Positions 1-64,000 of a stretch of DNA of 64,000 nucleotides are shown here, in pieces. This DNA comes from Pseudanabaena sp. Chao 1811 (lineage in GTDB: Bacteria; Cyanobacteriota; Cyanobacteriia; Pseudanabaenales; Pseudanabaenaceae). Under the pieces are notes generated by a model. The model was not told where the DNA came from and did no database searches. It saw only the letters and a program-made list of their open reading frames with translations. Numbering within the stretch: the stretch's first letter is position 1; every line of letters starts with the position of its first letter. The stretch is from positions 2,272,001 through 2,336,000 of the forward strand of contig NZ_CP101416.1 of the NCBI RefSeq assembly GCF_027942295.1, written 5' to 3'. A program made the translations under genes and the position numbers.

Positions 1-355
1 CAAATTCGCGATCGAATAACATTGGCAATCCCGAATTCAGAGCGCTACTAAAGGCTGTAAAAACAATTATTCCCGCCGCTAAAAACTGTACATAGGTCTG
101 ACCATCACCCACTAAACCTTTAGGCAAACCACTAAACAATGCTCCAAACAGCAGCAACCACATTAAAGGTTGTAATACCCCTGCAATTAGTGTTGTCGGA
201 CGACGACGCAATTGGATAAATAGACGCTTGGTTAAGGCTGATACTTCTTGCCGAAAATCTGCCGACCATACAGTGGGTTGAGGGCTTTCGGGCGTAGCGA
301 ATTGCTGGATTTGTGTTTCTTGGGTTGATAAAGGTGGAAGGGAGGTTTGAGTCAT
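1..355 (-). CDS. ABC-2 type transporter permease, N-terminal part (runs off the window)
   Basis: On the minus strand an open frame begins MTQTSLPPLSTQETQIQQF and continues to the left edge without a stop. After about 40 polar residues comes a cytoplasmic segment (ALTKRLFIQLRRRPTTLIAG), then a hydrophobic stretch (LQPLMWLLLFGALFSG) and a second one (FLAAGIIVFTAFSSAL). This matches the start of cyanobacterial ABC-2 permeases of the drug/lipid export type, which work with a separate ATPase. The ATPase is not in the window. An in-frame ATG lies 13 codons upstream at 394; 355 is preferred because relatives begin with a short polar tail, but no Shine-Dalgarno sequence decides it. The gene is not related by context to the Wzm permease at 45.7 kb. 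Confidence 0.75.
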   Translation of the reverse strand, partial: MTQTSLPPLSTQETQIQQFATPESPQPTVWSADFRQEVSALTKRLFIQLRRRPTTLIAGVLQPLMWLLLFGALFSGLPKGLVGDGQTYVQFLAAGIIVFTAFSSALNSGLPMLFDREF

Positions 356-822
356 ATCGTTAATCTGCACAAATTTAGCCACATCATCCATCATAACGTT
401 TTGTCAGGGAATCACTTCGCGATCTCAGCTAACTCACAATTACAGCGCTTTGCGCTGACTTGAAGCCTAGAGGAATTTTTGAAAGCGCAGCTTTGCCACG
501 TTTTCAAAAATTTCTTTGTGCTAACTAATTTAAGCCTCAACAGGCTGTAACTAAGGATTCTCCGCTTGAGATTTTTTGTGGTGCGGCAAAGCTACACTAC
601 AAAAAATTGGTTCTTTAAGTAGGTGGACGCAATTAAATATAAAATCCCAAAACCTGTGGTGCACGCTGCGCGTGCGCCACAGGTTTTAGCTCTGATTTTT
701 AATTATGCCTAGCTACTTACATCCAGACAAAGAAATATTAGGTAAAAGTACTTGGTTGCGCTAATCTAGGTTTAGTTTTGTAAAGTCACTAATCCGTCAC
801 TTTTTCCTAAGCACATTTTCTG
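356..822. other. Gene-free interval with several hairpins and one MITE-like element
   Basis: No coding frame is supported. Visible structures are a short hairpin AGCGC-TTT-GCGCT (444-456), an imperfect inverted repeat around AATTTTTGAAA / TTTCAAAAATT (473-513), a 12-bp stem TTTTTTGTGGTG / CACTACAAAAAA (572-583 and 595-606, one G-T pair), and the element annotated separately at 616-719. The promoters of the two divergent genes (355 and 823) must lie here, but I see no convincing -35/-10 pair. Confidence 0.6.
616..719. mobile_element. MITE-like element with terminal inverted repeats
   Basis: The ends are imperfect inverted repeats: TAAGTAGGTGGACGCAATTA on the left and, reverse-complemented, TAAGTAGCTAGGCATAATTA on the right (about 17 of 22 positions agree). 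The middle holds a strong hairpin, AAAACCTGTGGTGCAC (649-664) against GTGCGCCACAGGTTTT (671-686). The 104-bp size, palindromic build and absence of coding capacity fit a miniature inverted-repeat element. I could not make out a clear target-site duplication. Confidence 0.55.
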
Positions 823-1527
823 ATGACAGCCTTAAACCTTTTGCAAGCTCCGAATACTCCTTCTCGCGCTCAGCAACCTCTGAGGATTACAGCTTTTGGC
901 GATAGCATTATCTATGGCTATGGCGATCCTGTTAATGGTGGCTGGGTAGAGCAACTGCGGCGGCAATGGATGGGGACAGCCGCAGGTCATGTTCTCTACA
1001 ACTTAGGAGTCAGAGGTGATACGGCTGCCCATGTCAATCAACGCTTAGAGCGCGAATTTTTACTGCGGGGTGAACTTCGCAATAAGCTTCCTGATTTGAT
1101 GATTTTGTCTGTTGGGGTGAATGATTCCGCAAGAGTTGCCAAGCGCGAAGGCAGAAGCATTACCGATTACGATCGCTTTACTTTAGAGATGGTTAACTTG
1201 CTCGACAAAGCACAGAGTCTCTGTCCCGTGATCTTTGTGGGCATGGTTCCCGTTGACGAATCAAAAATGCCTTTTCTCGATTGCTTACATTTCAATCACG
1301 AAGATCAATTCCGCTATAAGGAATTCACAAAATCCGCTTGTCAAATGCGAGATATTCCCTACTTAGATATCTTCGATCTATGGCAAGAACGGGGACAAAC
1401 TTGGATGGGCGATCGCATCTGTCAGGATGGTTTACACCCAAATACTAATGGTTATCTGGCGTTGTTGGAGGATATTCGTAACTGGCAGCCATTAATGCAG
1501 TTGGAACAACTGGGATCTGTAGCCTAA
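823..1527 (+). CDS. SGNH/GDSL-family hydrolase
   Basis: A 234-residue esterase/lipase-like protein of the SGNH superfamily. The order of blocks is typical. Block I is FGDSIIYGYGD with the nucleophile Ser28, block II contains the Gly in LGVRGDT, block III is SVGVND with the oxyanion Asn, and block V is DGLHPN with Asp202 and His205 completing the triad. No signal peptide or membrane segment is evident, so it is probably cytoplasmic, like TesA-type lysophospholipase/thioesterases or small acyl esterases. The substrate cannot be read from the sequence. It is a single gene; the next gene starts 130 bp downstream behind its own promoter-like region. Confidence 0.85.
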   Translation: MTALNLLQAPNTPSRAQQPLRITAFGDSIIYGYGDPVNGGWVEQLRRQWMGTAAGHVLYNLGVRGDTAAHVNQRLEREFLLRGELRNKLPDLMILSVGVNDSARVAKREGRSITDYDRFTLEMVNLLDKAQSLCPVIFVGMVPVDESKMPFLDCLHFNHEDQFRYKEFTKSACQMRDIPYLDIFDLWQERGQTWMGDRICQDGLHPNTNGYLALLEDIRNWQPLMQLEQLGSVA

Positions 1528-1657
1528 GTTGATGTCGAGATACTTACTCAAGCATCAGGCGATCTCCTACTTCCCAATCAATGCTGGGTCTAGGACAGAA
1601 TTTATTTTGTTATACTTACAACAATAATTGTGAATAAATAGGGAGGCAGGGATTAAC

Positions 1658-1966
1658 ATGCTAGATTTCCAGCTATCTGTACAACCACAAACAGAACGAA
1701 GACTAAAAAAAATCCTTAGCCAAGTTCAAAATACAGAAGCATTTGCTCTAAATATTATTGCTTACCAAGTTTCTGAACTCCAAAAGGGAATTCTAAATCT
1801 GCGTCTGGAATTAGATGATTTTGAGAGAAAATATAATATGACATCTGCCGAGTTTCATCAAAGCTTTTCGGATGGGCGTTTAGAAGATGAAGCGGATTTT
1901 ATGATATGGGCGGGACTGTATGAAATGCTTTGTCAAAATCAGGTACAGCTTAGCGAACTACGATGA
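1658..1966 (+). CDS. Putative antitoxin partner of a TumE-family toxin
   Basis: A small acidic protein of 102 residues with no transmembrane segment. It is predicted to be mostly helical. The C-terminal pattern KYNMTSAEFHQSFSDGRLEDEADFMIWAGLYEM resembles the tail of short antitoxins that sit in front of nuclease-like toxins. A Shine-Dalgarno-like GGGAGG lies at 1641-1646 and an AT-rich TATACT -10-like box near 1612. The stop overlaps the next start by 4 bp (ATGA), so the two genes are translationally coupled. The function is inferred mainly from this arrangement; no helix-turn-helix could be confirmed. Confidence 0.55.
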   Translation: MLDFQLSVQPQTERRLKKILSQVQNTEAFALNIIAYQVSELQKGILNLRLELDDFERKYNMTSAEFHQSFSDGRLEDEADFMIWAGLYEMLCQNQVQLSELR

Positions 1967-2334
1967 TTGAAGATTATTTTGTGCAGCTTGAAGAGATTAT
2001 CAAAGAGTTTCCCAATATACGCTTTGTCTCAATAACCAAAAAAATTTACAACATTTCGCAGGGGTATATTAGTGGTTCAATTATTTTTGAGAATAATTAT
2101 CGCTTAGACTTTGTGGAAGTCAAGAATATTGAAGTTCTGAATAAAATAAAATATCGATATCATTACATGAATGATGAGCAGGTAATGATTTTTCGCTATG
2201 ATAATGCTCCTCATCATGCAAATATTCCTACTTTTCCACATCACAAGCATGATGGAGATAATATTAGAGAAAGTGCTGAACTAAGTTTAGATCAAGTGCT
2301 TTTAGAAATATCTCGTCATCAGAGACAGCTATGA
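1963..2334 (+). CDS. TumE/DUF6516-like toxin
   Basis: A 123-residue protein. The pattern is an N-terminal helix, then SGSIIFENNYRLDFVEV, KIKYRYHYMNDEQVMIFRYDNAPHH and a histidine-rich FPHHKHDG segment. This matches the TumE (formerly DUF6516) toxin family as I know it, whose members often end in a H-x-H-K-H-x-G motif followed by a short acidic helix. Start and preceding stop overlap (ATGA). The length is close to the family norm and the frame is intact. The family assignment is by pattern only; the molecular target is not known from the sequence. Confidence 0.6.
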   Translation: MIEDYFVQLEEIIKEFPNIRFVSITKKIYNISQGYISGSIIFENNYRLDFVEVKNIEVLNKIKYRYHYMNDEQVMIFRYDNAPHHANIPTFPHHKHDGDNIRESAELSLDQVLLEISRHQRQL

Positions 2335-2374
2335 ATATACATATCGCCCAGAAATGTAATGTAAGTAGCGAAGA

Positions 2375-2441
2375 GGGTAGAGCATTTGCAAATAGAGATT
2401 TTGGTGGGAAATTGAGGAATAGTAGTGCAAATGCTCAACCC
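2375..2441. repeat. Inverted repeat, probable degenerate MITE
   Basis: GGGTAGAGCATTTGCA (2375-2390) faces TGCAAATGCTCAACCC (2426-2441) as a 16-bp inverted repeat with one mismatch, separated by 35 bp. The right end runs on into CCTACG, giving the GTAGGGG...GCATTTG look of short palindromic repeats seen in several cyanobacteria. It lies in the 180-bp gap between the TumE-like gene and the Uma2 gene. Confidence 0.45.
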
Positions 2442-2510
2442 CTACGTTAATTTTTGGCATATAGATTTGATCGATTAAAATGGGGGGTAATCTCTTACTA
2501 CCCTAACAAT

Positions 2511-3104
2511 ATGATTGCAGCTAGAGACAACTTCCCTCAACTCACTCCTCAAGAATACTTTGCTTGGGAAGAAAAGCAACTACATAAGCATGAGTATATC
2601 GAAGGTGAAATCTATGCTATGAGTGGCGGTAGTGTTAATCATGGACGTATTGCTATTAGATTTACTAGCTTATTTGAGTCTCATCTAGAAGGGAGTAGCT
2701 GTATTGTCGGTAACTCTGATATCAAGGTGAAAATAGCTAAATCCGAAAAATATACTTATCCTGATGTCAGCGTCACCTGTGATGATCGCGACAAAACTAC
2801 CACTCAATACATTACCTATCCATCTCTAATCGTTGAAGTTTTATCACCCAATACTGAATCCTATGATCGCGGTGGGAAGTTCAGACTATATCGTAACAAT
2901 CCTGTATTAATAGATTATTTACTGGTTAGTTCCACCAGCATCGAAATAGACCTCTATCACAAAAAAGATAATGGGGAATGGATAATTATTAACTATCAAG
3001 AAGGTGACATGATCGAGCTAAAGAGCATTAATCTCATCTTTGCGATCGCCCAAATTTACCGAGGACTCACCCTGACTCCAGAAGATGATTTAGCGCAGGC
3101 TTAG
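2511..3104 (+). CDS. Uma2-family (DUF820) putative restriction-like endonuclease
   Basis: A 197-residue PD-(D/E)XK-fold protein of the Uma2/DUF820 family, which is greatly expanded in cyanobacteria and of unknown role. The typical opening LTPQEYFAWEEKQLHKHEYIEGEIYAMSGG is present. The catalytic core is TYPDVSV (Asp85) followed by PSLIVEVLSP (Glu109), with NTESYDRGGKF after it. The frame opens further upstream at a TTG (2454), but the ATG at 2511 is chosen because relatives begin a few residues before the LTPEEY motif. The stop lies 12 bp from the stop of the convergent helicase gene. Confidence 0.8.
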   Translation: MIAARDNFPQLTPQEYFAWEEKQLHKHEYIEGEIYAMSGGSVNHGRIAIRFTSLFESHLEGSSCIVGNSDIKVKIAKSEKYTYPDVSVTCDDRDKTTTQYITYPSLIVEVLSPNTESYDRGGKFRLYRNNPVLIDYLLVSSTSIEIDLYHKKDNGEWIIINYQEGDMIELKSINLIFAIAQIYRGLTLTPEDDLAQA

Positions 3105-3116
3105 CCTATGCCGCAT

Positions 3117-5492
3117 CTAAATTTTCTGAATTGGTGCAATTTTAGGATCGATGATTTTTTTGCCTTGACCTGCGAAGGAAACTGCTAAATACATCTTGTC
3201 ACCAGTACCTAGCAAATTCGCGACTTGACCTTCGCCAAATTTATCATGCATCACGCGATCGCCTACTTGCCAATTAACACTAGGCTTGGGTTTGACAGCA
3301 TTAACCTTGGCAGGAGGTACGGATCTGAGGGAACCTTTGACGCTGGTAGCTTCAGCGCGTTGACTTGCCTTACTGATAAATTTATCGATGCCATGTCCCG
3401 TGAGATATTCTTTGGGAAGTTCGGCTAGGAATTGAGAAGGGATGGCATATTCACGATTGCCATAGAGACGACGGGCTTGAGCATGGCTCAGGAAGAGTTT
3501 CTCTTGGGCGCGAGTGATGCCCACATACATGAGGCGACGCTCTTCTTCTAATGCCATTGGATCATTAATGGAACGGAAGCTAGGAAATAGTCCTTGCTCT
3601 AAACCAACGAGAAATACCACAGGAAATTCTAAACCCTTAGCGGCATGGAGCGTCATCAGCGTCACTTTCTCCGCATTCTCGCTACTGTCATCGAGGCTAG
3701 AGGCTAGGGCTGCATTGGCTAAAAAGGCATCAAGGGAAGCATCTTCATTTTCTTCAGCAAATTGCACTGCTGCATTATAAAGTTCCTGTAAGTTCGCAAG
3801 GCGATCGTTTGCCTCATCATTGCTTTGAGCCTTCAGTTCATCGACATAGCCAGATTCTTGGAGAATCCCTTGAATGATATCCGCCGCAGGAGTGACGGGT
3901 ACTTTCGCTTGCCATTTCTGCATCAGTTCCACAAAGGAGAGAACGCCACGCGCCGATCGCCCTGCGAGGGTTTTAACTGTAGTTTCATCGCTGATGATTT
4001 CCCAAATGGGGACGCTGAGTTCTTGGGCAGCCTGTTGCAGCTTATCGAGGGTTGCCTTGCCGATGCTGCGTTTAGGAACATTAATGATTCGCATCAAGCC
4101 AAGGGTATCGGAGGGATTCGATAGCAAGCGCAAATAGGAGAGAATATCTTTAATTTCTTTGCGATCGTAAAATCGTAAGCCACCTACGACTTTGTAGGGG
4201 ATGTTCCAACGCACTAGCATTTCCTCAAAGGGGCGAGATTGGGCGTTAGTACGGTAGAGGATGGCGAAATGTCCGAGATTGGCGCTTGGAGTTTTGGACT
4301 TAACCCGACGAATTTGTTCAATTACAAATTGGGCTTCATCCACTTCATCATCGGCGCGATATAGCTCGATCAGGTCGCCATCGGGACGGGTTGCTTTGAG
4401 AACCTTATCAATGCGTTGGGAATTGTTGTCAATCAGTTGATTGGCAATTTCGAGAATATTCGCCACAGAACGATAGTTCTCTTCGAGCTTGATCATCGTT
4501 TTAGTATGGGCATCGGGCAAGCGATCGCCAAAAGCCTCTTGAAATTCCATCAAGATTGTGAAGTCGGCTGAACGGAAGCTATAAATCGATTGATCCGCGT
4601 CACCAACGACAAAAATGGAACGATTCTCCCAAGTGGGTTGATCGTCATTGGTGGATAGTAAGCGAATTAAATCGTATTGGGTGCGATTGGTATCTTGGTA
4701 TTCATCAACGAGAATATGTGTAAAGCGATTGTGCCAATATTTAAGAACTTCAGAATTTTGCTGAAACAGTCGCACTGGCAAAAAGATTAAATCATCAAAA
4801 TCGAGGGCATTATTGGTGGCGAGCTGATTTTGATAGAGATTGTAAACTTGCGCGATCGCCCGTTTGCGATAGGGAGAATCATCGCTTTGTTTCTCGTATT
4901 CTTCAGGAGTCCAGCCTTTGTTTTTAGCATTACCGATCGCAAAGCGTACCGACTTTGGCTCAAATTTCTTTTCATCGAGATTTAGTTGATTCACCACAAT
5001 ATCTTTGACTAAAGATTGCGCGTCCGAATCATCAAAAATCGAGAAATTCTTTGCCCAACTTCTACCATTACTATCTTTGTATTTATCAATATCTAGCCGT
5101 AAAATTCGACAGCACATACTATGGAAAGTCCCCATCCAGAGACCATCTTCAGCAAAACTATTGATATAGCGCTTATAAACTTTCTTCCGTAGTTTCTCCT
5201 GTTCCCATTCATTAATTTCGCTGAGAGCCTTCCCTAATTCTCTTTGAGCAATTTCTTGGACTAACAAAGATTGAATGCGTTCATTCATTTCTTTGCCCGC
5301 TTTATTGGTAAAGGTCACTGCAAGGATTTGCTCAGGTGCAACACCATGATTGAGCATTAAGTTGGCAATACGATAGGTCAATGTTCTTGTTTTCCCTGAC
5401 CCCGCACCTGCAACTACTAGCATTGGCCCGTGAAGATGGCTGGCTGCTTTTTGTTGAGCAGGGTTGAGATGATGCAAAAAATTGGAACTCAT
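3117..5492 (-). CDS. pcrA: PcrA/UvrD-type superfamily 1 DNA helicase
   Basis: A 791-residue ATP-dependent 3'-5' DNA helicase for nucleotide-excision and mismatch repair and for clearing recombination intermediates. Walker A GAGSGKT is at residues 29-35 and motif Ia in AVTFTNKAGKEM. The Walker B/motif II is ILVDEYQDTN, motif III VVGDADQSIYSFR, motif IV ENYRS. The C-terminal motifs are VTLMTLHAAKGLEFPVVF and RRLMYVGITRAQEKL. The last 50 residues (WQVGDRVMHDKFGEGQVANL) form the Tudor-like tail of PcrA that contacts RNA polymerase. Length is normal for cyanobacterial PcrA. It stands alone and is convergent with the Uma2 gene. Confidence 0.95.
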   Translation of the reverse strand: MSSNFLHHLNPAQQKAASHLHGPMLVVAGAGSGKTRTLTYRIANLMLNHGVAPEQILAVTFTNKAGKEMNERIQSLLVQEIAQRELGKALSEINEWEQEKLRKKVYKRYINSFAEDGLWMGTFHSMCCRILRLDIDKYKDSNGRSWAKNFSIFDDSDAQSLVKDIVVNQLNLDEKKFEPKSVRFAIGNAKNKGWTPEEYEKQSDDSPYRKRAIAQVYNLYQNQLATNNALDFDDLIFLPVRLFQQNSEVLKYWHNRFTHILVDEYQDTNRTQYDLIRLLSTNDDQPTWENRSIFVVGDADQSIYSFRSADFTILMEFQEAFGDRLPDAHTKTMIKLEENYRSVANILEIANQLIDNNSQRIDKVLKATRPDGDLIELYRADDEVDEAQFVIEQIRRVKSKTPSANLGHFAILYRTNAQSRPFEEMLVRWNIPYKVVGGLRFYDRKEIKDILSYLRLLSNPSDTLGLMRIINVPKRSIGKATLDKLQQAAQELSVPIWEIISDETTVKTLAGRSARGVLSFVELMQKWQAKVPVTPAADIIQGILQESGYVDELKAQSNDEANDRLANLQELYNAAVQFAEENEDASLDAFLANAALASSLDDSSENAEKVTLMTLHAAKGLEFPVVFLVGLEQGLFPSFRSINDPMALEEERRLMYVGITRAQEKLFLSHAQARRLYGNREYAIPSQFLAELPKEYLTGHGIDKFISKASQRAEATSVKGSLRSVPPAKVNAVKPKPSVNWQVGDRVMHDKFGEGQVANLLGTGDKMYLAVSFAGQGKKIIDPKIAPIQKI

Positions 5493-5564
5493 GGGTGCAG
5501 GAGGGGAAAACTTAGGTAGACTCTAATACAGTATGCCAAAAATGTTTACTCATACGTTTGCACA

Positions 5565-7028
5565 GTGGATATTTACTGCACGCGCCCCAATTGTACTAAG
5601 CCTTTAAATTCCTTTGCTGACCTTGATAGTGGCAATACTCTCAAAACAATTACCCAAAAGTTTTGTACGAGTTGTGGGATGCCCCTATTGCTGGGTGGGC
5701 GCTATATCGTCGAGAGTCCGATCGCCAGAGGTGGTTTCGGTGCGACCTTTTTAGCCCGCGATCGCTATACGCCTGCGATGAAGCGCTGTGTGGTGAAGCT
5801 ATTACAGCCCATTGGTTTCACCAGCGCTCAGATGGTGGTTGCTAAGCAAATGTTTGAACGTGAGGCAACGGTTTTAGAAGATTTGGGGACACATCCGCAA
5901 ATCCCTGATCTGCTTGCCTATTTTGAGGTGCAGTCGGGACAGGATGAATTTTTTTATTTAGTCCAAGAATTTGTCGATGGCTTTACCCTAGAGCAAATTG
6001 TCGAGCAGCATGGGGCGATCGCTGAGGCAGATGTTTTAGAAATTATGCACAGCCTTTTGCCTGTCTTGACATTTATTCATGACAAAGGCTCGATCCATCG
6101 TGATATCAAACCTGCCAATATCATGGTGCGTAAGTCCGATCAGTCCTACTTTCTCTTGGATTTTGGTGCGGTGAAGCAAGTGGCAGGAGTAGCCCAAGGT
6201 CAAAAATCTACGGGCATCTTTACCCCCGGCTATGGCGCACCTGAGCAGATGCGCGGCGATACTGTATTTCCCTCAACGGATCTCTATGCCTTTGCCGTGA
6301 CCTGTCTCTTTTTATTAACGGGTAAGGAGCCAGACGAATTATTCGATGTGAGTTACAACAAATGGCAGTGGGATCGCTTTGTTAAGCTTAGTCCTAATTT
6401 TAATAATGTGTTACATAAAATGTTGGAGTCGGCTCCCAGCGATCGCTTTACTTCAGCAGCAGATGTTCTCCAAGCCCTGAGTTCTCAAGCATCAGTACCA
6501 TCAGTACCAATGGTGCAACCATCCGTACAAACCCCTGTAAAGCCAGCGCATCAGACCAGTATCCAAGTCCCTGTTCCTGCCCCTCTGCCCAATTCTGCCC
6601 CCGCAGTCCCCAAACCTGCTGCCTCGCGATCGCAAAAAACGCCTTGGTTACTATCAGCATCGATTCCTACTCAATTTATTGGCGCTTTTTTGTTAGGGGT
6701 AGAGGCGATGTTGCTATGGCAAGTAAGTACGACAGTTGGCATAGCTGTGATCGGGACTCCAGCTAATTTAATTGCTTTTGCAGCCGTATTGCTAGGCATC
6801 ATTCTACTGAGAATTAGTTCTATTCTCGACAATAAAGATTTATTTGTATTCGTCAATTTGCTAAGTTTCGCCGCAGTATGGGGAGGTCAAATATTTGCCA
6901 AAGTTCAGTTTCAGAACTTCCCAAATTGGAGCGAAATTGCTCAATATTGTGGAATTGCAGGATTTAGTGCGATTGCCCTGATGGCAGCCTTTCGCCTCAT
7001 CTTCCAATTACTCTATTCATTTCTATAA
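5565..7028 (+). CDS. Four-cysteine, membrane-anchored serine/threonine protein kinase
   Basis: A 487-residue Hanks-type kinase. Cys5, Cys10, Cys34 and Cys37 form the N-terminal zinc-ribbon-like motif typical of one cyanobacterial kinase class. The kinase core follows: glycine loop ARGGFGATF (54-62), ATP-binding Lys78 (VVK), catalytic loop HRDIKPAN (178-185), DFG at 199-201 and GYGAPEQ as the APE motif. A Pro-rich linker (about 315-355) leads to roughly four C-terminal hydrophobic helices. The start is a GTG; an upstream ATG is out of frame. No substrate or signal can be deduced. It is divergent from pcrA, whose start is 72 bp away. Confidence 0.9.
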   Translation: MDIYCTRPNCTKPLNSFADLDSGNTLKTITQKFCTSCGMPLLLGGRYIVESPIARGGFGATFLARDRYTPAMKRCVVKLLQPIGFTSAQMVVAKQMFEREATVLEDLGTHPQIPDLLAYFEVQSGQDEFFYLVQEFVDGFTLEQIVEQHGAIAEADVLEIMHSLLPVLTFIHDKGSIHRDIKPANIMVRKSDQSYFLLDFGAVKQVAGVAQGQKSTGIFTPGYGAPEQMRGDTVFPSTDLYAFAVTCLFLLTGKEPDELFDVSYNKWQWDRFVKLSPNFNNVLHKMLESAPSDRFTSAADVLQALSSQASVPSVPMVQPSVQTPVKPAHQTSIQVPVPAPLPNSAPAVPKPAASRSQKTPWLLSASIPTQFIGAFLLGVEAMLLWQVSTTVGIAVIGTPANLIAFAAVLLGIILLRISSILDNKDLFVFVNLLSFAAVWGGQIFAKVQFQNFPNWSEIAQYCGIAGFSAIALMAAFRLIFQLLYSFL

Positions 7029-7030
7029 TT

Positions 7031-7059
7031 CCAAAAGGCTCGCATAGCGAGCCTTTTGG
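7031..7059. terminator. Bidirectional hairpin between convergent genes
   Basis: CCAAAAGGCTCGC (7031-7043) pairs perfectly with GCGAGCCTTTTGG (7047-7059) around a 3-nt ATA loop. It fills the space between the kinase stop (7028) and the aldolase stop (7061), so it probably ends transcription from both sides. It lacks a classic U-tract beyond the stem's own A/T bases. Confidence 0.7.
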
Positions 7060-7060
7060 A

Positions 7061-9034
7061 TTAAATGACTCGATCATTACCGCCATCAATGGGAACTTGA
7101 GCCGCAGTCGTACAGGCAAATAACGCTCCACACATCTCCGCCGCAAGTTCAGCAACATGGTGACTCGTCACTTCTACTTTAAGCAGATTATTGGTTTTAT
7201 ATTCCTCAATCGTTAATCCGTAATGCTTGGCGCGAGAAGTTAATACTTCCTCTGTCCAGATGCCCGTATCAAAGACAGCATTAGGATGCAGGGTATTAAT
7301 GCGAATGCGATCGCTACTCCACTCAAGAGCCGCTACTCGCATTAATTGGGTGAGCGCCGCCTTAGATGCTGAATATGCTGCAGCAGCAGGCCCGGGGGCA
7401 GGGACATTTTTCGAGCCGATCGCTACAACTCGACCACCGTTAGGCGCAAGTTTCAGCAATGGATAAGCTTCACGCATGAGGACTAGATTGGCTTCAAGAT
7501 TGATCTGCATCACCTTTTGCCATGTGGCGGTATCGAGATTTTCGATGCGACATCCTGATGGGAAAATCCCTGCATTGAGAATGAGGATATCTAGACCACC
7601 AAAGGCTTTAACGGCTTGATCGAGCGAATTCGCGATCGCACTTTCATCACTGACATCGCAAGTAATGCCGACAAAATCGGGGCGATCGTAAAGCTTCTCA
7701 ATGGCGGGATTAATATCTAAACCCACAACTGCCGCACCTCGCTTTAATAAGGAATCCACGCAAGCTTTACCAATGCCTGAAGCTGCACCTGTGACTAGAG
7801 CAATTTCACCAGTGAAAGCAGGAGAGGAACCACCTTTTTTCAATTTCGCCTGTTCTAATTCCCAATATTCCACCGCAAAGATATCGCTAGCGGGTAATGC
7901 TTGATAGCCGCCCAAAAGTTGCGATCGCTGAATGATTTCTATCGTGTGTTCATAGATATCCGCGACGATCTGGGCATCTTTTGCGGATTTACCAACGGTG
8001 ACTAAGCCTAACTGGCGATCGAGAATCACGCGAGGTGCAGGATCGAGAATCGTGACTGGTTGGGCTGATTTAGGCGCTTCTTCGGCAAAATAAGCGCGAT
8101 AGGATTCGGCATAGGCTTTGACATCTCTACCGACTAGGGGCAAGCGCTTCGTGCGAATCACATGATCGGGAGTCGCGCAACCCTGTTGGGAAATGATCTG
8201 CACATCTTCTCTTTGAGCAAAGGCTAAACTTTTCTCATCAGTATGGGAACTTAGAACGACGGGAAACCCTGCGACTTGAGAAACTTCAGAACGTAGCTTG
8301 GCAATCTCTAATCTCTGCTCACTTTCCCTAATCAAAGAAGCTGGTGGTGAGATCTCCCAAGCATGATGTTTTTTGAGATAAGCCTCTGCGCGATCGACTA
8401 GTGCAATCATACGTTCATAGGATTCTTGGGCGGTTTCGCCAAAGGAGAAAATACCGTGATTCATTAACACCATACCAATGGTGCGATCGCTTTTCTCCGC
8501 CGCAAATTTCTCGGCACAGACTCGCGCTAGGTCAAACCCCGGCATCACATAGGGAATGATCACCACATCATCGCCATAGATTTCTTGAATGCGTTCCCAT
8601 CCATTGGCGGTATTGGTCACGGAAATGACCGCATCAGCATGGGTATGATCAACAAATTTATAAGGTAAACTCGCATGGAGAATTGTTTCAACCGATGGCG
8701 CAGGTGCACTTGCCTTGGTCATTTGCGTCTTCAGTTCATTCACCATTTGCGAATCGGAGAGAACCTGTAACTTTGCTAATTTCAATAAATGCGCCATCCG
8801 TACAGGTGCAAAACCTGCCTCTGCGATCGTTTCTAGATCCCAACCACTTCCTTTAACATACAGAATCTCTTCTTCTTCACCAACGATATTTTTTTCGCGG
8901 ATTTTGACGGAAGTATTGCCCCCACCATGTAAAACAAGCGATGGATCGCGCCCCAACAACCTTGATGTATATACCCTTAAGCCTAAGTCGGTTTTATATT
9001 CAGCAGCTTCGCGATCGCTCCACAAACTTTTCAT
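7061..9034 (-). CDS. Bifunctional class II aldolase / short-chain dehydrogenase
   Basis: A 657-residue two-domain enzyme. The N-terminal half is a class II aldolase/adducin fold: HGGGNTSVK at 36-44, metal-binding HTHADAV and NHGIFSFG. The C-terminal 260 residues are an SDR with the NAD(P) loop VTGAASGIGKA, the LNAG motif and catalytic YSASK. The same layout occurs in the RhaEW/YuxG-type rhamnulose-1-phosphate aldolase/lactaldehyde dehydrogenase, so breakdown of a deoxysugar phosphate is a fair guess, though the substrate is not proven. The frame extends to 9100, but the ATG at 9034 has an AGGAA 8 nt upstream and gives the family's MKSLWSD-type start. Confidence 0.85.
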   Translation of the reverse strand: MKSLWSDREAAEYKTDLGLRVYTSRLLGRDPSLVLHGGGNTSVKIREKNIVGEEEEILYVKGSGWDLETIAEAGFAPVRMAHLLKLAKLQVLSDSQMVNELKTQMTKASAPAPSVETILHASLPYKFVDHTHADAVISVTNTANGWERIQEIYGDDVVIIPYVMPGFDLARVCAEKFAAEKSDRTIGMVLMNHGIFSFGETAQESYERMIALVDRAEAYLKKHHAWEISPPASLIRESEQRLEIAKLRSEVSQVAGFPVVLSSHTDEKSLAFAQREDVQIISQQGCATPDHVIRTKRLPLVGRDVKAYAESYRAYFAEEAPKSAQPVTILDPAPRVILDRQLGLVTVGKSAKDAQIVADIYEHTIEIIQRSQLLGGYQALPASDIFAVEYWELEQAKLKKGGSSPAFTGEIALVTGAASGIGKACVDSLLKRGAAVVGLDINPAIEKLYDRPDFVGITCDVSDESAIANSLDQAVKAFGGLDILILNAGIFPSGCRIENLDTATWQKVMQINLEANLVLMREAYPLLKLAPNGGRVVAIGSKNVPAPGPAAAAYSASKAALTQLMRVAALEWSSDRIRINTLHPNAVFDTGIWTEEVLTSRAKHYGLTIEEYKTNNLLKVEVTSHHVAELAAEMCGALFACTTAAQVPIDGGNDRVI

Positions 9035-9080
9035 TTTTAAAATTCCTAGATATTTTTTAAATAACGTACAAAGAAAAAAT

Positions 9081-9497
9081 TTATACTGTCCAATCTTCAA
9101 TCCTTAGATTTGGTATCTTTTCAAAGTCTCTTCGGTTTCTTGTCAAGAGGATACCGTTATTGGCAATCACAATTCATGCTATACGCATATCCTGCGTGCC
9201 AACACGAATACGTTGAGCTTTTAGTGATTGATAAATTTCGCGGGCTTGAGCATCGTATTGCAAGACATCAAAATCTGACAGCATTAAAATTGTATCTGTG
9301 AGAAGTTGATACGCCGCAGATTGATTCTCTCCATCTTTTATTTCAGAAATCTGAGCTAGACGACCTCTTAATTGTTCTTCAACATTGATAACAGTTGTAT
9401 TTAGCTGTATTTGAGTTGCTTGAAGTTTCGCAATTAAATATTGGTTAGCACGTCCATAAAGACTAAGGTGATCTGTGTCAAAAATGTAGCTCTTCAT
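9081..9497 (-). pseudogene. PIN-domain (VapC-like) toxin with an internal stop codon
   Basis: The open frame (9174-9497, 107 residues) starts MKSYIFDTDHLSLY, a PIN domain with the first acidic residue Asp7, a conserved Glu and Asp97 in VGTQDMRIA. It stops at a TGA (9174-9176) exactly where the domain normally continues. Reading on in the same frame gives IVIANNGILLTRNRRDF and then EKIPNLRIEDWTV before TAA at 9081. This is the expected C-terminal strand and last acidic site of PIN toxins. One nonsense codon therefore removes 31 codons. It could be an inactivated toxin; stop-codon readthrough or a sequencing error are alternatives. Its start overlaps the upstream antitoxin-like gene by one base. 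Confidence 0.85.
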
Positions 9498-9805
9498 CAG
9501 ACATCTACTTCTAGATTTGCTTCCTCACGGATACTTGTCAATTTCTCCATGAAATCATCAAAGATAGGATCATTAGCCAATATTCCTGCATACTTCCTCT
9601 GAGGAATGGGATGAGACGACTCAATGTTTGAGGTTATCTCTACGCTTACAAATTTGCCCCTAGCTAGTTGAGCTTCTAGAGCCGACTTAGCCTTAGAAAT
9701 TGCTTCTTCCTCGGTTTTGCCCTCAGTTGTTACGCTCGACATACCCACAACTGAAGCTACAAAGCTTTGTTGAGACTGACTTTGGACAAAAATTTGATAT
9801 TGCAT
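9497..9805 (-). CDS. HicB-like antitoxin paired with the PIN gene
   Basis: A 102-residue protein. The first 65 residues (YQIFVQSQSQQSFVASVVGMSSVTTEGKTEEEAISKAKSALEAQL) follow the beta-alpha-beta pattern of HicB-type partial RNase H folds. The rest is an acidic tail that ends EEANLEVDV. In cyanobacteria such HicB-like proteins commonly sit directly before a PIN toxin, as here (stop and start overlap as TGATG). It probably neutralised the PIN protein encoded downstream. The antitoxin frame is intact although the toxin frame is broken. Confidence 0.65.
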   Translation of the reverse strand: MQYQIFVQSQSQQSFVASVVGMSSVTTEGKTEEEAISKAKSALEAQLARGKFVSVEITSNIESSHPIPQRKYAGILANDPIFDDFMEKLTSIREEANLEVDV

Positions 9806-9860
9806 AACGGCACACTTTTTGACACCTTCAACTATTCTAGTTGATTGATTAATTGGATAA

Positions 9861-9877
9861 GGTGGGCATTGCCCACC
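9861..9877. repeat. Short perfect hairpin
   Basis: GGTGGGC and GCCCACC pair around an ATT loop. It lies between the ridA stop (9893) and the antitoxin start (9805) and may end ridA transcription. The form GGTGGGCATTGCCCACC is a common cyanobacterial intergenic palindrome. Confidence 0.5.
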
Positions 9878-9892
9878 CTACTATTGAGATGC

Positions 9893-10285
9893 TTAGATGG
9901 CGACAATGCACTCAATTTCGACAAGGGCATCGAGGGGAAGGCGAGCGACTTGAACCGTAGAACGGGCAGGGAATGGAGCTAGAAAATACTTACCGTAGAT
10001 CGCATTTACCTTGGGGAAATCTGCCATATCTGCGAGAAACACGGTGGTTTTAATCACGTTGGTGATATCTGCGCCTGCCTCAGCGAGAACGGCTTGAATA
10101 TTTTTGATCACCTGTTCGGCTTGTTCTTCGACTGTGTTAGCAACGATTTTGCCAACGGCAGGATCGATCGCAATTTGTCCCGCCATGAACATTAATTTGC
10201 TAGTTGCCGAAACAGCGATCGCTTGGTTATAAGGTCCAACGGGTTCAGGAGCATTGGCGCTACGGATAACTTCTTTTTGACTCAT
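9893..10285 (-). CDS. ridA: RidA-family enamine/imine deaminase
   Basis: A 130-residue RidA (YjgF/YER057c/UK114) protein. These cytosolic trimers hydrolyse reactive 2-aminoacrylate-type enamines produced by PLP enzymes. The diagnostic segments are all visible: SANAPEPVGPYNQAIAV, FMAGQIAIDP, EEQAEQVIKNIQAVLAEAGAD, VFLADMADFPKVN and FPARSTVQVARLPLDALVEIE, including the conserved Arg in PARSTV that binds the substrate carboxylate. The length is standard. The gene is monocistronic, with the remnant of the lipase gene 100 bp upstream in the same direction. Confidence 0.93.
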   Translation of the reverse strand: MSQKEVIRSANAPEPVGPYNQAIAVSATSKLMFMAGQIAIDPAVGKIVANTVEEQAEQVIKNIQAVLAEAGADITNVIKTTVFLADMADFPKVNAIYGKYFLAPFPARSTVQVARLPLDALVEIECIVAI

Positions 10286-10387
10286 CGTTATTATTTAATT
10301 ACATATTTAGGATGGGATTATATAACGATCTCAAAGTCAAAATACTATTAGCAGCACCTCCTTGCTATATCTTTTGAAGGTTTTGCG

Positions 10388-10449
10388 TTATTCCAAACCT
10401 AAATCCTTCTTCAGTCTTGCCAAATAACCATCCTTACTGAGCAGAACAT
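10388..10449 (-). pseudogene. Severed 3' end of the lipase gene
   Basis: Left of the insertion sequence the minus strand reads, after one copy of the target duplication, SKDGYLARLKKDLGLE and then TAA (10388-10390). Joining this to the lipase frame at the duplicated 10 bp restores a continuous gene of about 313 codons, so this is the original C-terminus cut off by the transposon. Confidence 0.85.
10440..10449. repeat. Target-site duplication, left copy
   Basis: AGCAGAACAT directly precedes the left inverted repeat of the insertion sequence and is repeated at 11743-11752 directly after the right one. Confidence 0.9.
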
Positions 10450-11742
10450 TAGGGCAACCGCACACGTTTCTTAACAATTAACGAGATTTAGACAGCGACT
10501 ATGTTTAAGGCACTTAGGACATCCTTAAGATAGTTATTGTTCCAGCCAGCTTTAAGACGTTTAGTCTTGACCCCGACCTTACTAGTTTTATCTCTTGACA
10601 ACAAATTTAAACTGATATGACGTATAACAGCTAAGTTTTCGGCAATATAGCCTCGACAGGATTGAGAAGCATCCTCATTAAAGCCAACATCGAGAATCCA
10701 ATGTAGTCGATTTTCAATACTCCAGTGATTTCTGACAGATTGGGAAAATCTGTGGACATCACTCTCAAGACTAAGCAGATAGTATCGCTGTTCAGTAGAA
10801 ATAGTTCCATTTATAATTCGATCTGATTCAACCATACCAATACTTTTCAAACCTATCCATTTCTCCGCACCAATTAAGTATTCGGTATTACCCATTGTCC
10901 AATAGCGACGGGTTTCAATGCGCCCATGTCCTTTCTCAACCGTTTCATAGAACTGATGTTCAATATTTTTGAAGTTCTGTTCTCGTGCAGAGGTAAATAG
11001 TTCACGCACATCTTTATGGAGATTACCTTGATTGCCTTTCAGCGCTAACACATAATCTGCTCCCTCTTCGATGATTGTTTTCGCGATTTCGGTCTGACAT
11101 CCCATTGCATCTATGCTCACCACTGAACCTCGTATCGCTAACATTTTTAGCAATGATGGAATCGCTGTTATTTCATTGGATTTCTCGTCTACTTTTTTCT
11201 GTCCCAATACCAAATGTTGTGATGCTGACCACACACTCACCATATGAATCAGACTACGTGAATTTCCTGATCCCTTTGCCCCTCTCAGAGTTTTGCCATC
11301 TATGTTAATCAATTCTCCATCGGTTGATTTATGGACTGCTTCCATCCAACTAATAAAGCTTTTTTGCAATTCTTCTGGCTTTAGTCTCGCAAATAATCTC
11401 TCGAATGTATCTACTGATGGTATGCCGTTGGCTAATTCCAAAAATGTCTTTAACCATTCTTCTTTCTCTTTGCCATATTCGGCGATTGCGATGAAATTAT
11501 CAGCTCCACAGATCACTGCACAAATCGTGATTATCAATATGTCGAGCAGCTTATGCAGGATACCGTGTGCTGCTCTGGGATCTTGCAAGTTCCCAAAGTG
11601 GGTTTCGATTAATCCGATGGGGTTGACTGTATCTAGCATTTTGGGCTGCTCATTCTAAATATTCTCTATTCTCTCGTTTCTACCTTTTTCTCCTTGTTAA
11701 AAATGCTTACTAGTTTGTTAAGAAACGTGTGCGGTTGCCCTA
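10450..11742 (-). mobile_element. Complete ISAs1-type insertion sequence (1,293 bp)
   Basis: Both ends carry a perfect 28-bp inverted repeat: TAGGGCAACCGCACACG... at 10450-10477 and its complement at 11715-11742. It is flanked by the 10-bp direct repeat AGCAGAACAT and holds one transposase gene. The identical repeats, intact transposase and clean duplication suggest a recent insertion. It lies inside the lipase gene, in the same orientation. Confidence 0.93.
10488..11639 (-). CDS. ISAs1-family DDE transposase
   Basis: A 383-residue transposase with the N-terminal DDE_Tnp_1-associated domain (HFGNLQDPRAAHGILHKLLDILIITICAVICGAD) and an RNase-H-like catalytic core. The acidic triad can be placed at Asp114 (INIDGKTLRG), Asp177 (SIDAMGCQ) and Glu309 (HWSIENRLHW). 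The C-terminal VGFNEDASQ and the closing N..RHISLNLL are typical of ISAs1 members. The frame is intact and the length is normal, so the element is potentially active. Confidence 0.93.
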   Translation of the reverse strand: MLDTVNPIGLIETHFGNLQDPRAAHGILHKLLDILIITICAVICGADNFIAIAEYGKEKEEWLKTFLELANGIPSVDTFERLFARLKPEELQKSFISWMEAVHKSTDGELINIDGKTLRGAKGSGNSRSLIHMVSVWSASQHLVLGQKKVDEKSNEITAIPSLLKMLAIRGSVVSIDAMGCQTEIAKTIIEEGADYVLALKGNQGNLHKDVRELFTSAREQNFKNIEHQFYETVEKGHGRIETRRYWTMGNTEYLIGAEKWIGLKSIGMVESDRIINGTISTEQRYYLLSLESDVHRFSQSVRNHWSIENRLHWILDVGFNEDASQSCRGYIAENLAVIRHISLNLLSRDKTSKVGVKTKRLKAGWNNNYLKDVLSALNIVAV

Positions 11743-12632
11743 AGCAGAACATGATATTCCTTGACTGCTAGCTCTTTTTGTGGGATCAGTTTGAACCAAG
11801 CTGCGAAGAAATCCTTAAAATTGCGTACGTCGTAGACAACTTCATTCAAAATAGATTCATTCTCGTTCTGTGCTTTCAAATTATTCCATTTCTCATCAGT
11901 GTTACCTTGAATGCGATCGCCATTGGTATCGAAAATGATGCGCTTCCCTGCGTGATAAAATCCTTGTGCTTCAAATGGAACGTGGGGAACTAGATCGCCT
12001 TGATTGACAACGCGAAAATGTGTGCCATTAAAGTTTGTATCCAACTGATTTGCAAAATTCTTATTGCCAACACGAGGCGTACCAAAGGTATAGAGACCTC
12101 GCACATTAACTTTTTCAATGGATAGCATTGCTGTCATTAATACTGCTAAGGCTCCACCAAGGCTGTGACCAGTAATCCAAATATTTTTGGTTCGGTTGGG
12201 ATCGAATTTATAAATTGCGGAGATAATTGAGATTACGACAGGGTAAAGAGCATCTTGAAATCCTTCATGGACGCGACTATTCAACAAAGGTCCTGGATCG
12301 GTAACAAGTTTGATATTAGTAATCCAATCTGTAGTAGATTCGCTACCTCGAAAAGCAATAATAAGGTTTCCCTCCTTTTCGGCAACAAAACCTTGAGTGT
12401 CAATAGATACTCCCAGATTTTTATTGAAGAATTGAAAGTTAGTAAATCCCCATGATGCTTGATTAAATGGTTGACTATACTTGTTACCATCCCTTTCCCA
12501 ATACTCTTTATCATCTTTAGGGTTATAGGCATAGGCAAGCGCACAGGCAGAGGCAAAGGCAATTGCATCCTTGGGACTGTACTCGTTTGTCGTGGAAAAT
12601 TCAGGAGTAAAATACTGCGCTAATTCTGGCAT
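11718..12632 (-). CDS. Class 3 lipase, C-terminus replaced by insertion-sequence-encoded residues
   Basis: An alpha/beta-hydrolase of the fungal lipase-like class 3 family. The oxyanion segment is IIAFRGSES (91-99), the nucleophile elbow ITGHSLGGAL has Ser157, and the acid site is probably in NQGDLVPHVP. No signal peptide is seen. The frame of 304 codons runs into the insertion sequence: after EYHVLL the last seven residues (RATAHVS) and the TAA come from the transposon's inverted repeat. The native gene had about 313 codons, with the severed end at 10388-10449. Since only 16 native residues are lost, activity may survive. Confidence 0.85.
   Translation of the reverse strand: MPELAQYFTPEFSTTNEYSPKDAIAFASACALAYAYNPKDDKEYWERDGNKYSQPFNQASWGFTNFQFFNKNLGVSIDTQGFVAEKEGNLIIAFRGSESTTDWITNIKLVTDPGPLLNSRVHEGFQDALYPVVISIISAIYKFDPNRTKNIWITGHSLGGALAVLMTAMLSIEKVNVRGLYTFGTPRVGNKNFANQLDTNFNGTHFRVVNQGDLVPHVPFEAQGFYHAGKRIIFDTNGDRIQGNTDEKWNNLKAQNENESILNEVVYDVRNFKDFFAAWFKLIPQKELAVKEYHVLLRATAHVS
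11743..11752. repeat. Target-site duplication, right copy
   Basis: AGCAGAACAT, identical to 10440-10449, marks the right border of the insertion sequence. Confidence 0.9.
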
Positions 12633-12685
12633 TTTATAAACCTCTTGCTAGAAGCATTTAGTCACATTGATAGTTGATTTAAATA

Positions 12686-12827
12686 ACCCAAGTTGCTACC
12701 TATTCATTTAAGACTAAAGTTAAAATAAAAAATGCTAGATTTTTATATAAAAATAGCGTCATTTTGGACTTAGCGAGGCTGTTTTTAACTTGTTTTGAGC
12801 CGATTTTTAATAGGTAGCAACTTGGGT
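12686..12827. mobile_element. MITE-like element with 19-bp perfect inverted repeats
   Basis: ACCCAAGTTGCTACCTATT (12686-12704) is repeated in perfect inverted form at 12809-12827. Directly outside both ends stands TAAATA (12680-12685 and 12828-12833), a likely target duplication. The 104-bp interior is AT-rich and non-coding. It lies upstream of the lipase start at 12632. No related transposase is in the window; the ends differ from those of the insertion sequence at 10450. Confidence 0.65.
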
Positions 12828-12858
12828 TAAATATAACTTTAGCCAGCATTTTTATGAT

Positions 12859-12919
12859 ACAAATCCCAAAATATTAAGAGGTGTTGCAACGCAACACCTC
12901 TTAATATTTTGGGATTTGT
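12859..12919. repeat. Long perfect hairpin (29-bp stem)
   Basis: ACAAATCCCAAAATATTAAG... (12859-12887) pairs without mismatch to 12891-12919 around a 3-nt AAC loop. It lies just after the stop of the minus-strand gene at 12931 and could serve as its terminator, but its length and perfection suggest a palindromic repeat element. Confidence 0.75.
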
Positions 12920-12930
12920 CAAAGAAGATT

Positions 12931-14220
12931 TTAAGTATTTTTATTTTCCTTGAGCATTTTTGCATATTCTTGATCCGTCAAATCCTGCTCAGTGGTGTAG
13001 GCAAGATTATTTTGATCGATTACCTCTTGCTTAGTGGCAAAGGTACGCGCAAAGTTCAGCTTTTCGCGCAGAGTCGATGAGGGATTTTGGAGTTGCTCAG
13101 CACGGGCGGCACGTTTTTGGTTGCGATCGCTAATCCCACCATTCAAATACTGCAAGACAAAATAGCGCACCAAAGGCGTAGACAAGAACAAAACGGCATA
13201 ACCTAGCAAGAATCCATAGGCAGCTTTGATAAAGCCTAAAAATCCAACCAGAGATGTGGCTAATCTGGGATTACCTAACAAACTGCCCAAATAGAGCGAG
13301 GCAACTAGATAGAAAACACCTAAACCGATCGCTAGGGCAATCTTGCCTTGAGACGCTTGGCTAAACTGCCAGAGCTTTTCTTGCAAATAGGAATGATTAA
13401 CCTTGGCTTTGCGCTCGGAGGCAACTTTTTGTAAGTCAGGAAACTTATAGGCAAGGGTTCCCGCATCACTAACTTCGGGGAAACCGTTAAATTTGGACAA
13501 GACAGGAATCACAAAATATTCATCACCTTCTAGGCGGCTAGTTTCATCGAGATAGGGGGCAATTTGCTCAGCAACGACGACACCATTATTACTGCGAATC
13601 ATCGCTGCAATCTCGCGCCAACGACGCTCTTCGAGATCAGCGTTAGGATTGCCATCACCAAATAAAAATGAAAATACGCTTTCTAAAAAGCCCATTTCAT
13701 CGGGATCGCGTTGGCGGATGCGCTCTGGCTCGTAGTAGTAAGGATCGAACATGATAAACGGATTACCAAAGGGATTGCCCCAGCCCCCTAGCCAGATAAA
13801 TCCGCCGCCACCACCGCGATCACTACGACGATCATCACGGTCATTGTCATTCTTTTGGCTATTCAAGGCGATCGTAGCGGCAATAATGCCTAGCACCACG
13901 ATAATAATCGAGACAATTAGCAAAATGCCAAAAGAAATCCGAATTCCGTAAAATACCCATTTCCAAACACCTTTAAGCCATTCCTTGACCTGTAGCCAAA
14001 ATGAACGACTGACTAGGATTTGGCGGAAATTTGGCGCAAATTTATAGGCGATCTCGCCCGACTCGGCAACTTGGAGATTGCCACCTGTTTCCGAGGCAAG
14101 GGCTAATATTTCCCGTTGAGCGGTATTTAAATCAAGTCCAGACTGTGCCGCCACATCCCCTATCGTGACCTGATAGTTGAGCTTTTCGACGGCTTCCATT
14201 ACTGCTGTACGAGTTGCCAT
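12931..14220 (-). CDS. Conserved cyanobacterial membrane protein of unknown function
   Basis: A 429-residue protein. Residues 1-65 look like a small winged-helix-type domain (VMEAVEKLNYQVTIGDVAAQSGLDLNTAQREILALASETGG). Next are a transmembrane helix near 95-118 (ISFGILLIVSIIIVVLGIIAATIAL), a Gly/Asp/Arg-rich linker and a second region resembling the first (IRSNNGVVVAEQIAPYLDE ... DEYFVIPVLSKFNGFPEVSDAGTLAYKFPDL). Two more hydrophobic helices near 295 and 325-350 precede a charged tail. The layout resembles proteins conserved in cyanobacteria and plants, but I know no function. It is transcribed alone, away from the DUF1997 gene. Confidence 0.7.
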   Translation of the reverse strand: MATRTAVMEAVEKLNYQVTIGDVAAQSGLDLNTAQREILALASETGGNLQVAESGEIAYKFAPNFRQILVSRSFWLQVKEWLKGVWKWVFYGIRISFGILLIVSIIIVVLGIIAATIALNSQKNDNDRDDRRSDRGGGGGFIWLGGWGNPFGNPFIMFDPYYYEPERIRQRDPDEMGFLESVFSFLFGDGNPNADLEERRWREIAAMIRSNNGVVVAEQIAPYLDETSRLEGDEYFVIPVLSKFNGFPEVSDAGTLAYKFPDLQKVASERKAKVNHSYLQEKLWQFSQASQGKIALAIGLGVFYLVASLYLGSLLGNPRLATSLVGFLGFIKAAYGFLLGYAVLFLSTPLVRYFVLQYLNGGISDRNQKRAARAEQLQNPSSTLREKLNFARTFATKQEVIDQNNLAYTTEQDLTDQEYAKMLKENKNT

Positions 14221-14324
14221 AGGCTTTCACTAATCTAACTGCTAGCACTATTATGATTGAAATATAGCTTTTTTAAAGTAAGAGGGTGTCTTGTCTTCGG
14301 CAGGATACGCTCTAGTAAGCAAAA

Positions 14325-14353
14325 TCTGAGATGCGTTATATTCTCATCTCAGA
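14325..14353. repeat. Small hairpin upstream of the DUF1997 gene
   Basis: TCTGAGATG pairs with CATCTCAGA around an 11-nt loop, 30 bp before the start codon at 14384. It lies in the presumed leader and might be an operator or a 5'-UTR structure. No other support. Confidence 0.35.
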
Positions 14354-14383
14354 GATCCAACAGCAGTTTTTAAGGTATTTGTC

Positions 14384-15202
14384 ATGCAGCAAGAACCAAT
14401 GCGATCGCCTGCAAATCTAGATTTCACTTCAGAGACAACGGGGGAGGATGACTCTGAGTTTGTATTAACGCCTGCACAGGAAGCCTCCATGTTCTCGGAA
14501 TATGGCACTGGTGATGATTCTGCTGACGATCTCCAAGATCCCGATGCTGAAAATGCAAATGCAGATCACTTAGCTCAGTCTAAGGATTTATTGCAGGGCG
14601 CTGATCCTAACTCGGAAATGAGACATTTTCATAATCATTACATTGGCAATATGGATCTGTTTGCCGATAAGCAAACGGTAATGAAATATTTAGATGCCCA
14701 TCAAGGATGGTTTCGACGCTGTGCCCATCCCTTTAAAGCTGATCCGATCGGGGAAACTGGCTATGCGATGGGGATTGGTAAGGTGGGAGCCTTAGGCTTT
14801 CAGGTTGACGCAAGGGTGGGGCTAAATTTGTTGCCTCCCGATGCCAATAGTGTTTATCGGATTGTGACTATTCCCATTCCCGATCAGAAACCGCAGGGCT
14901 ATGAAGTGGATTTTCAAGCGGAGATGCGCTTGGAGGAAAAAACTTTGGAATTACGGGCTGGGGAAAAGCTCGGTAATGATCCCTTAATTACATCGATTGA
15001 ATGGGACTTAAATCTGACGGTTTCCCTTCACTTTCCCGCCTTTATCCAGAAATTATCGATGGATATGATTCAGAAAACAGGGGATAGCGTCCTCGGTTTC
15101 ATTGTCCAGCGTGTCTCTAAAAGTCTGACTGCTAAGGTGCAAGACGACTTCCATAAAACCCACGCCATCAAGGTTCCGAAACAGATTAAGCTCAGAAGAT
15201 AG
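14384..15202 (+). CDS. DUF1997-family protein
   Basis: A 272-residue soluble protein. The first 80 residues are acidic and probably disordered. The rest, from RHFHNHYIGNMDLFADKQTVMKYLDAHQGWFRRCAHPFKADPIGETGYAMGIGKVGALGF onward, matches the DUF1997 family shared by cyanobacteria and plant chloroplasts. It has the START/SRPBCC-like alternation of beta strands expected for such proteins. No enzymatic motif is visible and the biological role is unknown. It is followed after 38 bp by a GvpL/F gene in the same direction, so the two may be cotranscribed. Confidence 0.75.
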   Translation: MQQEPMRSPANLDFTSETTGEDDSEFVLTPAQEASMFSEYGTGDDSADDLQDPDAENANADHLAQSKDLLQGADPNSEMRHFHNHYIGNMDLFADKQTVMKYLDAHQGWFRRCAHPFKADPIGETGYAMGIGKVGALGFQVDARVGLNLLPPDANSVYRIVTIPIPDQKPQGYEVDFQAEMRLEEKTLELRAGEKLGNDPLITSIEWDLNLTVSLHFPAFIQKLSMDMIQKTGDSVLGFIVQRVSKSLTAKVQDDFHKTHAIKVPKQIKLRR

Positions 15203-15240
15203 CCTTTGTCCAAGGAAAAAGGAGAAAGGAAAAGAGAAAA

Positions 15241-15948
15241 ATGCTTTATACTTTTGCGATTTTGCTTGCGCCAGCACCAGATGAGCGACCGTTGGGAATT
15301 ACGGGCAAGCCCATTCAATATTTGCAATGCGATCGCCTGATTGCAGCAATTGAAACAGATGTGGATATCGAAGCGATGAAGCTATTGCCTGAGCAATCTT
15401 TGATGCAGGCGATTATTCACCATGATCGCTTAATTTGTGAACTGTTTAACCAGCGCACACTTTTACCTTTACGCTTCGGCACAGCTTTTGTTTCTATCGA
15501 TGCCTTAGAGACCTATTTACAAACGGAGGGTGAGAGGCTATTCGCCAGTTTACAAAGACTAGATGGCTATGCCGAATATTTGATTACGGGCAATGCGATC
15601 GCGCCTAAGCTGGAGGTAGCGACAAATCTTAAGGGTAAAGACTATCTACTCGCAAAGCGATCGCAATATTTACAACAGGAACAATGGCGATCGCAACTAC
15701 AAAAGGAGGTTCTGGACTATCGTCAGACCATTACTGACCATTTAAATCCTGATAATTTAAATCCTGAATATTCGCCTGAATTTCAGCACGTGGAAACGCA
15801 AGGTTCAGAGGATGTGCGTGTTTATGCCTTATTGCCGCGATCGCAGGTTGAGTATTTGCAAGAGGCTTTGCGATCGTGGCAAGAAAAACATCCCCATTGG
15901 CAAATTTCATGGAGCCAAGCCCTACCGCCCTATCATTTTTTAACGTGA
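15241..15948 (+). CDS. gvpL: GvpL/GvpF-family gas vesicle protein
   Basis: A 235-residue GvpL/F protein, a minor component that interacts with GvpA during gas-vesicle assembly. The conserved pattern is clear: LYTFAILLAP at the N-terminus, then HHDRLICELFNQRTLLPLRFGTAFVS, the long helical segment GKDYLLAKRSQYLQQEQ, and a C-terminal second ferredoxin-like lobe (VRVYALLPRSQVEYLQEALRSW). A purine-rich AAGGAGAAAGG lies in front of the ATG. No gvpA/C/N is in the window, so this is an orphan copy. Its stop codon falls inside the left end of the MITE-like element at 15942. Confidence 0.85.
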   Translation: MLYTFAILLAPAPDERPLGITGKPIQYLQCDRLIAAIETDVDIEAMKLLPEQSLMQAIIHHDRLICELFNQRTLLPLRFGTAFVSIDALETYLQTEGERLFASLQRLDGYAEYLITGNAIAPKLEVATNLKGKDYLLAKRSQYLQQEQWRSQLQKEVLDYRQTITDHLNPDNLNPEYSPEFQHVETQGSEDVRVYALLPRSQVEYLQEALRSWQEKHPHWQISWSQALPPYHFLT

Positions 15949-16054
15949 GTTCGATAGCACCATTTGCGCGGTGTGAAGCGCCGCACAAATGGCGAAAAAT
16001 GGTAAAAATCGCTTAGCGATTTTTACCATTTTTCGCCTTCGTTGAACTGACGTT
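15942..16054. mobile_element. MITE-like element, family A copy 1 (twin hairpins)
   Basis: The ends AACGTGAGTTCGA (15942-15954) and TTGAACTGACGTT (16042-16054) are inverted repeats (11 of 13). Five T residues lie outside each end, compatible with a 5-bp duplication. Inside are two abutting hairpins. One is 15960-15973/15979-15992 (14 bp, two G-T pairs). The other is 15991-16012/16016-16037 (22 bp perfect, loop TTA). They share two bases. The same build is seen at 57456-57602. Confidence 0.65.
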
Positions 16055-16077
16055 TTTTTAAGTTTTGTTTAGGACAT

Positions 16078-16134
16078 AAAAGCCCAAGAGATGAATGGCA
16101 GCACTTTGCGCTGCCATTCATCTCTTGGGCTTTT
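16078..16134. terminator. Long hairpin between convergent genes
   Basis: AAAAGCCCAAGAGATGAATG... (16078-16102) pairs perfectly over 25 bp with 16110-16134, loop ACTTTGC. It stands 65 bp past the stop of the minus-strand epimerase gene (16199) and past the gvpL gene, so it can end transcription from both sides. Its A/T-ended arms provide a U-run in either direction. Confidence 0.6.
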
Positions 16135-16198
16135 ATTCAAGCATTTCTATGGATTTTGGAGCCTAGCAATATTGCCTCATATTGTGTGTAAATAATCG

Positions 16199-17293
16199 CT
16201 ATAACACTTCCAAAATTTTTGAAGCGGCTGTTCCATCACCATATAAATTATTGGTAGATGATGGTATTGGTTGACACATTTGATTTTTGATTTTTTGATA
16301 GATTTCGCTACTGGATGTCGGTGCGACTAAGTGATTCCATCCTGCATCAACTAGTTCCACCCACTCAGTTTCATCACGTAAAGTGATACAAGGTACTTGA
16401 TAGAAATAAGCTTCTTTTTGGATACCACCAGAATCTGTAACGATCATTTTTGAGTTTTTTTCCAGCAGAATCATATCGTAATAACTAACTGGATCTATTA
16501 AGCGTAATGTTTCTGGGATTTTGTCTAGCATCTGTAGATCTTTTAAGATTTTTTTAGTTCTTGGATGCAAAGGTAAAACCACAAGAATTTCTTGACTGAG
16601 TTTACTCAAAGCCTCAATAATTGCAGTTAGGCGATCGCTGGTGTCAGTATTTTCCGCTCGATGTATTGTGCTTAAGATATATTTTTGAGGTTGTAGCTTC
16701 AAGCTATCCAGAATGTGACTAGCTAATTCTGCCTTTTTAACATAATAAAGAGACGCATCATACATAACATCTCCAACGAGATGAATTAGATTACTTGCAA
16801 TACCTTCTTTATATAGATTTTGATTAGCAACTTCTGTAGGAGTAAACAATAAATTAGCAGCATGGTCAGTTAGCACTCGATTTATTTCTTCAGGCATCTT
16901 ACGATTAAAAGATCTTAAACCTGCTTCCACATGGGCTATGGGAATATGTAGTTTTGTTGCTGCAAGTGCTCCTGCCAATGTAGAATTTGTATCTCCATAA
17001 ACTAATACCCAATCTGGTTTTTCTTTAACTAAAACTTCTTCAATTGCTCCGAGCATTTTGCCTGTTTGGATACCATGTGTACCTGAGCCAATACCGAGAT
17101 GGTAATTAGGTTTAGGAATATCAAGTTCCGTAAAAAATACATCGGACATATTTTGATCGTAATGTTGTCCTGTATGTACTAAGACCTCGGTAATATGTTC
17201 TAGAGATCTAGCAATTCTAGATACTGCAGCAGCTTTGATAAACTGAGGTCTTGCTCCAACGATTGTTAAGATCTTTAATGAAGAATGTTGCAT
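16199..17293 (-). CDS. wbpI: Non-hydrolysing UDP-sugar 2-epimerase, WbpI-like
   Basis: A 364-residue epimerase of the WecB/WbpI family. Motifs in order are TIVGARPQFIKAAAV, HTGQHYDQNMSDVFF, VLVYGDTNSTLAGALAA, AHVEAGLRSFNRKMPEEINRVLTDH, STIHRAENTD, PLHPRT and VTDSGGIQKEAYF, with the late DETEWVELVDAGWN. The phrases PKPNYHLGIGSGTHGIQTGKML and RDETEWVELVDAG resemble WbpI (UDP-2,3-diacetamido-glucuronate 2-epimerase) more than WecB. This fits the wbpA-B-D-E genes 4 kb away. Expected product: UDP-ManNAc(3NAc)A. It is last in the minus-strand arm of the polysaccharide locus. Confidence 0.85.
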   Translation of the reverse strand: MQHSSLKILTIVGARPQFIKAAAVSRIARSLEHITEVLVHTGQHYDQNMSDVFFTELDIPKPNYHLGIGSGTHGIQTGKMLGAIEEVLVKEKPDWVLVYGDTNSTLAGALAATKLHIPIAHVEAGLRSFNRKMPEEINRVLTDHAANLLFTPTEVANQNLYKEGIASNLIHLVGDVMYDASLYYVKKAELASHILDSLKLQPQKYILSTIHRAENTDTSDRLTAIIEALSKLSQEILVVLPLHPRTKKILKDLQMLDKIPETLRLIDPVSYYDMILLEKNSKMIVTDSGGIQKEAYFYQVPCITLRDETEWVELVDAGWNHLVAPTSSSEIYQKIKNQMCQPIPSSTNNLYGDGTAASKILEVL

Positions 17294-17360
17294 ATTAATT
17301 AGGTTAAAAAGTTAGTGCTAATGAAGGGTGAAGTTCAGTATATATGACATGAAACAATTG

Positions 17361-18533
17361 CTATACATGACGCATACGCTGAAGAATTTTGCTTGCGATC
17401 TCTTCCCACGTAAAATTCTTTTCTGCATAATTACGGGCAGTTTTACCCATTATTCCCAATTGATCGGGATTTGAAATCATGGTGATCGCATGATTTGCTA
17501 AATCGTGATAGTTGCCATTTTCATGCAAAGTAATAAATCCTTGTGATTCTAGCTCCCGAACACCACGAAAGTTAGAGGATAAAATAGGCTTTCCCGAAGC
17601 TGCATAAGCATATAGCTTAATTGGAGAAAAGCCAATATTTGAAAATTCTAATAACGGTAATAAAGCTATATCAAAACAATTAATATACTCATTAGACTGC
17701 TCATAAGGAACTTCATTCATAAAGGATACGCATTCAAGATCACGATAGGTTTCCTGCAAATAACCTAACTGGCGACCACTACCTACTACCAACAGTTTTG
17801 CTTGAGGGTATACTTCACAAATAATAGGCATTGCTTGAATAGCCAGTTCTGCACCTTTCCAACGCTCAAGATCTCCAATTAAACCCAAATAAAAGTAAGT
17901 AGGATCAAGTTTATATTTCTGGAGAATCTCTTGTCGTGGCAAAGGATAAAAGATTTTAGGATCAGTACCATTACCTGCTACCAATACTTTTTCTTGAGGC
18001 AACCCATGTTCAATAAGTTTTTCTTTTATTCCTTCGACTACAGTAATTACAAAAGTAGCTAGACGCGCATCAAGTAATTGCATGTACTTAATTACATCAA
18101 GCCAAGGACGAGAAACTCCCATTTGCACTAATTCATCAGCAAACCAGCCATTTTGTTCGGTCACAATATGACGAAATCCTTTGATGCGTAAGGCAGCAAC
18201 CGACAGCGCTGAGATGATGCTACTACGCAAATATACCCAATCATAGCGATCTGATCTTTGCAAAAGGATTGTCAAAATTTGCGCCAGACTATTAAGACTG
18301 GTTTTACCAACAGGAATAATTCGGGTTAAAGATGACGTAAATGTGACATTATCAAAAAATTTATCAGCAATTAACTGATTTTGATGAGAATCACCTGTAC
18401 TTGGAATGATTGCATCAACCGTATGTCCTGCAAGTCGAAATTCCTTAGCGATCGAAGTAAAGTGAACTGTCCCCCCATTAGGTAGTGATAGGTTTAATGT
18501 AGAAATCATCAAAATTTTCATAGGCGCTTTCAT
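17361..18533 (-). CDS. GT-B (family 4-like) glycosyltransferase
   Basis: A 390-residue retaining glycosyltransferase. The N-terminal lobe starts MKILMISTLNLSLPNGGTVHFTSIAKEFRLAGHTVDAI. The donor-binding lobe contains VAGNGTDPKIFYP, YLGLIGDLERWKGAELAIQAMPII, AKLLVVGSG and SPIKLYAYAASGKPIL, in which the usual EX7E glutamates are less conserved. It presumably adds one sugar of the repeat unit on the cytoplasmic side of the membrane. The start overlaps the asnB stop by 4 bp (ATGA), and wbpI follows after 67 bp. A second ATG 4 codons downstream is an alternative start. Confidence 0.85.
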   Translation of the reverse strand: MKAPMKILMISTLNLSLPNGGTVHFTSIAKEFRLAGHTVDAIIPSTGDSHQNQLIADKFFDNVTFTSSLTRIIPVGKTSLNSLAQILTILLQRSDRYDWVYLRSSIISALSVAALRIKGFRHIVTEQNGWFADELVQMGVSRPWLDVIKYMQLLDARLATFVITVVEGIKEKLIEHGLPQEKVLVAGNGTDPKIFYPLPRQEILQKYKLDPTYFYLGLIGDLERWKGAELAIQAMPIICEVYPQAKLLVVGSGRQLGYLQETYRDLECVSFMNEVPYEQSNEYINCFDIALLPLLEFSNIGFSPIKLYAYAASGKPILSSNFRGVRELESQGFITLHENGNYHDLANHAITMISNPDQLGIMGKTARNYAEKNFTWEEIASKILQRMRHV

Positions 18534-20440
18534 ATTTTCACATCAAATACCTTTAACCACCGACTGAAGCTAATTACACGCCAGATCACACCTTGCATTC
18601 CTGAATTACCATCAAGTGTTGCTTGAAAGATTTTTTGAAGCACATCAGGCTGTACCCATTGACCTAAACTTGCTATTGCCTTTTGCAACTCTATCTCAAA
18701 GCGATCGCTTAATCCATGTTTTATCCATTGAGATTCAGGTGTGACAAAGCCCATTTTGTCCTGACGAGTGCGGATTGATTCAGGGATGATATTACGCATT
18801 GCCTCACGCAAAACTGCTTTAGTTTGCCCTTGCCGAATTTTGGTGGTGTCATCAAGAGAATAAGCAAATTCAACGAGTCGATAGTCTAAGAATGGCACGC
18901 GCGATTCAACAGAATGGGCCATTGAATTACGATCTTCCCAATGCAAAAGCATAGGTACGCTGGTAGAGGTGATCTGTAGGTGTGATAGCTGATGAATTGA
19001 TGTTGGGGTAGTGAGCGCAAATTTAGCACTCACCTGTGGCGCAACCCCCAAAGCTTGTAAGTAACTACCATTGAGCCAACTAGGCACAGCAGTCTCTGAC
19101 GCATAGCCTAATAGACGACGTAGCGGTTGGCGCACCCATATAGGGAGTAGTGGCTCGATCATGCGTTGGATTTCCGTTGCATTTTGGTAACGGCGGCAGG
19201 TAATTAACTCATTAACTAGTTTGCACCAATGCCATTTTCTAAATAAATTTGCAAATAGGGCTGCATAAAACTTCGTATATCCCGCTAATAATTCATCTGC
19301 CCCCTGCCCATCAAGCATAACTTTTACACCAGATTGTCCCGCCTGTCGAAATACACACCATTGAGCGAAGATACTGGTTGAACCAAAAGGTTCATCTTGC
19401 TGCCATGTTAGATGATCAAGTTCCTCAAATAATTCGCTAGCATTGGGGAAAATGAAGTTTGGGTGTACTTGTGTTTGGGCAATTACATCCTTAATGTACT
19501 GTCGCTCATCGTAGCGAAGATCATCAAAACAGGAAGAAAAGGTTTGAAAAGGAATATTATTTGCTGACTCTTGGCGTAATTGATCGCTAAGGCAAACGAT
19601 TGATGTGGAATCCAGCCCACCTGATAGACAAGAACCAACGGTGACATCTGCTCTTAACCTTAGTTTGACTGAGTCCTTCAACAAATTTTGAAGCTGTTGC
19701 TTTGCTTCTGGCATTGAGAGATCTTGTTGGTGTGATGGCAGGCTATACCACTGTTTTACGGTGAGCTTGCCAAAATCAGCATCTTGGCGATCGCTATTGA
19801 GCGTTAAATATTGCCCACCGCGTAATTGCCAAACATCTTTAAACATTGTTTCACTAGTGTGATCAAGCATTCCATAGGCAAGGAAGTCGTAGCAGCGTTG
19901 GGGGTTTGCTTGAGCTTTCCAGTTAGGCAGTTTTGTAAACTGTTTAATTTCCGACGCAAAAGCAATGAAGTTAGGTGATTGCTCCCATATATATAGTGGT
20001 TTCACCCCGAAGCGATCGCGGGCTGCCCATAGTAATTGTTTGCTGCTATCCCATAACAAAAAGGCAAACATACCGTTAAAACGGTCGAGGCAAGCATAAC
20101 CCCATGCTTGATATGCAGCCAAAATCATCTCTGTATCAGAATGACTACGGAACTGATATCCCAGATCTACTAGTTCAGCTGTCAGTTCCAAATAGTTATA
20201 AATTTCACCGTTATATACCAACCAATATTTTTGATCGCCACTAGCCATTGGTTGATGCCCTGCCGATGACAAATCAATAATTGATAACCTACGGTGTCCT
20301 AAACCTAAACCACAATCATCATCAAAATAATAGCCACTATCATCAGGTCCTCGGTGAGCGATGACTTGGGTAAAATCCCGCAAAAGTGATCTGTCTACAG
20401 GTTTTTGAACACGATTCCAAATTCCACTGATGCCACACAT
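18530..20440 (-). CDS. asnB: Glutamine-dependent asparagine synthetase-like amidotransferase
   Basis: A 636-residue AsnB homologue. Cys2 (MCGISGIW) is the glutaminase nucleophile, and the N-terminal Ntn domain continues with AHRGPDD, GLGHRRLSIIDLS and YNGEIYNYLEL. The C-terminal synthetase domain has the ATP PP-loop SCLSGGLDSTS and HWEDRNSMAHSVESRVPFLDYRLVEFA. In glycan loci such enzymes (for example WbpS of Pseudomonas) probably amidate uronic acids rather than aspartate, which fits the uronic-acid pathway here. Three copies occur in this locus. A damaged copy of its first codons lies 870 bp upstream at 21271-21309. Confidence 0.88.
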   Translation of the reverse strand: MCGISGIWNRVQKPVDRSLLRDFTQVIAHRGPDDSGYYFDDDCGLGLGHRRLSIIDLSSAGHQPMASGDQKYWLVYNGEIYNYLELTAELVDLGYQFRSHSDTEMILAAYQAWGYACLDRFNGMFAFLLWDSSKQLLWAARDRFGVKPLYIWEQSPNFIAFASEIKQFTKLPNWKAQANPQRCYDFLAYGMLDHTSETMFKDVWQLRGGQYLTLNSDRQDADFGKLTVKQWYSLPSHQQDLSMPEAKQQLQNLLKDSVKLRLRADVTVGSCLSGGLDSTSIVCLSDQLRQESANNIPFQTFSSCFDDLRYDERQYIKDVIAQTQVHPNFIFPNASELFEELDHLTWQQDEPFGSTSIFAQWCVFRQAGQSGVKVMLDGQGADELLAGYTKFYAALFANLFRKWHWCKLVNELITCRRYQNATEIQRMIEPLLPIWVRQPLRRLLGYASETAVPSWLNGSYLQALGVAPQVSAKFALTTPTSIHQLSHLQITSTSVPMLLHWEDRNSMAHSVESRVPFLDYRLVEFAYSLDDTTKIRQGQTKAVLREAMRNIIPESIRTRQDKMGFVTPESQWIKHGLSDRFEIELQKAIASLGQWVQPDVLQKIFQATLDGNSGMQGVIWRVISFSRWLKVFDVKI

Positions 20441-20495
20441 TAAATATTATTGATATATTTTGAACAAATACTAAAAAAGAGAGCAAGCAATTACT

Positions 20496-21266
20496 TCAAA
20501 TTAGATTTTTGCGAGCGACAAACCAATAGTTTTGACATAGTGGTGAAAATATTTTTGAAAGTAAATTATCAAGATTATTGTAGAGTTTTGCTAATTGTAT
20601 TGAATTCGCAATTTTAGGTGGTAAATTCCCCAACCAATTTCTGGGCAAGAAGCCATATGTTTTTATTTCTACGACTTCTAATCCTGACTGCTGGCAAAGC
20701 TTGTAGATATCCCCAGAGGTATATCGATATTGATGATGATATTTATGTGGAATTAAGGATGCTAGTGCCTCGACCCAACTAAATTGGTTAGGGAAGTGAT
20801 AGCAAATAAAGTAACCATCGGGTTTTAAGATTCGATAAATCTCTTTGAGATTTTCTATTTCACAACCACCAGTTTCACGGACATGCTCTAAAACTCCCAC
20901 AGACACAACAGTATTAAACGAAAAATCTTCATAGGGCAGCTTAACTGGCTCATCGGCATTGCCCTGTGTGAAATAGTAATCATTACTTTGCAATCTATTT
21001 AGGGGTGGGCAGGGATTAAGGGAAAAACCCGAAGTATGGTATCCCGACTGGAGCAGAAAGTACGAGAAATGACCATTACCACAACCCCAATCCAATACAT
21101 GCTTGCCAATTTCGGCGTAGCGTAACACCAAATTATAGAGATGATTATATTGATAAGCACTCACTAGACTTTTAAACTGGAGAAGCTGGTAATTTTTATC
21201 TTTAGCTTGCAATTGCACAAGTTCTGATAGTACTGAGTTTAGGCGTTGTTTCACTAGCACTTTCAT
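20496..21266 (-). CDS. SAM-dependent class I methyltransferase
   Basis: A 256-residue methyltransferase with motif I HVLDWGCGNGHFSYFL, an acidic strand-2 region, and VVSVGVLEHVRETGG before YRILKPDGYFICYHFPNQFSW. This is the Methyltransf_11/25 pattern of small-molecule or sugar methylases. The frame is open to a GTG at 21305, but the codons 21271-21309 derive from an asnB start in another frame. The ATG at 21266 (MKVLVKQRLNSV) is therefore the likelier start. It is the first gene of the minus-strand arm and is followed by asnB after 55 bp. Confidence 0.75.
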   Translation of the reverse strand: MKVLVKQRLNSVLSELVQLQAKDKNYQLLQFKSLVSAYQYNHLYNLVLRYAEIGKHVLDWGCGNGHFSYFLLQSGYHTSGFSLNPCPPLNRLQSNDYYFTQGNADEPVKLPYEDFSFNTVVSVGVLEHVRETGGCEIENLKEIYRILKPDGYFICYHFPNQFSWVEALASLIPHKYHHQYRYTSGDIYKLCQQSGLEVVEIKTYGFLPRNWLGNLPPKIANSIQLAKLYNNLDNLLSKIFSPLCQNYWFVARKNLI

Positions 21267-21270
21267 ATCT

Positions 21271-21309
21271 TTATGGCTCACGACTCCAAATTCCATTGAT
21301 GCCACACAT
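21271..21309 (-). pseudogene. Vestige of an asnB 5' end (13 codons)
   Basis: The minus strand from 21309 reads ATG TGT GGC ATC AAT GGA ATT TGG AGT CGT GAG CCA TAA, that is MCGINGIWSREP and a stop. The first 31 nt match the start of the asnB gene at 20440 with two mismatches (MCGISGIWNRV). It appears to be what is left of an asnB gene whose body was replaced by the methyltransferase gene. Confidence 0.7.
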
Positions 21310-21379
21310 GAGTTATTTTGATCAACGCTGATAGACTTATTAAACGCTTGCTTGTCTAACTTTACTTGATTATGTGTGT
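21310..21379. promoter_or_regulatory. Divergent promoter region of the two arms of the glycan locus
   Basis: This 70-bp gap separates the minus-strand arm (first ATG of the vestige at 21309) from wbpA on the plus strand. Both arms must be transcribed outward from here. It is AT-rich, but I could not fix a -35/-10 pair with confidence. Confidence 0.4.
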
Positions 21380-22720
21380 ATGAAGGCTATAAACGTGGAG
21401 CAACCATCCACTTTTGCAAATTTGCAAACCAAAATTAAAGATCATTCAGCGCTAGTAGGCGTTATCGGGCTTGGTTATGTTGGCCTACCTTTTGCTGTCG
21501 AAAAAGCAAAGGTAGGCTATTCTGTGATTGGCTTTGAGCAAAATCCTCAGCGTGCAGCACAAGTGAATGTAGCTGACAACTATATTCCTGATGTCAAATC
21601 CGAAGAGCTAAAAGCCATAGTTGACAGTGGCAATCTCAAAGCTGTGACAAGTTATGAATTAGTGTCACAAATGGATGCGATCGTTATTTGTGTTCCTACG
21701 CCACTTACGAAAAACCTCACACCGAACTTGAGCTATATTGAGTCGGTTACACAAGAATTAGCCAAATATTTGAGAGCAGGGCAATTAATTACGCTTGAAT
21801 CTACTACCTATCCTGGAACAACTGATGAGGTAATGCGACCAATCTTGGAACAGGTGAGTGGACTAAAGCAAGGAGAAGATTTTTTCTTAGCCCACTCACC
21901 TGAGCGAGTTGATCCCGGTAATCTACGCTACACCACCAAAAATACGAATAAAGTGGTTGGTGCGTCCGATCCACATTCCCTAGCAATTGCCAAGCTATTT
22001 TACGAACAGACTATTGATCATGTGGTTCCTGTTAGCAGTGCGAAAGCCGCTGAGTTAGTCAAAGTCTTTGAAAATACGTTTCGGGCGGTCAATATTGCCC
22101 TTGTTAATGAGTTGGCAATCCTTTGCGATCGCATGGGGCTTAATGTCTGGGAAGTGCTAGATGCGGCTAATACTAAGCCCTTTGGTATCATGCCATTTTA
22201 TCCAGGTCCAGGGGTGGGCGGTCACTGTATTCCCATCGATCCTCACTACTTAGAGTGGAAAGCAAAGGAATTTAATTTTGAAACCCATTTCATTGCCTTG
22301 GCAGGTGAAATTAATCGGCGCATGCCCGAATTTGTCAGGGAGAAGGCGTGGCGTGTACTTAACCAAGTTGGGGTTGCTCCATCTCGATCCACTATTTTAG
22401 TAATGGGTGTCGCCTACAAAAAAAATATTGATGACTGGCGTGAATCTCCCTCAATCAATGTGATTAAGCGCCTGCTAGAAGATCATGCCCATATTGTTTA
22501 CCACGATCCCTTTGTGCCTGAGATCAAAATTCGTGGTCAAATTTTTCAGTCAATTCCGCTAACAGACGAGGCGATCGCCAATGCAGATATAGTCATCATT
22601 TTGACAGATCATAGTCAAATCGATTATACGAACCTCGTTGCTAAAGCTAAGGCAATTCTTGATACCCGTGGCGTGACAAGACATCTACAAGGTAATCTCT
22701 CTAACGTTACACTTTTATAA
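21380..22720 (+). CDS. wbpA: UDP-N-acetylglucosamine 6-dehydrogenase, WbpA-like
   Basis: A 446-residue NAD-dependent nucleotide-sugar dehydrogenase oxidising UDP-GlcNAc at C6 to the uronic acid, the first step of the diacetamido-uronate pathway. The Rossmann loop GVIGLGYVGLPFAVE is near residue 28. VPTPL, ESTTYPGTT and the HSPERVDPGN segment follow. The central helix is KAAELVKVFENTFRAVNIALVNELA, and the catalytic Cys lies in PGPGVGGHCIPIDPHYL. The C-terminal NAD domain includes GVAYKKNIDDWRESPS. The frame also opens at a GTG two codons earlier; the ATG is preferred. It heads the plus-strand array and precedes wbpB by 43 bp. Confidence 0.92.
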   Translation: MKAINVEQPSTFANLQTKIKDHSALVGVIGLGYVGLPFAVEKAKVGYSVIGFEQNPQRAAQVNVADNYIPDVKSEELKAIVDSGNLKAVTSYELVSQMDAIVICVPTPLTKNLTPNLSYIESVTQELAKYLRAGQLITLESTTYPGTTDEVMRPILEQVSGLKQGEDFFLAHSPERVDPGNLRYTTKNTNKVVGASDPHSLAIAKLFYEQTIDHVVPVSSAKAAELVKVFENTFRAVNIALVNELAILCDRMGLNVWEVLDAANTKPFGIMPFYPGPGVGGHCIPIDPHYLEWKAKEFNFETHFIALAGEINRRMPEFVREKAWRVLNQVGVAPSRSTILVMGVAYKKNIDDWRESPSINVIKRLLEDHAHIVYHDPFVPEIKIRGQIFQSIPLTDEAIANADIVIILTDHSQIDYTNLVAKAKAILDTRGVTRHLQGNLSNVTLL

Positions 22721-22763
22721 AATTTATAAACTGGAGTCTTGAGACGACTCTCAAAAATTACCT

Positions 22764-23717
22764 ATGCAAAAAGTTATTGTGGTTGGGGCAGGTAGTTGGG
22801 GCAAAAATCTTGTCCGTAATTTTCATGCCCTCGGTGCATTGGCGGGTGTTGCCGAAATGAGTCCAGATCTGCGTGCAGGGATAGCAGCCAATTTTCCCGA
22901 TGTGACTCTTTACAACGATCTGCAATCCGCCTTAGAAACGGATGCAGCGATCGTCCTTGCAACGCCTGCACCATCTCATTACAAACTTGCCTTGCAGGTT
23001 TTACAGGCAGGCAAAGATGTATTTATTGAGAAGCCGATGACCCTTAAAACGTCAGAAGCTCGGCATCTTGCAGAGTATGCAGACAGCCAAAATCGCATTT
23101 TGATGGTGGGACATTTATTGCTATATCAACCTGCGATCGCGTGGATGCGCGATTACTTAGCTACGGGTAAGGCGGGCAAAGTTTTTCATGTCTCTACCCA
23201 GAGAGTCAAACTTGGTAAAGTTCGTCGCGAAGAAAATGTCTGGTGGTCTTTTGCCCCCCATGATGTTTCAGTGATTTTAGATCTATTAGGAAATTCTTCA
23301 ACAAGCCTCAAATTGCAAACTGTTCAAGCCAATGGTCATGCGATGTTACAGTCGGGCATTGCTGATAATGTGCATGTCGATCTGCAATTTGCAAGCGGTC
23401 AAACTGCCCATGTCCATACCTCTTGGTATTACCCCCTATCTCAGCGCTCGACCATTGTCCTCGCGGAAAAGCAAATGCTGGTCTATGACGAAGTTGCCCA
23501 AACCGTAACTATTCACAACAAAACTATTGATGCCGAATTAAACAATCAGGATCAAGGTAGTGAGATTGTGGAAATAGCCGCAGCAGAACCACTCAAAATT
23601 GAATGTCAACATTTTCTTGATTGTCTTGCTACAGGTCAGCGTCCAAGATCCGATGGATGGAATGGGGTAGCGGTTGTGGAAGTTTTAGAAAAAGCACAGG
23701 AGGCAATGTATGGTTGA
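22764..23717 (+). CDS. wbpB: Gfo/Idh/MocA oxidoreductase, WbpB/WlbA-like
   Basis: A 317-residue NAD-dependent oxidoreductase. The Rossmann motif is VVGAGSWGKNLVRNF, and the family signature EKPMTLKTSEA holds the catalytic Lys of the EKP motif. VGHLLLYQPAI and WWSFAPHDVSVILDL (with the proton-relay His) follow. In the WbpA-B-E-D pathway this enzyme oxidises C3 of UDP-GlcNAcA to the 3-keto sugar, which the aminotransferase then uses. Its identification rests on motif plus position between wbpA and wbpD. The last 8 bp overlap the next gene, so the operon is translationally coupled. Confidence 0.85.
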   Translation: MQKVIVVGAGSWGKNLVRNFHALGALAGVAEMSPDLRAGIAANFPDVTLYNDLQSALETDAAIVLATPAPSHYKLALQVLQAGKDVFIEKPMTLKTSEARHLAEYADSQNRILMVGHLLLYQPAIAWMRDYLATGKAGKVFHVSTQRVKLGKVRREENVWWSFAPHDVSVILDLLGNSSTSLKLQTVQANGHAMLQSGIADNVHVDLQFASGQTAHVHTSWYYPLSQRSTIVLAEKQMLVYDEVAQTVTIHNKTIDAELNNQDQGSEIVEIAAAEPLKIECQHFLDCLATGQRPRSDGWNGVAVVEVLEKAQEAMYG

Positions 23718-24324
23718 GATAAATTCTGCTAAGGTATCCTCAAGTTCTGATTATTTTGCCCATGAGTCAGCTTATGTGGATGCAGGTGCAAATATTGGTA
23801 CAGGGACAAAAATCTGGCATTTCTCCCACATTATGGGCAAAGCCAAAATCGGGAATAACTGCATCCTCGCCCAAAATGTATTTGTCGCTGATAACGTGAT
23901 CATTGGCGATCGCTGCAAAATCCAAAATAATGTATCGCTCTATGAAGGCGTAATTTTGGAGGACTATGTGTTTTGCGGACCTAGCATGGTGTTTACCAAT
24001 GTGAAAACACCACGCTGTGAATATCCTCGCAACACTAGTGCTGACTATGCAACGACAAGAATCAAACATGGATCGAGTATCGGTGCAAATGCTACGATTG
24101 TCTGCGGCATCACCTTAAATGAACGCGCCTTTGTTGCCGCAGGTGCAGTAGTTACTAAAGACGTTCCCGCCTATGCCATGGTTGCAGGAGTTCCCGCAAA
24201 AATCATTGGCTGGATGAGCGCCTACGGCGATGTCCTTGAATTCGATGCTAAAGGATATGCAGTAGACTCAATCGGTGACAAATACCAAAAAATATCAGAT
24301 ATAGAAGTCAAAAAATTAGCATGA
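23710..24324 (+). CDS. wbpD: Left-handed beta-helix N-acetyltransferase, WbpD-like
   Basis: A 204-residue hexapeptide-repeat acyltransferase. Repeats run from YVDAGANIGTGTKIWHFSHIMGKAKIGNNCILAQNVFVADNVIIGDRCKIQNNVSLYEGV through VTKDVPAYAMVAGVPAKIIGW, with the catalytic His probably in WHFSHIM. WbpD transfers an acetyl group from acetyl-CoA to the 3-amino group of UDP-GlcNAc(3NH2)A. The length matches the family with a slightly longer tail. The gene overlaps wbpB by 8 bp and wbpE by 4 bp (ATGA). Confidence 0.88.
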   Translation: MVEINSAKVSSSSDYFAHESAYVDAGANIGTGTKIWHFSHIMGKAKIGNNCILAQNVFVADNVIIGDRCKIQNNVSLYEGVILEDYVFCGPSMVFTNVKTPRCEYPRNTSADYATTRIKHGSSIGANATIVCGITLNERAFVAAGAVVTKDVPAYAMVAGVPAKIIGWMSAYGDVLEFDAKGYAVDSIGDKYQKISDIEVKKLA

Positions 24325-25484
24325 GCGATTCAAAAGTACCAATTCTCGACCTCTCTCCCCAGTACCAAAGCCTCAAATCTGAAATTTATGCGGCAATTGA
24401 TCGAGTATTGGAATCAGGTCAATTTATCATGGGGCCCGATGTCAAACAGTTCGAGCAAGAGGTAGCAAATTATTTAGGTGTTAAACATGCGATCGCCGTT
24501 AATTCTGGGACAGATGCTCTGGTGATTGGCTTGCGATCTCTCGGCATTGGTGCTGGCGATGAAGTGATTACTACGCCTTTTTCCTTCTTTGCTACGGCTG
24601 AGTCGATTAGTAGTGTTGGCGCAACACCCATTTTTGTCGATATTGATCCTAAGACTTTTAACATTGATCCTGCCAAAATCAAGGACAAAATCACATCTCG
24701 GACTAAGGCAATTATGCCTGTGCATCTCTATGGTAATCCTGCGGCAATGACGCAAATTATAGAGATTGCCCAAGCTCATGGATTGAAAGTAATTGAAGAC
24801 TGTGCCCAATCCTTTGGTGCTCGTTATGCAGGTTCCTGCTCAGGTTGTGAGAACTCTTGTAGTGACTCGATCCGCGCAGAAATTACAGGCAAAATGACAG
24901 GGACAATTGGTGATGTCGGTGCATATTCCTTCTTCCCTTCTAAAAATCTTGGGGCTTACGGAGATGGGGGACTCATCGCTACCAATGATGATGCGATCGC
25001 TGATCTTGCTAGAATGCTCCGCGTTCATGGCGCTAAGAAAAAATATCACAATGAAATCATTGGCTATAACTCACGTCTCGACACCTTACAAGCTGCTATC
25101 CTGCGGGTCAAACTGCCCCACATTGATGAGTGGAACGCAGGTCGCCGCCGTGTCGCCAGTCTATACACCCAACTGCTAGCAGATATCCCTGAAGTAGTTG
25201 CCCCCGAAGTAGTAACTGGGCATGTATTCCATCAATATACAATTCGGATTCTCAAAGGCGATCGGGACAAAATTGCCAGTACCCTTGCAGCACAAGGTAT
25301 TAGCACCATGATCTATTACCCCATTCCTCAAGATCAACTCCCTATATACGCAGGTAAGTATCCGCCTAATCCTATCAGTGACGAACTTGGTACACAGGTA
25401 TTAAGCTTGCCAATTTGGCCAGAACTGGATGAAGTAACTATCACGAGAATTATTGATTCTCTCAAGTTGGCTATTTATCAATAA
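24321..25484 (+). CDS. wbpE: DegT/DnrJ/EryC1 sugar aminotransferase, WbpE-like, with a cysteine insert
   Basis: A 387-residue PLP-dependent aminotransferase that would install the 3-amino group on the 3-keto-uronate. The fold-type I landmarks are GTDALVIGLRSLGIGAGDEVITTPFSFFATAE, VIEDCAQSFGARY and AYSFFPSKNLGAYGDGG with the PLP lysine at 208. Between the last two is an unusual stretch of about 20 residues (171-190) with Cys173, Cys176 and Cys180 (CSGCENSC). The standard WbpE has only a short loop there as I remember it. The insert keeps the frame. The gene is coupled to wbpD and followed by a 40-bp gap. Confidence 0.88.
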   Translation: MSDSKVPILDLSPQYQSLKSEIYAAIDRVLESGQFIMGPDVKQFEQEVANYLGVKHAIAVNSGTDALVIGLRSLGIGAGDEVITTPFSFFATAESISSVGATPIFVDIDPKTFNIDPAKIKDKITSRTKAIMPVHLYGNPAAMTQIIEIAQAHGLKVIEDCAQSFGARYAGSCSGCENSCSDSIRAEITGKMTGTIGDVGAYSFFPSKNLGAYGDGGLIATNDDAIADLARMLRVHGAKKKYHNEIIGYNSRLDTLQAAILRVKLPHIDEWNAGRRRVASLYTQLLADIPEVVAPEVVTGHVFHQYTIRILKGDRDKIASTLAAQGISTMIYYPIPQDQLPIYAGKYPPNPISDELGTQVLSLPIWPELDEVTITRIIDSLKLAIYQ

Positions 25485-25524
25485 GCTATAGATTTTTGTG
25501 TAATTCAATCAAAATACTTAATTA

Positions 25525-26502
25525 ATGGACATTCGCGGTAAAAATATTCTAGTTATTGGTGGAGCTGGCTTTATAGGCAGCCATGTAGTTGCTGAGCTTT
25601 TAAAAACCGATGTAGGTCAAGTAGTCATTTATGATAACTTTGCTCGTGGGAAATTCAGTAACATTGCCACTTACTTACAGGATTCCAGATGCACTATTTA
25701 TCCTAAAGGAGGGGACATAAGAGATATCGATGTCCTCAATGATGCAATGCAGGGAATTGATGGTGTTATCCATCTGGCAGCAATGTGGTTGCTTCACTGC
25801 AAGGATTTTCCGCGTACTGCTTTCCATGTCAATATTGAAGGCACTTTCAATGTGTTGGAAGCCTGTGTAAAAAACAATATCCAACGATTGGTTTATTCGT
25901 CATCCGCATCAGTATATGGTGATGCTGTAGAAGTACCGATGACTGAGGAACATCCCTTTAATAATCGTAATTTCTATGGAGCAACAAAAATCGCTGGTGA
26001 AGCCATGGCAAGAGCTTTTCATGATCGCTATGGACTTAGTTATGTAGGTTTACGCTACATGAATGTATACGGGCCACACCAAGATCAAACTGCTGCCTAT
26101 ACAGGCGTAATCCCAATCATGTTGAACAAAATAGATGCCAATGAAGCACCAATAATCAATGGGGATGGCAGTCAAGCCTATGACTTTATTTCAGTTCAGG
26201 ACACCGCTAGATGCAATGTACTAGCTCTACAAGCAGATATTACGGATCAGTTCTACAACGTAGGTACAGGTATACAGACCAGTATTCGAGATTTGTGCAA
26301 TTTGATTTTGGAACTCAAGCAATCAGATCTCAAGGTTACTTATAACCCCTACAGTGCTGATGATGCTCGTCGATTAGTACAAAACCGAATCGGTTGTCCA
26401 GAAAAGGCTAAGAAGGATCTAGGCTTTGTTTATAAAGACTCATTACGAGATGGTCTGCTAAACCTAATTTCTTGGCGTGATGCTAATCGGGGACAATACT
26501 AA
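25525..26502 (+). CDS. NAD-dependent sugar epimerase/dehydratase (extended SDR) 1
   Basis: A 325-residue extended SDR. The dinucleotide loop is VIGGAGFIGSHVV (residues 10-22). Catalytic Ser/Thr lies in VYSSSASVYGDAV, and Tyr and Lys in FYGATKIAGE. MNVYGPHQDQTAAYTGVIPIM and DFISVQDTA are typical of UDP-glucose/UDP-GlcNAc 4-epimerase-like enzymes. The substrate is unknown. It ends with a one-base overlap with the next aminotransferase (TAATG). The two may therefore act in sequence, making a keto or epimerised sugar and then an amino sugar. Confidence 0.85.
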   Translation: MDIRGKNILVIGGAGFIGSHVVAELLKTDVGQVVIYDNFARGKFSNIATYLQDSRCTIYPKGGDIRDIDVLNDAMQGIDGVIHLAAMWLLHCKDFPRTAFHVNIEGTFNVLEACVKNNIQRLVYSSSASVYGDAVEVPMTEEHPFNNRNFYGATKIAGEAMARAFHDRYGLSYVGLRYMNVYGPHQDQTAAYTGVIPIMLNKIDANEAPIINGDGSQAYDFISVQDTARCNVLALQADITDQFYNVGTGIQTSIRDLCNLILELKQSDLKVTYNPYSADDARRLVQNRIGCPEKAKKDLGFVYKDSLRDGLLNLISWRDANRGQY

Positions 26503-27644
26503 TGGAAAAGCGGAAAATTGCGATCTCTTTACCTAGTACTGGAGATGACGAGTGGCAAGCAGTCCGTGAACCTCTAAAAACTGGATGGCTCACTCAAGGT
26601 CCGAAAGTAGCTGCATTTGAAAAAGCTTTTGCCAAGCGTCATCAAGTTAAGCATGCGCTTGCTACAACTAGTTGCACGACTGGCTTACATTTAATCTTAG
26701 CTGCGGCTGGTATTGGTGCTGGTGATGAGGTAATCATCCCAGCATTTACTTGGGTATCTACAGCAAATGTTGTCCTTTATTGTGGTGCAACACCAGTATT
26801 TGTCGATGTTAGTCCAGTCACCAATAACATAAATACAGAAGACCTTGTTAAACGCATTACTCCTAAAACCAAAGCAGTAATCGCAGTACATTTGTTTGGA
26901 TTATGTGCTGATATTCCATATATTCGTTCAGTACTGCCACCTGAAGTACTTTTAGTTGAGGACTGTGCCTGCGCTGCTGGTGCTAGCCTCAACGGTATAC
27001 ATGCTGGTGGGTTAGGAGATGCTGGAGCATTCTCTTTTCATCCCCGTAAGTCTATCACCACAGGTGAGGGTGGTATGGTGACCACCAACAATGACGCTTT
27101 AGCAGAAACTGCGAATATTCTCCGTAATCACGGAGCAAGTATTTCAGAAGAACAGAGACATACTGGCTCTAGTCCTTATTTGTTGCCAGAGTTTAATTTG
27201 TTAGGGTTTAACTATCGGATGACCGACATTCAAGGGGCTGTAGGTTTGGTTCAGTTGGGCAAATTAGATCGATTTATCGCTGAGCGACAACAATGGGCTG
27301 AGTTTTACCGTGAGCAATTGTATGACATTTCTTGGCTACGATTGCCATGCTTCCCGACCAATGGCAATCATGCTTGGCAAGCCTTTGTCACCTATGTAGA
27401 TCCAGATAGAGCGCCAGTATCTCGTAATCAAATCATGGAGCAATTGCAATCTAAAGGTATAGCGACTCGTCCAGGTACTCATGCTGTCCATATGCTGGGG
27501 TATTACCGAGATTTATTGGGCTTAAAGCCAGATGACTTCCCTGGGGCTAAACAATGCAATGACAATACAATGGCTATCCCTTTGCATAACCGCATGACTG
27601 CGGAAGACTATGAATATGTGGTCAAAGCGCTGAAGGAAATTTAG
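26502..27644 (+). CDS. DegT/DnrJ/EryC1 sugar aminotransferase 2
   Basis: A 380-residue PLP aminotransferase, distinct from the WbpE-like one. TSCTTGLHLILAAAGIGAGDEVIIPAFTWVSTANV, LVEDCACAAGASLNG and SFHPRKSITTGEGGMVTTNN (PLP Lys183) give the family. The SFHPRKSITTGEGG wording is that of ArnB/perosamine-synthase type 4-aminotransferases, so a 4-amino sugar is a reasonable expectation. The formyltransferase and acetyltransferases further down could then modify that amino group. The start overlaps the previous stop by one base; asnB2 starts 3 bp after its stop. Confidence 0.88.
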   Translation: MEKRKIAISLPSTGDDEWQAVREPLKTGWLTQGPKVAAFEKAFAKRHQVKHALATTSCTTGLHLILAAAGIGAGDEVIIPAFTWVSTANVVLYCGATPVFVDVSPVTNNINTEDLVKRITPKTKAVIAVHLFGLCADIPYIRSVLPPEVLLVEDCACAAGASLNGIHAGGLGDAGAFSFHPRKSITTGEGGMVTTNNDALAETANILRNHGASISEEQRHTGSSPYLLPEFNLLGFNYRMTDIQGAVGLVQLGKLDRFIAERQQWAEFYREQLYDISWLRLPCFPTNGNHAWQAFVTYVDPDRAPVSRNQIMEQLQSKGIATRPGTHAVHMLGYYRDLLGLKPDDFPGAKQCNDNTMAIPLHNRMTAEDYEYVVKALKEI

Positions 27645-27647
27645 CTT

Positions 27648-29519
27648 ATGTGCGGTATCACTGGCATTTTTAATCTTACTGGTGAGCCTGTCTCACCAGT
27701 GATCTTGCGAAAAATGACTGATGCGATCGCCCATCGTGGTCCTGATGGCGAAGGATTCTATATTGATTGTTTCCTTGGTTTAGGACATCGGCGCTTAGCA
27801 ATCATTGATCTTTCAGCAGCGGGACATCAGCCCATGATATCGAGAAATCAAGAAGTTGTTCTAAGCTATAACGGTGAGATCTATAATTTTCAAGAACTAC
27901 GGGTAGAACTTGAGTCTTTAGGTCATCAGTTTCGATCACGTACCGATTCTGAGGTAATTCTCAATGCTTGGGTGGAGTGGGGTGCAGCCTGTGTTAACCA
28001 CTTTAATGGTATGTTTGCCTTTGCCATTTGGGACAAGCGTGATCAGTCGCTATATTTAGTACGCGATCGCTATGGTATCAAACCTCTTTACTATGCATGT
28101 TGGGGGCAGACTTTCCTATTTGGCTCAGAGCAGAAGGCAATTCTGGCACATCCTGAGGCTAAACGAGAGTTAGACAAAAAAGCTTTACTAGAGTATTTTA
28201 CCTTTCAAAATATCTTTACTGATCGCACCCTATTAGAAAACGTAAAACTACTTCCTGCTGCTAGTATTGCTCGTATTGCACTCGGTAGTAACGGCATTCC
28301 CAAAATTCATCACTATTGGGATTATCGATTCCGTGAGCCAGATCATCCACACGATCCTAGAGAATATCGCGAAGAACTAGATCGCCTCATGCGTCAAGCG
28401 GTCAGCCGTCAACTGATAACGGATGTGGAGATAGGAGCGTATCTTTCTGGTGGCATGGATTCGGGAACCATCACCGCTTTAGCATCCCGTGAATTACCTT
28501 ATATTAAAACTTTTACTTGTGGTTTTGATTTAAGTTCAGCTTCAGGTATTGAACTAGCTTTCGATGAAAGAGGTAAAGCTGAAGCAATGTCGGCTAGATT
28601 TAAAACTGAGCATTATGAAATGGTACTCAAAGCAGGTGACATGGAGCGATGTTTACCTAAGTTGGCTTGGCATATTGAGGAACCAAGAGTGGGGCAGAGC
28701 TATCCCAATTACTATGCTGCTCAGTTAGCAAGTAAGTTTGTTAAAGTTGTGCTATCTGGTTCAGGTGGCGACGAACTCTTTGGTGGCTATCCATGGCGCT
28801 ATTATCGTGCGACTGTTTGTCGAGATTTTGAAGACTATATAGATCAGTATTATTTCTACTGGCAAAGACTGATCCCTAATACCTCAATTGCTAAGGTGTT
28901 TGCCCCTATCTGGAATGATGTGAAAGATGTCTGGACACGAGATATTTTTCGAGATGTTTTTTTTACCCATGATAACCAACTTGAAAGACCAGAAGACTAT
29001 ATCAATCACTCACTATACTTTGAAGCTAAAACTTTTTTGCATGGCTTATTTGTGATTGAAGACAAGCTCAGTATGGCGCATGGGTTGGAAACTCGTGTTC
29101 CTTTTATGGATAACAATCTGGTGGATTTTGCTATGAGTTGTCCAGTAAACCTAAAGCTCAATAAACTGTCTTCGGTAATGCGGATTAATGAAAATGAGAT
29201 AGGAAATAAACAAGTCAAGTATTTCCAAAAAACAAAGGATGGCAAGCAGATTCTTCGTGATGTTATGGCAAAATATGTTCCAGAAGATATCACTAATGCC
29301 GCAAAGCAGGGTTTTTCAGCCCCAGATGCTAGTTGGTTCAAAGGTGAAAGTATCGACTTTGTGAAACGAAAGCTAATAAGCGGAAATGCCCAAATATATA
29401 ACTGGTTAGATCGAGAGACGTTGCAGAATCTAATTGGTGAGCATCTTTCTGGTGAAAAGAATCGTCGATTGTTGATATGGTCGTTATTAAATGTTGAAAT
29501 ATGGCTTGAAGGGAATTAA
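27648..29519 (+). CDS. asnB: AsnB-type amidotransferase 2
   Basis: A 623-residue class II glutamine amidotransferase/asparagine synthetase. Cys2 (MCGITGIF), AHRGPDGEG, GLGHRRLAIIDLS and YNGEIYNF form the glutaminase half. The PP-loop is YLSGGMDSGTITAL, and VIEDKLSMAHGLETRVPFMDNNLVDFA marks the synthetase half. All key residues are present. It is one of three such enzymes in the locus and is distinct from both others (SGGMDS instead of SGGLDS). A uronamide-forming role is inferred from context, not from the sequence. It lies 3 bp after the aminotransferase stop. The last HIP1 site before a 20-kb gap is inside this gene at 28063. Confidence 0.87.
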   Translation: MCGITGIFNLTGEPVSPVILRKMTDAIAHRGPDGEGFYIDCFLGLGHRRLAIIDLSAAGHQPMISRNQEVVLSYNGEIYNFQELRVELESLGHQFRSRTDSEVILNAWVEWGAACVNHFNGMFAFAIWDKRDQSLYLVRDRYGIKPLYYACWGQTFLFGSEQKAILAHPEAKRELDKKALLEYFTFQNIFTDRTLLENVKLLPAASIARIALGSNGIPKIHHYWDYRFREPDHPHDPREYREELDRLMRQAVSRQLITDVEIGAYLSGGMDSGTITALASRELPYIKTFTCGFDLSSASGIELAFDERGKAEAMSARFKTEHYEMVLKAGDMERCLPKLAWHIEEPRVGQSYPNYYAAQLASKFVKVVLSGSGGDELFGGYPWRYYRATVCRDFEDYIDQYYFYWQRLIPNTSIAKVFAPIWNDVKDVWTRDIFRDVFFTHDNQLERPEDYINHSLYFEAKTFLHGLFVIEDKLSMAHGLETRVPFMDNNLVDFAMSCPVNLKLNKLSSVMRINENEIGNKQVKYFQKTKDGKQILRDVMAKYVPEDITNAAKQGFSAPDASWFKGESIDFVKRKLISGNAQIYNWLDRETLQNLIGEHLSGEKNRRLLIWSLLNVEIWLEGN

Positions 29520-29568
29520 TTTATATAACCGATAGGTCATCAAATTTGCAAATTAAGTTTAGGGTTAT

Positions 29569-30207
29569 ATGAAGCATATCCTTAAGATATATGAAGATGC
29601 TTTTCAAAAGTATGGTGATTCGCAGCAAGCTGTACTTTGGCCTAAGGGACGACAAGAAGTTCGGTTTCATTCGCTAACACGTCATATCAGAGAAGAACGA
29701 AATTTCTCATTGCTTGATTACGGTTGTGGACTTGCACACCTAAAGCCATTTCTCGATGAGCGTTATAAAAATGTGGATTACTATGGTGCTGATGCTGTTA
29801 ATACGTTTGTCGAAACTTGTCGGTTAAAGTATCCTAAATCCCAATTCCTTCACGTGGAATCTCCAATTGATATTCAGGGAGAATTTGATTATATCGTTTC
29901 TTCTGGAGCGTTTAATATATTGTATAACGCTGATTTTACAGTGCACCGTACAATCGTTTTCGAGATAATCAAAGAACTGTTTCGTAAAACAAAAGTCTAT
30001 CTCTCAGTGAACATGATGACGGATATAGTCGATTTTCAGCAATCAGGTGCTTATCATCAAAATGTCTTAGACATATATAGCTTTGTTTCTGAAAACTTGT
30101 CGCGCAGATTAATACTTGATCAGTCATATATGCCCTACGAATTTACGCTAACAGTTTGGAAGGATCAGCACATTCAGCGACCAGCAAACCTTTATGAAAT
30201 TAGATGA
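29569..30207 (+). CDS. SAM-dependent methyltransferase
   Basis: A 212-residue class I methyltransferase. Motif I is FSLLDYGCGLAHLKPFL, followed by VDYYGADAVNTFVETC as the acidic strand and FDYIVSSGAFNILYN as the post-motif II region. The C-terminal half is short. The acceptor is unknown; sugar O-methylation is likely from context. The gene overlaps the following acyltransferase-like gene by 14 bp, suggesting coupled translation. Confidence 0.75.
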   Translation: MKHILKIYEDAFQKYGDSQQAVLWPKGRQEVRFHSLTRHIREERNFSLLDYGCGLAHLKPFLDERYKNVDYYGADAVNTFVETCRLKYPKSQFLHVESPIDIQGEFDYIVSSGAFNILYNADFTVHRTIVFEIIKELFRKTKVYLSVNMMTDIVDFQQSGAYHQNVLDIYSFVSENLSRRLILDQSYMPYEFTLTVWKDQHIQRPANLYEIR

Positions 30208-31237
30208 TCTGTCTATTGTTCAAATCAACTCAGTAGATGAGAATACCTATAACAACTTTGTGACAGGTCATTCCGAGTCAATGCTTTATTACTCTTTACC
30301 GTATATCAGAATGATTGCATCAATTACTGGCGGAGAAGAGACAACTTTAGTAGCGGTAGATAAATCCAATACAATCAGAGGCGTATTACCCATAATTGAG
30401 AGAAATGGTTTATTGGGGCGTGTATTGAATTCTTTGCCATATTATGGTAGCCACGGAGGCATATTAGCATCAGATTCGATAGCATCAGAGGCTCTAGTAA
30501 ATGAATACAATAAGCTTGTATTATCAGATGAAATCTGCACTGCGATGGTTGTTGGTAATCCACTCTCTACTACATCTGTATCTGGATTAAGTTATTCGAT
30601 TACGGATTATCGTATTGGACAGTTTACATGTATTGATTATAAAGAAAGCCATGCTGAGCAACTGATGCAGTCTTTTCATAGTAAGACAAGAAATATGATT
30701 CGTAAAGGAGAAAAATCCTATATTAGAACAAGTGAAGAGAATAATATGGTGGATTTTCTCATGAGAATTCATTTCGGTAATATGAAATCAATCGGTGGAC
30801 GAGCAAAGTCGGAAACATTTTTTCGTCTCTTTCCAAGATATTTTCAAGCAGGCAGGGATTATAAAATTTTTGTTGCCCGCATTGGGGGGGAACCTGTAGC
30901 AGCACTACTACTATTTTATTTTCGCAATACTGTAGAATACTTCATGCCTGTGATATGTGAGCCATACCGTGAAAAACAGCCGCTTAGTCTACTGATCTAT
31001 CATGCAATGGTAGAAGCATCAGAACGTGGTTTTTGTCTGTGGAATTGGGGTGGAACTTGGGCTAAACAAGAAGGGGTATATCACTTTAAGAAACGATGGG
31101 GTACTTATGATATTAACTATAAGTATTACATTCAAGTTAATAATCAAGATGTTTTTAATTTAAGTCGAGAAACTATACTAGAGCAGTACCCAGATTTTTT
31201 TGTCGTTCCCTTCAATTTACTTACATCATTGGATTGA
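30194..31237 (+). CDS. FemAB/GNAT-like acyl or aminoacyl transferase
   Basis: A 347-residue protein with the double-GNAT layout of the FemAB/Acetyltransf_6 group. The N-terminal lobe (PYIRMIASITGGEETTLVAVDKSNTIRGVLPIIERNGLLGRVLNSLPYYGSHGGIL) is followed by SKTRNMIRKGEKSYIRTSEE and the second acyl-binding lobe (KIFVARIGGEPVAALLLFYFRNTVEYFMPV). CLWNWGGTW and the closing YHFKKRWGT complete it. Members outside peptidoglycan synthesis transfer acyl or aminoacyl groups to amino sugars in some surface glycans. That role is inferred here. It lies between a methyltransferase (14-bp overlap) and a flavoprotein (3-bp gap). Confidence 0.72.
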   Translation: MKLDDLSIVQINSVDENTYNNFVTGHSESMLYYSLPYIRMIASITGGEETTLVAVDKSNTIRGVLPIIERNGLLGRVLNSLPYYGSHGGILASDSIASEALVNEYNKLVLSDEICTAMVVGNPLSTTSVSGLSYSITDYRIGQFTCIDYKESHAEQLMQSFHSKTRNMIRKGEKSYIRTSEENNMVDFLMRIHFGNMKSIGGRAKSETFFRLFPRYFQAGRDYKIFVARIGGEPVAALLLFYFRNTVEYFMPVICEPYREKQPLSLLIYHAMVEASERGFCLWNWGGTWAKQEGVYHFKKRWGTYDINYKYYIQVNNQDVFNLSRETILEQYPDFFVVPFNLLTSLD

Positions 31238-31240
31238 ACT

Positions 31241-32650
31241 ATGACGGGAAAGATTGTAATAAGTGGTTCGGGTATTTCAGGATTGTTGTGCGCCCTACTT
31301 CTTTGCCTCAAAGGTCAAGGCGACAAGATAATTATTATTGAAAAAAACAATGAGCTAGGTGGTTTACTTAGGCGTTTTCATTATGGAGAATGGGGCGATT
31401 TTGATTATGGTATGCACAACTTACTAGAAACGGGTATCGATGAACTTGATGCCCTCCTTTTTAGTCTTTTGCCTGAAGAAGAATGGCAAATATTAGATGA
31501 TAACAAACGCGATCTTGCGGGGATTTACTTTAATGGCAAACTCCAACAACACACACCTTACATAGACTTGCGAAGTCTTTCACAAGAAGATTATCATGCT
31601 TGCCTTGCAGATTTTTTGGCACATCTCGATAAGCAGAACCTAAAGAATGCTGCGGAAACTCATTTGACTGCATATGATTATGCTATACAGCGCTTTGGGG
31701 AATTATCAGCAAGCAAAACAATTCTTCCTTCTATTGAAAAAGTGCATAAGAAGAAAGCCTCTGAGCTTGATTTTATGGCAACCATATTCACCCCCATGAC
31801 ACGTCTTGCTTTCTGCGATGAAATTCTTGCTCGTGAATTAACTTTGTCACCTTTGCTCCGCGACCATATTGCTTGGTCTGACCAACGCACACTTCCCAAA
31901 GAGCGTACATCTGGGCGAAGAGCTCTTTATCCAATAAACTATGGTATGTACCGAATTGTGGAAGCGATCATTTATAGAATTAAAGATGCGGGTGCAAAAA
32001 TATTCACTCGTTCAGAAATTATTGAACTTAAAAAAAGTAATGGAAAAGTTCGGAGTGTAACATTTAGCTGTAATGATCAGAATCAAAATATTGAAAATGT
32101 TGAACAACTGATCTGGACAGGAAATATCCCGATGTTGGGGAATTACCTCGGCGTAGATTTTACGGGTTTAAAATATGACAAGCCACTAAAAACAATCGTT
32201 GTCAATATGGTGGTAGACGTTCCTCCGAAATCGATGGGAGATCTATACTATTTTTTCTGTTACGATAAGCTATTTCATACTTATAGGCTTACCAATTTTA
32301 GGAATTATTGTCACGGTGCAGGTCGAAATGGTGGTTATCCCATTTGTATGGAGATGCTAATGGACGATGAAACAGTAAAAATGTCTGATCCATCTCAAAT
32401 TGCTAGTCATGAGTATAAGCTTTTTGGCTTTTTAGAAAATTCAAAAATCCTTTTCTCCAAAGCTGAATTTCTAGATAGCGGATTTCCAATGCCTACAGTT
32501 AATAACATCAACAACATTAGAGTAATCCGTAACGCTATCTATGATATGAATTTGGACAATGTTCAACTTCTTGGGATACTAGCGAAAGACAATTTGTTTT
32601 TTCAGACGGATGTGCTTATTGACGTTTACCAAAAAATGATTTGGAATTAA
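31241..32650 (+). CDS. FAD-dependent amine-oxidase/UGM-like flavoprotein
   Basis: A 469-residue flavoprotein. It starts with a Rossmann ADP-binding motif (VISGSGISGLLCALLLCLKG...IIIIEKNNELGGLLRRF) and continues GDFDYGMHNLLETG. This resembles UDP-galactopyranose mutase and protoporphyrinogen-oxidase-like enzymes. The middle and C-terminal parts (MYRIVEAIIYRIKDAGAKIFTRSEIIEL; LIWTGNIPMLGNYLG; VQLLGILAKDNLFFQTDVLIDVYQKM) are also in line with that fold. Oxidation or ring rearrangement of a nucleotide sugar is possible; the exact reaction is not evident. It is tightly packed between neighbours with gaps of 3 bp on each side. Confidence 0.72.
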   Translation: MTGKIVISGSGISGLLCALLLCLKGQGDKIIIIEKNNELGGLLRRFHYGEWGDFDYGMHNLLETGIDELDALLFSLLPEEEWQILDDNKRDLAGIYFNGKLQQHTPYIDLRSLSQEDYHACLADFLAHLDKQNLKNAAETHLTAYDYAIQRFGELSASKTILPSIEKVHKKKASELDFMATIFTPMTRLAFCDEILARELTLSPLLRDHIAWSDQRTLPKERTSGRRALYPINYGMYRIVEAIIYRIKDAGAKIFTRSEIIELKKSNGKVRSVTFSCNDQNQNIENVEQLIWTGNIPMLGNYLGVDFTGLKYDKPLKTIVVNMVVDVPPKSMGDLYYFFCYDKLFHTYRLTNFRNYCHGAGRNGGYPICMEMLMDDETVKMSDPSQIASHEYKLFGFLENSKILFSKAEFLDSGFPMPTVNNINNIRVIRNAIYDMNLDNVQLLGILAKDNLFFQTDVLIDVYQKMIWN

Positions 32651-32653
32651 TTT

Positions 32654-33811
32654 ATGGAAAAACTATCTCTCGGACAGATTTCTTTTTATTGGCGGATGAC
32701 ATCAAAACCTAACGTCCCTATAAATCCTGTTCCTGATTTTGTTGAATTTGAATTCGATTTTCTTAAGGATTATCAACTTATTATTCAAAGTCGTAACGAG
32801 AAAACGTGGACTTATCTAGAAAGGATTTATCGTGAAAACTACAATGTAGGATATTTGCAAGAAGGGCATTCTCTAGCGGACCAATATGGCGGCGATTTTA
32901 TTGCCTGTATCGAAAGCGCGTTAGCCAAGTATAGTCCAAAAGCAAAGCGGATTACAGAGATAGGAGCAGGTGGAGGCTATATTCTCAAAAAGTTTAAGGA
33001 GAAGGGCTATGAAGTAGCGATGATCGATCCTAGTCCTATTGCTGCTGCAAAAGGTAAAGAATTTGACATTGAGGTTATTCCTGAATTTTATCCAACTCAG
33101 AGTTCCATTCCCAACTCAGATGTTATCTTGCATTACGATGTCCTAGAGCATATTCCAAATCCATCTGATTTTATTTCTCACCATATTGCTAATCTTAACC
33201 CTAACGGAATAGTTGTCTTTGCTGTTCCAGATTGTTCGCCCTATATCGCATTTGGCGACATTTCAATGATTTTGCATGAGCATCTCAACTATTTTGATGC
33301 GGAATCATTGCGTAATGTAGTTGAGGCAGGAGGTCTAGAAGTATTAGAAATTCTTAAAGGTGGATATGGTGGTGTATTATATTGCATAGCTAGAAGTTCT
33401 AATGCTAATCCCCAGGTTTGGAGTTCAAAGAGTGGTACAAATAAATTTAATGATTTTATATCTAGTGTGAAGTCACTTAGCAGCCAGTTAGATCAATTTA
33501 TAACTGAAGGTCTCATGGCAGGAAATACTCTTGGGTGTTATGTCCCTCTACGTGCTATTCCTTATCTTTCGAGAATTGGTGTGACTAGTGGGTTTCGCTT
33601 CTTTGATGATGATTCGGGTATTTACGGGAAATATTTTGATGGCTTCCCAGTTCCAATCGAGAATATGAATGATTTGAAAGAAAATCCAGTTTCGCATTTA
33701 ATAATTCTGAGTTTTGCTTTTGGGAATAAAATCAGAGATCGTATTAATGAACAAATATCTGATCATAAGATAAACATTTTTTGTCTGAGCGATATACTAC
33801 CAAATCTATGA
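32654..33811 (+). CDS. Methyltransferase with a C-terminal sugar-binding-like domain
   Basis: A 385-residue protein. The central SAM-binding domain has ITEIGAGGGYILKKFKEKGYEVAMIDPSP and VILHYDVLEHIPNPSDFISH with the next strand GIVVFAVPD. The N-terminal 95 residues and the C-terminal 150 (LGCYVPLRAIPYLSRIGVTSGFRFFDDDSGIYGKYFDGFPVPI) resemble the three-part build of NDP-sugar C-methyltransferases, though no N-terminal Cys cluster is seen. Methylation of a sugar or sugar-linked group is inferred. Its stop overlaps the next start (ATGA). Confidence 0.72.
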   Translation: MEKLSLGQISFYWRMTSKPNVPINPVPDFVEFEFDFLKDYQLIIQSRNEKTWTYLERIYRENYNVGYLQEGHSLADQYGGDFIACIESALAKYSPKAKRITEIGAGGGYILKKFKEKGYEVAMIDPSPIAAAKGKEFDIEVIPEFYPTQSSIPNSDVILHYDVLEHIPNPSDFISHHIANLNPNGIVVFAVPDCSPYIAFGDISMILHEHLNYFDAESLRNVVEAGGLEVLEILKGGYGGVLYCIARSSNANPQVWSSKSGTNKFNDFISSVKSLSSQLDQFITEGLMAGNTLGCYVPLRAIPYLSRIGVTSGFRFFDDDSGIYGKYFDGFPVPIENMNDLKENPVSHLIILSFAFGNKIRDRINEQISDHKINIFCLSDILPNL

Positions 33812-34530
33812 TTATTTTTACTGTAGATATTGATTGGGCAAATGAAATTGTTATAGCTGATACACTCAATCTTTTTTCAAGTTACAACGTAAGATGTACT
33901 TTGTTTGCCACGCATAACTCCCCAGTATTAAATAAATGTGATCGTTCGTTTTTTGAAATAGGACTGCATCCAAACTTTAATACACTTCTACAAGGAAAAG
34001 GTGGAAACCCAGATAATATTTTAGACGAATTACAAACTATATATCCTGAAGCAATTGGTGTTCGCTCACATAGCCTTACTCAAAATGGCTGGTTGCTAGA
34101 TAAATTTAAAGAAAAAGGTATGTGCTATGAAGTTAATCAATTTCTACCTTACCATCAAGGACTGAAACCATTTAAACTATGGAATGGCTTATGGCGTATT
34201 CCGTTTAACTGGGAAGATGATTATCATTTTGCATTTGGATATGATTTTGAAGATACCCGAATTGATCTTAGAGACGAAGGTTTGAATATCTTTAATTTTC
34301 ATCCTATTCATGTTTTTCTTAATTCAGAAAACAATATTCGCTATCTTGCAGTAAAAAATAATCTTGAAAATATCGATATATTGAATAAAATGCAGAATAA
34401 ATCAAGCACAAAAGGAACACGAGATGTTTTGATTTCACTACTCGAATATGTACATAAAAATAATATTAATACATTATTGCTTAAGAATATTTATAAGTCT
34501 TGTGAAGCTATTAACGAAACTTTACTATAA
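33808..34530 (+). CDS. WbmS-like polysaccharide deacetylase-related protein
   Basis: A 240-residue protein with the NodB-like opening IIFTVDIDWANE (metal-binding Asp-x-Asp), FEIGLHPNFN and AIGVRSHSLTQNGWLLDKFKEKG. It ends FNFHPIHVFLN. This resembles the WbmS group found in O-antigen loci (for example Bordetella), presumed to act on N-acetyl or similar groups. The first ATG that overlaps the preceding stop (ATGA at 33808) is chosen; the frame itself opens earlier at a TTG. AT content is high compared with the locus start. Confidence 0.75.
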   Translation: MIIFTVDIDWANEIVIADTLNLFSSYNVRCTLFATHNSPVLNKCDRSFFEIGLHPNFNTLLQGKGGNPDNILDELQTIYPEAIGVRSHSLTQNGWLLDKFKEKGMCYEVNQFLPYHQGLKPFKLWNGLWRIPFNWEDDYHFAFGYDFEDTRIDLRDEGLNIFNFHPIHVFLNSENNIRYLAVKNNLENIDILNKMQNKSSTKGTRDVLISLLEYVHKNNINTLLLKNIYKSCEAINETLL

Positions 34531-34614
34531 AAATATTTTGTATTAAAACTTTCAAATTCTTGTTGAATTAAAGACCTATTAAGCAGAAAATATTTAATTA
34601 GTTAGGAGGAATGA

Positions 34615-34647
34615 ATGATCTTATTGTTGGAGTCGGAGCTGCGTTAA
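34615..34647 (+). other. Possible 10-codon leader cistron coupled to the formyltransferase
   Basis: A strong AGGAGG (34604-34609) stands 5 nt before an ATG that encodes MILLLESELR and a TAA. That TAA overlaps the ATG of the formyltransferase by one base (TAATG at 34645-34649). The spacing suits this mini-frame better than the in-frame ATG at 34611, which is only 1 nt from the AGGAGG. It could be chance. Confidence 0.3.
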
Positions 34648-35567
34648 TGCGTATTGCAATTATTGGTAGAACTGAAATTCTTTATGAAACTGCATTACTG
34701 CTGAGGAAAAATGGTTATGAAGTAGTTTTAATTTTTACAGCAAAAGAATCTCTTGAGTACACTAAAACCTCATCAGATTTTCTAGCACTTGCAGATGAGT
34801 GGAAAATACCATTTATTTGCAGTCATCACATTAATGAGATGATAGATGTTATGCAAGATATGGAACCTATAAATATTGGTGTTAGCCTAAACTATACTGG
34901 GATTATTCCACAGTCAATAATAGATCTTTTCTCAATGGGTATTCTCAACGCACACGGTGGTGATTTACCCCGTTATCGTGGTAATGCCTGCCAATCATGG
35001 GCAATTTTAAATGGAGAAAGTTATGTAGGCTTGTGCATTCATAAAATGATTGGTGGTGAAATTGATAGCGGTGATATTATTGCGCGTGATTACTATCCAC
35101 TAACTCTTAATACCAAAGTTACTGAAGTTCACTCATGGATGAGTGAGAAAATTCCTCAACTATTTGTGATCGCTCTGCAAAAACTTGAAAAAAATCCCAA
35201 CTATTTTTTAGAGCAACAATCTAAAGAGCCTAGAGATTCATTACGTTGTTATCCGCGCAAGCCAGAAGATGGTCGAATAAATTGGGATAAGAGTAATGTA
35301 GAGATTTTACGACTTATTAATGCTTGTAATAGACCTTACGCAGGTGCATTTTGTGAATTTAAAAGCAAAAAAGTAATCATTTGGGATGCTGAATTAGCCA
35401 TAGATGAAAACTTTTTAGCAATATCAGGACAGATTACTTTTATAGGTGCTGATTTTATTGAAGTTGCAACGGGTAGGGGTAAGTTGAGAATTAAAGAAAT
35501 TGAAATAGAAGGACAATTAAAAAATCCAAGTCTTGTCTTTCGTTCCATTAGACAAAGACTATCTTGA
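34647..35567 (+). CDS. N10-formyltetrahydrofolate-dependent sugar N-formyltransferase
   Basis: A 306-residue formyltransferase of the methionyl-tRNA formyltransferase-like fold. The catalytic residues are visible: Asn101 and His103 in GILNAHGGDLPRYRG, and Asp140 in GGEIDSGDII. RKPEDGRINWDKSNVEILRLINACNRPYAGAF is the usual C-terminal sub-domain start. Such enzymes formylate 3- or 4-amino sugars for O-antigens, and two aminotransferases in this locus can supply the amino group. The ATG at 34647 has GGAG 8 nt upstream and gives the canonical MRIAIIGRTE start; an in-frame ATG at 34611 would add 12 residues. Confidence 0.85.
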   Translation: MRIAIIGRTEILYETALLLRKNGYEVVLIFTAKESLEYTKTSSDFLALADEWKIPFICSHHINEMIDVMQDMEPINIGVSLNYTGIIPQSIIDLFSMGILNAHGGDLPRYRGNACQSWAILNGESYVGLCIHKMIGGEIDSGDIIARDYYPLTLNTKVTEVHSWMSEKIPQLFVIALQKLEKNPNYFLEQQSKEPRDSLRCYPRKPEDGRINWDKSNVEILRLINACNRPYAGAFCEFKSKKVIIWDAELAIDENFLAISGQITFIGADFIEVATGRGKLRIKEIEIEGQLKNPSLVFRSIRQRLS

Positions 35568-35590
35568 AGATATTCAAGAATCTTCAAGAT
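35561..35590. repeat. Hairpin at the formyltransferase stop
   Basis: ATCTTGAAGA (35561-35570) pairs perfectly with TCTTCAAGAT (35581-35590) around a 10-nt loop. The stop codon lies inside the stem. No U-run follows, so a terminator role is uncertain. The following 270 bp up to 35864 are AT-rich and show no gene; a promoter for the next genes may be there. Confidence 0.4.
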
Positions 35591-35864
35591 TAACTTACAA
35601 AGCTTAATCAATATGTATGCATTGGCAAATTAATGAAGGATAGATGTTAAAATACTCATCTAATGTAGACAAAAAAGATACAAATATGTCGATCTAGATT
35701 TAAATTTTTAGTACCTGATTTTCATAAGTTGTTGCTTTTATTCTGTGTTTTCTTATACAGACTAGATTAAATAAATTTTTTGTTTATATTGTATGGAGAA
35801 AACATTGAAAGTGCGAATAACCTTTATACTCTAACTAAGTGATTTTCTGAGGTTTTCCTGCTCA

Positions 35865-37412
35865 ATGGCTCTTACACAAAAAATAATTGCGAAAGGTGAA
35901 AAACTCTTCAAAAAATATCTTAAGTGTTTCTGGAATCAAGCAAAGAACTTAAAGAATCTTCGTGATTATTCAACTTGTCCACCTACAGACCTTGAGAAAA
36001 TTGCTTTGGCTGATGAGTATATCGCTGAAGCGAACCGATTTATTAATTTGGGAAAGCCCGCTAATGCTGTAGATTATTATCAGAAAGTTCTGGCTATATA
36101 CCCAAACCATGCAAGGACATTTTTTTTTCTTGGGATGGCTCTTGTTGAGTGTAATAAAATTGATGCTGCCAAGGATGCATTTTGTAATTCGGCTAGATTT
36201 TTTGAAAGAAAAGAAACTGAGTTGATTTGGGGAACTGTTCCATTAATCAATAACAAGTACTTATCAAATGCAATGTCAGATATTGGTTGGAAATCAAACA
36301 CCCTTGTTACTCATTATTACTCAGTGTATAAGAGAGAAGATTTTGATATCTACTTTGAGGAGCTCATACCAACATGGCTAACTAATGAGATATTAAAAAC
36401 GCGATTATCTCCATATTTTTCAATGCTCTATATCCTAGAACATGCAAGTATTGTATTTATTCCATTTTTAGGTGGAGCCTTTGGCTCTACACCATTATGG
36501 GATTTTGAATCACAATTGCTACAACAAGCAGGTATTAAGACTGTTCTAGCTTCCTATGGTGGAGATACATGGCTTTATTCCCAAATCCTCAATCCTTGTC
36601 TTAGGCATGTCTTAATTTCAGATTATCCTCAAGCAGGAAGATCTGAAGAAACTATTGCCGCTAAGGTGAGATATTGGCAAGAAAATGCCGACATTGTAGT
36701 CTTTGGGGTAGTCGATGGTATTAGTCGATGGGACGTGCTACCAGTTAATTATGTATGCATTGATGAATCTCAATGGCAACCTAAAAAATATTATTCTCAG
36801 AATGACGGAATTAATGGAGTTGTGAGAGTCATCCATACTCCCAATCACAGAGCAGTTAAAGGAACAGAATTTTTACTTCATGCCGTTGAACAGTTGAAGG
36901 CTGAAGGCTTACAAATTGACTTAATTTTGTTGGAAGGAGTACCAAATGAACGAGTAAGGGAACTTATGCAAGAGGCTGATATCTTAGCAGAGCAGTTTAT
37001 TCTTCGCTATGGGCTCAGTGGTATTGAGGGAATGGCATCAGGTTTGCCAGTCATGTCACCACTAGATTTTGAAGTATATACTCGGTTACTTCGTCGCTAT
37101 TCTTATTTAGATGAATGTCCTATAGTATCTACTACACCAGAAAACTTGCTCATAAACCTAAGGACTCTAATCAAACATCCAGAACTAAGACAAGAGCTAG
37201 GTATTGCTGGCAGACAGTATGTGGAGAAATATCACTCCCGTAAAGCGGCACAATATATATTTGGATCTGTTTGTGAAAAGCTTCTCTATGGTAAAGACAT
37301 AAATTTGATGAATCTTTTTCATCCACTCTTGTCTTCATACAATAAGAGTTCTCCATACATACATCATCCTCTACTGGAAAATAATTTGCCTAAAAAGTAC
37401 CTAGAATATTAA
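35865..37412 (+). CDS. TPR-containing GT-B glycosyltransferase
   Basis: A 515-residue protein. Residues about 45-115 hold two TPR-like repeats (YIAEANRFINLGKPANAVDYYQKVLAIYPNHARTFFFLGMALVECNKIDAAKDAF). The rest is a glycosyltransferase 1/4-type module with VIHTPNHRAVKGTEFLLHAVEQLKAEGLQIDLILLEG, ADILAEQFILRYGLSGIEGMASGLPVMSPL and LIKHPELRQELGIAGRQYVEKYHS. The C-terminal module is clearly related to that of the gene at 41702 (shared VIEQLKAEG, LDECP, VSTTPE/VSATPE and closing W/YHS motifs). The N-terminal parts differ. Acceptor and donor are unknown. Confidence 0.8.
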   Translation: MALTQKIIAKGEKLFKKYLKCFWNQAKNLKNLRDYSTCPPTDLEKIALADEYIAEANRFINLGKPANAVDYYQKVLAIYPNHARTFFFLGMALVECNKIDAAKDAFCNSARFFERKETELIWGTVPLINNKYLSNAMSDIGWKSNTLVTHYYSVYKREDFDIYFEELIPTWLTNEILKTRLSPYFSMLYILEHASIVFIPFLGGAFGSTPLWDFESQLLQQAGIKTVLASYGGDTWLYSQILNPCLRHVLISDYPQAGRSEETIAAKVRYWQENADIVVFGVVDGISRWDVLPVNYVCIDESQWQPKKYYSQNDGINGVVRVIHTPNHRAVKGTEFLLHAVEQLKAEGLQIDLILLEGVPNERVRELMQEADILAEQFILRYGLSGIEGMASGLPVMSPLDFEVYTRLLRRYSYLDECPIVSTTPENLLINLRTLIKHPELRQELGIAGRQYVEKYHSRKAAQYIFGSVCEKLLYGKDINLMNLFHPLLSSYNKSSPYIHHPLLENNLPKKYLEY

Positions 37413-37624
37413 TAGCCTAATTTGCTATAATTTTAGTCTGCAAAAAACATGTTCTTACGTCAGAATAGTAATTCTAACTCATTTTTGAGATGAAATTATT
37501 AGAGGGCGTTTATACCCATTCGATGTCTATTCTCCATAATAACTTAGAAATCCTTGCCATGGATACTTTATTTAAAGATTTAATTTAGGAAAAACAATTT
37601 AAATAATAGAAAATAGCAAATATC

Positions 37625-38509
37625 ATGACTAATCTCAACAATACTGAAGAAAGTTTTAGGAACAAATGGTCTAATAATCCTGATACAGCTTTTTTAGAAA
37701 CACTTCGTGAAAATTCAGATATTTTTAATTGGATTTTGACTAGAAATGGATTTAAAAACAAGCAATCTTTACAAAACTTTCTGTCTGCGAAGAAAAAAAT
37801 CCTAGATGCTGGTTGTGGCAATGGTAGAGTTACTGCATTACTAAGAAAGTATTCCGATCCTATTGTAACAAAAATAGTTGGGTTTGATATAGTCTCTTCT
37901 GAGATTGCAAAAGAAAATCTATCAGGCAGTGAAAATATCTTTTTTTACAAGAAGGATCTTTTAGAAGACTTATCTGATTTAGGTCAGTTTGATTTTATCT
38001 ATTGTCAAGAAGTTCTTCACCATACAAATAATCCAAAACAATCATTTCTTAATTTAGTTGATTTACTTGAAAATGAGGGAGAAATTGCAATTTATGTATA
38101 CAAGCAAAAAGCTCCAGTCCGTGAATTTGTGGATGATTTTATAAGAGAAAAAATAGCAGGCTTGCCATATGAAGAAGCAATGAAGATCTCTGAACAAATT
38201 ACTATGTTTGGTAGGGCTTTGGCTGAACAAAATAAGTTAATAAAAGTACCTACTGTTGAAATTTTAGGAATAGAGGGGGGGGAATATGACATTCAAAGAT
38301 TAATTTATCATTTCTTTATGAAATGCTTTTGGAATGCTGAAATGTCAATGAGAGATAATATTGTAATCAACTATGATTGGTATCACCCGCAAAATTGCAC
38401 TAGACATACTGTTGAAGAGATAAGAGGATGGTTTGAAAATGCCAACTTGTACGTAACTCACGAGTATGTTGATTTCTATGGCATTACTATGCGAGGTTCA
38501 AAAAAATAA
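37625..38509 (+). CDS. SAM-dependent methyltransferase
   Basis: A 294-residue methyltransferase. Motif I is KILDAGCGNGRVTALLRKYS, the acidic strand VGFDIVSSEIAKENL, and the post-II segment FDFIYCQEVLHHTNNPKQSFLNLVDLLENEGEIAIYVYK. The C-terminal 120 residues (DDFIREKIAGLPYEEAMKISEQ ... NYDWYHPQNCTRHTVEEIRGWFENANL) are found in methyltransferases of O-antigen loci. It starts 212 bp after the preceding gene; nothing else is recognised in that gap. The next gene begins 163 bp downstream. Confidence 0.78.
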   Translation: MTNLNNTEESFRNKWSNNPDTAFLETLRENSDIFNWILTRNGFKNKQSLQNFLSAKKKILDAGCGNGRVTALLRKYSDPIVTKIVGFDIVSSEIAKENLSGSENIFFYKKDLLEDLSDLGQFDFIYCQEVLHHTNNPKQSFLNLVDLLENEGEIAIYVYKQKAPVREFVDDFIREKIAGLPYEEAMKISEQITMFGRALAEQNKLIKVPTVEILGIEGGEYDIQRLIYHFFMKCFWNAEMSMRDNIVINYDWYHPQNCTRHTVEEIRGWFENANLYVTHEYVDFYGITMRGSKK

Positions 38510-38672
38510 CTTATCAGAAATAAAAATAGTAATATAAATTGCATCTGTCCCATCACAACAGCAGGCTTAAATTATTCGTAGATTTTGAGTTTGAGGAAGC
38601 TTCTACAAAATATTTAAGATTGCTATGTATCAACTATTGTGTTTTGTAAAATTTAAGAAACAATTATTAACT

Positions 38673-39560
38673 ATGATGCCACGGATACTGATTACTGGTG
38701 GAACTGGGTTTATCGGGAATCACCTTCTTACAAGATTGCAGCAAAGATTTCAAATATATGCTTTTACGAGAAATATAGCTGCTACTTCTAATAATGACGC
38801 AGTTCATTGGATTGAGCAAGACCTAACCAAGCCTCTGGATTTTAAATTATTGCCTGAAAGTATTGATGGAGTGGTACATCTTGCTCAGTCCAAAGATTAT
38901 CGCTCTTTTCCAGAAATGGCAATAGAAGTTTTTCAGATAAATACTTATAGTACTATTCAATTATTAGATTATGCGAGAAAAGCTAATGCTAAAACTTTTA
39001 TTTTAGCATCCACAGGTGGGCTTTATGGCTATGGAGAATTACCATTTCAAGAAGAAGAAATAATTCATCCTGAAGAGTTCCACAAGATGCCCCTTTCACA
39101 TTATTTTGCATCGAAATTTGCTGCAGAGCTATTTGTTAAAAGCTATCAGAACTTATTCTCAACTATTATTTGTAGATTCTTTTTTGTCTATGGCGCTAGA
39201 CAAAGTGGACAACTTGTAGCCAATCTTATAAGAAAAATACAGTCTGGAGAATCAATATCAGTCGCAGGTAACCCAGGAATTATGATGAATCCTATCTGCG
39301 TTTTTGATGCTGTCAGAGTTATTGAATCTGCACTCCTTTCAACAGAGTCTGGGATATTCAACATTTCTGGCGATGAAAAAGTAACAGTTACCGATCTCGT
39401 CCATCTGATCTCTAAAGTAACTGGAAAATCATCAGAAATTGTTTATAATTCAGATATTACAACTGGTAATGTATTAGGGGATAACGCAAAAATGAAAAAA
39501 ATATTAGGCGTGTATCCACAGATATCATTGTTAGAAGGACTACGTATGATGATTGATTAG
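38673..39560 (+). CDS. NAD-dependent sugar epimerase/dehydratase (extended SDR) 2
   Basis: A 295-residue SDR. The loop ILITGGTGFIGNHLL starts at residue 5. GVVHLAQSKDYRSFPEMAIEVFQINTYSTIQLL, ILASTGGLYGYGE and the catalytic SHYFASKFAAELF (Tyr-x3-Lys) follow, then FFVYGARQSGQLVANLI and FNISGDEKVTVTDLV. It is slightly shorter than classical UDP-sugar 4-epimerases. The frame opens at 38625, but the ATG at 38673 (MMPRIL) places the Rossmann loop at the usual distance from the N-terminus. The substrate is not determinable. Confidence 0.82.
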   Translation: MMPRILITGGTGFIGNHLLTRLQQRFQIYAFTRNIAATSNNDAVHWIEQDLTKPLDFKLLPESIDGVVHLAQSKDYRSFPEMAIEVFQINTYSTIQLLDYARKANAKTFILASTGGLYGYGELPFQEEEIIHPEEFHKMPLSHYFASKFAAELFVKSYQNLFSTIICRFFFVYGARQSGQLVANLIRKIQSGESISVAGNPGIMMNPICVFDAVRVIESALLSTESGIFNISGDEKVTVTDLVHLISKVTGKSSEIVYNSDITTGNVLGDNAKMKKILGVYPQISLLEGLRMMID

Positions 39561-39583
39561 CGTATATACGAGATAGTACATAA

Positions 39584-40348
39584 ATGTCTTCTTTTACCCA
39601 TGAACACTATAGATACATAATGCATTCTGCATTGCAAAGTGGTTATAAGTTTATAAGTTATAGTGATTTAAGACACCATCTTACAAGCACACAAAATATT
39701 TGCTTATTACGCCATGACTGTGACAACGATCTCAGTGCTGCCTTATCAATTGCGCGAATTGAATTTGAAATGGGAATCCGTAGCACTTATTTTGTAATGC
39801 TGAGATCTGCAATCTATAATCTTATGAGTTTCCCCTGCAAGAAAATTGTTAAAGAGATAATAAGTTTGGGGCATTGGGTAGGGCTTCATTTTGATGCTCA
39901 GCCATATGAAAATTTGGAAAGTTATGAAATAGCTATTCATGTTGATCAGGAAAGAGCATGGTTGTCAGAAGAATTTAATGTATTGGTTGATGTTGTATCA
40001 TTTCATCAACCCTCATTTAGGATTCTAGATAACCAAATTAAACTAAATTGCTTAAACACCTATGATCGTTTTGATATGGCTGGTGTTCACTATCTATCTG
40101 ATAGTAATATGAGTTGGAAAGAAGGGTGTCCAAGTGATCTATTTTATCAACATCAGTATCAAAAGTTGCAATTACTTTTACATCCTGAATGGTGGACTAA
40201 AAAAGAAATTAACCTAGATCAAAAATGGATGATGATTCTCTTTAATCAGTTTGATATTATTCAAAATAGTCTCATGGAACGTGAGGCGACTTATAATAGT
40301 CTAAGATTATTTCAAATTGATCATGTAGATATTGCAAGTCTTCAATAG
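39584..40348 (+). CDS. Polysaccharide deacetylase-like (NodB fold) protein
   Basis: A 254-residue protein of the carbohydrate esterase 4-like type. The metal/catalytic signature is LLRHDCDNDLSAAL (Asp-x-Asp). GIRSTYFVMLRSAIYNL, IISLGHWVGLHFDAQPY, VVSFHQPSF and LLHPEWW supply the remaining histidines. It may remove acetyl groups from a precursor or the glycan. The N-terminus resembles proteins annotated as hypothetical in O-antigen loci. Its last 17 bases are within reach of the next gene's upstream region; that gene's real start is 20 bp beyond its stop. Confidence 0.75.
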   Translation: MSSFTHEHYRYIMHSALQSGYKFISYSDLRHHLTSTQNICLLRHDCDNDLSAALSIARIEFEMGIRSTYFVMLRSAIYNLMSFPCKKIVKEIISLGHWVGLHFDAQPYENLESYEIAIHVDQERAWLSEEFNVLVDVVSFHQPSFRILDNQIKLNCLNTYDRFDMAGVHYLSDSNMSWKEGCPSDLFYQHQYQKLQLLLHPEWWTKKEINLDQKWMMILFNQFDIIQNSLMEREATYNSLRLFQIDHVDIASLQ

Positions 40349-40367
40349 TAATTTCCAAAGGTTGACT

Positions 40368-40895
40368 ATGCTTAAATCTACCCATATATATCTGAGTCCG
40401 CTATTGCAAGAAGATTTGTCTATTTTATTTACTTGGATAAATAACCGAGAGCAAATATTGCTTAATTCTTCCTATAAACCAGTTTCTGAAATACAGCATC
40501 AAGAGTGGTTTGATTCCCAAAGTATTAAGAAAGACTCCTTTATCTTTGGTATTCGATTAATAGAAAAAAATCAATTGATTGGCTCTTGTCAATTACATAG
40601 TATTCATCCAATCCATAAATCTGCTGAGTTACAAATTCGTATTGGTGAACCAAGTTATCGTAGACTGGGGTACGGAACACAAGCATTAAAGCTTCTCTTG
40701 TATTTTGCATTTTACGATCTAAATTTAAATCGGATCTTCTTACAAGTTTTTCAAGATAATATAGCAGCTTTGAAAGTCTACAGTAAAATTGGTTTTCTCA
40801 AAGAAGGTGTTTTACGACAGTCAGCGTATATTGATGGTAAATATATAGATGTTATTATTATGGGGCTTCTTAGAGATGATTATATTGTGCAATAA
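40368..40895 (+). CDS. GNAT acetyltransferase (RimJ/PseH-like)
   Basis: A 175-residue GNAT enzyme. IYLSPLLQEDLSILFTWINNREQILLNS at the N-terminus, FGIRLIEKNQLIGSCQLHSIHPIHKSAELQIRIGEPSYRRLGYGTQALKLLLYFAF (acetyl-CoA loop RRLGYGT) and LNRIFLQVFQDNIAALKVYSKIGFLKEGVLRQ are typical of RimJ-like enzymes that acetylate amino sugars such as UDP-4-amino sugars. The start at 40368 has an AAAGG 7 nt upstream; an upstream TTG in frame would overlap the deacetylase gene and is less likely. Confidence 0.82.
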   Translation: MLKSTHIYLSPLLQEDLSILFTWINNREQILLNSSYKPVSEIQHQEWFDSQSIKKDSFIFGIRLIEKNQLIGSCQLHSIHPIHKSAELQIRIGEPSYRRLGYGTQALKLLLYFAFYDLNLNRIFLQVFQDNIAALKVYSKIGFLKEGVLRQSAYIDGKYIDVIIMGLLRDDYIVQ

Positions 40896-40917
40896 TAACC
40901 GTAATAGGTAAGTTTTG

Positions 40918-41646
40918 ATGTTAATAAAGAATTCTCAGAAGCCAAATATCGTTGTTGCAATCCATCAACCAAACTTTTTTCCTTGGTTAGGCTTTTTTAA
41001 CAAGATTGCACGCAGCAATATTTTTATCCTCGCCGATACTATGCAATTTCCTAAAAGTCAATGCAAAGGCAATTGGCTAAATCGGGTCAGAATATTAATT
41101 AATGGAAAACCACATTGGATAACTGCTCCTATACAACGTTCTTATCATGGAGTTTTACCAATAGATCAAATTCAATTTGATCCATCTCAACCATGGAGAC
41201 AAAAGTTATTAAGAACTGTTAAGATGGAGTATGGTTGCTCACCTTTTTTTAATTCTGTCTTTCCATTTCTCCAAGATTTAATTGAACAACCAACCTCAAT
41301 GCTTTGTGATTTTAATGTATCTGTAATTTGTGCAATTGCTAAAGAACTTGATCTTAATTCTATTGAAATAATCAATACATCCTCATTGGCACTAGAAGGC
41401 AAGGCGACAGATCTGCTTATTTCAATTATTAAGAGTGTTGGAGGTGATGCATATTTGTGTGGTGGCGGAGCAAGTGAATATCAAGAAGATGAAAAATTTT
41501 CTAAAGAAGGAATTGATTTGATTTATCAAGATTTTATACATCCACACTACTCACAAATCAAATCGTCTGAATTTAATGCTGGGCTCTCAATTATTGATGC
41601 ACTTATGAACTGTGGATTTGCAGGAACCCGTAAGCTAATTCAATAG
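40918..41646 (+). CDS. wbqC: WbqC-family protein
   Basis: A 242-residue protein of the WbqC-like family. It has the diagnostic opening VVAIHQPNFFPWLGFFNKIARSNIFILADTMQFPKSQCKGNWLNRVRILINGKPHWITAPI and the GGDAYLCGGGASEYQ segment. WbqC proteins are common in O-antigen loci. Their reaction is not firmly known to me; a role in making or transferring an amino-acyl or amido group has been suggested. The frame opens at a TTG at 40915; the ATG at 40918 is used. It lies 22 bp after the acetyltransferase gene. Confidence 0.85.
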   Translation: MLIKNSQKPNIVVAIHQPNFFPWLGFFNKIARSNIFILADTMQFPKSQCKGNWLNRVRILINGKPHWITAPIQRSYHGVLPIDQIQFDPSQPWRQKLLRTVKMEYGCSPFFNSVFPFLQDLIEQPTSMLCDFNVSVICAIAKELDLNSIEIINTSSLALEGKATDLLISIIKSVGGDAYLCGGGASEYQEDEKFSKEGIDLIYQDFIHPHYSQIKSSEFNAGLSIIDALMNCGFAGTRKLIQ

Positions 41647-41701
41647 ATAGGGAAGAGAAATTTTTAAACTTAGTTAAAATATAAATGTGATAACCCTACA
41701 A

Positions 41702-43210
41702 ATGATTTATTGGCTATATCTGTTTTTGTCTTTATTAATTGTTGTTGCTATTGCTGGATTAGTAATAGCACTTTTATTCTTTAGACGTGCCTATAGAAGA
41801 TATAAAGAAACCCAGAATTCATTTCGTAGTAGAATTAGCCTGTTAGAGGGCAAAATCGATTTACTAGAGTGTAGACTTGGCTCATTAGAAAGCAAGCTTA
41901 CAGCAAAATTTAATTTCTTGAATAGAGATTTAAATCCATTAATTTCTGATTTTAGAATAAAGCAAATGCAAGAGGCTCGTAGAGAGATGCTTGGAGAAGT
42001 AGGAGCCATCTCGTATCGCTCTCGCAGTGTCATTTTTTTAAACAATAGTTATTATCATTTCTTCTACCTCGCTCAAGCATTAAGACGTAGGGGGTGGGAT
42101 GCTATTAGTGTTAGTTATGAAGATCCGATTAATGGCTCGAATGCAAACTTTTATCATGGCGAAGATTATAATCTTTATTCATCTAATCATCAATTGATGA
42201 CTAGCCAGATAGAAGAACTATTTGAGAATGCCAAACAGCGATTTCAGCTGCTTCATTTTGCAGGAGATGGATTAATGTCGTTCTTTCCCGAACATTATCT
42301 CAGCGATCAGCCACCTGACATCATGGAATGGAAACGTATGGGCAAAAAAGTTGCATATACTATTAGTGGATGTAGTAGTGCTGTTTCTCAAACATCTGTT
42401 ACTTTATGGTCATCTATGGATCCTGGAAAAAATTTTTGCTCTAATTGTCCTTGGCAAGATATACCCACTGTTTGCTCCGATCAAAAAAACTTACACTGGG
42501 GACGGAAAATCGATCAGTTTTGTGACGTGATTTTCGCCGAAACATATCCTGCCCTAGATTATCTTGATTCTCCAAAGGTTTATTTTGAGCCAACTACTAT
42601 GTGCCTCGATCCAAATTTTTGGAATTCTGATCTACCTATTCCTGATGCTTTCAAAGTTGAACGTCAGGTAGGTGAATTGATTGTGTATCATGCTGTTGGC
42701 AACTATGAATTGAGAACAAAGCAAGGACGTAATGCCAAAGGAACCTCCTACGTTTTTGAGGTGATTGAGCAATTAAAAGCTGAGGGAATGCCAGTGCGTT
42801 TAATATTTGCTAAAGATATGAAAAATTCAGAGGTTCGTTATCTACAATTGCAATCAGACGTTATTGTTGACCAACTTTATGCAGGTAGGTATGGGGCTAA
42901 TGCCAGAGAGGGTATGATGCTTGGTAAGCCTGTTATTTGCTATATTAATTCTTATCATGTTAATCCCTCTCGTAGAGCGCTTAGTTTGGATGAATGTCCT
43001 TTAGTATCAGCGACTCCTGAAACACTGTATGATGTGCTAAAGGATCTGTTGTTAGACGAGAATAAAAGAAAACAATTAGGAAGACTAGGCAAAGACTATG
43101 CATTAAAATGGCATAGTGCTGATCTCTGTGCTGAGAGATATGAGATGGTTTATGATGCACTAATGCAAGGGAACCTAGAGCAATATATTGCTATAAATAA
43201 AGTTACCTAA
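41702..43210 (+). CDS. Membrane-anchored GT-B glycosyltransferase with coiled coil
   Basis: A 502-residue protein. A single N-terminal membrane helix (LYLFLSLLIVVAIAGLVIALLFF) is followed by a heptad-like coiled coil (SRISLLEGKIDLLECRLGSLESKL). A glycosyltransferase region comes next: VIFLNNSYYHFFYLAQALRRRGWDAISV, then Cys-containing NFCSNCPWQDIP, then GTSYVFEVIEQLKAEGMPVRLIF, YAGRYGANAREGMMLGKPVICYI and LDECPLVSATPETL. The C-terminal module is paralogous to that of the TPR gene at 35865. A GTG five codons upstream (41687) is an alternative start. Membrane anchoring fits addition of sugars near the lipid-linked acceptor. Confidence 0.78.
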   Translation: MIYWLYLFLSLLIVVAIAGLVIALLFFRRAYRRYKETQNSFRSRISLLEGKIDLLECRLGSLESKLTAKFNFLNRDLNPLISDFRIKQMQEARREMLGEVGAISYRSRSVIFLNNSYYHFFYLAQALRRRGWDAISVSYEDPINGSNANFYHGEDYNLYSSNHQLMTSQIEELFENAKQRFQLLHFAGDGLMSFFPEHYLSDQPPDIMEWKRMGKKVAYTISGCSSAVSQTSVTLWSSMDPGKNFCSNCPWQDIPTVCSDQKNLHWGRKIDQFCDVIFAETYPALDYLDSPKVYFEPTTMCLDPNFWNSDLPIPDAFKVERQVGELIVYHAVGNYELRTKQGRNAKGTSYVFEVIEQLKAEGMPVRLIFAKDMKNSEVRYLQLQSDVIVDQLYAGRYGANAREGMMLGKPVICYINSYHVNPSRRALSLDECPLVSATPETLYDVLKDLLLDENKRKQLGRLGKDYALKWHSADLCAERYEMVYDALMQGNLEQYIAINKVT

Positions 43211-43254
43211 AGCACTAAATAGTAATTTTGACCTTTGTCTGTAACCTAAAGATT

Positions 43255-44451
43255 ATGCAAAAAACAACAGAAGATACGGAATTTGCATTGATCTGTGATG
43301 ATGTCAGTAAGGTCTTTCTGGTTAGTAACACTAAAGCTTATTGGCAAATGCTATGTGGACATAGTTCTCTAAAGAAAATTCTGGCTTTGGAGAATGTTTC
43401 TTTAAATATACCTAAAGGGGAAGTAGTTGGGATTATAGGAAATAATGGTTCAGGAAAAAGTACTCTTCTCAGAATTATGGGAGGTAATTATACTGCTACA
43501 AATGGAAGTGTATATCTAGAAGGAAGTTTGACAGGTATTTTTGAACTTGGTGGAATTGGTAATCCAAATCTCACAGGAAGAGGTTATGCAGCAAGACTTT
43601 TGTCTCTTCAGGGAGCAAAGAGGAAAGACTTAAAAGTTTTACTTGATGAGATTTATGAATTTTCAGAACTCTTCGATTACTTTGATGCACCAATCTATAC
43701 CTATTCATCGGGAATGAGAGCCCGTCTATATTTTGCAACTGCCACAACTCTAGATTGGGATATTTATTTAATTGATGAGGCTCTTTCGGTGGGCGACGAA
43801 CACTTCCAAGCGAAATGTTGGCAGAGGATTCGGAAACGACTACTAAAAGGAGCTTCAGGGGTTCTGGTGACCCACGACTTTACAGCTATTCTCAAGCTTT
43901 GTTCTTCAGCTTGTATTCTTGAGCGCGGTAGTCTAATAAAATCAGCACCTACCCTTGAGCTTGTTAGATTCTATATTCAACAATCAGCTACAAAAGCTGA
44001 ATCTTTACAAGGAGCTACTTTTGACAAAGATATGGCAAAGGAGTGGATTGTGAACTTTGGCGAAGATGTTGAGATCTGTTTCACAATTCATTTAACTCTC
44101 CCTGTCTCGGTTAGCTTAGCTTACACAATCGAAATGTTTGTTCCAGGGATAGGTTGGGAAGTGATGATGATGCAAGTTAACTTGCCACTCACTTCTAAAG
44201 TCGGAACTCATAAAGTGTGTCTGAAGATCCCAAAGTTGCCGCTTTCTCCGGGGCGATATCTACTTGGGTTAGCACTTTGCAAACCTGCAGAGGCTGGAAA
44301 AGTTTTTGCTATTGGCTATGATGGACGTAACTGGATCAGTGGTTCTCCGCTCTACTTGATAGTTCAAAATAATGAAAATAAAAATGTTAATGCCTGTGAT
44401 AATGGTATTAATCTTCCTTTGAAATGGAATAGACTGGAGAACTTGTCTTAA
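43255..44451 (+). CDS. wzt: ABC transporter ATPase of the O-antigen/teichoic-acid type, Wzt-like 1
   Basis: A 398-residue ATPase. Walker A is GIIGNNGSGKST, the signature YSSGMRARLYFA, Walker B DIYLIDEALSVGDE, and the H-loop VLVTHDF. All are intact. After about residue 240 follows an extra domain (EDVEICFTIHLTLPVSVSLAYTIEMFVPG ... SPGRYLLGLALCK) like the carbohydrate-recognising beta-sandwich of Wzt proteins. Unusually a second ATPase gene follows 2 bp later while there is only one permease. The frame opens earlier at a TTG; the ATG at 43255 is chosen for the MQKTTEDTEF start. Confidence 0.87.
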   Translation: MQKTTEDTEFALICDDVSKVFLVSNTKAYWQMLCGHSSLKKILALENVSLNIPKGEVVGIIGNNGSGKSTLLRIMGGNYTATNGSVYLEGSLTGIFELGGIGNPNLTGRGYAARLLSLQGAKRKDLKVLLDEIYEFSELFDYFDAPIYTYSSGMRARLYFATATTLDWDIYLIDEALSVGDEHFQAKCWQRIRKRLLKGASGVLVTHDFTAILKLCSSACILERGSLIKSAPTLELVRFYIQQSATKAESLQGATFDKDMAKEWIVNFGEDVEICFTIHLTLPVSVSLAYTIEMFVPGIGWEVMMMQVNLPLTSKVGTHKVCLKIPKLPLSPGRYLLGLALCKPAEAGKVFAIGYDGRNWISGSPLYLIVQNNENKNVNACDNGINLPLKWNRLENLS

Positions 44452-44453
44452 AA

Positions 44454-45677
44454 ATGTTTATTCGTGTTAAAAATCTCTCAAAAATTTACCATATTCAAGT
44501 ATCAGAGGTTCAACCTTCATCTCAAGGCAAGCGAGCTAACACAATGTCTAAGGGAAGAAATGACAAGGTTGTTATCGATGATATCTCTTTTGAGATTTTT
44601 AATGGTGAGCGGGTTGGCATCATTGGATCTAATGGTGCAGGTAAATCAACATTACTACAAATCATCGCTGATATTGCTAAGCCAACTTCTGGAATTGTAG
44701 AAAAAAAAGGTAAAGTTACGGCAGTAATGACACTTGGTGTTGGTCTACGAGAAGAATTGACTGGTCGGGATAATATTTATATTGATGGTGAAGTTCAAGG
44801 TAAAAGTCGTCTAGAAATTGATGAAGTGATTGATAAAATCATTGCCTTTGCAGATCTTAGCGATTTTATTGACTATCCTGTTCGTACATACTCTACAGGA
44901 ATGAAGAGCCGCTTAGCTTTTTCGATGTTAGTGTGTATTGAGCCAGAAATCCTAATCATAGACGAAGCTCTTTCAGCAGGAGATGCAAACTTTTCAATTA
45001 AAGCAAGCAAGAAAATTCGTGAGATCTGTGATCTTGGGAGGATTGTTATTTTAGTTTCGCATTCTATGCCAACTATTGTTGAGATGTGTGATCGTTGCAT
45101 CTGGATGGAGCATGGAAAGATTGTTATGGATGGCGATCCTCAAACAGTTACCGATGCTTATCTGGACGCTGTGCATCATGACGATGAAATTGCGTTGCTT
45201 GAACAAAATATTCGCCTAATCAAGGATACTTCATTCAGGAAAGGTTGCCAAATCAACCAAATTTCTATTAGTTATAGCGATAATCAGCAATCACAAACGA
45301 TCTTGGTTGCTGGTAGAGATATAACTATTACTTTACACATCAGGGTTGATACTTTACTTGAGTGTCCTGATGTTCGTCTAAAAATCACACGGCTTGATGG
45401 CAAAATATTTGTAAATACTTTACTCAGCGATCAAAGTACTATTACAAGTAACGATTTTCATGGCATTCTTGCATTTGTAATAAATATGACTCCACTCGTT
45501 TTAGGTCAGGGTAAGTATGTTGTTGCCTGTGAGCTACTTGATAGGGGTGAAATAGTGGCTGCAAAGTCTACTATCCTGCAAGTACTGCCGCCACCTAATG
45601 CTCCTACTGGTGGAAGACCTGCACTATTTTATCCATGTTCTGTCGAGACCTATGAAATCTGTTCGGAAACAAATTAG
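44454..45677 (+). CDS. wzt: ABC transporter ATPase, Wzt-like 2
   Basis: A 407-residue ATPase with Walker A GIIGSNGAGKST, ELTGRDNI, signature YSTGMKSRLAFS, Walker B EILIIDEALSAGDANF and H-loop VILVSHS. The C-terminal domain is a beta-rich Wzt-C-like region (TITLHIRVDTLLECPDVRLKITRLDG ... LVLGQGKYVVACELLDRG). Its end (ETYEICSETN) overlaps the permease gene by 26 bp, which suggests it is the direct permease partner. It differs throughout from the first ATPase, so the pair did not arise by recent duplication. They may form a heterodimer, or one may serve another permease. Confidence 0.87.
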   Translation: MFIRVKNLSKIYHIQVSEVQPSSQGKRANTMSKGRNDKVVIDDISFEIFNGERVGIIGSNGAGKSTLLQIIADIAKPTSGIVEKKGKVTAVMTLGVGLREELTGRDNIYIDGEVQGKSRLEIDEVIDKIIAFADLSDFIDYPVRTYSTGMKSRLAFSMLVCIEPEILIIDEALSAGDANFSIKASKKIREICDLGRIVILVSHSMPTIVEMCDRCIWMEHGKIVMDGDPQTVTDAYLDAVHHDDEIALLEQNIRLIKDTSFRKGCQINQISISYSDNQQSQTILVAGRDITITLHIRVDTLLECPDVRLKITRLDGKIFVNTLLSDQSTITSNDFHGILAFVINMTPLVLGQGKYVVACELLDRGEIVAAKSTILQVLPPPNAPTGGRPALFYPCSVETYEICSETN

Positions 45678-46473
45678 AAAAATTTCTATCGCTGGCTTTA
45701 CATCACAAGATGCAAGATTTATTTTTAACTTTCTTAAGATGAACATTCATGATCGCTACCTTGGATCAACACTTGGTAGCTTATGGGTGATCTTAAATCC
45801 TATGATTATGTTTGCAATCTATACTTTTGTATTTGGTTATGTTTTCAAAGCAAAGATACCAGGTGCAGAAACAAATTTGGGATACGCAATATGGCTTATT
45901 GCGGGATATGGCCCTTGGCTGGCAATTTCCGAAGGTTTATTGAATTCTACAACGTCAGTTGTCGCCGGAGCAGGGCTAATCAAAAACCTTGCCTTTAAAA
46001 CCGAGTTGTTACCAGTTGCTGCGGCTCTTACAGGAATGGTTCCCCTATTTGTGAGCCTTTGTTTTTTGACAATTCTACTAGGAATTGACGGAAATCCCAT
46101 GAGTTGGCATGTAATTTTTGTGATTCCTGCAATAATACTGCAATTTACATTTATCATTGCGATAGGTTTTTTCTTTTCAGCAATTAATGTTTTTGTAAGA
46201 GATTTTGGTATCATTTTGCCAAACTTATTAATTATGCTGGTGTTTGTGACTCCTATTTTTTATCCTGAAACTAGCACACCACCATTGCTACAGTCTATAT
46301 CTGCCTTTAATCCATTTTATATCATTTGTCAAGCTTATCGACAAGCTCTAATATTTCATCAAATACCTAATATACTTTCTTTAATTTATGTTGGTTTGAT
46401 TAGCTGGATATTAGGCAATTTTGGATTACAATTTTTTCGGCGACTTAAAGGGAATTTTGAGTCAATGCTATAA
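45652..46473 (+). CDS. wzm: O-antigen/polysaccharide ABC permease, Wzm-like
   Basis: A 273-residue ABC-2 permease with six predicted membrane helices. The first begins at SLWVILNPMIMFAIYTFVFGYVF after the cytoplasmic amphipathic segment IHDRYLGSTLG. Others include IIAIGFFFSAINVFVRDFG and LLIMLVFVTPIFYPE. Two copies would form the channel that exports undecaprenyl-linked glycan to the periplasmic face. The ATG at 45652 lies within the end of the ATPase gene; the longer frame from 45598 lacks support. It implies the ABC-dependent (not Wzy) assembly route; no Wzx/Wzy-like proteins are in the window. Confidence 0.88.
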   Translation: MKSVRKQIRKISIAGFTSQDARFIFNFLKMNIHDRYLGSTLGSLWVILNPMIMFAIYTFVFGYVFKAKIPGAETNLGYAIWLIAGYGPWLAISEGLLNSTTSVVAGAGLIKNLAFKTELLPVAAALTGMVPLFVSLCFLTILLGIDGNPMSWHVIFVIPAIILQFTFIIAIGFFFSAINVFVRDFGIILPNLLIMLVFVTPIFYPETSTPPLLQSISAFNPFYIICQAYRQALIFHQIPNILSLIYVGLISWILGNFGLQFFRRLKGNFESML

Positions 46474-46538
46474 GGCATTTTGTATATATTTTGTAAATTA
46501 ATTGTATATCATTTTTATGTTTTTAAAGGAGGGTTGTT

Positions 46539-47360
46539 ATGCAGGGAGATATTGATCGTAAGAACTCAGAATTTTGGGATGAGCTTTGTGGATCTGGGCT
46601 AGCTAAATCTTTAGGGATTAATGAAATTAATAACGCAACCTTAAAGGAATTTGACAAAGCTTACATCGAAATTTATCCATACTTACCTAAATATGTTGAA
46701 AATAAGAATCTAGAAGATAAAAAAGTTTTAGAAATTGGCTTGGGCTATGGAACTCTTAGTCAATTACTGGCATCAACTAACTGCGACTATTTTGGATTGG
46801 ATATTGCTACTAATCCTGTCAAAATGGCACAATATAGGCTAAATCAGTTAGGAAAAGCAAACAAAGACGAGCAAATAAAAGTAGGCTCGGCACTCAGCAT
46901 TCCCCATGAAGATAACAGTTTCGATTATGTTTACTCAATAGGATGTTTACACCATACTGGAGACTTACCCCAAAGTATATCGGAAGTTTATCGTGTGCTA
47001 AAACCAGGTGGGCAGGCAGTTATTATGCTGTACAACCGCAACTCTTTTCGTCAGCTTGTGCAAGTTCCTTGGCAAAGATTTAAGCAATTTTTTAAGAGAA
47101 ATTCTAAACAAAATTTTGCTACATTTGTCAGATCGCTCTATGATTCTAATGCTGTGGGAGAAGCTGCACCGCATACTGACTATGTGTCTTCTAGTCAAGT
47201 AAAAAGCCTGTTTTCTGATTTCTCAAATGTTTCTATTGAAGTTCAGAATTTCGATACATATGTTTTGTTTGACGGGAAGCTAGTAATTAATAGGGAAAGC
47301 TTATTGAACAATTTTGCCCGTTTTTTAGGTTTAGATTTATATATAACTGCAATTAAGTAA
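46539..47360 (+). CDS. SAM-dependent methyltransferase downstream of the exporter
   Basis: A 273-residue class I methyltransferase with motif I VLEIGLGYGTLSQLLASTN, FGLDIATNPVKMAQYRLNQLG, SIPHEDNSFDYVYSIGCLHHTGDLPQSISEVYRVLKPGGQAVIMLYNR. The C-terminal third, after a basic patch (WQRFKQFFKRNSKQNF), has TDYVSSSQVKSLFSDF. A strong AAAGGAGGG Shine-Dalgarno sequence precedes the ATG. In ABC-exported O-antigens a terminal methyl group can stop chain growth and be recognised by Wzt, so a position directly after wzm is suggestive but unproven. Confidence 0.82.
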   Translation: MQGDIDRKNSEFWDELCGSGLAKSLGINEINNATLKEFDKAYIEIYPYLPKYVENKNLEDKKVLEIGLGYGTLSQLLASTNCDYFGLDIATNPVKMAQYRLNQLGKANKDEQIKVGSALSIPHEDNSFDYVYSIGCLHHTGDLPQSISEVYRVLKPGGQAVIMLYNRNSFRQLVQVPWQRFKQFFKRNSKQNFATFVRSLYDSNAVGEAAPHTDYVSSSQVKSLFSDFSNVSIEVQNFDTYVLFDGKLVINRESLLNNFARFLGLDLYITAIK

Positions 47361-47400
47361 ACCTCAATGTAAATACTTGTAAAAAAAGAAAATTAGATAT

Positions 47401-48672
47401 ATGAGTAAAAGGGGGAGGAGGCTAAACATATTAATACTATGTGACATGAACTCACTGTATACAAGTACAGTCAGAGAATATGTTGAAAGTTTCAGCCTAT
47501 TTTCAATCCATCATATTTTCTATGTTCATGCTACTTCTAGTAACCCACTTTGTATTGACATATCAATATTTGATGTTGTAGTTACTCATTACTCAATCAG
47601 GCTAAGTTTTGATTGGCATTTATCCTCTTTTTATCGTCAAGCGCTCAAGGGATATAAAGGATTAAAGATATCATTTGTACAAGATGAATATGATGAAACA
47701 GAAACAATAAGGAGATCGATAGAAGAACTGGGTATCAATATATTATTTACTTGTGTACCTGAAGAATTCATTGAAGACATTTATCCATCATCAAGATTTA
47801 GAGGAGTAAAGTTTATCCAAACTTTAACTGGATGGGTACCGAGCAATCTAGAAAACAGAAATGAATTTAAGCCAATATCAGAAAGACAGAAAGTAATTAG
47901 TTATAGGGGTCGTCCACTAGCATACTGGTATGGAGATTTAGGACAAGAAAAAGTAAACATTGGCAAAGTAGTAAAGGCAGAATGTGAAAAGAGAGGAATA
48001 TCTGTTGATATAGAGTGGGATGAGGATAAAAGAATCTATGGAGATCAATGGTATACCTTTCTTTCTAACGCCAGAGCTACATTAGGTACTGAAAGTGGCT
48101 CAAATGTTTTTGATGACTATGGAGAAATTCGTAGAAATATAAAGGGGGAAATAGATAAGAATCCCGCAGTGACCTATGAGGAAATACATCAAAAGTATTT
48201 GGTAGAACATGAGGGGAAAGTAAAAATGAATCAGATTTCTCCTAAAATGTTTGAGGCGATCGCATTGAAGACAGCTCTTGTTCTTTTTGAGGGTTCTTAT
48301 TCTGGGATACTAAAATCTGAGGTACATTACATTTCTCTCAAAAAAGATTTTAGTAATTTAGATCAAGTATTGGCTAAATTAGATAATATCTCTTATTTAG
48401 AACATTTAACAGAGACAGCTTTCAGGGATATAATCCTATCTGGTAAATATAATTATGAGCAATTTATTCTTCAATTTGATGATGTTATTGCTCAATATGA
48501 AATTCAAAGTAAGAATGTATCAGGATTCACTATTCAAAAGGCTTTTGAAGAACCTCTAATGATTGATCTACTTAGAATGAATGAATTACAAGACTATATC
48601 TTGAAAGTAGAAAATAGCAAGTTTTGGAAATTAAGAGGGATATGGATGAAGTTTAAAAATCTTGTGTTTTAG
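47401..48672 (+). CDS. CgeB-like putative glycosyltransferase, tandem copy 1
   Basis: A 423-residue protein related to the Glyco_trans_1_2/CgeB-type GT-B group. Visible elements are LNILILCDMNSLYTSTVREYVESFS at the N-terminus, then FVQDEYDETETIRRSIEELGINILFT and the conserved VISYRGRPLAYWYGDLGQEKVNIG. YTFLSNARATLGTESGSNVFDDYGEI and ISPKMFEAIALKTALVLFEGSYSGIL (C-terminal nucleotide-sugar side) follow. Codons for residues 8-369 lie in a block repeated almost exactly in the next gene. The last 54 residues are different (SGFTIQKAFEEPLMIDLL...WMKFKNLVF). The exact donor is unknown. Confidence 0.72.
   Translation: MSKRGRRLNILILCDMNSLYTSTVREYVESFSLFSIHHIFYVHATSSNPLCIDISIFDVVVTHYSIRLSFDWHLSSFYRQALKGYKGLKISFVQDEYDETETIRRSIEELGINILFTCVPEEFIEDIYPSSRFRGVKFIQTLTGWVPSNLENRNEFKPISERQKVISYRGRPLAYWYGDLGQEKVNIGKVVKAECEKRGISVDIEWDEDKRIYGDQWYTFLSNARATLGTESGSNVFDDYGEIRRNIKGEIDKNPAVTYEEIHQKYLVEHEGKVKMNQISPKMFEAIALKTALVLFEGSYSGILKSEVHYISLKKDFSNLDQVLAKLDNISYLEHLTETAFRDIILSGKYNYEQFILQFDDVIAQYEIQSKNVSGFTIQKAFEEPLMIDLLRMNELQDYILKVENSKFWKLRGIWMKFKNLVF
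47421..48507 (+). repeat. Tandem duplication, copy 1 (1,087 bp)
   Basis: Bases 47421-48507 are repeated at 48756-49842 (offset 1,335 bp). Comparing by eye I found one difference, A at 47469 against G at 48804, which is synonymous. Both borders are sharp; sequences outside them are unrelated. Confidence 0.9.
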
Positions 48673-48735
48673 TATATATAAATACAACAATACAAATCAA
48701 TATTAATTTGTATGTAAATCATTAAAACTATTAGC

Positions 48736-49986
48736 GTGATTAAAACAAAAGAAATGCTAAACATATTAATACTATGTGACATGAACTCACTGTATACAAG
48801 TACGGTCAGAGAATATGTTGAAAGTTTCAGCCTATTTTCAATCCATCATATTTTCTATGTTCATGCTACTTCTAGTAACCCACTTTGTATTGACATATCA
48901 ATATTTGATGTTGTAGTTACTCATTACTCAATCAGGCTAAGTTTTGATTGGCATTTATCCTCTTTTTATCGTCAAGCGCTCAAGGGATATAAAGGATTAA
49001 AGATATCATTTGTACAAGATGAATATGATGAAACAGAAACAATAAGGAGATCGATAGAAGAACTGGGTATCAATATATTATTTACTTGTGTACCTGAAGA
49101 ATTCATTGAAGACATTTATCCATCATCAAGATTTAGAGGAGTAAAGTTTATCCAAACTTTAACTGGATGGGTACCGAGCAATCTAGAAAACAGAAATGAA
49201 TTTAAGCCAATATCAGAAAGACAGAAAGTAATTAGTTATAGGGGTCGTCCACTAGCATACTGGTATGGAGATTTAGGACAAGAAAAAGTAAACATTGGCA
49301 AAGTAGTAAAGGCAGAATGTGAAAAGAGAGGAATATCTGTTGATATAGAGTGGGATGAGGATAAAAGAATCTATGGAGATCAATGGTATACCTTTCTTTC
49401 TAACGCCAGAGCTACATTAGGTACTGAAAGTGGCTCAAATGTTTTTGATGACTATGGAGAAATTCGTAGAAATATAAAGGGGGAAATAGATAAGAATCCC
49501 GCAGTGACCTATGAGGAAATACATCAAAAGTATTTGGTAGAACATGAGGGGAAAGTAAAAATGAATCAGATTTCTCCTAAAATGTTTGAGGCGATCGCAT
49601 TGAAGACAGCTCTTGTTCTTTTTGAGGGTTCTTATTCTGGGATACTAAAATCTGAGGTACATTACATTTCTCTCAAAAAAGATTTTAGTAATTTAGATCA
49701 AGTATTGGCTAAATTAGATAATATCTCTTATTTAGAACATTTAACAGAGACAGCTTTCAGGGATATAATCCTATCTGGTAAATATAATTATGAGCAATTT
49801 ATTCTTCAATTTGATGATGTTATTGCTCAATATGAAATTCAACCCAAACTAATTTCTTCGTTAACTATCCAAGCTGCTTTCGCGAAAGCCTTAGAGACGG
49901 TATATCAAAACAATCAAAAGTTTAAAATAAGAAAATTACTAGGAAAAATAAAGCGAGCAATTTTTGGGATTATTTCAATTAAATAG
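48736..49986 (+). CDS. CgeB-like putative glycosyltransferase, tandem copy 2
   Basis: A 416-residue protein identical to copy 1 over about 362 residues from LNILILCDMNSL to AQYEIQ. It has a different seven-residue-scale start (MIKTKEM) and a different tail of about 48 residues (PKLISSLTIQAAFAKALETVYQNNQKFKIRKLLGKIKRAIF). The start is taken as the GTG at 48736 (no better ATG in front; an ATG at 48754, just before the repeat, would also serve). With such identity the two proteins probably have the same specificity, unless the tails direct them to different partners. Confidence 0.72.
   Translation: MIKTKEMLNILILCDMNSLYTSTVREYVESFSLFSIHHIFYVHATSSNPLCIDISIFDVVVTHYSIRLSFDWHLSSFYRQALKGYKGLKISFVQDEYDETETIRRSIEELGINILFTCVPEEFIEDIYPSSRFRGVKFIQTLTGWVPSNLENRNEFKPISERQKVISYRGRPLAYWYGDLGQEKVNIGKVVKAECEKRGISVDIEWDEDKRIYGDQWYTFLSNARATLGTESGSNVFDDYGEIRRNIKGEIDKNPAVTYEEIHQKYLVEHEGKVKMNQISPKMFEAIALKTALVLFEGSYSGILKSEVHYISLKKDFSNLDQVLAKLDNISYLEHLTETAFRDIILSGKYNYEQFILQFDDVIAQYEIQPKLISSLTIQAAFAKALETVYQNNQKFKIRKLLGKIKRAIFGIISIK
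48756..49842 (+). repeat. Tandem duplication, copy 2 (1,087 bp)
   Basis: Second copy of 47421-48507; see there. The HIP1 octamer at 48256 is present at the equivalent place here (49591). Confidence 0.9.
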
Positions 49987-50009
49987 AAATCAAGCTCATA
50001 GAAAATCTA

Positions 50010-51980
50010 ATGGTGAAAGACAATCAAACATCTAACAACTATCTGTTATCTATATTTGACTGTGTGGTAATATTGTGTCTAGAAGAAAATAGTCAAGAAT
50101 TTAATTTAGAAGAACATCAATTTACAAAAAAATTGTTTGACTATCTTCCTATTGTATATATTGTGCCAGACCTTAATGAAAAAAATATAAACCATGAAAT
50201 ATTAGATAACAAAACAATTATTCTTCATGTTTATAAACTATATGGTGAGGTGCAGTCATCTTTAATCAGAAGATTTATGGTGGAATCGTATTTTATAAAG
50301 CCTATTGTTTGGATACATAATATTTTATTTATAGACTTTATTATTAATGGTTTCTCATCATTAAAAGTATTTCATCCAACAAAAGAATGTCGAAAATTTG
50401 ATTTTTTAAGTCTTGATGATAACTACTTTAACAATATTTTAAATGCTACTTTATATACATCAGATGTATTGATTAGTAAGTCAGATGAAATTAGAAATAG
50501 TTATCTAGCAAATACTTTTCACAAACTGCCAAGTTTTAGCTTGGAAAGTGTAAATATTTTAGGCATATATAAAATACTTTGCCAAATATCAAAAGATAAT
50601 CTGAGTAAGAATAAGAAAGATATAAATGCTTTAAAGCCTCACTTTAATGTCCTTATATTATATGATGCTCAGTCAATACACGTTAATACCGTTAGAGAGC
50701 ATTTAGAAAGTTTTAAGAAATTTTCTAAATGCTATATAAACTATGCTCCAGCTACAGGATTTGTAAAGCCTGAAATCTCTCTACAAGACTACGATATTAT
50801 AGTTGTTCACTACTGTATTCGCGTCAATATAAATAACTATTTATCGCCATATTATTCTCAGGCTTTGAAAGATTTTAGTGGCTATAAAGTTTTATTTATT
50901 CAGGATGAGTATGACACTACGGAAATTGCTCGTGTTTGGATAAGAGATATTGGTATTCACGCTGTATTTACTTGTATACCGAGTCAATATATTAATCAAA
51001 TTTATCCTTATTCTCGATTCCCCATGGTTGAATTTATTCCAACCTTGACTGGTTTTGTTCCTCAATGCCTTGAAAGTGGAGATGATTTGCAGACTTTTAA
51101 AGTAACTCCTACTTCTGAACGTCATTTGTCAATTGTCTATCGAGGTCGAAAGCTTCCCTATTGGTATGGAGATTTAGGTCAAGAGAAGTTGGAGATCGGT
51201 CTGAAGATGAAACAAATTTGCTTAGAAAAATCGATTGATAATGATATTGAATGTGATGATAGTAAACGCATATATGGAGATAGTTGGTATGATTTTTTGT
51301 CTAGTGGTAAAGCAACTTTGGGTACAGAAAGTGGATCCAATATTTTTGATGAATTTGGCAATATCAGAGCAAATATAGAATTAGCCCTTAAAAAGAATCC
51401 TCAAATGAGTTATGTTGAGGCGCGCAATCTTTTTTTTAAAGAAGACCCCAAAAAGGTGAAGATGAATCAAATATCACCAAAGATGTTTGAAGCGATCGCA
51501 CTTAAAACAGCCCTGATTTTATTTGAAGGAGAATATTCGGGAATCCTCAAGCCAGATATTCACTATATTTCCCTCAAGAAAGACTTTAGTAATATTGATT
51601 CTGTGTTATCTAAACTTCAAGATCCTTATTATTTAGAAAGATTAGTTGAGACCGCATATACTGATATTGTTGCATCAGGTAAATATAGCTATCAACAGTT
51701 TATAGATGAATTTGATCGTTTTTTATTAGAACATTTACCAATAAAAAAAGAACGCCAAAAAATTCTCACAGAGAGTTCTCTGTTATTACTGACAAATAGC
51801 AAGTTGTATTCATTTAAACTTCTAATCATATCTATATTTAATAACCCAATTTTTTATATAAGAAGACTTTTTCTATTGCCAAAGCTCATTAAGTTGAAGT
51901 TGCAGTCATTTTGGTTTAAACTAAAGCAAATAATTAAAAAGAATTTGCAAAAAATTAGGCAAAAGCAGTTCCTTCAGTAA
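50010..51980 (+). CDS. Two-domain CgeB-like glycosyltransferase (third paralogue)
   Basis: A 656-residue protein. Residues about 215-580 are a diverged relative of the two preceding proteins (FNVLILYDAQSIHVNTVREHLESF; FIQDEYDTTEIARVWIRDIGIHAVFTC; YRGRKLPYWYGDLGQEKLEIG; ATLGTESGSNIFDEFG; ISPKMFEAIALKTALILFEGEYSGIL). The first 210 residues (VVILCLEENSQEFNLEEHQFTKKLFDYLPIVYIVPDL...) are an additional domain not seen in the other two, possibly a second GT-B lobe or a receptor-like part. The basic tail (LIKLKLQSFWFKLKQIIKKNLQKIRQKQ) could touch the membrane. A HIP1 site sits at the same codons as in the other two. Confidence 0.7.
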   Translation: MVKDNQTSNNYLLSIFDCVVILCLEENSQEFNLEEHQFTKKLFDYLPIVYIVPDLNEKNINHEILDNKTIILHVYKLYGEVQSSLIRRFMVESYFIKPIVWIHNILFIDFIINGFSSLKVFHPTKECRKFDFLSLDDNYFNNILNATLYTSDVLISKSDEIRNSYLANTFHKLPSFSLESVNILGIYKILCQISKDNLSKNKKDINALKPHFNVLILYDAQSIHVNTVREHLESFKKFSKCYINYAPATGFVKPEISLQDYDIIVVHYCIRVNINNYLSPYYSQALKDFSGYKVLFIQDEYDTTEIARVWIRDIGIHAVFTCIPSQYINQIYPYSRFPMVEFIPTLTGFVPQCLESGDDLQTFKVTPTSERHLSIVYRGRKLPYWYGDLGQEKLEIGLKMKQICLEKSIDNDIECDDSKRIYGDSWYDFLSSGKATLGTESGSNIFDEFGNIRANIELALKKNPQMSYVEARNLFFKEDPKKVKMNQISPKMFEAIALKTALILFEGEYSGILKPDIHYISLKKDFSNIDSVLSKLQDPYYLERLVETAYTDIVASGKYSYQQFIDEFDRFLLEHLPIKKERQKILTESSLLLLTNSKLYSFKLLIISIFNNPIFYIRRLFLLPKLIKLKLQSFWFKLKQIIKKNLQKIRQKQFLQ

Positions 51981-51994
51981 AGTTTGGGGTATTT

Positions 51995-53917
51995 ATGTGT
52001 GGTATTGGTGGCACTGTTAGTCTTTCCCTACAATCGCTCCCTTTTATAAATCGTCATCTAAAAGCTATTAACCAAATACAACAGCATCGTGGACCTGATG
52101 GTTGTGGTGTTTGGGTTCATCCTCAGCAGCAAGTTGGTTTCGCACACAGACGTTTAAGCATTATCGATCTAGATTCGGGTAGTCAACCCATGCGCGATCA
52201 CTTTAATAACTGGGTGACTTATAACGGGGAGATTTACAACTACTTAGAGCTACGTTCTGAGCTAGGATCTGATAACTTTGCAACCCACTCAGACACTGAA
52301 GTGATTTTACATGCTTATCGTAAATGGGGCAAAGACTGCGTTAAGCATTTTCGAGGGATGTTTGCTTTTGCCCTTTGGGATGAAGCAAATCAAGAACTAT
52401 TTTGTGCTCGCGATCGCTTTGGAATTAAACCTTTTTATTACACGCAGGTTCGCGATGTTCTTTACTTTGCATCGGAAGTAAAAGCTCTTTTGCCTTTTGT
52501 CTCAGAAATATCTACAAATCCAAATGGATTTCAGGACTACCTTACATTTCAATTCTGTTTAGCAGGCAAAACGCTATTTAAAGATATTTATGAACTCTTG
52601 CCTGGTCATACTCTAACAGTTAGAAATGGGCGATTACAGGTTGAACGATATTGGGAAGTTTATTATGAATTGGACTTTGATCATACCGCTAAATATTTTG
52701 AGGAGAAAATCCAATCATTACTTCAAGAATCTGTTGAGCTTCACCTACGTAGCGATGTTCCCTTAGGAGCTTATCTAAGTGGTGGTCTAGACTCAAGTAT
52801 TGTGGCATCTCTTGCTTCTCAAGTGTCAAATAGTAGCTTTGAAGGGTTTACCGGGAAATTTGCGATCGGGGCAGATTATGATGAAAGTTATTATGCTCGC
52901 GAAGTAGCCAAATTTGGTAACTTTAATCTGCATGAGATCGATATTACTGCTCAAGATTTTCTGGACAACATTCGCAAAGTGATCTACCACCTTGATTATC
53001 CTGTGGCGGGACCTGGGTCTTTCCCACAGTATATGGTTTCTCAACTTGCTAGCCAGCACCGCAAAGTTGTACTTGGTGGACAGGGTGGAGACGAAATTTT
53101 TGGCGGCTATGCACGCTATTTAATTGCTTATTTTGAGCAATGTATCAAGGGGGCGATCGATGGGACGATGAATTCTGGTAATTTCATTGTTACCTATGAA
53201 TCAATTATTCCTAATTTACAGACCCTAAAAAGCTATAAGCCTCTACTACAGGAATTTTGGAGAGAAGGTTTATTTGAAGATCTTGATCGCCGCTATTATC
53301 GATTAATTAACCGTGCATCTACTTTACAAGATGAAATTCGTTGGGATGCAATCAATTCTGATCACTACGACTCATTTGAAACATTTCTAGATATTTTTAG
53401 AGTAAAAAATGTTCAACAAGAGTCTTACCTCGATAGCATGACTCACTTTGACTTCAAGACCTTGTTGCCAGCTTTACTACATGTTGAAGATCGGGTCAGT
53501 ATGGCTCATGGATTAGAATCTCGCGTCCCTTTTCTCGATCATCCTTTGATTGAACTAGCTGCAACAATTCCCTCAAATATTAAATTCAAAGATGGTACGA
53601 TGAAACATGTTTTGCGAAATGCGATGCAAAAATACTTGCCAAAAGCAGTATCAGAGCGTAAAGATAAAATGGGTTTCCCTGTCCCACTAAACTCTTGGAT
53701 TCAAAATGAAGCCAAAGAATTTATCTATGATGTATTTTCTTCGCAATCAGCACTCAATCGAGAGCTAGTTAACAGCCAAGTTATTTTAGATAAGTTGAAG
53801 CAAGAACCAAAGTTTGGTCGCAAGATTTGGGGATTGCTTTGTCTAGAACTCTGGCAACAAGAGTTTCATGACCGCGCAGGTTACTACAGGGAAGTTTTAA
53901 ATTTAGTAGAGGAATAG
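51995..53917 (+). CDS. asnB: AsnB-type amidotransferase 3
   Basis: A 640-residue class II glutamine amidotransferase/asparagine synthetase. Cys2 (MCGIGGTV), QHRGPDGCGVWV, FAHRRLSIIDLDSG and YNGEIYNYLEL form the glutaminase domain. YLSGGLDSSIVASLA is the PP-loop, and VEDRVSMAHGLESRVPFLDHPLIELA and RKDKMGFPVPLNSWI are in the synthetase domain. It is intact and distinct from the other two copies in the locus. It stands 14 bp after the CgeB-like gene and 5 bp before an epimerase gene. Base composition returns to that of the left part from here on. Confidence 0.87.
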   Translation: MCGIGGTVSLSLQSLPFINRHLKAINQIQQHRGPDGCGVWVHPQQQVGFAHRRLSIIDLDSGSQPMRDHFNNWVTYNGEIYNYLELRSELGSDNFATHSDTEVILHAYRKWGKDCVKHFRGMFAFALWDEANQELFCARDRFGIKPFYYTQVRDVLYFASEVKALLPFVSEISTNPNGFQDYLTFQFCLAGKTLFKDIYELLPGHTLTVRNGRLQVERYWEVYYELDFDHTAKYFEEKIQSLLQESVELHLRSDVPLGAYLSGGLDSSIVASLASQVSNSSFEGFTGKFAIGADYDESYYAREVAKFGNFNLHEIDITAQDFLDNIRKVIYHLDYPVAGPGSFPQYMVSQLASQHRKVVLGGQGGDEIFGGYARYLIAYFEQCIKGAIDGTMNSGNFIVTYESIIPNLQTLKSYKPLLQEFWREGLFEDLDRRYYRLINRASTLQDEIRWDAINSDHYDSFETFLDIFRVKNVQQESYLDSMTHFDFKTLLPALLHVEDRVSMAHGLESRVPFLDHPLIELAATIPSNIKFKDGTMKHVLRNAMQKYLPKAVSERKDKMGFPVPLNSWIQNEAKEFIYDVFSSQSALNRELVNSQVILDKLKQEPKFGRKIWGLLCLELWQQEFHDRAGYYREVLNLVEE

Positions 53918-53922
53918 TAATT

Positions 53923-54867
53923 ATGAAAGTTTTAATCACTGGTGGAGCTGGTTTTATTGGTTCTCATCTTGCTGATCGTTTATTGAGTCGTGGTGATCAA
54001 GTATTCGTTATTGATAACTATTCTACAAGCCGACGTGATAATCTTACACCTCATGATAATTTGACTGTTGTGGAGGGAACCATTGCTGATGCTGGTTTAG
54101 TAGATAAATGTTTTGATGAATTTCAACCAGAGCTTGTTATTCACGCTGCTGCTTCTTACAAAGATCCAGAAAACTGGATAGAGGATGCCAATACCAATGT
54201 GGTAGGTACTATTAACATCACTAAAGCGTCAAAAAAGGTAGGGATTAAAAGGCTAATCTATTTTCAAACAGCTCTATGCTATGGCTTAAAACCATTAGAG
54301 CAGCCCATTACTTTAACTCACATCATTCAATCAGAAGGTAGCAGCTATGCGATTAGTAAGACGGGTGGTGAGCAGTACATCAAATTGAGTGGCTTAGACT
54401 ATATCTCTTTCCGCCTTGCTAATGCTTATGGACCAAGAAATTTAAGTGGTCCTTTGCCAACTTTCTTCTATCGTTTGACTAATGGCAAGCCTTGCTTTGT
54501 GATGGATACCCGTCGTGACTTTATTTTCGTAAGTGATCTTGTAGATGCCGTTATGGGCGCAGTTGACGGTAAGGGAGAATGTGGTCCGTATCATATTTCT
54601 TCAGGTGGAGATTACTCTATCAAAGAATTGTTTGATATGACAGTCAAGGCACTAGATATTAAACTAGATCAAGAGGTGGAGGTTCGTCCACGCAATGCTG
54701 ATGATGCTTATACAATTTTACTTGATCCATCTAAAACTAATCAAGACTTCAATTGGAAAGTTACAACTTCTTTGGAGCATGGAGTGAAAGCTGCAATTGA
54801 TTGGTATAAACAGTATGGAATCAGTCAAACTTTTACTCACTTGAAGCTCGTAGATGAGAAGAAGTAG
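53923..54867 (+). CDS. NAD-dependent sugar epimerase/dehydratase (extended SDR) 3
   Basis: A 314-residue extended SDR: VLITGGAGFIGSHLADRL, VIDNYSTSRRDNL, VIHAAASYKDPENWIEDANTNVVGTINI, YFQTALCYG and the catalytic SYAISKTGGEQY (Tyr-x3-Lys). FRLANAYGPRNLSGPLPTFFYRL, DFIFVSDLVDAV and KTNQDFNWK close it. It looks like a UDP-glucose 4-epimerase or UDP-glucuronate decarboxylase-like enzyme. Usual length. It ends with an intrinsic terminator 13 bp after its stop, so it is likely the last gene of this transcription unit. Confidence 0.85.
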   Translation: MKVLITGGAGFIGSHLADRLLSRGDQVFVIDNYSTSRRDNLTPHDNLTVVEGTIADAGLVDKCFDEFQPELVIHAAASYKDPENWIEDANTNVVGTINITKASKKVGIKRLIYFQTALCYGLKPLEQPITLTHIIQSEGSSYAISKTGGEQYIKLSGLDYISFRLANAYGPRNLSGPLPTFFYRLTNGKPCFVMDTRRDFIFVSDLVDAVMGAVDGKGECGPYHISSGGDYSIKELFDMTVKALDIKLDQEVEVRPRNADDAYTILLDPSKTNQDFNWKVTTSLEHGVKAAIDWYKQYGISQTFTHLKLVDEKK

Positions 54868-54879
54868 ATTTTTCCAGTA

Positions 54880-54920
54880 ATCACCAAAAGCAAATTATTG
54901 CTTTTGGTGATGTTTTTGTT
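54880..54920 (+). terminator. Intrinsic terminator after the epimerase gene
   Basis: ATCACCAAAAGCAA (54880-54893) and TTGCTTTTGGTGAT (54898-54911) form a perfect 14-bp stem with an ATTA loop, followed by GTTTTTGTT. This is a good Rho-independent terminator on the plus strand. Confidence 0.8.
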
Positions 54921-54957
54921 AAATTAATCATGTCTAAATCTTAAGTGAGGTAATACT

Positions 54958-56007
54958 TTGGAAGGTTTCAAATCGCAAAAAGTTTTGGTGGTGGGTGGTG
55001 CTGGATTTGTCGGTAGCAACCTTGTAAAAATGATATTACAATCCTTTCCTAAAGAGGTAATAGTTGTTGACAATTTGTTGTCTGCAGAAAAAGAAAACCT
55101 CCCTGAAAATCCAGCTTTAACATTTGTTGAAGGTTCAATTACTAATGATTCTATATTGGACAGCTTACCAACAGATTTAGACTATGTTTTCCATCTTGCT
55201 ACATATCATGGAAACCAAAGTTCCATTCATGATCCTCTTGCCGACCATGAGAATAATACCCTAACAACTCTTAAGCTCTATGAGAAGATCAAAAACTTCT
55301 CCAACCTGAAAAAAGTTGTTTATTCATCCGCAGGCTGCACAGTAGCTGAGAAGACTTTTGATACAGCTAAAGCAACTACAGAAGATGATCCCGTCTCTCT
55401 TTATCTAGATAGCCCTTATCAAATCTCGAAAATTATTGGAGAATTCTATTCTAATTATTATTTGAGACAACATGGATTGCCTGTGGTTAAAGCACGTTTT
55501 CAAAATGTCTACGGACCTGGAGAAGTATTAGGTGCAGGGCAATGGCGTGGAACACCTGCAACCATTTGGCGAAATGTCACGCCGACATTTGTCTACCGCT
55601 CTTTGAAAAATATGCCATTAACAGTTGAGAATGGTGGTATTGCCACAAGAGATTTTATCTATGTTGATGATATCGCTCGTGGCTTAATGCTTTGTGCAAC
55701 ACGTGGTATTGCTGGAGGGGTATATAATTTAGCTAGTGGCGTTGAAACAACGATTTTGGAACTAGCTACTTTGATTAACCAAATTACAGGTACTTCAACT
55801 CCTATTGATTATCGTCCAAAACGCAATTGGGATAACTCTGGCAAGCGATTTGGTAGTACAGATAAGGCTAAACAAGAGTTAGGCTTTGAAACGCAAGTTG
55901 ATTTGTCAAAAGGTTTAGAACAAACTGTGCTGTGGACAAAACAACATATTGATTTTATTGATGCATGTATTTCTAAGCACAAGCCTTATATGTCATCACT
56001 CAACTGA
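54958..56007 (+). CDS. NAD-dependent sugar epimerase/dehydratase (extended SDR) 4
   Basis: A 349-residue extended SDR: VLVVGGAGFVGSNLVKMI, VVDNLLSAEKENLPENPALTFVEGSI, FHLATYHGNQSSIHDPLADHENNTLTTLKLYEKI, KKVVYSSAGCTVAEKT, and Tyr-x3-Lys in SPYQISKIIGEFYSNYY. ARFQNVYGPGEVLGAGQWRGTP and DFIYVDDIARGL are similar to UDP-GlcNAc 4-epimerase-like enzymes. The initiation codon is a TTG at 54958, supported by GAGG 7 nt upstream and by the distance to the Rossmann loop; no in-frame ATG precedes it. It follows a terminator, so a new promoter is likely between 54911 and 54945. Confidence 0.83.
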   Translation: MEGFKSQKVLVVGGAGFVGSNLVKMILQSFPKEVIVVDNLLSAEKENLPENPALTFVEGSITNDSILDSLPTDLDYVFHLATYHGNQSSIHDPLADHENNTLTTLKLYEKIKNFSNLKKVVYSSAGCTVAEKTFDTAKATTEDDPVSLYLDSPYQISKIIGEFYSNYYLRQHGLPVVKARFQNVYGPGEVLGAGQWRGTPATIWRNVTPTFVYRSLKNMPLTVENGGIATRDFIYVDDIARGLMLCATRGIAGGVYNLASGVETTILELATLINQITGTSTPIDYRPKRNWDNSGKRFGSTDKAKQELGFETQVDLSKGLEQTVLWTKQHIDFIDACISKHKPYMSSLN

Positions 56008-56025
56008 GAAAATAGTATTTTCAAT

Positions 56026-57339
56026 ATGTTTGAGAATAAGCATCCAGATGTTTGCATGGTTGTGCATAACTCTCTAGTTCACGATGCTCGTGTTCTAAGA
56101 GAAGCCAATAGTCTTACACAATATGGCTGGTCAGTTATTGTTTTAGCAATAACTCCAGATAGACATGACTTACCAAGTATAGAAGTAGTAAAAGGATTTA
56201 CTATTTGTCGTATTTCTCTGCCAAGTAGTTATTGTCAAATCTCTGATTTTTTAAGTAATCGTATATCAGAGTACCAAAAGCAAGAAATAGATCATGAGGA
56301 TAATTCAGCAAAAAGTTGGTACAAGTTTAAATATGGAATCAAAAAGGTATTACATAAGTTTTTCTTTTCTATACATCGGTTTCTACTATCTGACGATAGT
56401 ATTGTAGCAATCGTACTTGTATTAATACGGGGTGCATACTTTATAAGGTCTATCAATGCTCGTATATATCATGCCCATGATTTTCCTGCACTTTTACATG
56501 TAGCGATCGCAGGTATTTGGAATAGACCGATTATTTATGACTCTCACGAATTATTTTTTGATCAATGGTATCCCAATGAATCTCCCCGACTTTATCGTAA
56601 CTTACGTCCTTGGGAAAAATATTTAGCTAAAAGAGCTAGTGTAATGATAACTGTAGGTGAAATGGTTGCTGATCGACTAGCAGAGACTCTTGATGTTAAT
56701 AGACCAGTTGTAATTTTTAATACTGTTGATCTACGGACTGTTCAACCCTCTTCTACATTTTATGATACTGGCAAGAGCCGAACGATTGTTCATAGTGGAG
56801 CATTAAACTTTGGAAGACACCTACCTGAATTGCTATCTTCTTTGCTGTATCTACCAGAAGATGTTGTACTTGTCTTAATGGGAGATGGAATTCTTAAAAA
56901 CAGTTTGGAATTACAAGCTAAAGAACTAAATATAGAGGAACGTGTCATCTTTGTTCCGCCAGTTTTACCAGATAACATTGCGTCAACATTAGCTCAAGCT
57001 GATATAGGTGCTGTTTTAATTACTGATCAGAGTGTACATTATGATTATTCTATGCCAAATAAACTCTTTGAGTGTATTGCCGCAGGTTTACCAATAATCG
57101 TAAGTCAGTGTAAAGAAATTTCTGCCCTAACGAGAAAGTATGAGTTAGGAGTTATTTGTAATCCAAGTCAACCAACAGATATTGCTGCAGGTATTATTAA
57201 AATTTTGGAACCGCAAAACTTATTACGATACAAACGTAATGTCTGTAATGCTCGTGATTCTTTTTTAAACTGGGAAAATGAAGAAAGAAAGCTTGTAGAT
57301 ATATACCAACGATTAACTAAAGATTGTTCAATAGTTTAG
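56026..57339 (+). CDS. Family 4-type glycosyltransferase
   Basis: A 437-residue GT-B glycosyltransferase. VCMVVHNSLVHDARVLREANSLTQYGWSVIVLAI opens the acceptor lobe. YHAHDFPALLHVAIAGIWNRPIIYDSHELFFDQWYPN follows, then VIFNTVDLRTVQ, TIVHSGALNFGRHLPELL, VVLVLMGDGILKNSLELQAKELNIEERVIFVPPVLPDNIASTLAQADIGAVLI and the donor site MPNKLFECIAAGLPIIVS (Glu in KLFE). This is the common layout of lipopolysaccharide glycosyltransferases. It starts 18 bp after the epimerase stop and is the last gene of the plus-strand array. Confidence 0.86.
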   Translation: MFENKHPDVCMVVHNSLVHDARVLREANSLTQYGWSVIVLAITPDRHDLPSIEVVKGFTICRISLPSSYCQISDFLSNRISEYQKQEIDHEDNSAKSWYKFKYGIKKVLHKFFFSIHRFLLSDDSIVAIVLVLIRGAYFIRSINARIYHAHDFPALLHVAIAGIWNRPIIYDSHELFFDQWYPNESPRLYRNLRPWEKYLAKRASVMITVGEMVADRLAETLDVNRPVVIFNTVDLRTVQPSSTFYDTGKSRTIVHSGALNFGRHLPELLSSLLYLPEDVVLVLMGDGILKNSLELQAKELNIEERVIFVPPVLPDNIASTLAQADIGAVLITDQSVHYDYSMPNKLFECIAAGLPIIVSQCKEISALTRKYELGVICNPSQPTDIAAGIIKILEPQNLLRYKRNVCNARDSFLNWENEERKLVDIYQRLTKDCSIV

Positions 57340-57356
57340 ATAATCATTAGTTAATG

Positions 57357-57388
57357 CATGGCACAAATGGCTATATTGAACTTACGTT
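57357..57388. repeat. Truncated copy of MITE-like family A
   Basis: CATGGCACAAATGGC-TATATTGAACTTACGTT: the last 13 bases (57376-57388) are the family's terminal repeat in right-end form (reverse complement AACGTAAGTTCAA), and GCACAAATGG matches inner bases of the copy at 15942-16054. The left half is missing. Confidence 0.5.
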
Positions 57389-57455
57389 AATATTAACAAA
57401 CTTAAATTGATCATCTGACTACTGATATACAAATATCAATTGACTAATCTAATCT

Positions 57456-57602
57456 AACGTTAGTTCGGGTTAATCTGGCAAAATTTAAAAGCCCAAAAGT
57501 AAAATCCTTGCTATGCAAGGATTTTACTTTTGGGCATTGAGAGAGGGTTTGCATAGCAAACCTTCTCTCAATGCCCTTTTCAAATTATTCCTAACTCGCG
57601 TT
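57456..57602. mobile_element. MITE-like element, family A copy 2 (twin hairpins)
   Basis: Ends are AACGTTAGTTCGG (57456-57468) and CCTAACTCGCGTT (57590-57602), inverted repeats in 10 of 13 positions. AATCT stands directly outside each end (57451-57455 and 57603-57607), a 5-bp target duplication. Inside are two long hairpins. One is 57491-57511/57515-57535 (21 bp, loop TAT). The other is 57532-57552/57556-57576 (21 bp with one G-T pair, loop ATA). They share GGGC at 57532-57535. The element separates the last glycosyltransferase from the convergent gvp gene and may act as terminator. Confidence 0.7.
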
Positions 57603-57620
57603 AATCTAAATTTTAAAAAT

Positions 57621-58373
57621 TCATTGACGTTCAAATTTAACAAAGTTGTAGGGTGCGGTGAAGTCGTTGTAGCGAATTCTGAGGCGATTTTCAAATTGTT
57701 TATCTAGCTCTTCAACAGATGCAGCAAATTCAGTTTCTGTATCCCAATCAATGAGAAAAGAGCCGTTATAGATCATACTTTCTGTGAGTAGTTCACCTTC
57801 TGCGTAGTCATGGGATAAAGGCTTGAGGGTATTTATAAATGCTTCAACAATGATTTGTTGACGTTGCTCGATCGCAGCTTCTAGTTCTTGCCCGATCGCG
57901 ATCGCTTCATCCATACTCAAAATTTTTCCGACTAGTGCTTCGCGGCGTTGGCGCAGGCCTTCATTTTCTGCAACTGCAAGATTTAACTCTTCGGTTTGAT
58001 TCCAAAATAGCTTGACGCTAACTTCTCGTTTACCGATGAGATTATTAATGAGATCCTTGAGCTTGGATTCATAGGGAATAAGTAAATCGCGTTGGACTTC
58101 TTCCCATTCATCAACTACTAGTCCAAATTGGAGTGGTAAGGGAACTGCTTGATGCGGATTGATCGCTTTCATGAGCGATTCTAAAACAGTTTCATGGGCA
58201 ATGAGGTTGGCACGGCTAGCGAGATAACGATCCTGTTGAGATTCACTGTAAACGATCGCGAAAGGTGGCAATGAGTGAAACTGGACTGGCTGAGCATTCA
58301 TACCTTTGAGATCGAGATTTTTAATCAGATCCAGACTTTCAGCTTGCAAAATCGCGTACAGGTATAAGCTCAT
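57621..58373 (-). CDS. gvpF: GvpF/GvpL-family gas vesicle protein
   Basis: A 250-residue GvpF/L-type protein: MSLYLYAILQAESL, AIVYSESQQDRYLASRANLIAHETVLESLMKAINPHQAVPLPLQFGLVVDEWEEVQ, a helical middle (GQELEAAIEQRQQIIVEAFINTLKPLSHDY), and the C-terminal lobe NGSFLIDWDTETEFAASVEELDKQFENRLRIRYNDFTAPYNFVKF with the family signature TAPYNFV. The frame opens at 58430, but the ATG at 58373 gives the normal start. No gvpA or other gas-vesicle gene is near. It lies 53 bp downstream of the phosphoesterase gene in the same direction. Confidence 0.87.
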   Translation of the reverse strand: MSLYLYAILQAESLDLIKNLDLKGMNAQPVQFHSLPPFAIVYSESQQDRYLASRANLIAHETVLESLMKAINPHQAVPLPLQFGLVVDEWEEVQRDLLIPYESKLKDLINNLIGKREVSVKLFWNQTEELNLAVAENEGLRQRREALVGKILSMDEAIAIGQELEAAIEQRQQIIVEAFINTLKPLSHDYAEGELLTESMIYNGSFLIDWDTETEFAASVEELDKQFENRLRIRYNDFTAPYNFVKFERQ

Positions 58374-58426
58374 AGGAATTAGTAGTTTAGTTAGATTGAT
58401 ACAAGTGACACTTTGGGACACTCCTA

Positions 58427-59440
58427 TCAAATGGTTTTCGTAATTATGGAGCGATCAAATACTTTGCCATCGGTAGCGATCGCTTTGGTGATGATTTTAT
58501 CTTGATAGACATCAAAAGTCATGAAGCTAAACTGTGAACTCACAAAAGCGGTTTGTGGCGATCGCCCGAATTTATATAAAGGTGCGCCGCCGCCGCCATT
58601 GACAATATAGGTCGTGCCATCAATAGGATTAAATCGCTCATAGCCGTGATCGTGACCGCAGAGATATAGTGGGACTTTGTGTTTGGCAAATATGGGCGCA
58701 AGCTTAGCCGCTAATTCGGGATTGCTACCATGTCTACCCGATGAGTACAGGGGATGATGTCCATAGACAATTTTCCAAGGGGCAGTGCTTTTAGCGAGTT
58801 GCTGATCGAGCCATGTAAGTTGTGCATCCCAAGGGGCATTGTTATTTGTATCGATCGCAAAGAATTCTACGGTTCCTTCGTTAACTTCACCTTTGGTGAA
58901 GGAATAGTAGCGATCTCTCATGTTAAAGGGTTTGTAATTAATCTGGTCTAGTCCATTGTTAGATTTAATAATGTCATGGTTGCCTAGCACTGCATAAAAT
59001 TTCACATTTTCTTTGAGCAATGGGGCATAGGGTTCTTCAAAATATGCCTTGGCTAATTTAATTTCGCCATAGGAATAAATGTTATCCCCTGCCATTAGTA
59101 CGAAGCCATAGGGCTTTTGCTGATAGGTGTCCCACATGGACTTAGCAACGGCAAACTGATCGGGGCTACCAAAGCCATTATCGGCGATCGCTGCAAATCT
59201 TAGTAGTGGCTCCTCCGTAGTCTCAAGGGTGATTTCTGCGTCTGAATTTACTTTTGCGTCAGCGATATTTGACGATTTAGCTATAGGGGATTGAGCAGTG
59301 GCTGGTTCGTATGAGGTCTGTTTTTGAGCTTTGGATTTGGCGATCGCATCATAAATCAAGGAACCAATGACGGGTACTCCAATCAATGCCCCACCGAATG
59401 TCAGTAAAAATTGACGGCGTTTCATAAAATTCTTTGACAT
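58427..59440 (-). CDS. Tat-exported metallophosphoesterase (purple acid phosphatase-like)
   Basis: A 337-residue calcineurin-fold phosphoesterase. The N-terminus MKRRQFLLTFGGALIGVPVIGSL is a twin-arginine-type signal, so the enzyme is probably periplasmic. A Ser/Thr-rich linker follows. The five metal-binding blocks are AAIADNGFG, VLMAGDNIYSYG, AVLGNHD, VYGHHPLYSSG and LCGHDHGYERF, as in acid phosphatase 5-like proteins. It could release phosphate from organic phosphate. Starts at 59440 or, more in line with Tat signals, at 59425. It precedes the gvp gene on the same strand. Confidence 0.87.
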   Translation of the reverse strand: MSKNFMKRRQFLLTFGGALIGVPVIGSLIYDAIAKSKAQKQTSYEPATAQSPIAKSSNIADAKVNSDAEITLETTEEPLLRFAAIADNGFGSPDQFAVAKSMWDTYQQKPYGFVLMAGDNIYSYGEIKLAKAYFEEPYAPLLKENVKFYAVLGNHDIIKSNNGLDQINYKPFNMRDRYYSFTKGEVNEGTVEFFAIDTNNNAPWDAQLTWLDQQLAKSTAPWKIVYGHHPLYSSGRHGSNPELAAKLAPIFAKHKVPLYLCGHDHGYERFNPIDGTTYIVNGGGGAPLYKFGRSPQTAFVSSQFSFMTFDVYQDKIITKAIATDGKVFDRSIITKTI

Positions 59441-59557
59441 CCTACTTGTACAAATCCCAATTTACCAAGAAATTTATGACAGAGGCTCTATTAAGTTACA
59501 GTAATGATTCTAATTTTTGAGTAAGATCATTATAGTTGTACCATTTGCTACGTTGCC

Positions 59558-60628
59558 ATGATTGCCAATACCTTGCCCAATTCCGCTAATAAAGTCCTAC
59601 CACTATTGGGGCGATCGCTATCTGAGCTGACGGAATGGGTGGAATCACAAGGTCAACCACGCTATCGAGGGAAACAGCTTTATGAATGGCTATATACAAA
59701 AGGGGCAAGAAATCTAGAAGATATTACAGTTTTCCCCAAAGCGTGGCGCGAACAATTTTCTCAAAACCCAACTGTGGAAATTGGGCGATCGCAGATTCAT
59801 CTCCATAAGCAAAGTCGCGATGGCACAGAGAAATTTCTTCTGCAATTAGCCGATGGTGAAATTGTCGAAACCGTTGGCATTCCCACCAGCAAGCGTTTAA
59901 CAGTTTGTGTCTCGACTCAGGTTGGTTGTCCGATGGCATGTGATTTTTGTGCCACAGGCAAAGGGGGATTTCGGCGCAACTTAGCCAAGCATGAAATTAT
60001 TGACCAAGTGCTGACGGTACAAGAGGTGATGCAGCAGCGCGTCAGCCATATCGTCTTCATGGGTATGGGCGAGCCATTGCTGAATTTTGAGAACCTTGTT
60101 GGGGCAATCCATGTCATCAATAAAGATATTGGTATCGGTCAACGCAACATTACCGTTTCTACCGTTGGCATTCCCAATCAAATCCCCAGATTTGCCAAGG
60201 AACATCTCCAAGTAACGCTTGCAGTCAGCCTCCATGCCCCTAATCAACAGGTTCGTGCTCAAGTGATTCCTTCCGCCGATCGCTATCCGCTAGAAGCCCT
60301 AATGGATGATTGTCGTGAGTATGTGGAAATTACTGGTAGAAGAATTAGTTTTGAGTATACGCTTCTATCTGGAGTTAATGATTCTGCTGAACAGGCGCAG
60401 GAATTAGCACATTTAATTCGTGGCTTCCAAAGTCATGTAAATTTGATCCCCTATAATCCTGTCACTGATGCCGATTACAAACGCCCCAGCGAGAAGGCAA
60501 TTCAAACCTTTGTACAGGTGTTAGAAGATTACAAAATTGCGGTGAGTGTGCGCCGCACTAGGGGGCTAGAGTCAGATGCTGCTTGTGGACAGTTACGAGG
60601 ACAACATGAGAAGGCTTTAGCCAAATAA
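59558..60628 (+). CDS. rlmN: Dual-specificity RNA methyltransferase RlmN
   Basis: A 356-residue radical-SAM enzyme that methylates C2 of A2503 in 23S rRNA and A37 in some tRNAs. The N-terminal RNA-binding helix-hairpin ([18 protein letters not shown]) is followed by the [4Fe-4S] motif CPMACDFC with Cys124, Cys128 and Cys131. [40 protein letters not shown] and the catalytic C-terminal Cys343 in [10 protein letters not shown] complete the family set. Length is normal. Divergent from the phosphoesterase; convergent with the next gene across a hairpin. Confidence 0.96.
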
Positions 60629-60660
60629 AAGAAATGAGGCGCTTTGCGCCTCACTTCTTT
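60628..60660. terminator. Hairpin between convergent genes
   Basis: AAAGAAATGAGGCGC and GCGCCTCACTTCTTT pair with one mismatch around a TTT loop. It overlaps the stops of rlmN (60628) and the minus-strand gene (60659), so it can act in both directions. Confidence 0.65.
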
Positions 60661-61324
60661 ACTCGGATGCAACTTCTACTTGCTCTTGTTCAGTCATAAA
60701 TTCTGGGGCGGGTAAAACTAGGCGATCGCTACACATTGACCGCAGCTTGTCTACAAATATTGAGGTCTCTGCTAACAAAGTCATATTTTCATAGGCAGAA
60801 CGATAGGCTTCTGAATATTCTGCTTTTAAATTTGTAGGTGAGGCTTGAGTAGATTTAGTTGTGCCTGAAGGTAAAGAAGCTAGACGCATAGGATATTTTG
60901 GGGACTTAGGTTGAGGAGCTGGAGCGATGGGAATACCTGCAATCTTGGAACGACGGGGGAATGGAATCGGCGCAGTAATCTTTTCGGCTGGAGCAAAGGG
61001 AGCTATTTCGGTAATTGGCACTTCACGAGTAGATGTACGTGGGGGCGTATAGTAAATTCGATCTTCATAAATTACCGCTACATCACCACATACCAATCGC
61101 TCAAATTCTCGGTTATAGCGACAGTTTGGTTCTCCTTTGCGTTCCCATAGCTGCAAAATTTGGCTTACGGAAATTGCTTTGTATCTGCCTTGAAACAATG
61201 ATTCGATGACAGCTTGGCGCACCCACTCAGGCTTAAACTTATTCCATGCACGAGTCAAATCATTGATGGTATATCCACCAAGATCAAAGCTGTAATGTTG
61301 CAAGAGGGCGATCGCAATTTCCAT
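60659..61324 (-). CDS. Conserved cyanobacterial protein of unknown function
   Basis: A 221-residue soluble protein. The first 90 residues (IAIALLQHYSFDLGGYTINDLTRAWNKFKPEWVRQAVIESLFQGRYKAISVSQILQLWERKGEPNCRYNREFERLVC) look like a compact helical domain with a pattern of short WH-like helices. The middle is Pro/Arg-rich and likely disordered (about 115-165). The last 50 residues form one or two helices (EAYRSAYENMTLLAETSIFVDKLRSMCSDRLVLP). I recognise similar proteins from other cyanobacteria but know no function. Monocistronic, flanked by hairpin structures. Confidence 0.6.
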   Translation of the reverse strand: MEIAIALLQHYSFDLGGYTINDLTRAWNKFKPEWVRQAVIESLFQGRYKAISVSQILQLWERKGEPNCRYNREFERLVCGDVAVIYEDRIYYTPPRTSTREVPITEIAPFAPAEKITAPIPFPRRSKIAGIPIAPAPQPKSPKYPMRLASLPSGTTKSTQASPTNLKAEYSEAYRSAYENMTLLAETSIFVDKLRSMCSDRLVLPAPEFMTEQEQVEVASE

Positions 61325-61471
61325 TGGGGCGACGTTAGCTCAAATTTTGTATCATAATCTTACATTTAAAATCAAGAAATTGGAAGAGTATGATTTAAAT
61401 CTTAGATTTACAGAGAAACGCAGATTGTCGCTTCAGTATTATTTTTAGTATTATTTCTTGTGATTTGCCTT

Positions 61472-61509
61472 CTATAAAAAACAGGCTAGTCAACGATGAC
61501 TAACCTGTT
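61472..61509 (-). terminator. Intrinsic terminator of the ycf35 unit
   Basis: On the minus strand AACAGGTTAGTC and GACTAGCCTGTT pair (one G-T pair, 6-nt loop; 61480-61509). They are followed by TTTTTTAT, a classic Rho-independent terminator 33 bp after the stop of the DUF1257 gene. The remaining interval 61325-61471 shows nothing else. Confidence 0.82.
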
Positions 61510-61542
61510 AATTTGCATAGTTAACTCGCAAGATTAGGCACC

Positions 61543-61893
61543 TTACTGCAAGACGAGTTTGACATTGGCATTGCTGAGACCAGGACGCTTCACTTCAGTC
61601 AGAGCCTTGTTAACAGCATACTTTTGGTTGATCGAATTGATCAGCTCAGTTTGGTTGTGCTTTTTGGCAACACCCCAAAGGTCAGCAATCAGGTCAAAAG
61701 AACCGTCAGCATTACGAGACCAGCCTAGATCATAGTCACCTTCAAGAGTTGCTACAATATCGGCACGGATGCGCTGGCTGTTATAGCCACGAACATCAGC
61801 TTCAGTATTAACGGTAATACCCAGATCGCGCAAAGACGACTTGAGGACTTCGGCATCAGTAATTTTTGTGCGAAGAGTGCTGAAATGAGACAT
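61543..61893 (-). CDS. ycf35: Ycf35 / DUF1257-family protein
   Basis: A 116-residue protein of the DUF1257 (Ycf35) family, conserved in cyanobacteria and some algal plastids. The typical wording is MSHFSTLRTKITDAEVLKSSLRDLGI, VRGYNSQRIRADIVATLEGDYDLGWSRNADGSFDLIADLWGVAKKHNQTELINSINQKYAVNK. No catalytic motif is visible and the function is unsettled. It probably belongs to one transcription unit with the Ycf46 gene upstream (188-bp gap) and ends at the terminator 61480-61509. Confidence 0.9.
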   Translation of the reverse strand: MSHFSTLRTKITDAEVLKSSLRDLGITVNTEADVRGYNSQRIRADIVATLEGDYDLGWSRNADGSFDLIADLWGVAKKHNQTELINSINQKYAVNKALTEVKRPGLSNANVKLVLQ

Positions 61894-62081
61894 AATAGTG
61901 TAGCTCCTGTAAATAATTGTTAATTCAAGTGTGAACTCAACGGTTAACTCAAACGGGAGACATAAGAGATTTGGTGGTTCTTAACTCTTATGTTAGCTGC
62001 TAGCCTAAAGATCTTTTGATAAGAGATTCTTTAGAATCTAGCCTTAACTCTGCTGCCTGCAAAAACAGCAGAATAAGCTTT

Positions 62082-63605
62082 TTAAAACTCCATACGCTGA
62101 TACTCAGCGACAGAAGTTGCGGCGGGTCTAGCCCGCATCCTTGCCCAGTCACGCAGAGCAGCAACCTGCTCAGTCATCGTGCGCGAGAGGGGAGTTGTCG
62201 ATTTCACAGCCGAAATGATGTCTAGCTGTGTAAACTCCCGATCTTGGGCAAAAGCTTCATACATGGCAGCAATTACTGCCTGTTCGATTTCCGCCCCCGA
62301 AAAACCATCGCTTACTTTTGATAGTTGCTCAAAATCGAATCTGTCTAATTTCTCAATATCTGGACGACGCTTGCACAGATGGATTTTAAAGATATCTCTG
62401 CGCTCTTCACCGTTAGGTAAGTCCACAAAGAAAAGCTCATCAAAACGCCCCTTGCGGAGAAATTCCCCTGGTAGCTTTTCAATACGATTGGCGGTTGCCA
62501 TCACAAATACAGGTGATTTTTTCTCCTGCATCCATGTCAGAAATGTACCAAAGATACGCGATGATGTGCCACCATCGGAATCTGCTGAACCTGCACCACC
62601 AGCAAAGGCTTTATCTAGTTCATCAATAAATAGAATCATTGGTGAAATCGACTCGGCAACTTTGAGGGCATTGCGTAAATTTGCTTCTGACTTACCTACA
62701 GTAGAACCATCATAAACGCGACCCATATCAAGGCGAATAAGTGGTAGCGACCATAGTCGAGCCGTGGTCTTGGCAATTAAGGATTTTCCACAACCAGGGA
62801 CTCCGAGAATCAGCATTCCCTTCGGTTGAGGTAATCCATAGTTTCTGGCTCTTTGGCTAAAGGCATTTGATCGCTGTTGCAACCAATGCTTTAACTCTTC
62901 AAGTCCCCCAACTCCATCCAAATCTTCCTCATCTTCGATATATTCGAGGATGCCATTGCGCCGAATTAATTGTTGTTTCTCGGAGAGAACAATATCAACT
63001 TCTTCTTCGGTCAATTTGCCATTAGTAACTTGAGCTTTGCGGTAAACCTTTTCGGCTTCATCTTGAGTTAGACCTAGGGTAGCTCTGACTAACTTCTCAC
63101 GGGTTTCCGCAGATATCTTCTTCGTGCGAACCTGTCCGAGTTGTTGGTCGAGAACTTCTTCGATCGCTTTAATATCTGGCAGAGGAAAATCAAGTACAAC
63201 GATGTCTTTCTCTAGTTCAACAGGAATTACTTGGATTGGCGACATCAAAATGATCGTTTTTTGAGTGCCTTTGAAGTTAGCAACTGCATCACGTAGACAA
63301 CGGACGGTTACTGGATGATCAAAGAAAGGATGCGCGTCTTTAAATATATAGATAGCAGGATCTTTTTGATCAGAGCGAATCACCCATTGCAAAGCCGCTT
63401 GGATCGACTCCGTATTGTGTTGGGCTGCTCCCGTTGCTTGACCATACTCAACAATGCCACGGGTCGAAGTCCATACGAACACTCGACGGATTGGCTTAAG
63501 TTGAGAAATGTTAGCGATCGCCCGTTCTGCTCTTTCTTCCTCTGGGGTGTTGAGGTAGATCAAGGGATATTGGGCTTGAATTAAAATGCTAAGTTGTTCT
63601 TGCAT
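62082..63605 (-). CDS. ycf46: Ycf46-type AAA ATPase
   Basis: A 507-residue AAA protein of the Ycf46 type known from cyanobacteria and red-algal plastids. The N-terminal 250 residues (SILIQAQYPLIYLNTPEEERAERAIANISQL, FIFKDAHPFFDHP-like segments) are an inactive-looking ATPase half. The C-terminal half has Walker A LGVPGCGKSLIAKTTA, Walker B ILFIDELDKAF, sensor-1 FVMATANRIEKLPGEFLRKGRFDELFFVDLP and the AAA lid (SDGFSGAEIEQAVIAAMYEAF). In Synechocystis the homologue slr0374 lies in a stress-responsive operon as I recall. It follows the ribbon-helix-helix gene by 72 bp. Confidence 0.9.
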   Translation of the reverse strand: MQEQLSILIQAQYPLIYLNTPEEERAERAIANISQLKPIRRVFVWTSTRGIVEYGQATGAAQHNTESIQAALQWVIRSDQKDPAIYIFKDAHPFFDHPVTVRCLRDAVANFKGTQKTIILMSPIQVIPVELEKDIVVLDFPLPDIKAIEEVLDQQLGQVRTKKISAETREKLVRATLGLTQDEAEKVYRKAQVTNGKLTEEEVDIVLSEKQQLIRRNGILEYIEDEEDLDGVGGLEELKHWLQQRSNAFSQRARNYGLPQPKGMLILGVPGCGKSLIAKTTARLWSLPLIRLDMGRVYDGSTVGKSEANLRNALKVAESISPMILFIDELDKAFAGGAGSADSDGGTSSRIFGTFLTWMQEKKSPVFVMATANRIEKLPGEFLRKGRFDELFFVDLPNGEERRDIFKIHLCKRRPDIEKLDRFDFEQLSKVSDGFSGAEIEQAVIAAMYEAFAQDREFTQLDIISAVKSTTPLSRTMTEQVAALRDWARMRARPAATSVAEYQRMEF

Positions 63606-63677
63606 ATAGTAATACAGAGGTTTACGCCTCCATCCTCACCTTGTCTACAGATAAATTAACGTCTAAGGTCTAGAAAT

Positions 63678-63995
63678 TCAGTTAACGGATACTAGCTCCT
63701 CGCCTGTGCTGTCAGCCTTACCAACAGTTACAGGTAGAGTCTGAGTACGATTGCCCCCGATCGCTAGCAAGTCACCATTACGGATTACGACTGTCTGAGA
63801 ACAGCTTGGACAGTTATAAGTTTGATGAGTATGCCCGATACCTGCGGACTCCACAATATCAGCATGGGCTAAGTAAAAGCTGATAGCCTTTTCTGCCAAG
63901 TCTGACATCGAATCACCATCAATAGCAGAGCGAATCTTAAGCTGCTGATGTAGTCGTTCGGGGAGATAAAAAGTTACCTTTTGCTTGTCTTGCAT
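63678..63995 (-). CDS. Ribbon-helix-helix-like small protein with a CxxC motif
   Basis: A 105-residue protein. Residues 6-45 (KVTFYLPERLHQQLKIRSAIDGDSMSDLAEKAISFYLAH) form a plain ribbon-helix-helix pattern, strand then two helices, as in CopG/Arc-type DNA-binding proteins. A short linker leads to YNCPSCSQTVVIRNGDLLAIGG, a single Cys-x2-Cys that could bind metal in a dimer. The tail is Thr/Val-rich. It is the first gene before ycf46 on the minus strand and could regulate that unit; this is inference. Its start is 5 bp from the window edge, so its promoter is outside. Confidence 0.72.
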   Translation of the reverse strand: MQDKQKVTFYLPERLHQQLKIRSAIDGDSMSDLAEKAISFYLAHADIVESAGIGHTHQTYNCPSCSQTVVIRNGDLLAIGGNRTQTLPVTVGKADSTGEELVSVN

Positions 63996-64000
63996 AGTGG

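Follow-up and report, generated by a model that had tools for sequence, protein, structure and literature searches.

How did two adjacent genes of Pseudanabaena sp. Chao 1811 come to share a core that is almost identical base for base, set between ends that differ? The genes lie in a 64-kb window (the whole stretch of DNA analysed, 64,000 nucleotides), and the features of the locus are listed in Table 1. Direct comparison bore out the coordinates, the length of 1,087 bp and the single synonymous difference that the preliminary description had given for the shared block. We found that the block recurs at an offset of 1,335 bp, and that the sole difference between its copies is an A at 47469 versus a G at 48804, which falls on the third position within codon 23 and leaves Thr in both (ACA/ACG), with the two copies being identical in protein. 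In both genes the block opens on the third position of codon 7 and closes with codon 369, and gene 2 could alternatively start from an in-frame ATG at 48754, beside the block border. The genome consists of a single contig (4,729,581 bases), in which a search with gene 1 finds itself, copy 2 and a diverged third gene (66% over 479 bases). Within the 64-kb window, the next direct repeat is 45 bp long at 87% identity (self-BLASTN, E <= 1e-5), and a repeat finder reported a weaker likeness to gene 3, of 71-74% over 57-136 bp. The only full match of the spacer in the genome is itself, with four others spanning 24-32 bases. No direct or inverted repeats of at least 10 bases were found in two of the three border stretches, and the third contained one imperfect 19-nt direct repeat in the mobile-element search. 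A very recent tandem duplication, as the preliminary description was headlined, fits these observations badly and was rejected in its simple form, because it predicts abutting copies or a repeated spacer, whereas here the copies do not abut, the genome has a single copy of the 248-bp spacer, and copy 2 is followed by T2.

Table 1. Features of the locus, in positions of the 64-kb window.
Feature	Position	Strand	Description
ABC exporter genes	43228..46473	+	Two Wzt-like ATPases and one Wzm-like permease; upstream of genes 1-3
Gene 1	47401..48672	+	423 aa; GT-B glycosyltransferase-like core plus tail T1; open reading frame
Block copy 1	47421..48507	+	Putatively homogenised core; 1/1,087 bases differ from copy 2
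Spacer	48508..48755	+	248 bp; T1, intergenic DNA and head of gene 2; single in the genome
Tail T1	48508..48669	+	54 aa; homologous to T2 over first ~18 aa; SKFWKLR module at the end
Gene 2	48736..49986	+	416 aa from GTG; open reading frame
Block copy 2	48756..49842	+	Putatively homogenised core; matches copy 1
Tail T2	49843..49983	+	47 aa; diverged homologue of T1; amino acid local score 40
Gene 3	50010..51980	+	656 aa; older paralogue; core at 55.8% identity, preceded by an additional N-terminal part
Asparagine-synthase-like gene and two NAD-dependent epimerase/dehydratase genes	51995..56007	+	Pfam/NCBIfam matches; downstream

Next, we investigated the sequences flanking the block. The starts and tails had been described as unrelated, which the comparison contradicts for the tails: in the 60 bp directly 3' of the block, at the offset of 1,335, 29/60 bases are identical and 31/60 different, a level that none of 159 slid registers reached (best 27) and that was attained in 131 of ~200,000 random local-window draws (dinucleotide-shuffle p-value 0.0001). 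None of 2,000 shuffles reached the alignment score of the T1 and T2 proteins, which agree in register at 8 of their first 18 residues. The likeness fades outward, with a p-value of 0.0035 over 120 bp and a non-significant 0.11 over 165 bp. The tails are thus diverged homologues in register, their homology being short. Upstream of the block, 45/90 bases are identical over 90 bp (dinucleotide-shuffle p-value 0.00025), but this sequence is AT-rich and overlaps the preceding gene at its far side; the 60 bp closest to the block gave a p-value of 0.015 and the closest 20 bp one of 0.05, so that a relationship between the heads is at most possible.

Since diverged homologous tails flank a core that is 99.9% identical, the best reading, which we consider probable, is that gene conversion has recently homogenised the cores of an older tandem pair. 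Genes 1 and 2 would be an older pair of tandem GT-B glycosyltransferase-like genes within a surface-polysaccharide cluster, and the core of one would recently have been copied over that of the other by non-reciprocal homologous recombination, either through gene conversion or through two successive unequal crossovers with the same outcome. The tract would have run approximately to the ends of the alignable domain, halting where the genes had diverged too far, and the diverged tails, perhaps the heads too, would have been left in place. Conversion between older paralogues had been offered in the preliminary description as an alternative and is the better supported one, its main clue being the in-register tail homology missed there. 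It is further backed by the single-copy spacer, by gene 3 as a diverged paralogue, by the diverged multiple copies in other genomes and by the GT-B fold, which are described below. We infer recombination as the agent, a recent date for the event, and the same transfer for both proteins, with the tails setting location or partners.

The C-terminus of T1 (48592-48669) carries a module, SKFWKLRxxWxxxK, that also occurs on other proteins of the genus. Using a four-row profile, it was detected in 14/26 genus genomes at E <= 0.01, our own counted, with the motif being readable in 12 of these 14, the exceptions being L086 (G005) and L087 (G015). On these open reading frames it lies mostly 11-25 residues from the C-terminus, while it is found near residue 27 of 308-codon frames (L076-L078), of which the G011 frame reads like a methyltransferase by eye, and internally in long frames (L082, L091-L093). 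The end motif was absent from L070 and L071, two short spacer matches elsewhere in the genome, and the string SKFWKLR was not found in the literature searched. T2, searched by sequence in 38 genomes, matched itself alone. Together, the module on other genus proteins and the isolation of T2 make the ends in this family look exchangeable, in contrast to its conserved cores.

Such exchangeable ends, along with the 99.9% identity of the cores, would also suit a fresh duplication, in which a single gene with head 1 and tail 2 had its core duplicated, and the copies came to enclose new DNA bearing the end of one gene and the start of another. We regard this as rather unlikely: a stop and a start would both have had to be acquired without disturbing either frame, the spacer has no other source in the genome, and a homology of T1 to T2 in exact register would be surprising in captured DNA.

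To return to conversion, the extent of its proposed tract can be compared with that of the protein domain. Full-length gene 1 aligned with whole-domain relatives from starts at residues 4-12 to ends at 353-375, with gene 3 over 8-366, and with L038 from residue 21. The limits for full-length gene 2 were much like those of gene 1, with one start at 16 (L022) and with alignments extending to 390 (L044) and 391 (L043); in tblastn, gene 1 reached residue 421 in L010 and 374 in L011. The limits of the family profile, 9-369, provide no independent evidence on the extent of the domain, the profile having been built from the block itself. By these alignments, the block nearly coincides with one protein domain, its own end lying at codon 369. 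A tract end near the limit of family homology fits recombination that stopped at the pairing limit.

Gene 3, which the preliminary description had taken as a sign of an older local family, sustains that suggestion through its core identity of 55.8% to gene 2 in protein, with 60% of aligned bases identical. At conserved residues, third bases agree in 47% of cases, and no shared run exceeds 17 bases. Because runs of at most 17 bases at 60% identity are a poor recombination substrate, a point that weighs against conversion, cores 1 and 2 would have had to resemble each other more, before the event, than cores 2 and 3 do. As regards the remainder of gene 3, its N-terminal part (50010-50621) resembles the beginning of the glycosyltransferase domain at the N-terminus of the L011 protein (E 2e-12; 24% over 151 aa), and gene 3 may therefore carry a shortened second transferase domain.

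Multiple copies per genome are also found elsewhere, some of them adjacent or a few kb apart (G933, G389, G775), so that clusters of several copies are long established in the core family. We compared 24 cores, setting the starts of L023, L039 and L044 upstream of the profile match by hand, and excluding a broken second Eubacterium paralogue (L024/L025), repeats of the same gene (L021, L050, L051) and partial or very distant matches (L040, L041, L045-L048, L052-L056). The nine core pairs lying within one genome, from five other genomes, were 19.9-38.7% identical, and among the within-genome pairs compared, homogenised cores were seen here alone. Against the conversion reading stand these nine pairs without homogenisation, the short, fading homology of the tails and the ambiguous likeness of the heads. 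Three loci differ in arrangement. In Eubacterium, the paralogue adjoining L011 (9184-10441) is broken into two frames near an 18-G run inside the core, which may reflect either a flaw in the assembly or a switch that works by slippage. G933 (L033, L050) has a 1,162-codon open frame with two successive cores of 32.9% identity, which a third core gene adjoins. In G943 (L044, L051), two equal-scoring matches lie near opposite ends of one contig, perhaps representing overlapping contig ends and not two genes.

Upon examining its distribution, we observed the core in 2/388 genomes of the class (single-sequence search) and 4/386 genomes of the phylum (profile search), our own counted in each. Profile searches also detected it in 12/385 genomes of the class of a Magnetospirillum genome, that genome counted and some being weak partial matches only, and in 2/391 genomes of the class to which the Eubacterium genome belongs, one of the two being the Eubacterium genome itself and the other looking like a chance match. 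A match in G1128 (E 4.9e-5) was set aside, since it reads like an unrelated protein by eye. A protein search for the core in the plasmid collection gave no match, and among viral contigs 70 stretches fit a pattern, of which 0 were confirmed. Across the 26 genus genomes, the block DNA was present in our own alone, G002 showing a match to just 37 tail bases, and the 25 others yielded no near-identical core. No sister carrying unconverted cores was found among these genomes, which counts against conversion, and we infer the state before it.

We next examined what the core may encode. A model of gene 2, built from a five-sequence alignment and of moderate quality (pLDDT 69.2, pTM 0.62), gave 54 matches in the PDB at E <= 0.001, and the structure of gene 1 was taken from this model, the cores being identical in protein. 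The best VIA-align Z score was 17.7, for 6eji (288 residues, 3.9 A), and HepE of Anabaena (4xsr) scored 15.7. The model has the same fold as GT-B glycosyltransferases of known structure (6eji, PimA, BshA, HepE 4xsr), at identities of 7-15% among the 50 structure matches listed. The core is accordingly modelled with a GT-B fold, its two predicted Rossmann-like domains matching solved GT-B enzymes. In sequence searches, genes 1-3 matched 0 Pfam or NCBIfam families at E <= 0.001, no Glycos_transf_1 or Glyco_trans_1_2 being found in them even at E <= 10, and a PDB sequence search returning chance-level matches alone (E 0.32 and 0.42); in the L011 relative, Glyco_trans_1_2 covers the core at 23.2 bits, below the Pfam gathering cut-off of 25. 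E-x7-E is the motif of CAZy GT4. Glu285 is kept in 24/24 aligned cores, and a Glu eight residues before it, as this spacing requires, occurs in 1/24 cores and is absent in genes 1-3. We would accordingly name the core GT-B-like and keep it outside CAZy GT4. On the model, genes 1 and 2 are probable sugar-transferring enzymes.

In the exporter genes, ABC_tran and ABC2_membrane score above their Pfam cut-offs, while Wzt_C and the NCBIfam Wzt/Wzm models score below theirs. As listed, the ATPase open reading frame 44454-45677 and the permease frame 45598-46473 overlap by 80 bases (45598-45677), and the permease start is uncertain. A methyltransferase gene also lies upstream of genes 1-3, and further sugar-modifying genes are found in the surroundings. 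When the survey was extended to 14 stretches from 13 other genomes (one of them, L068, just 7.4 kb long), relatives of the downstream asparagine-synthase-like and epimerase/dehydratase genes were seen near the core in some of them; an asparagine-synthase relative was present near the core in 8/13 (G388, G389, G177, G417, G400, G641, G775, G699), a count taken with no random-region control, and absent from the stretch in G933, G943, G770, G843 and G744. Judged by their domain matches, the neighbours fit a role in building surface polysaccharide.

Abundance of HIP1 (GCGATCGC) is a cyanobacterial signature, and the window contains 50 such sites versus 0.44 expected. The first 28.1 kb holds 35 of them, none occurs over the ~20 kb between 28071 and 48255, and each of the three cores has one (48256, 49591, 51492). 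Because of this HIP1-free stretch, the polysaccharide cluster looks foreign to the genome, an appearance that would suit an outside origin of the core, in which homologous recombination with DNA of a related strain gave one gene a core matching that of the other. We consider this improbable, however, with a local donor 1.3 kb away being simpler and with no near-identical core in the 25 other genus genomes searched or, by protein search, in the plasmid collection. A misassembly that duplicated the core we likewise consider improbable, as the genome is one contig, both copies lie within complete open frames, and short-read assemblers tend to merge such repeats, not to fabricate an additional copy that has a distinct head and tail and a private base.

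Gene conversion, the preferred reading, has known parallels. For the bacterial RF1/RF2 release factor genes, PMC4530459 describes conversion limited to almost one domain (domain 3), with the rest of the paralogues remaining distinct, as here. Those are ancient paralogues, however, and conversion was deduced through phylogeny and sliding windows over several species, whereas our pair is adjacent, differs by one base and comes from one genome (PMC4530459). Similarly, conversion is named in PMC6053082 as the main force behind the concerted evolution of 26 prokaryotic genes, including psbA/psbD, in which same-genome paralogues are near-identical and this is attributed mainly to gene conversion, as in our reading. 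The psbA/psbD cases are recurrent and long-lasting, in contrast to one event in one genome and in a rare polysaccharide gene, and the word glycosyltransferase does not occur in the main text of that article (PMC6053082). No report of this gene pair or core family was found in the literature searched, in which subscription journals are thinly covered. Read as conversion, the pair is a further case of an already known process, domain-limited conversion between paralogues.

A broader suggestion, which we hold doubtful, is that the core is a cassette recombining independently of its ends, with conversion keeping both cores identical and exchangeable basic C-terminal modules of the SKFWKLR type targeting one activity, within a single polysaccharide pathway, to two sites or partners. 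Overall, the locus would provide a clean natural example of conversion confined to about one domain, in which divergence of the flanks lets the downstream limit of the tract be read to a single base. It also draws attention to an end module common to different proteins and to a GT-B-like family that Pfam and NCBIfam models do not cover, often near asparagine-synthase-like and epimerase genes. As the cores are identical and the ends are not, the part played by the ends can be tested directly.
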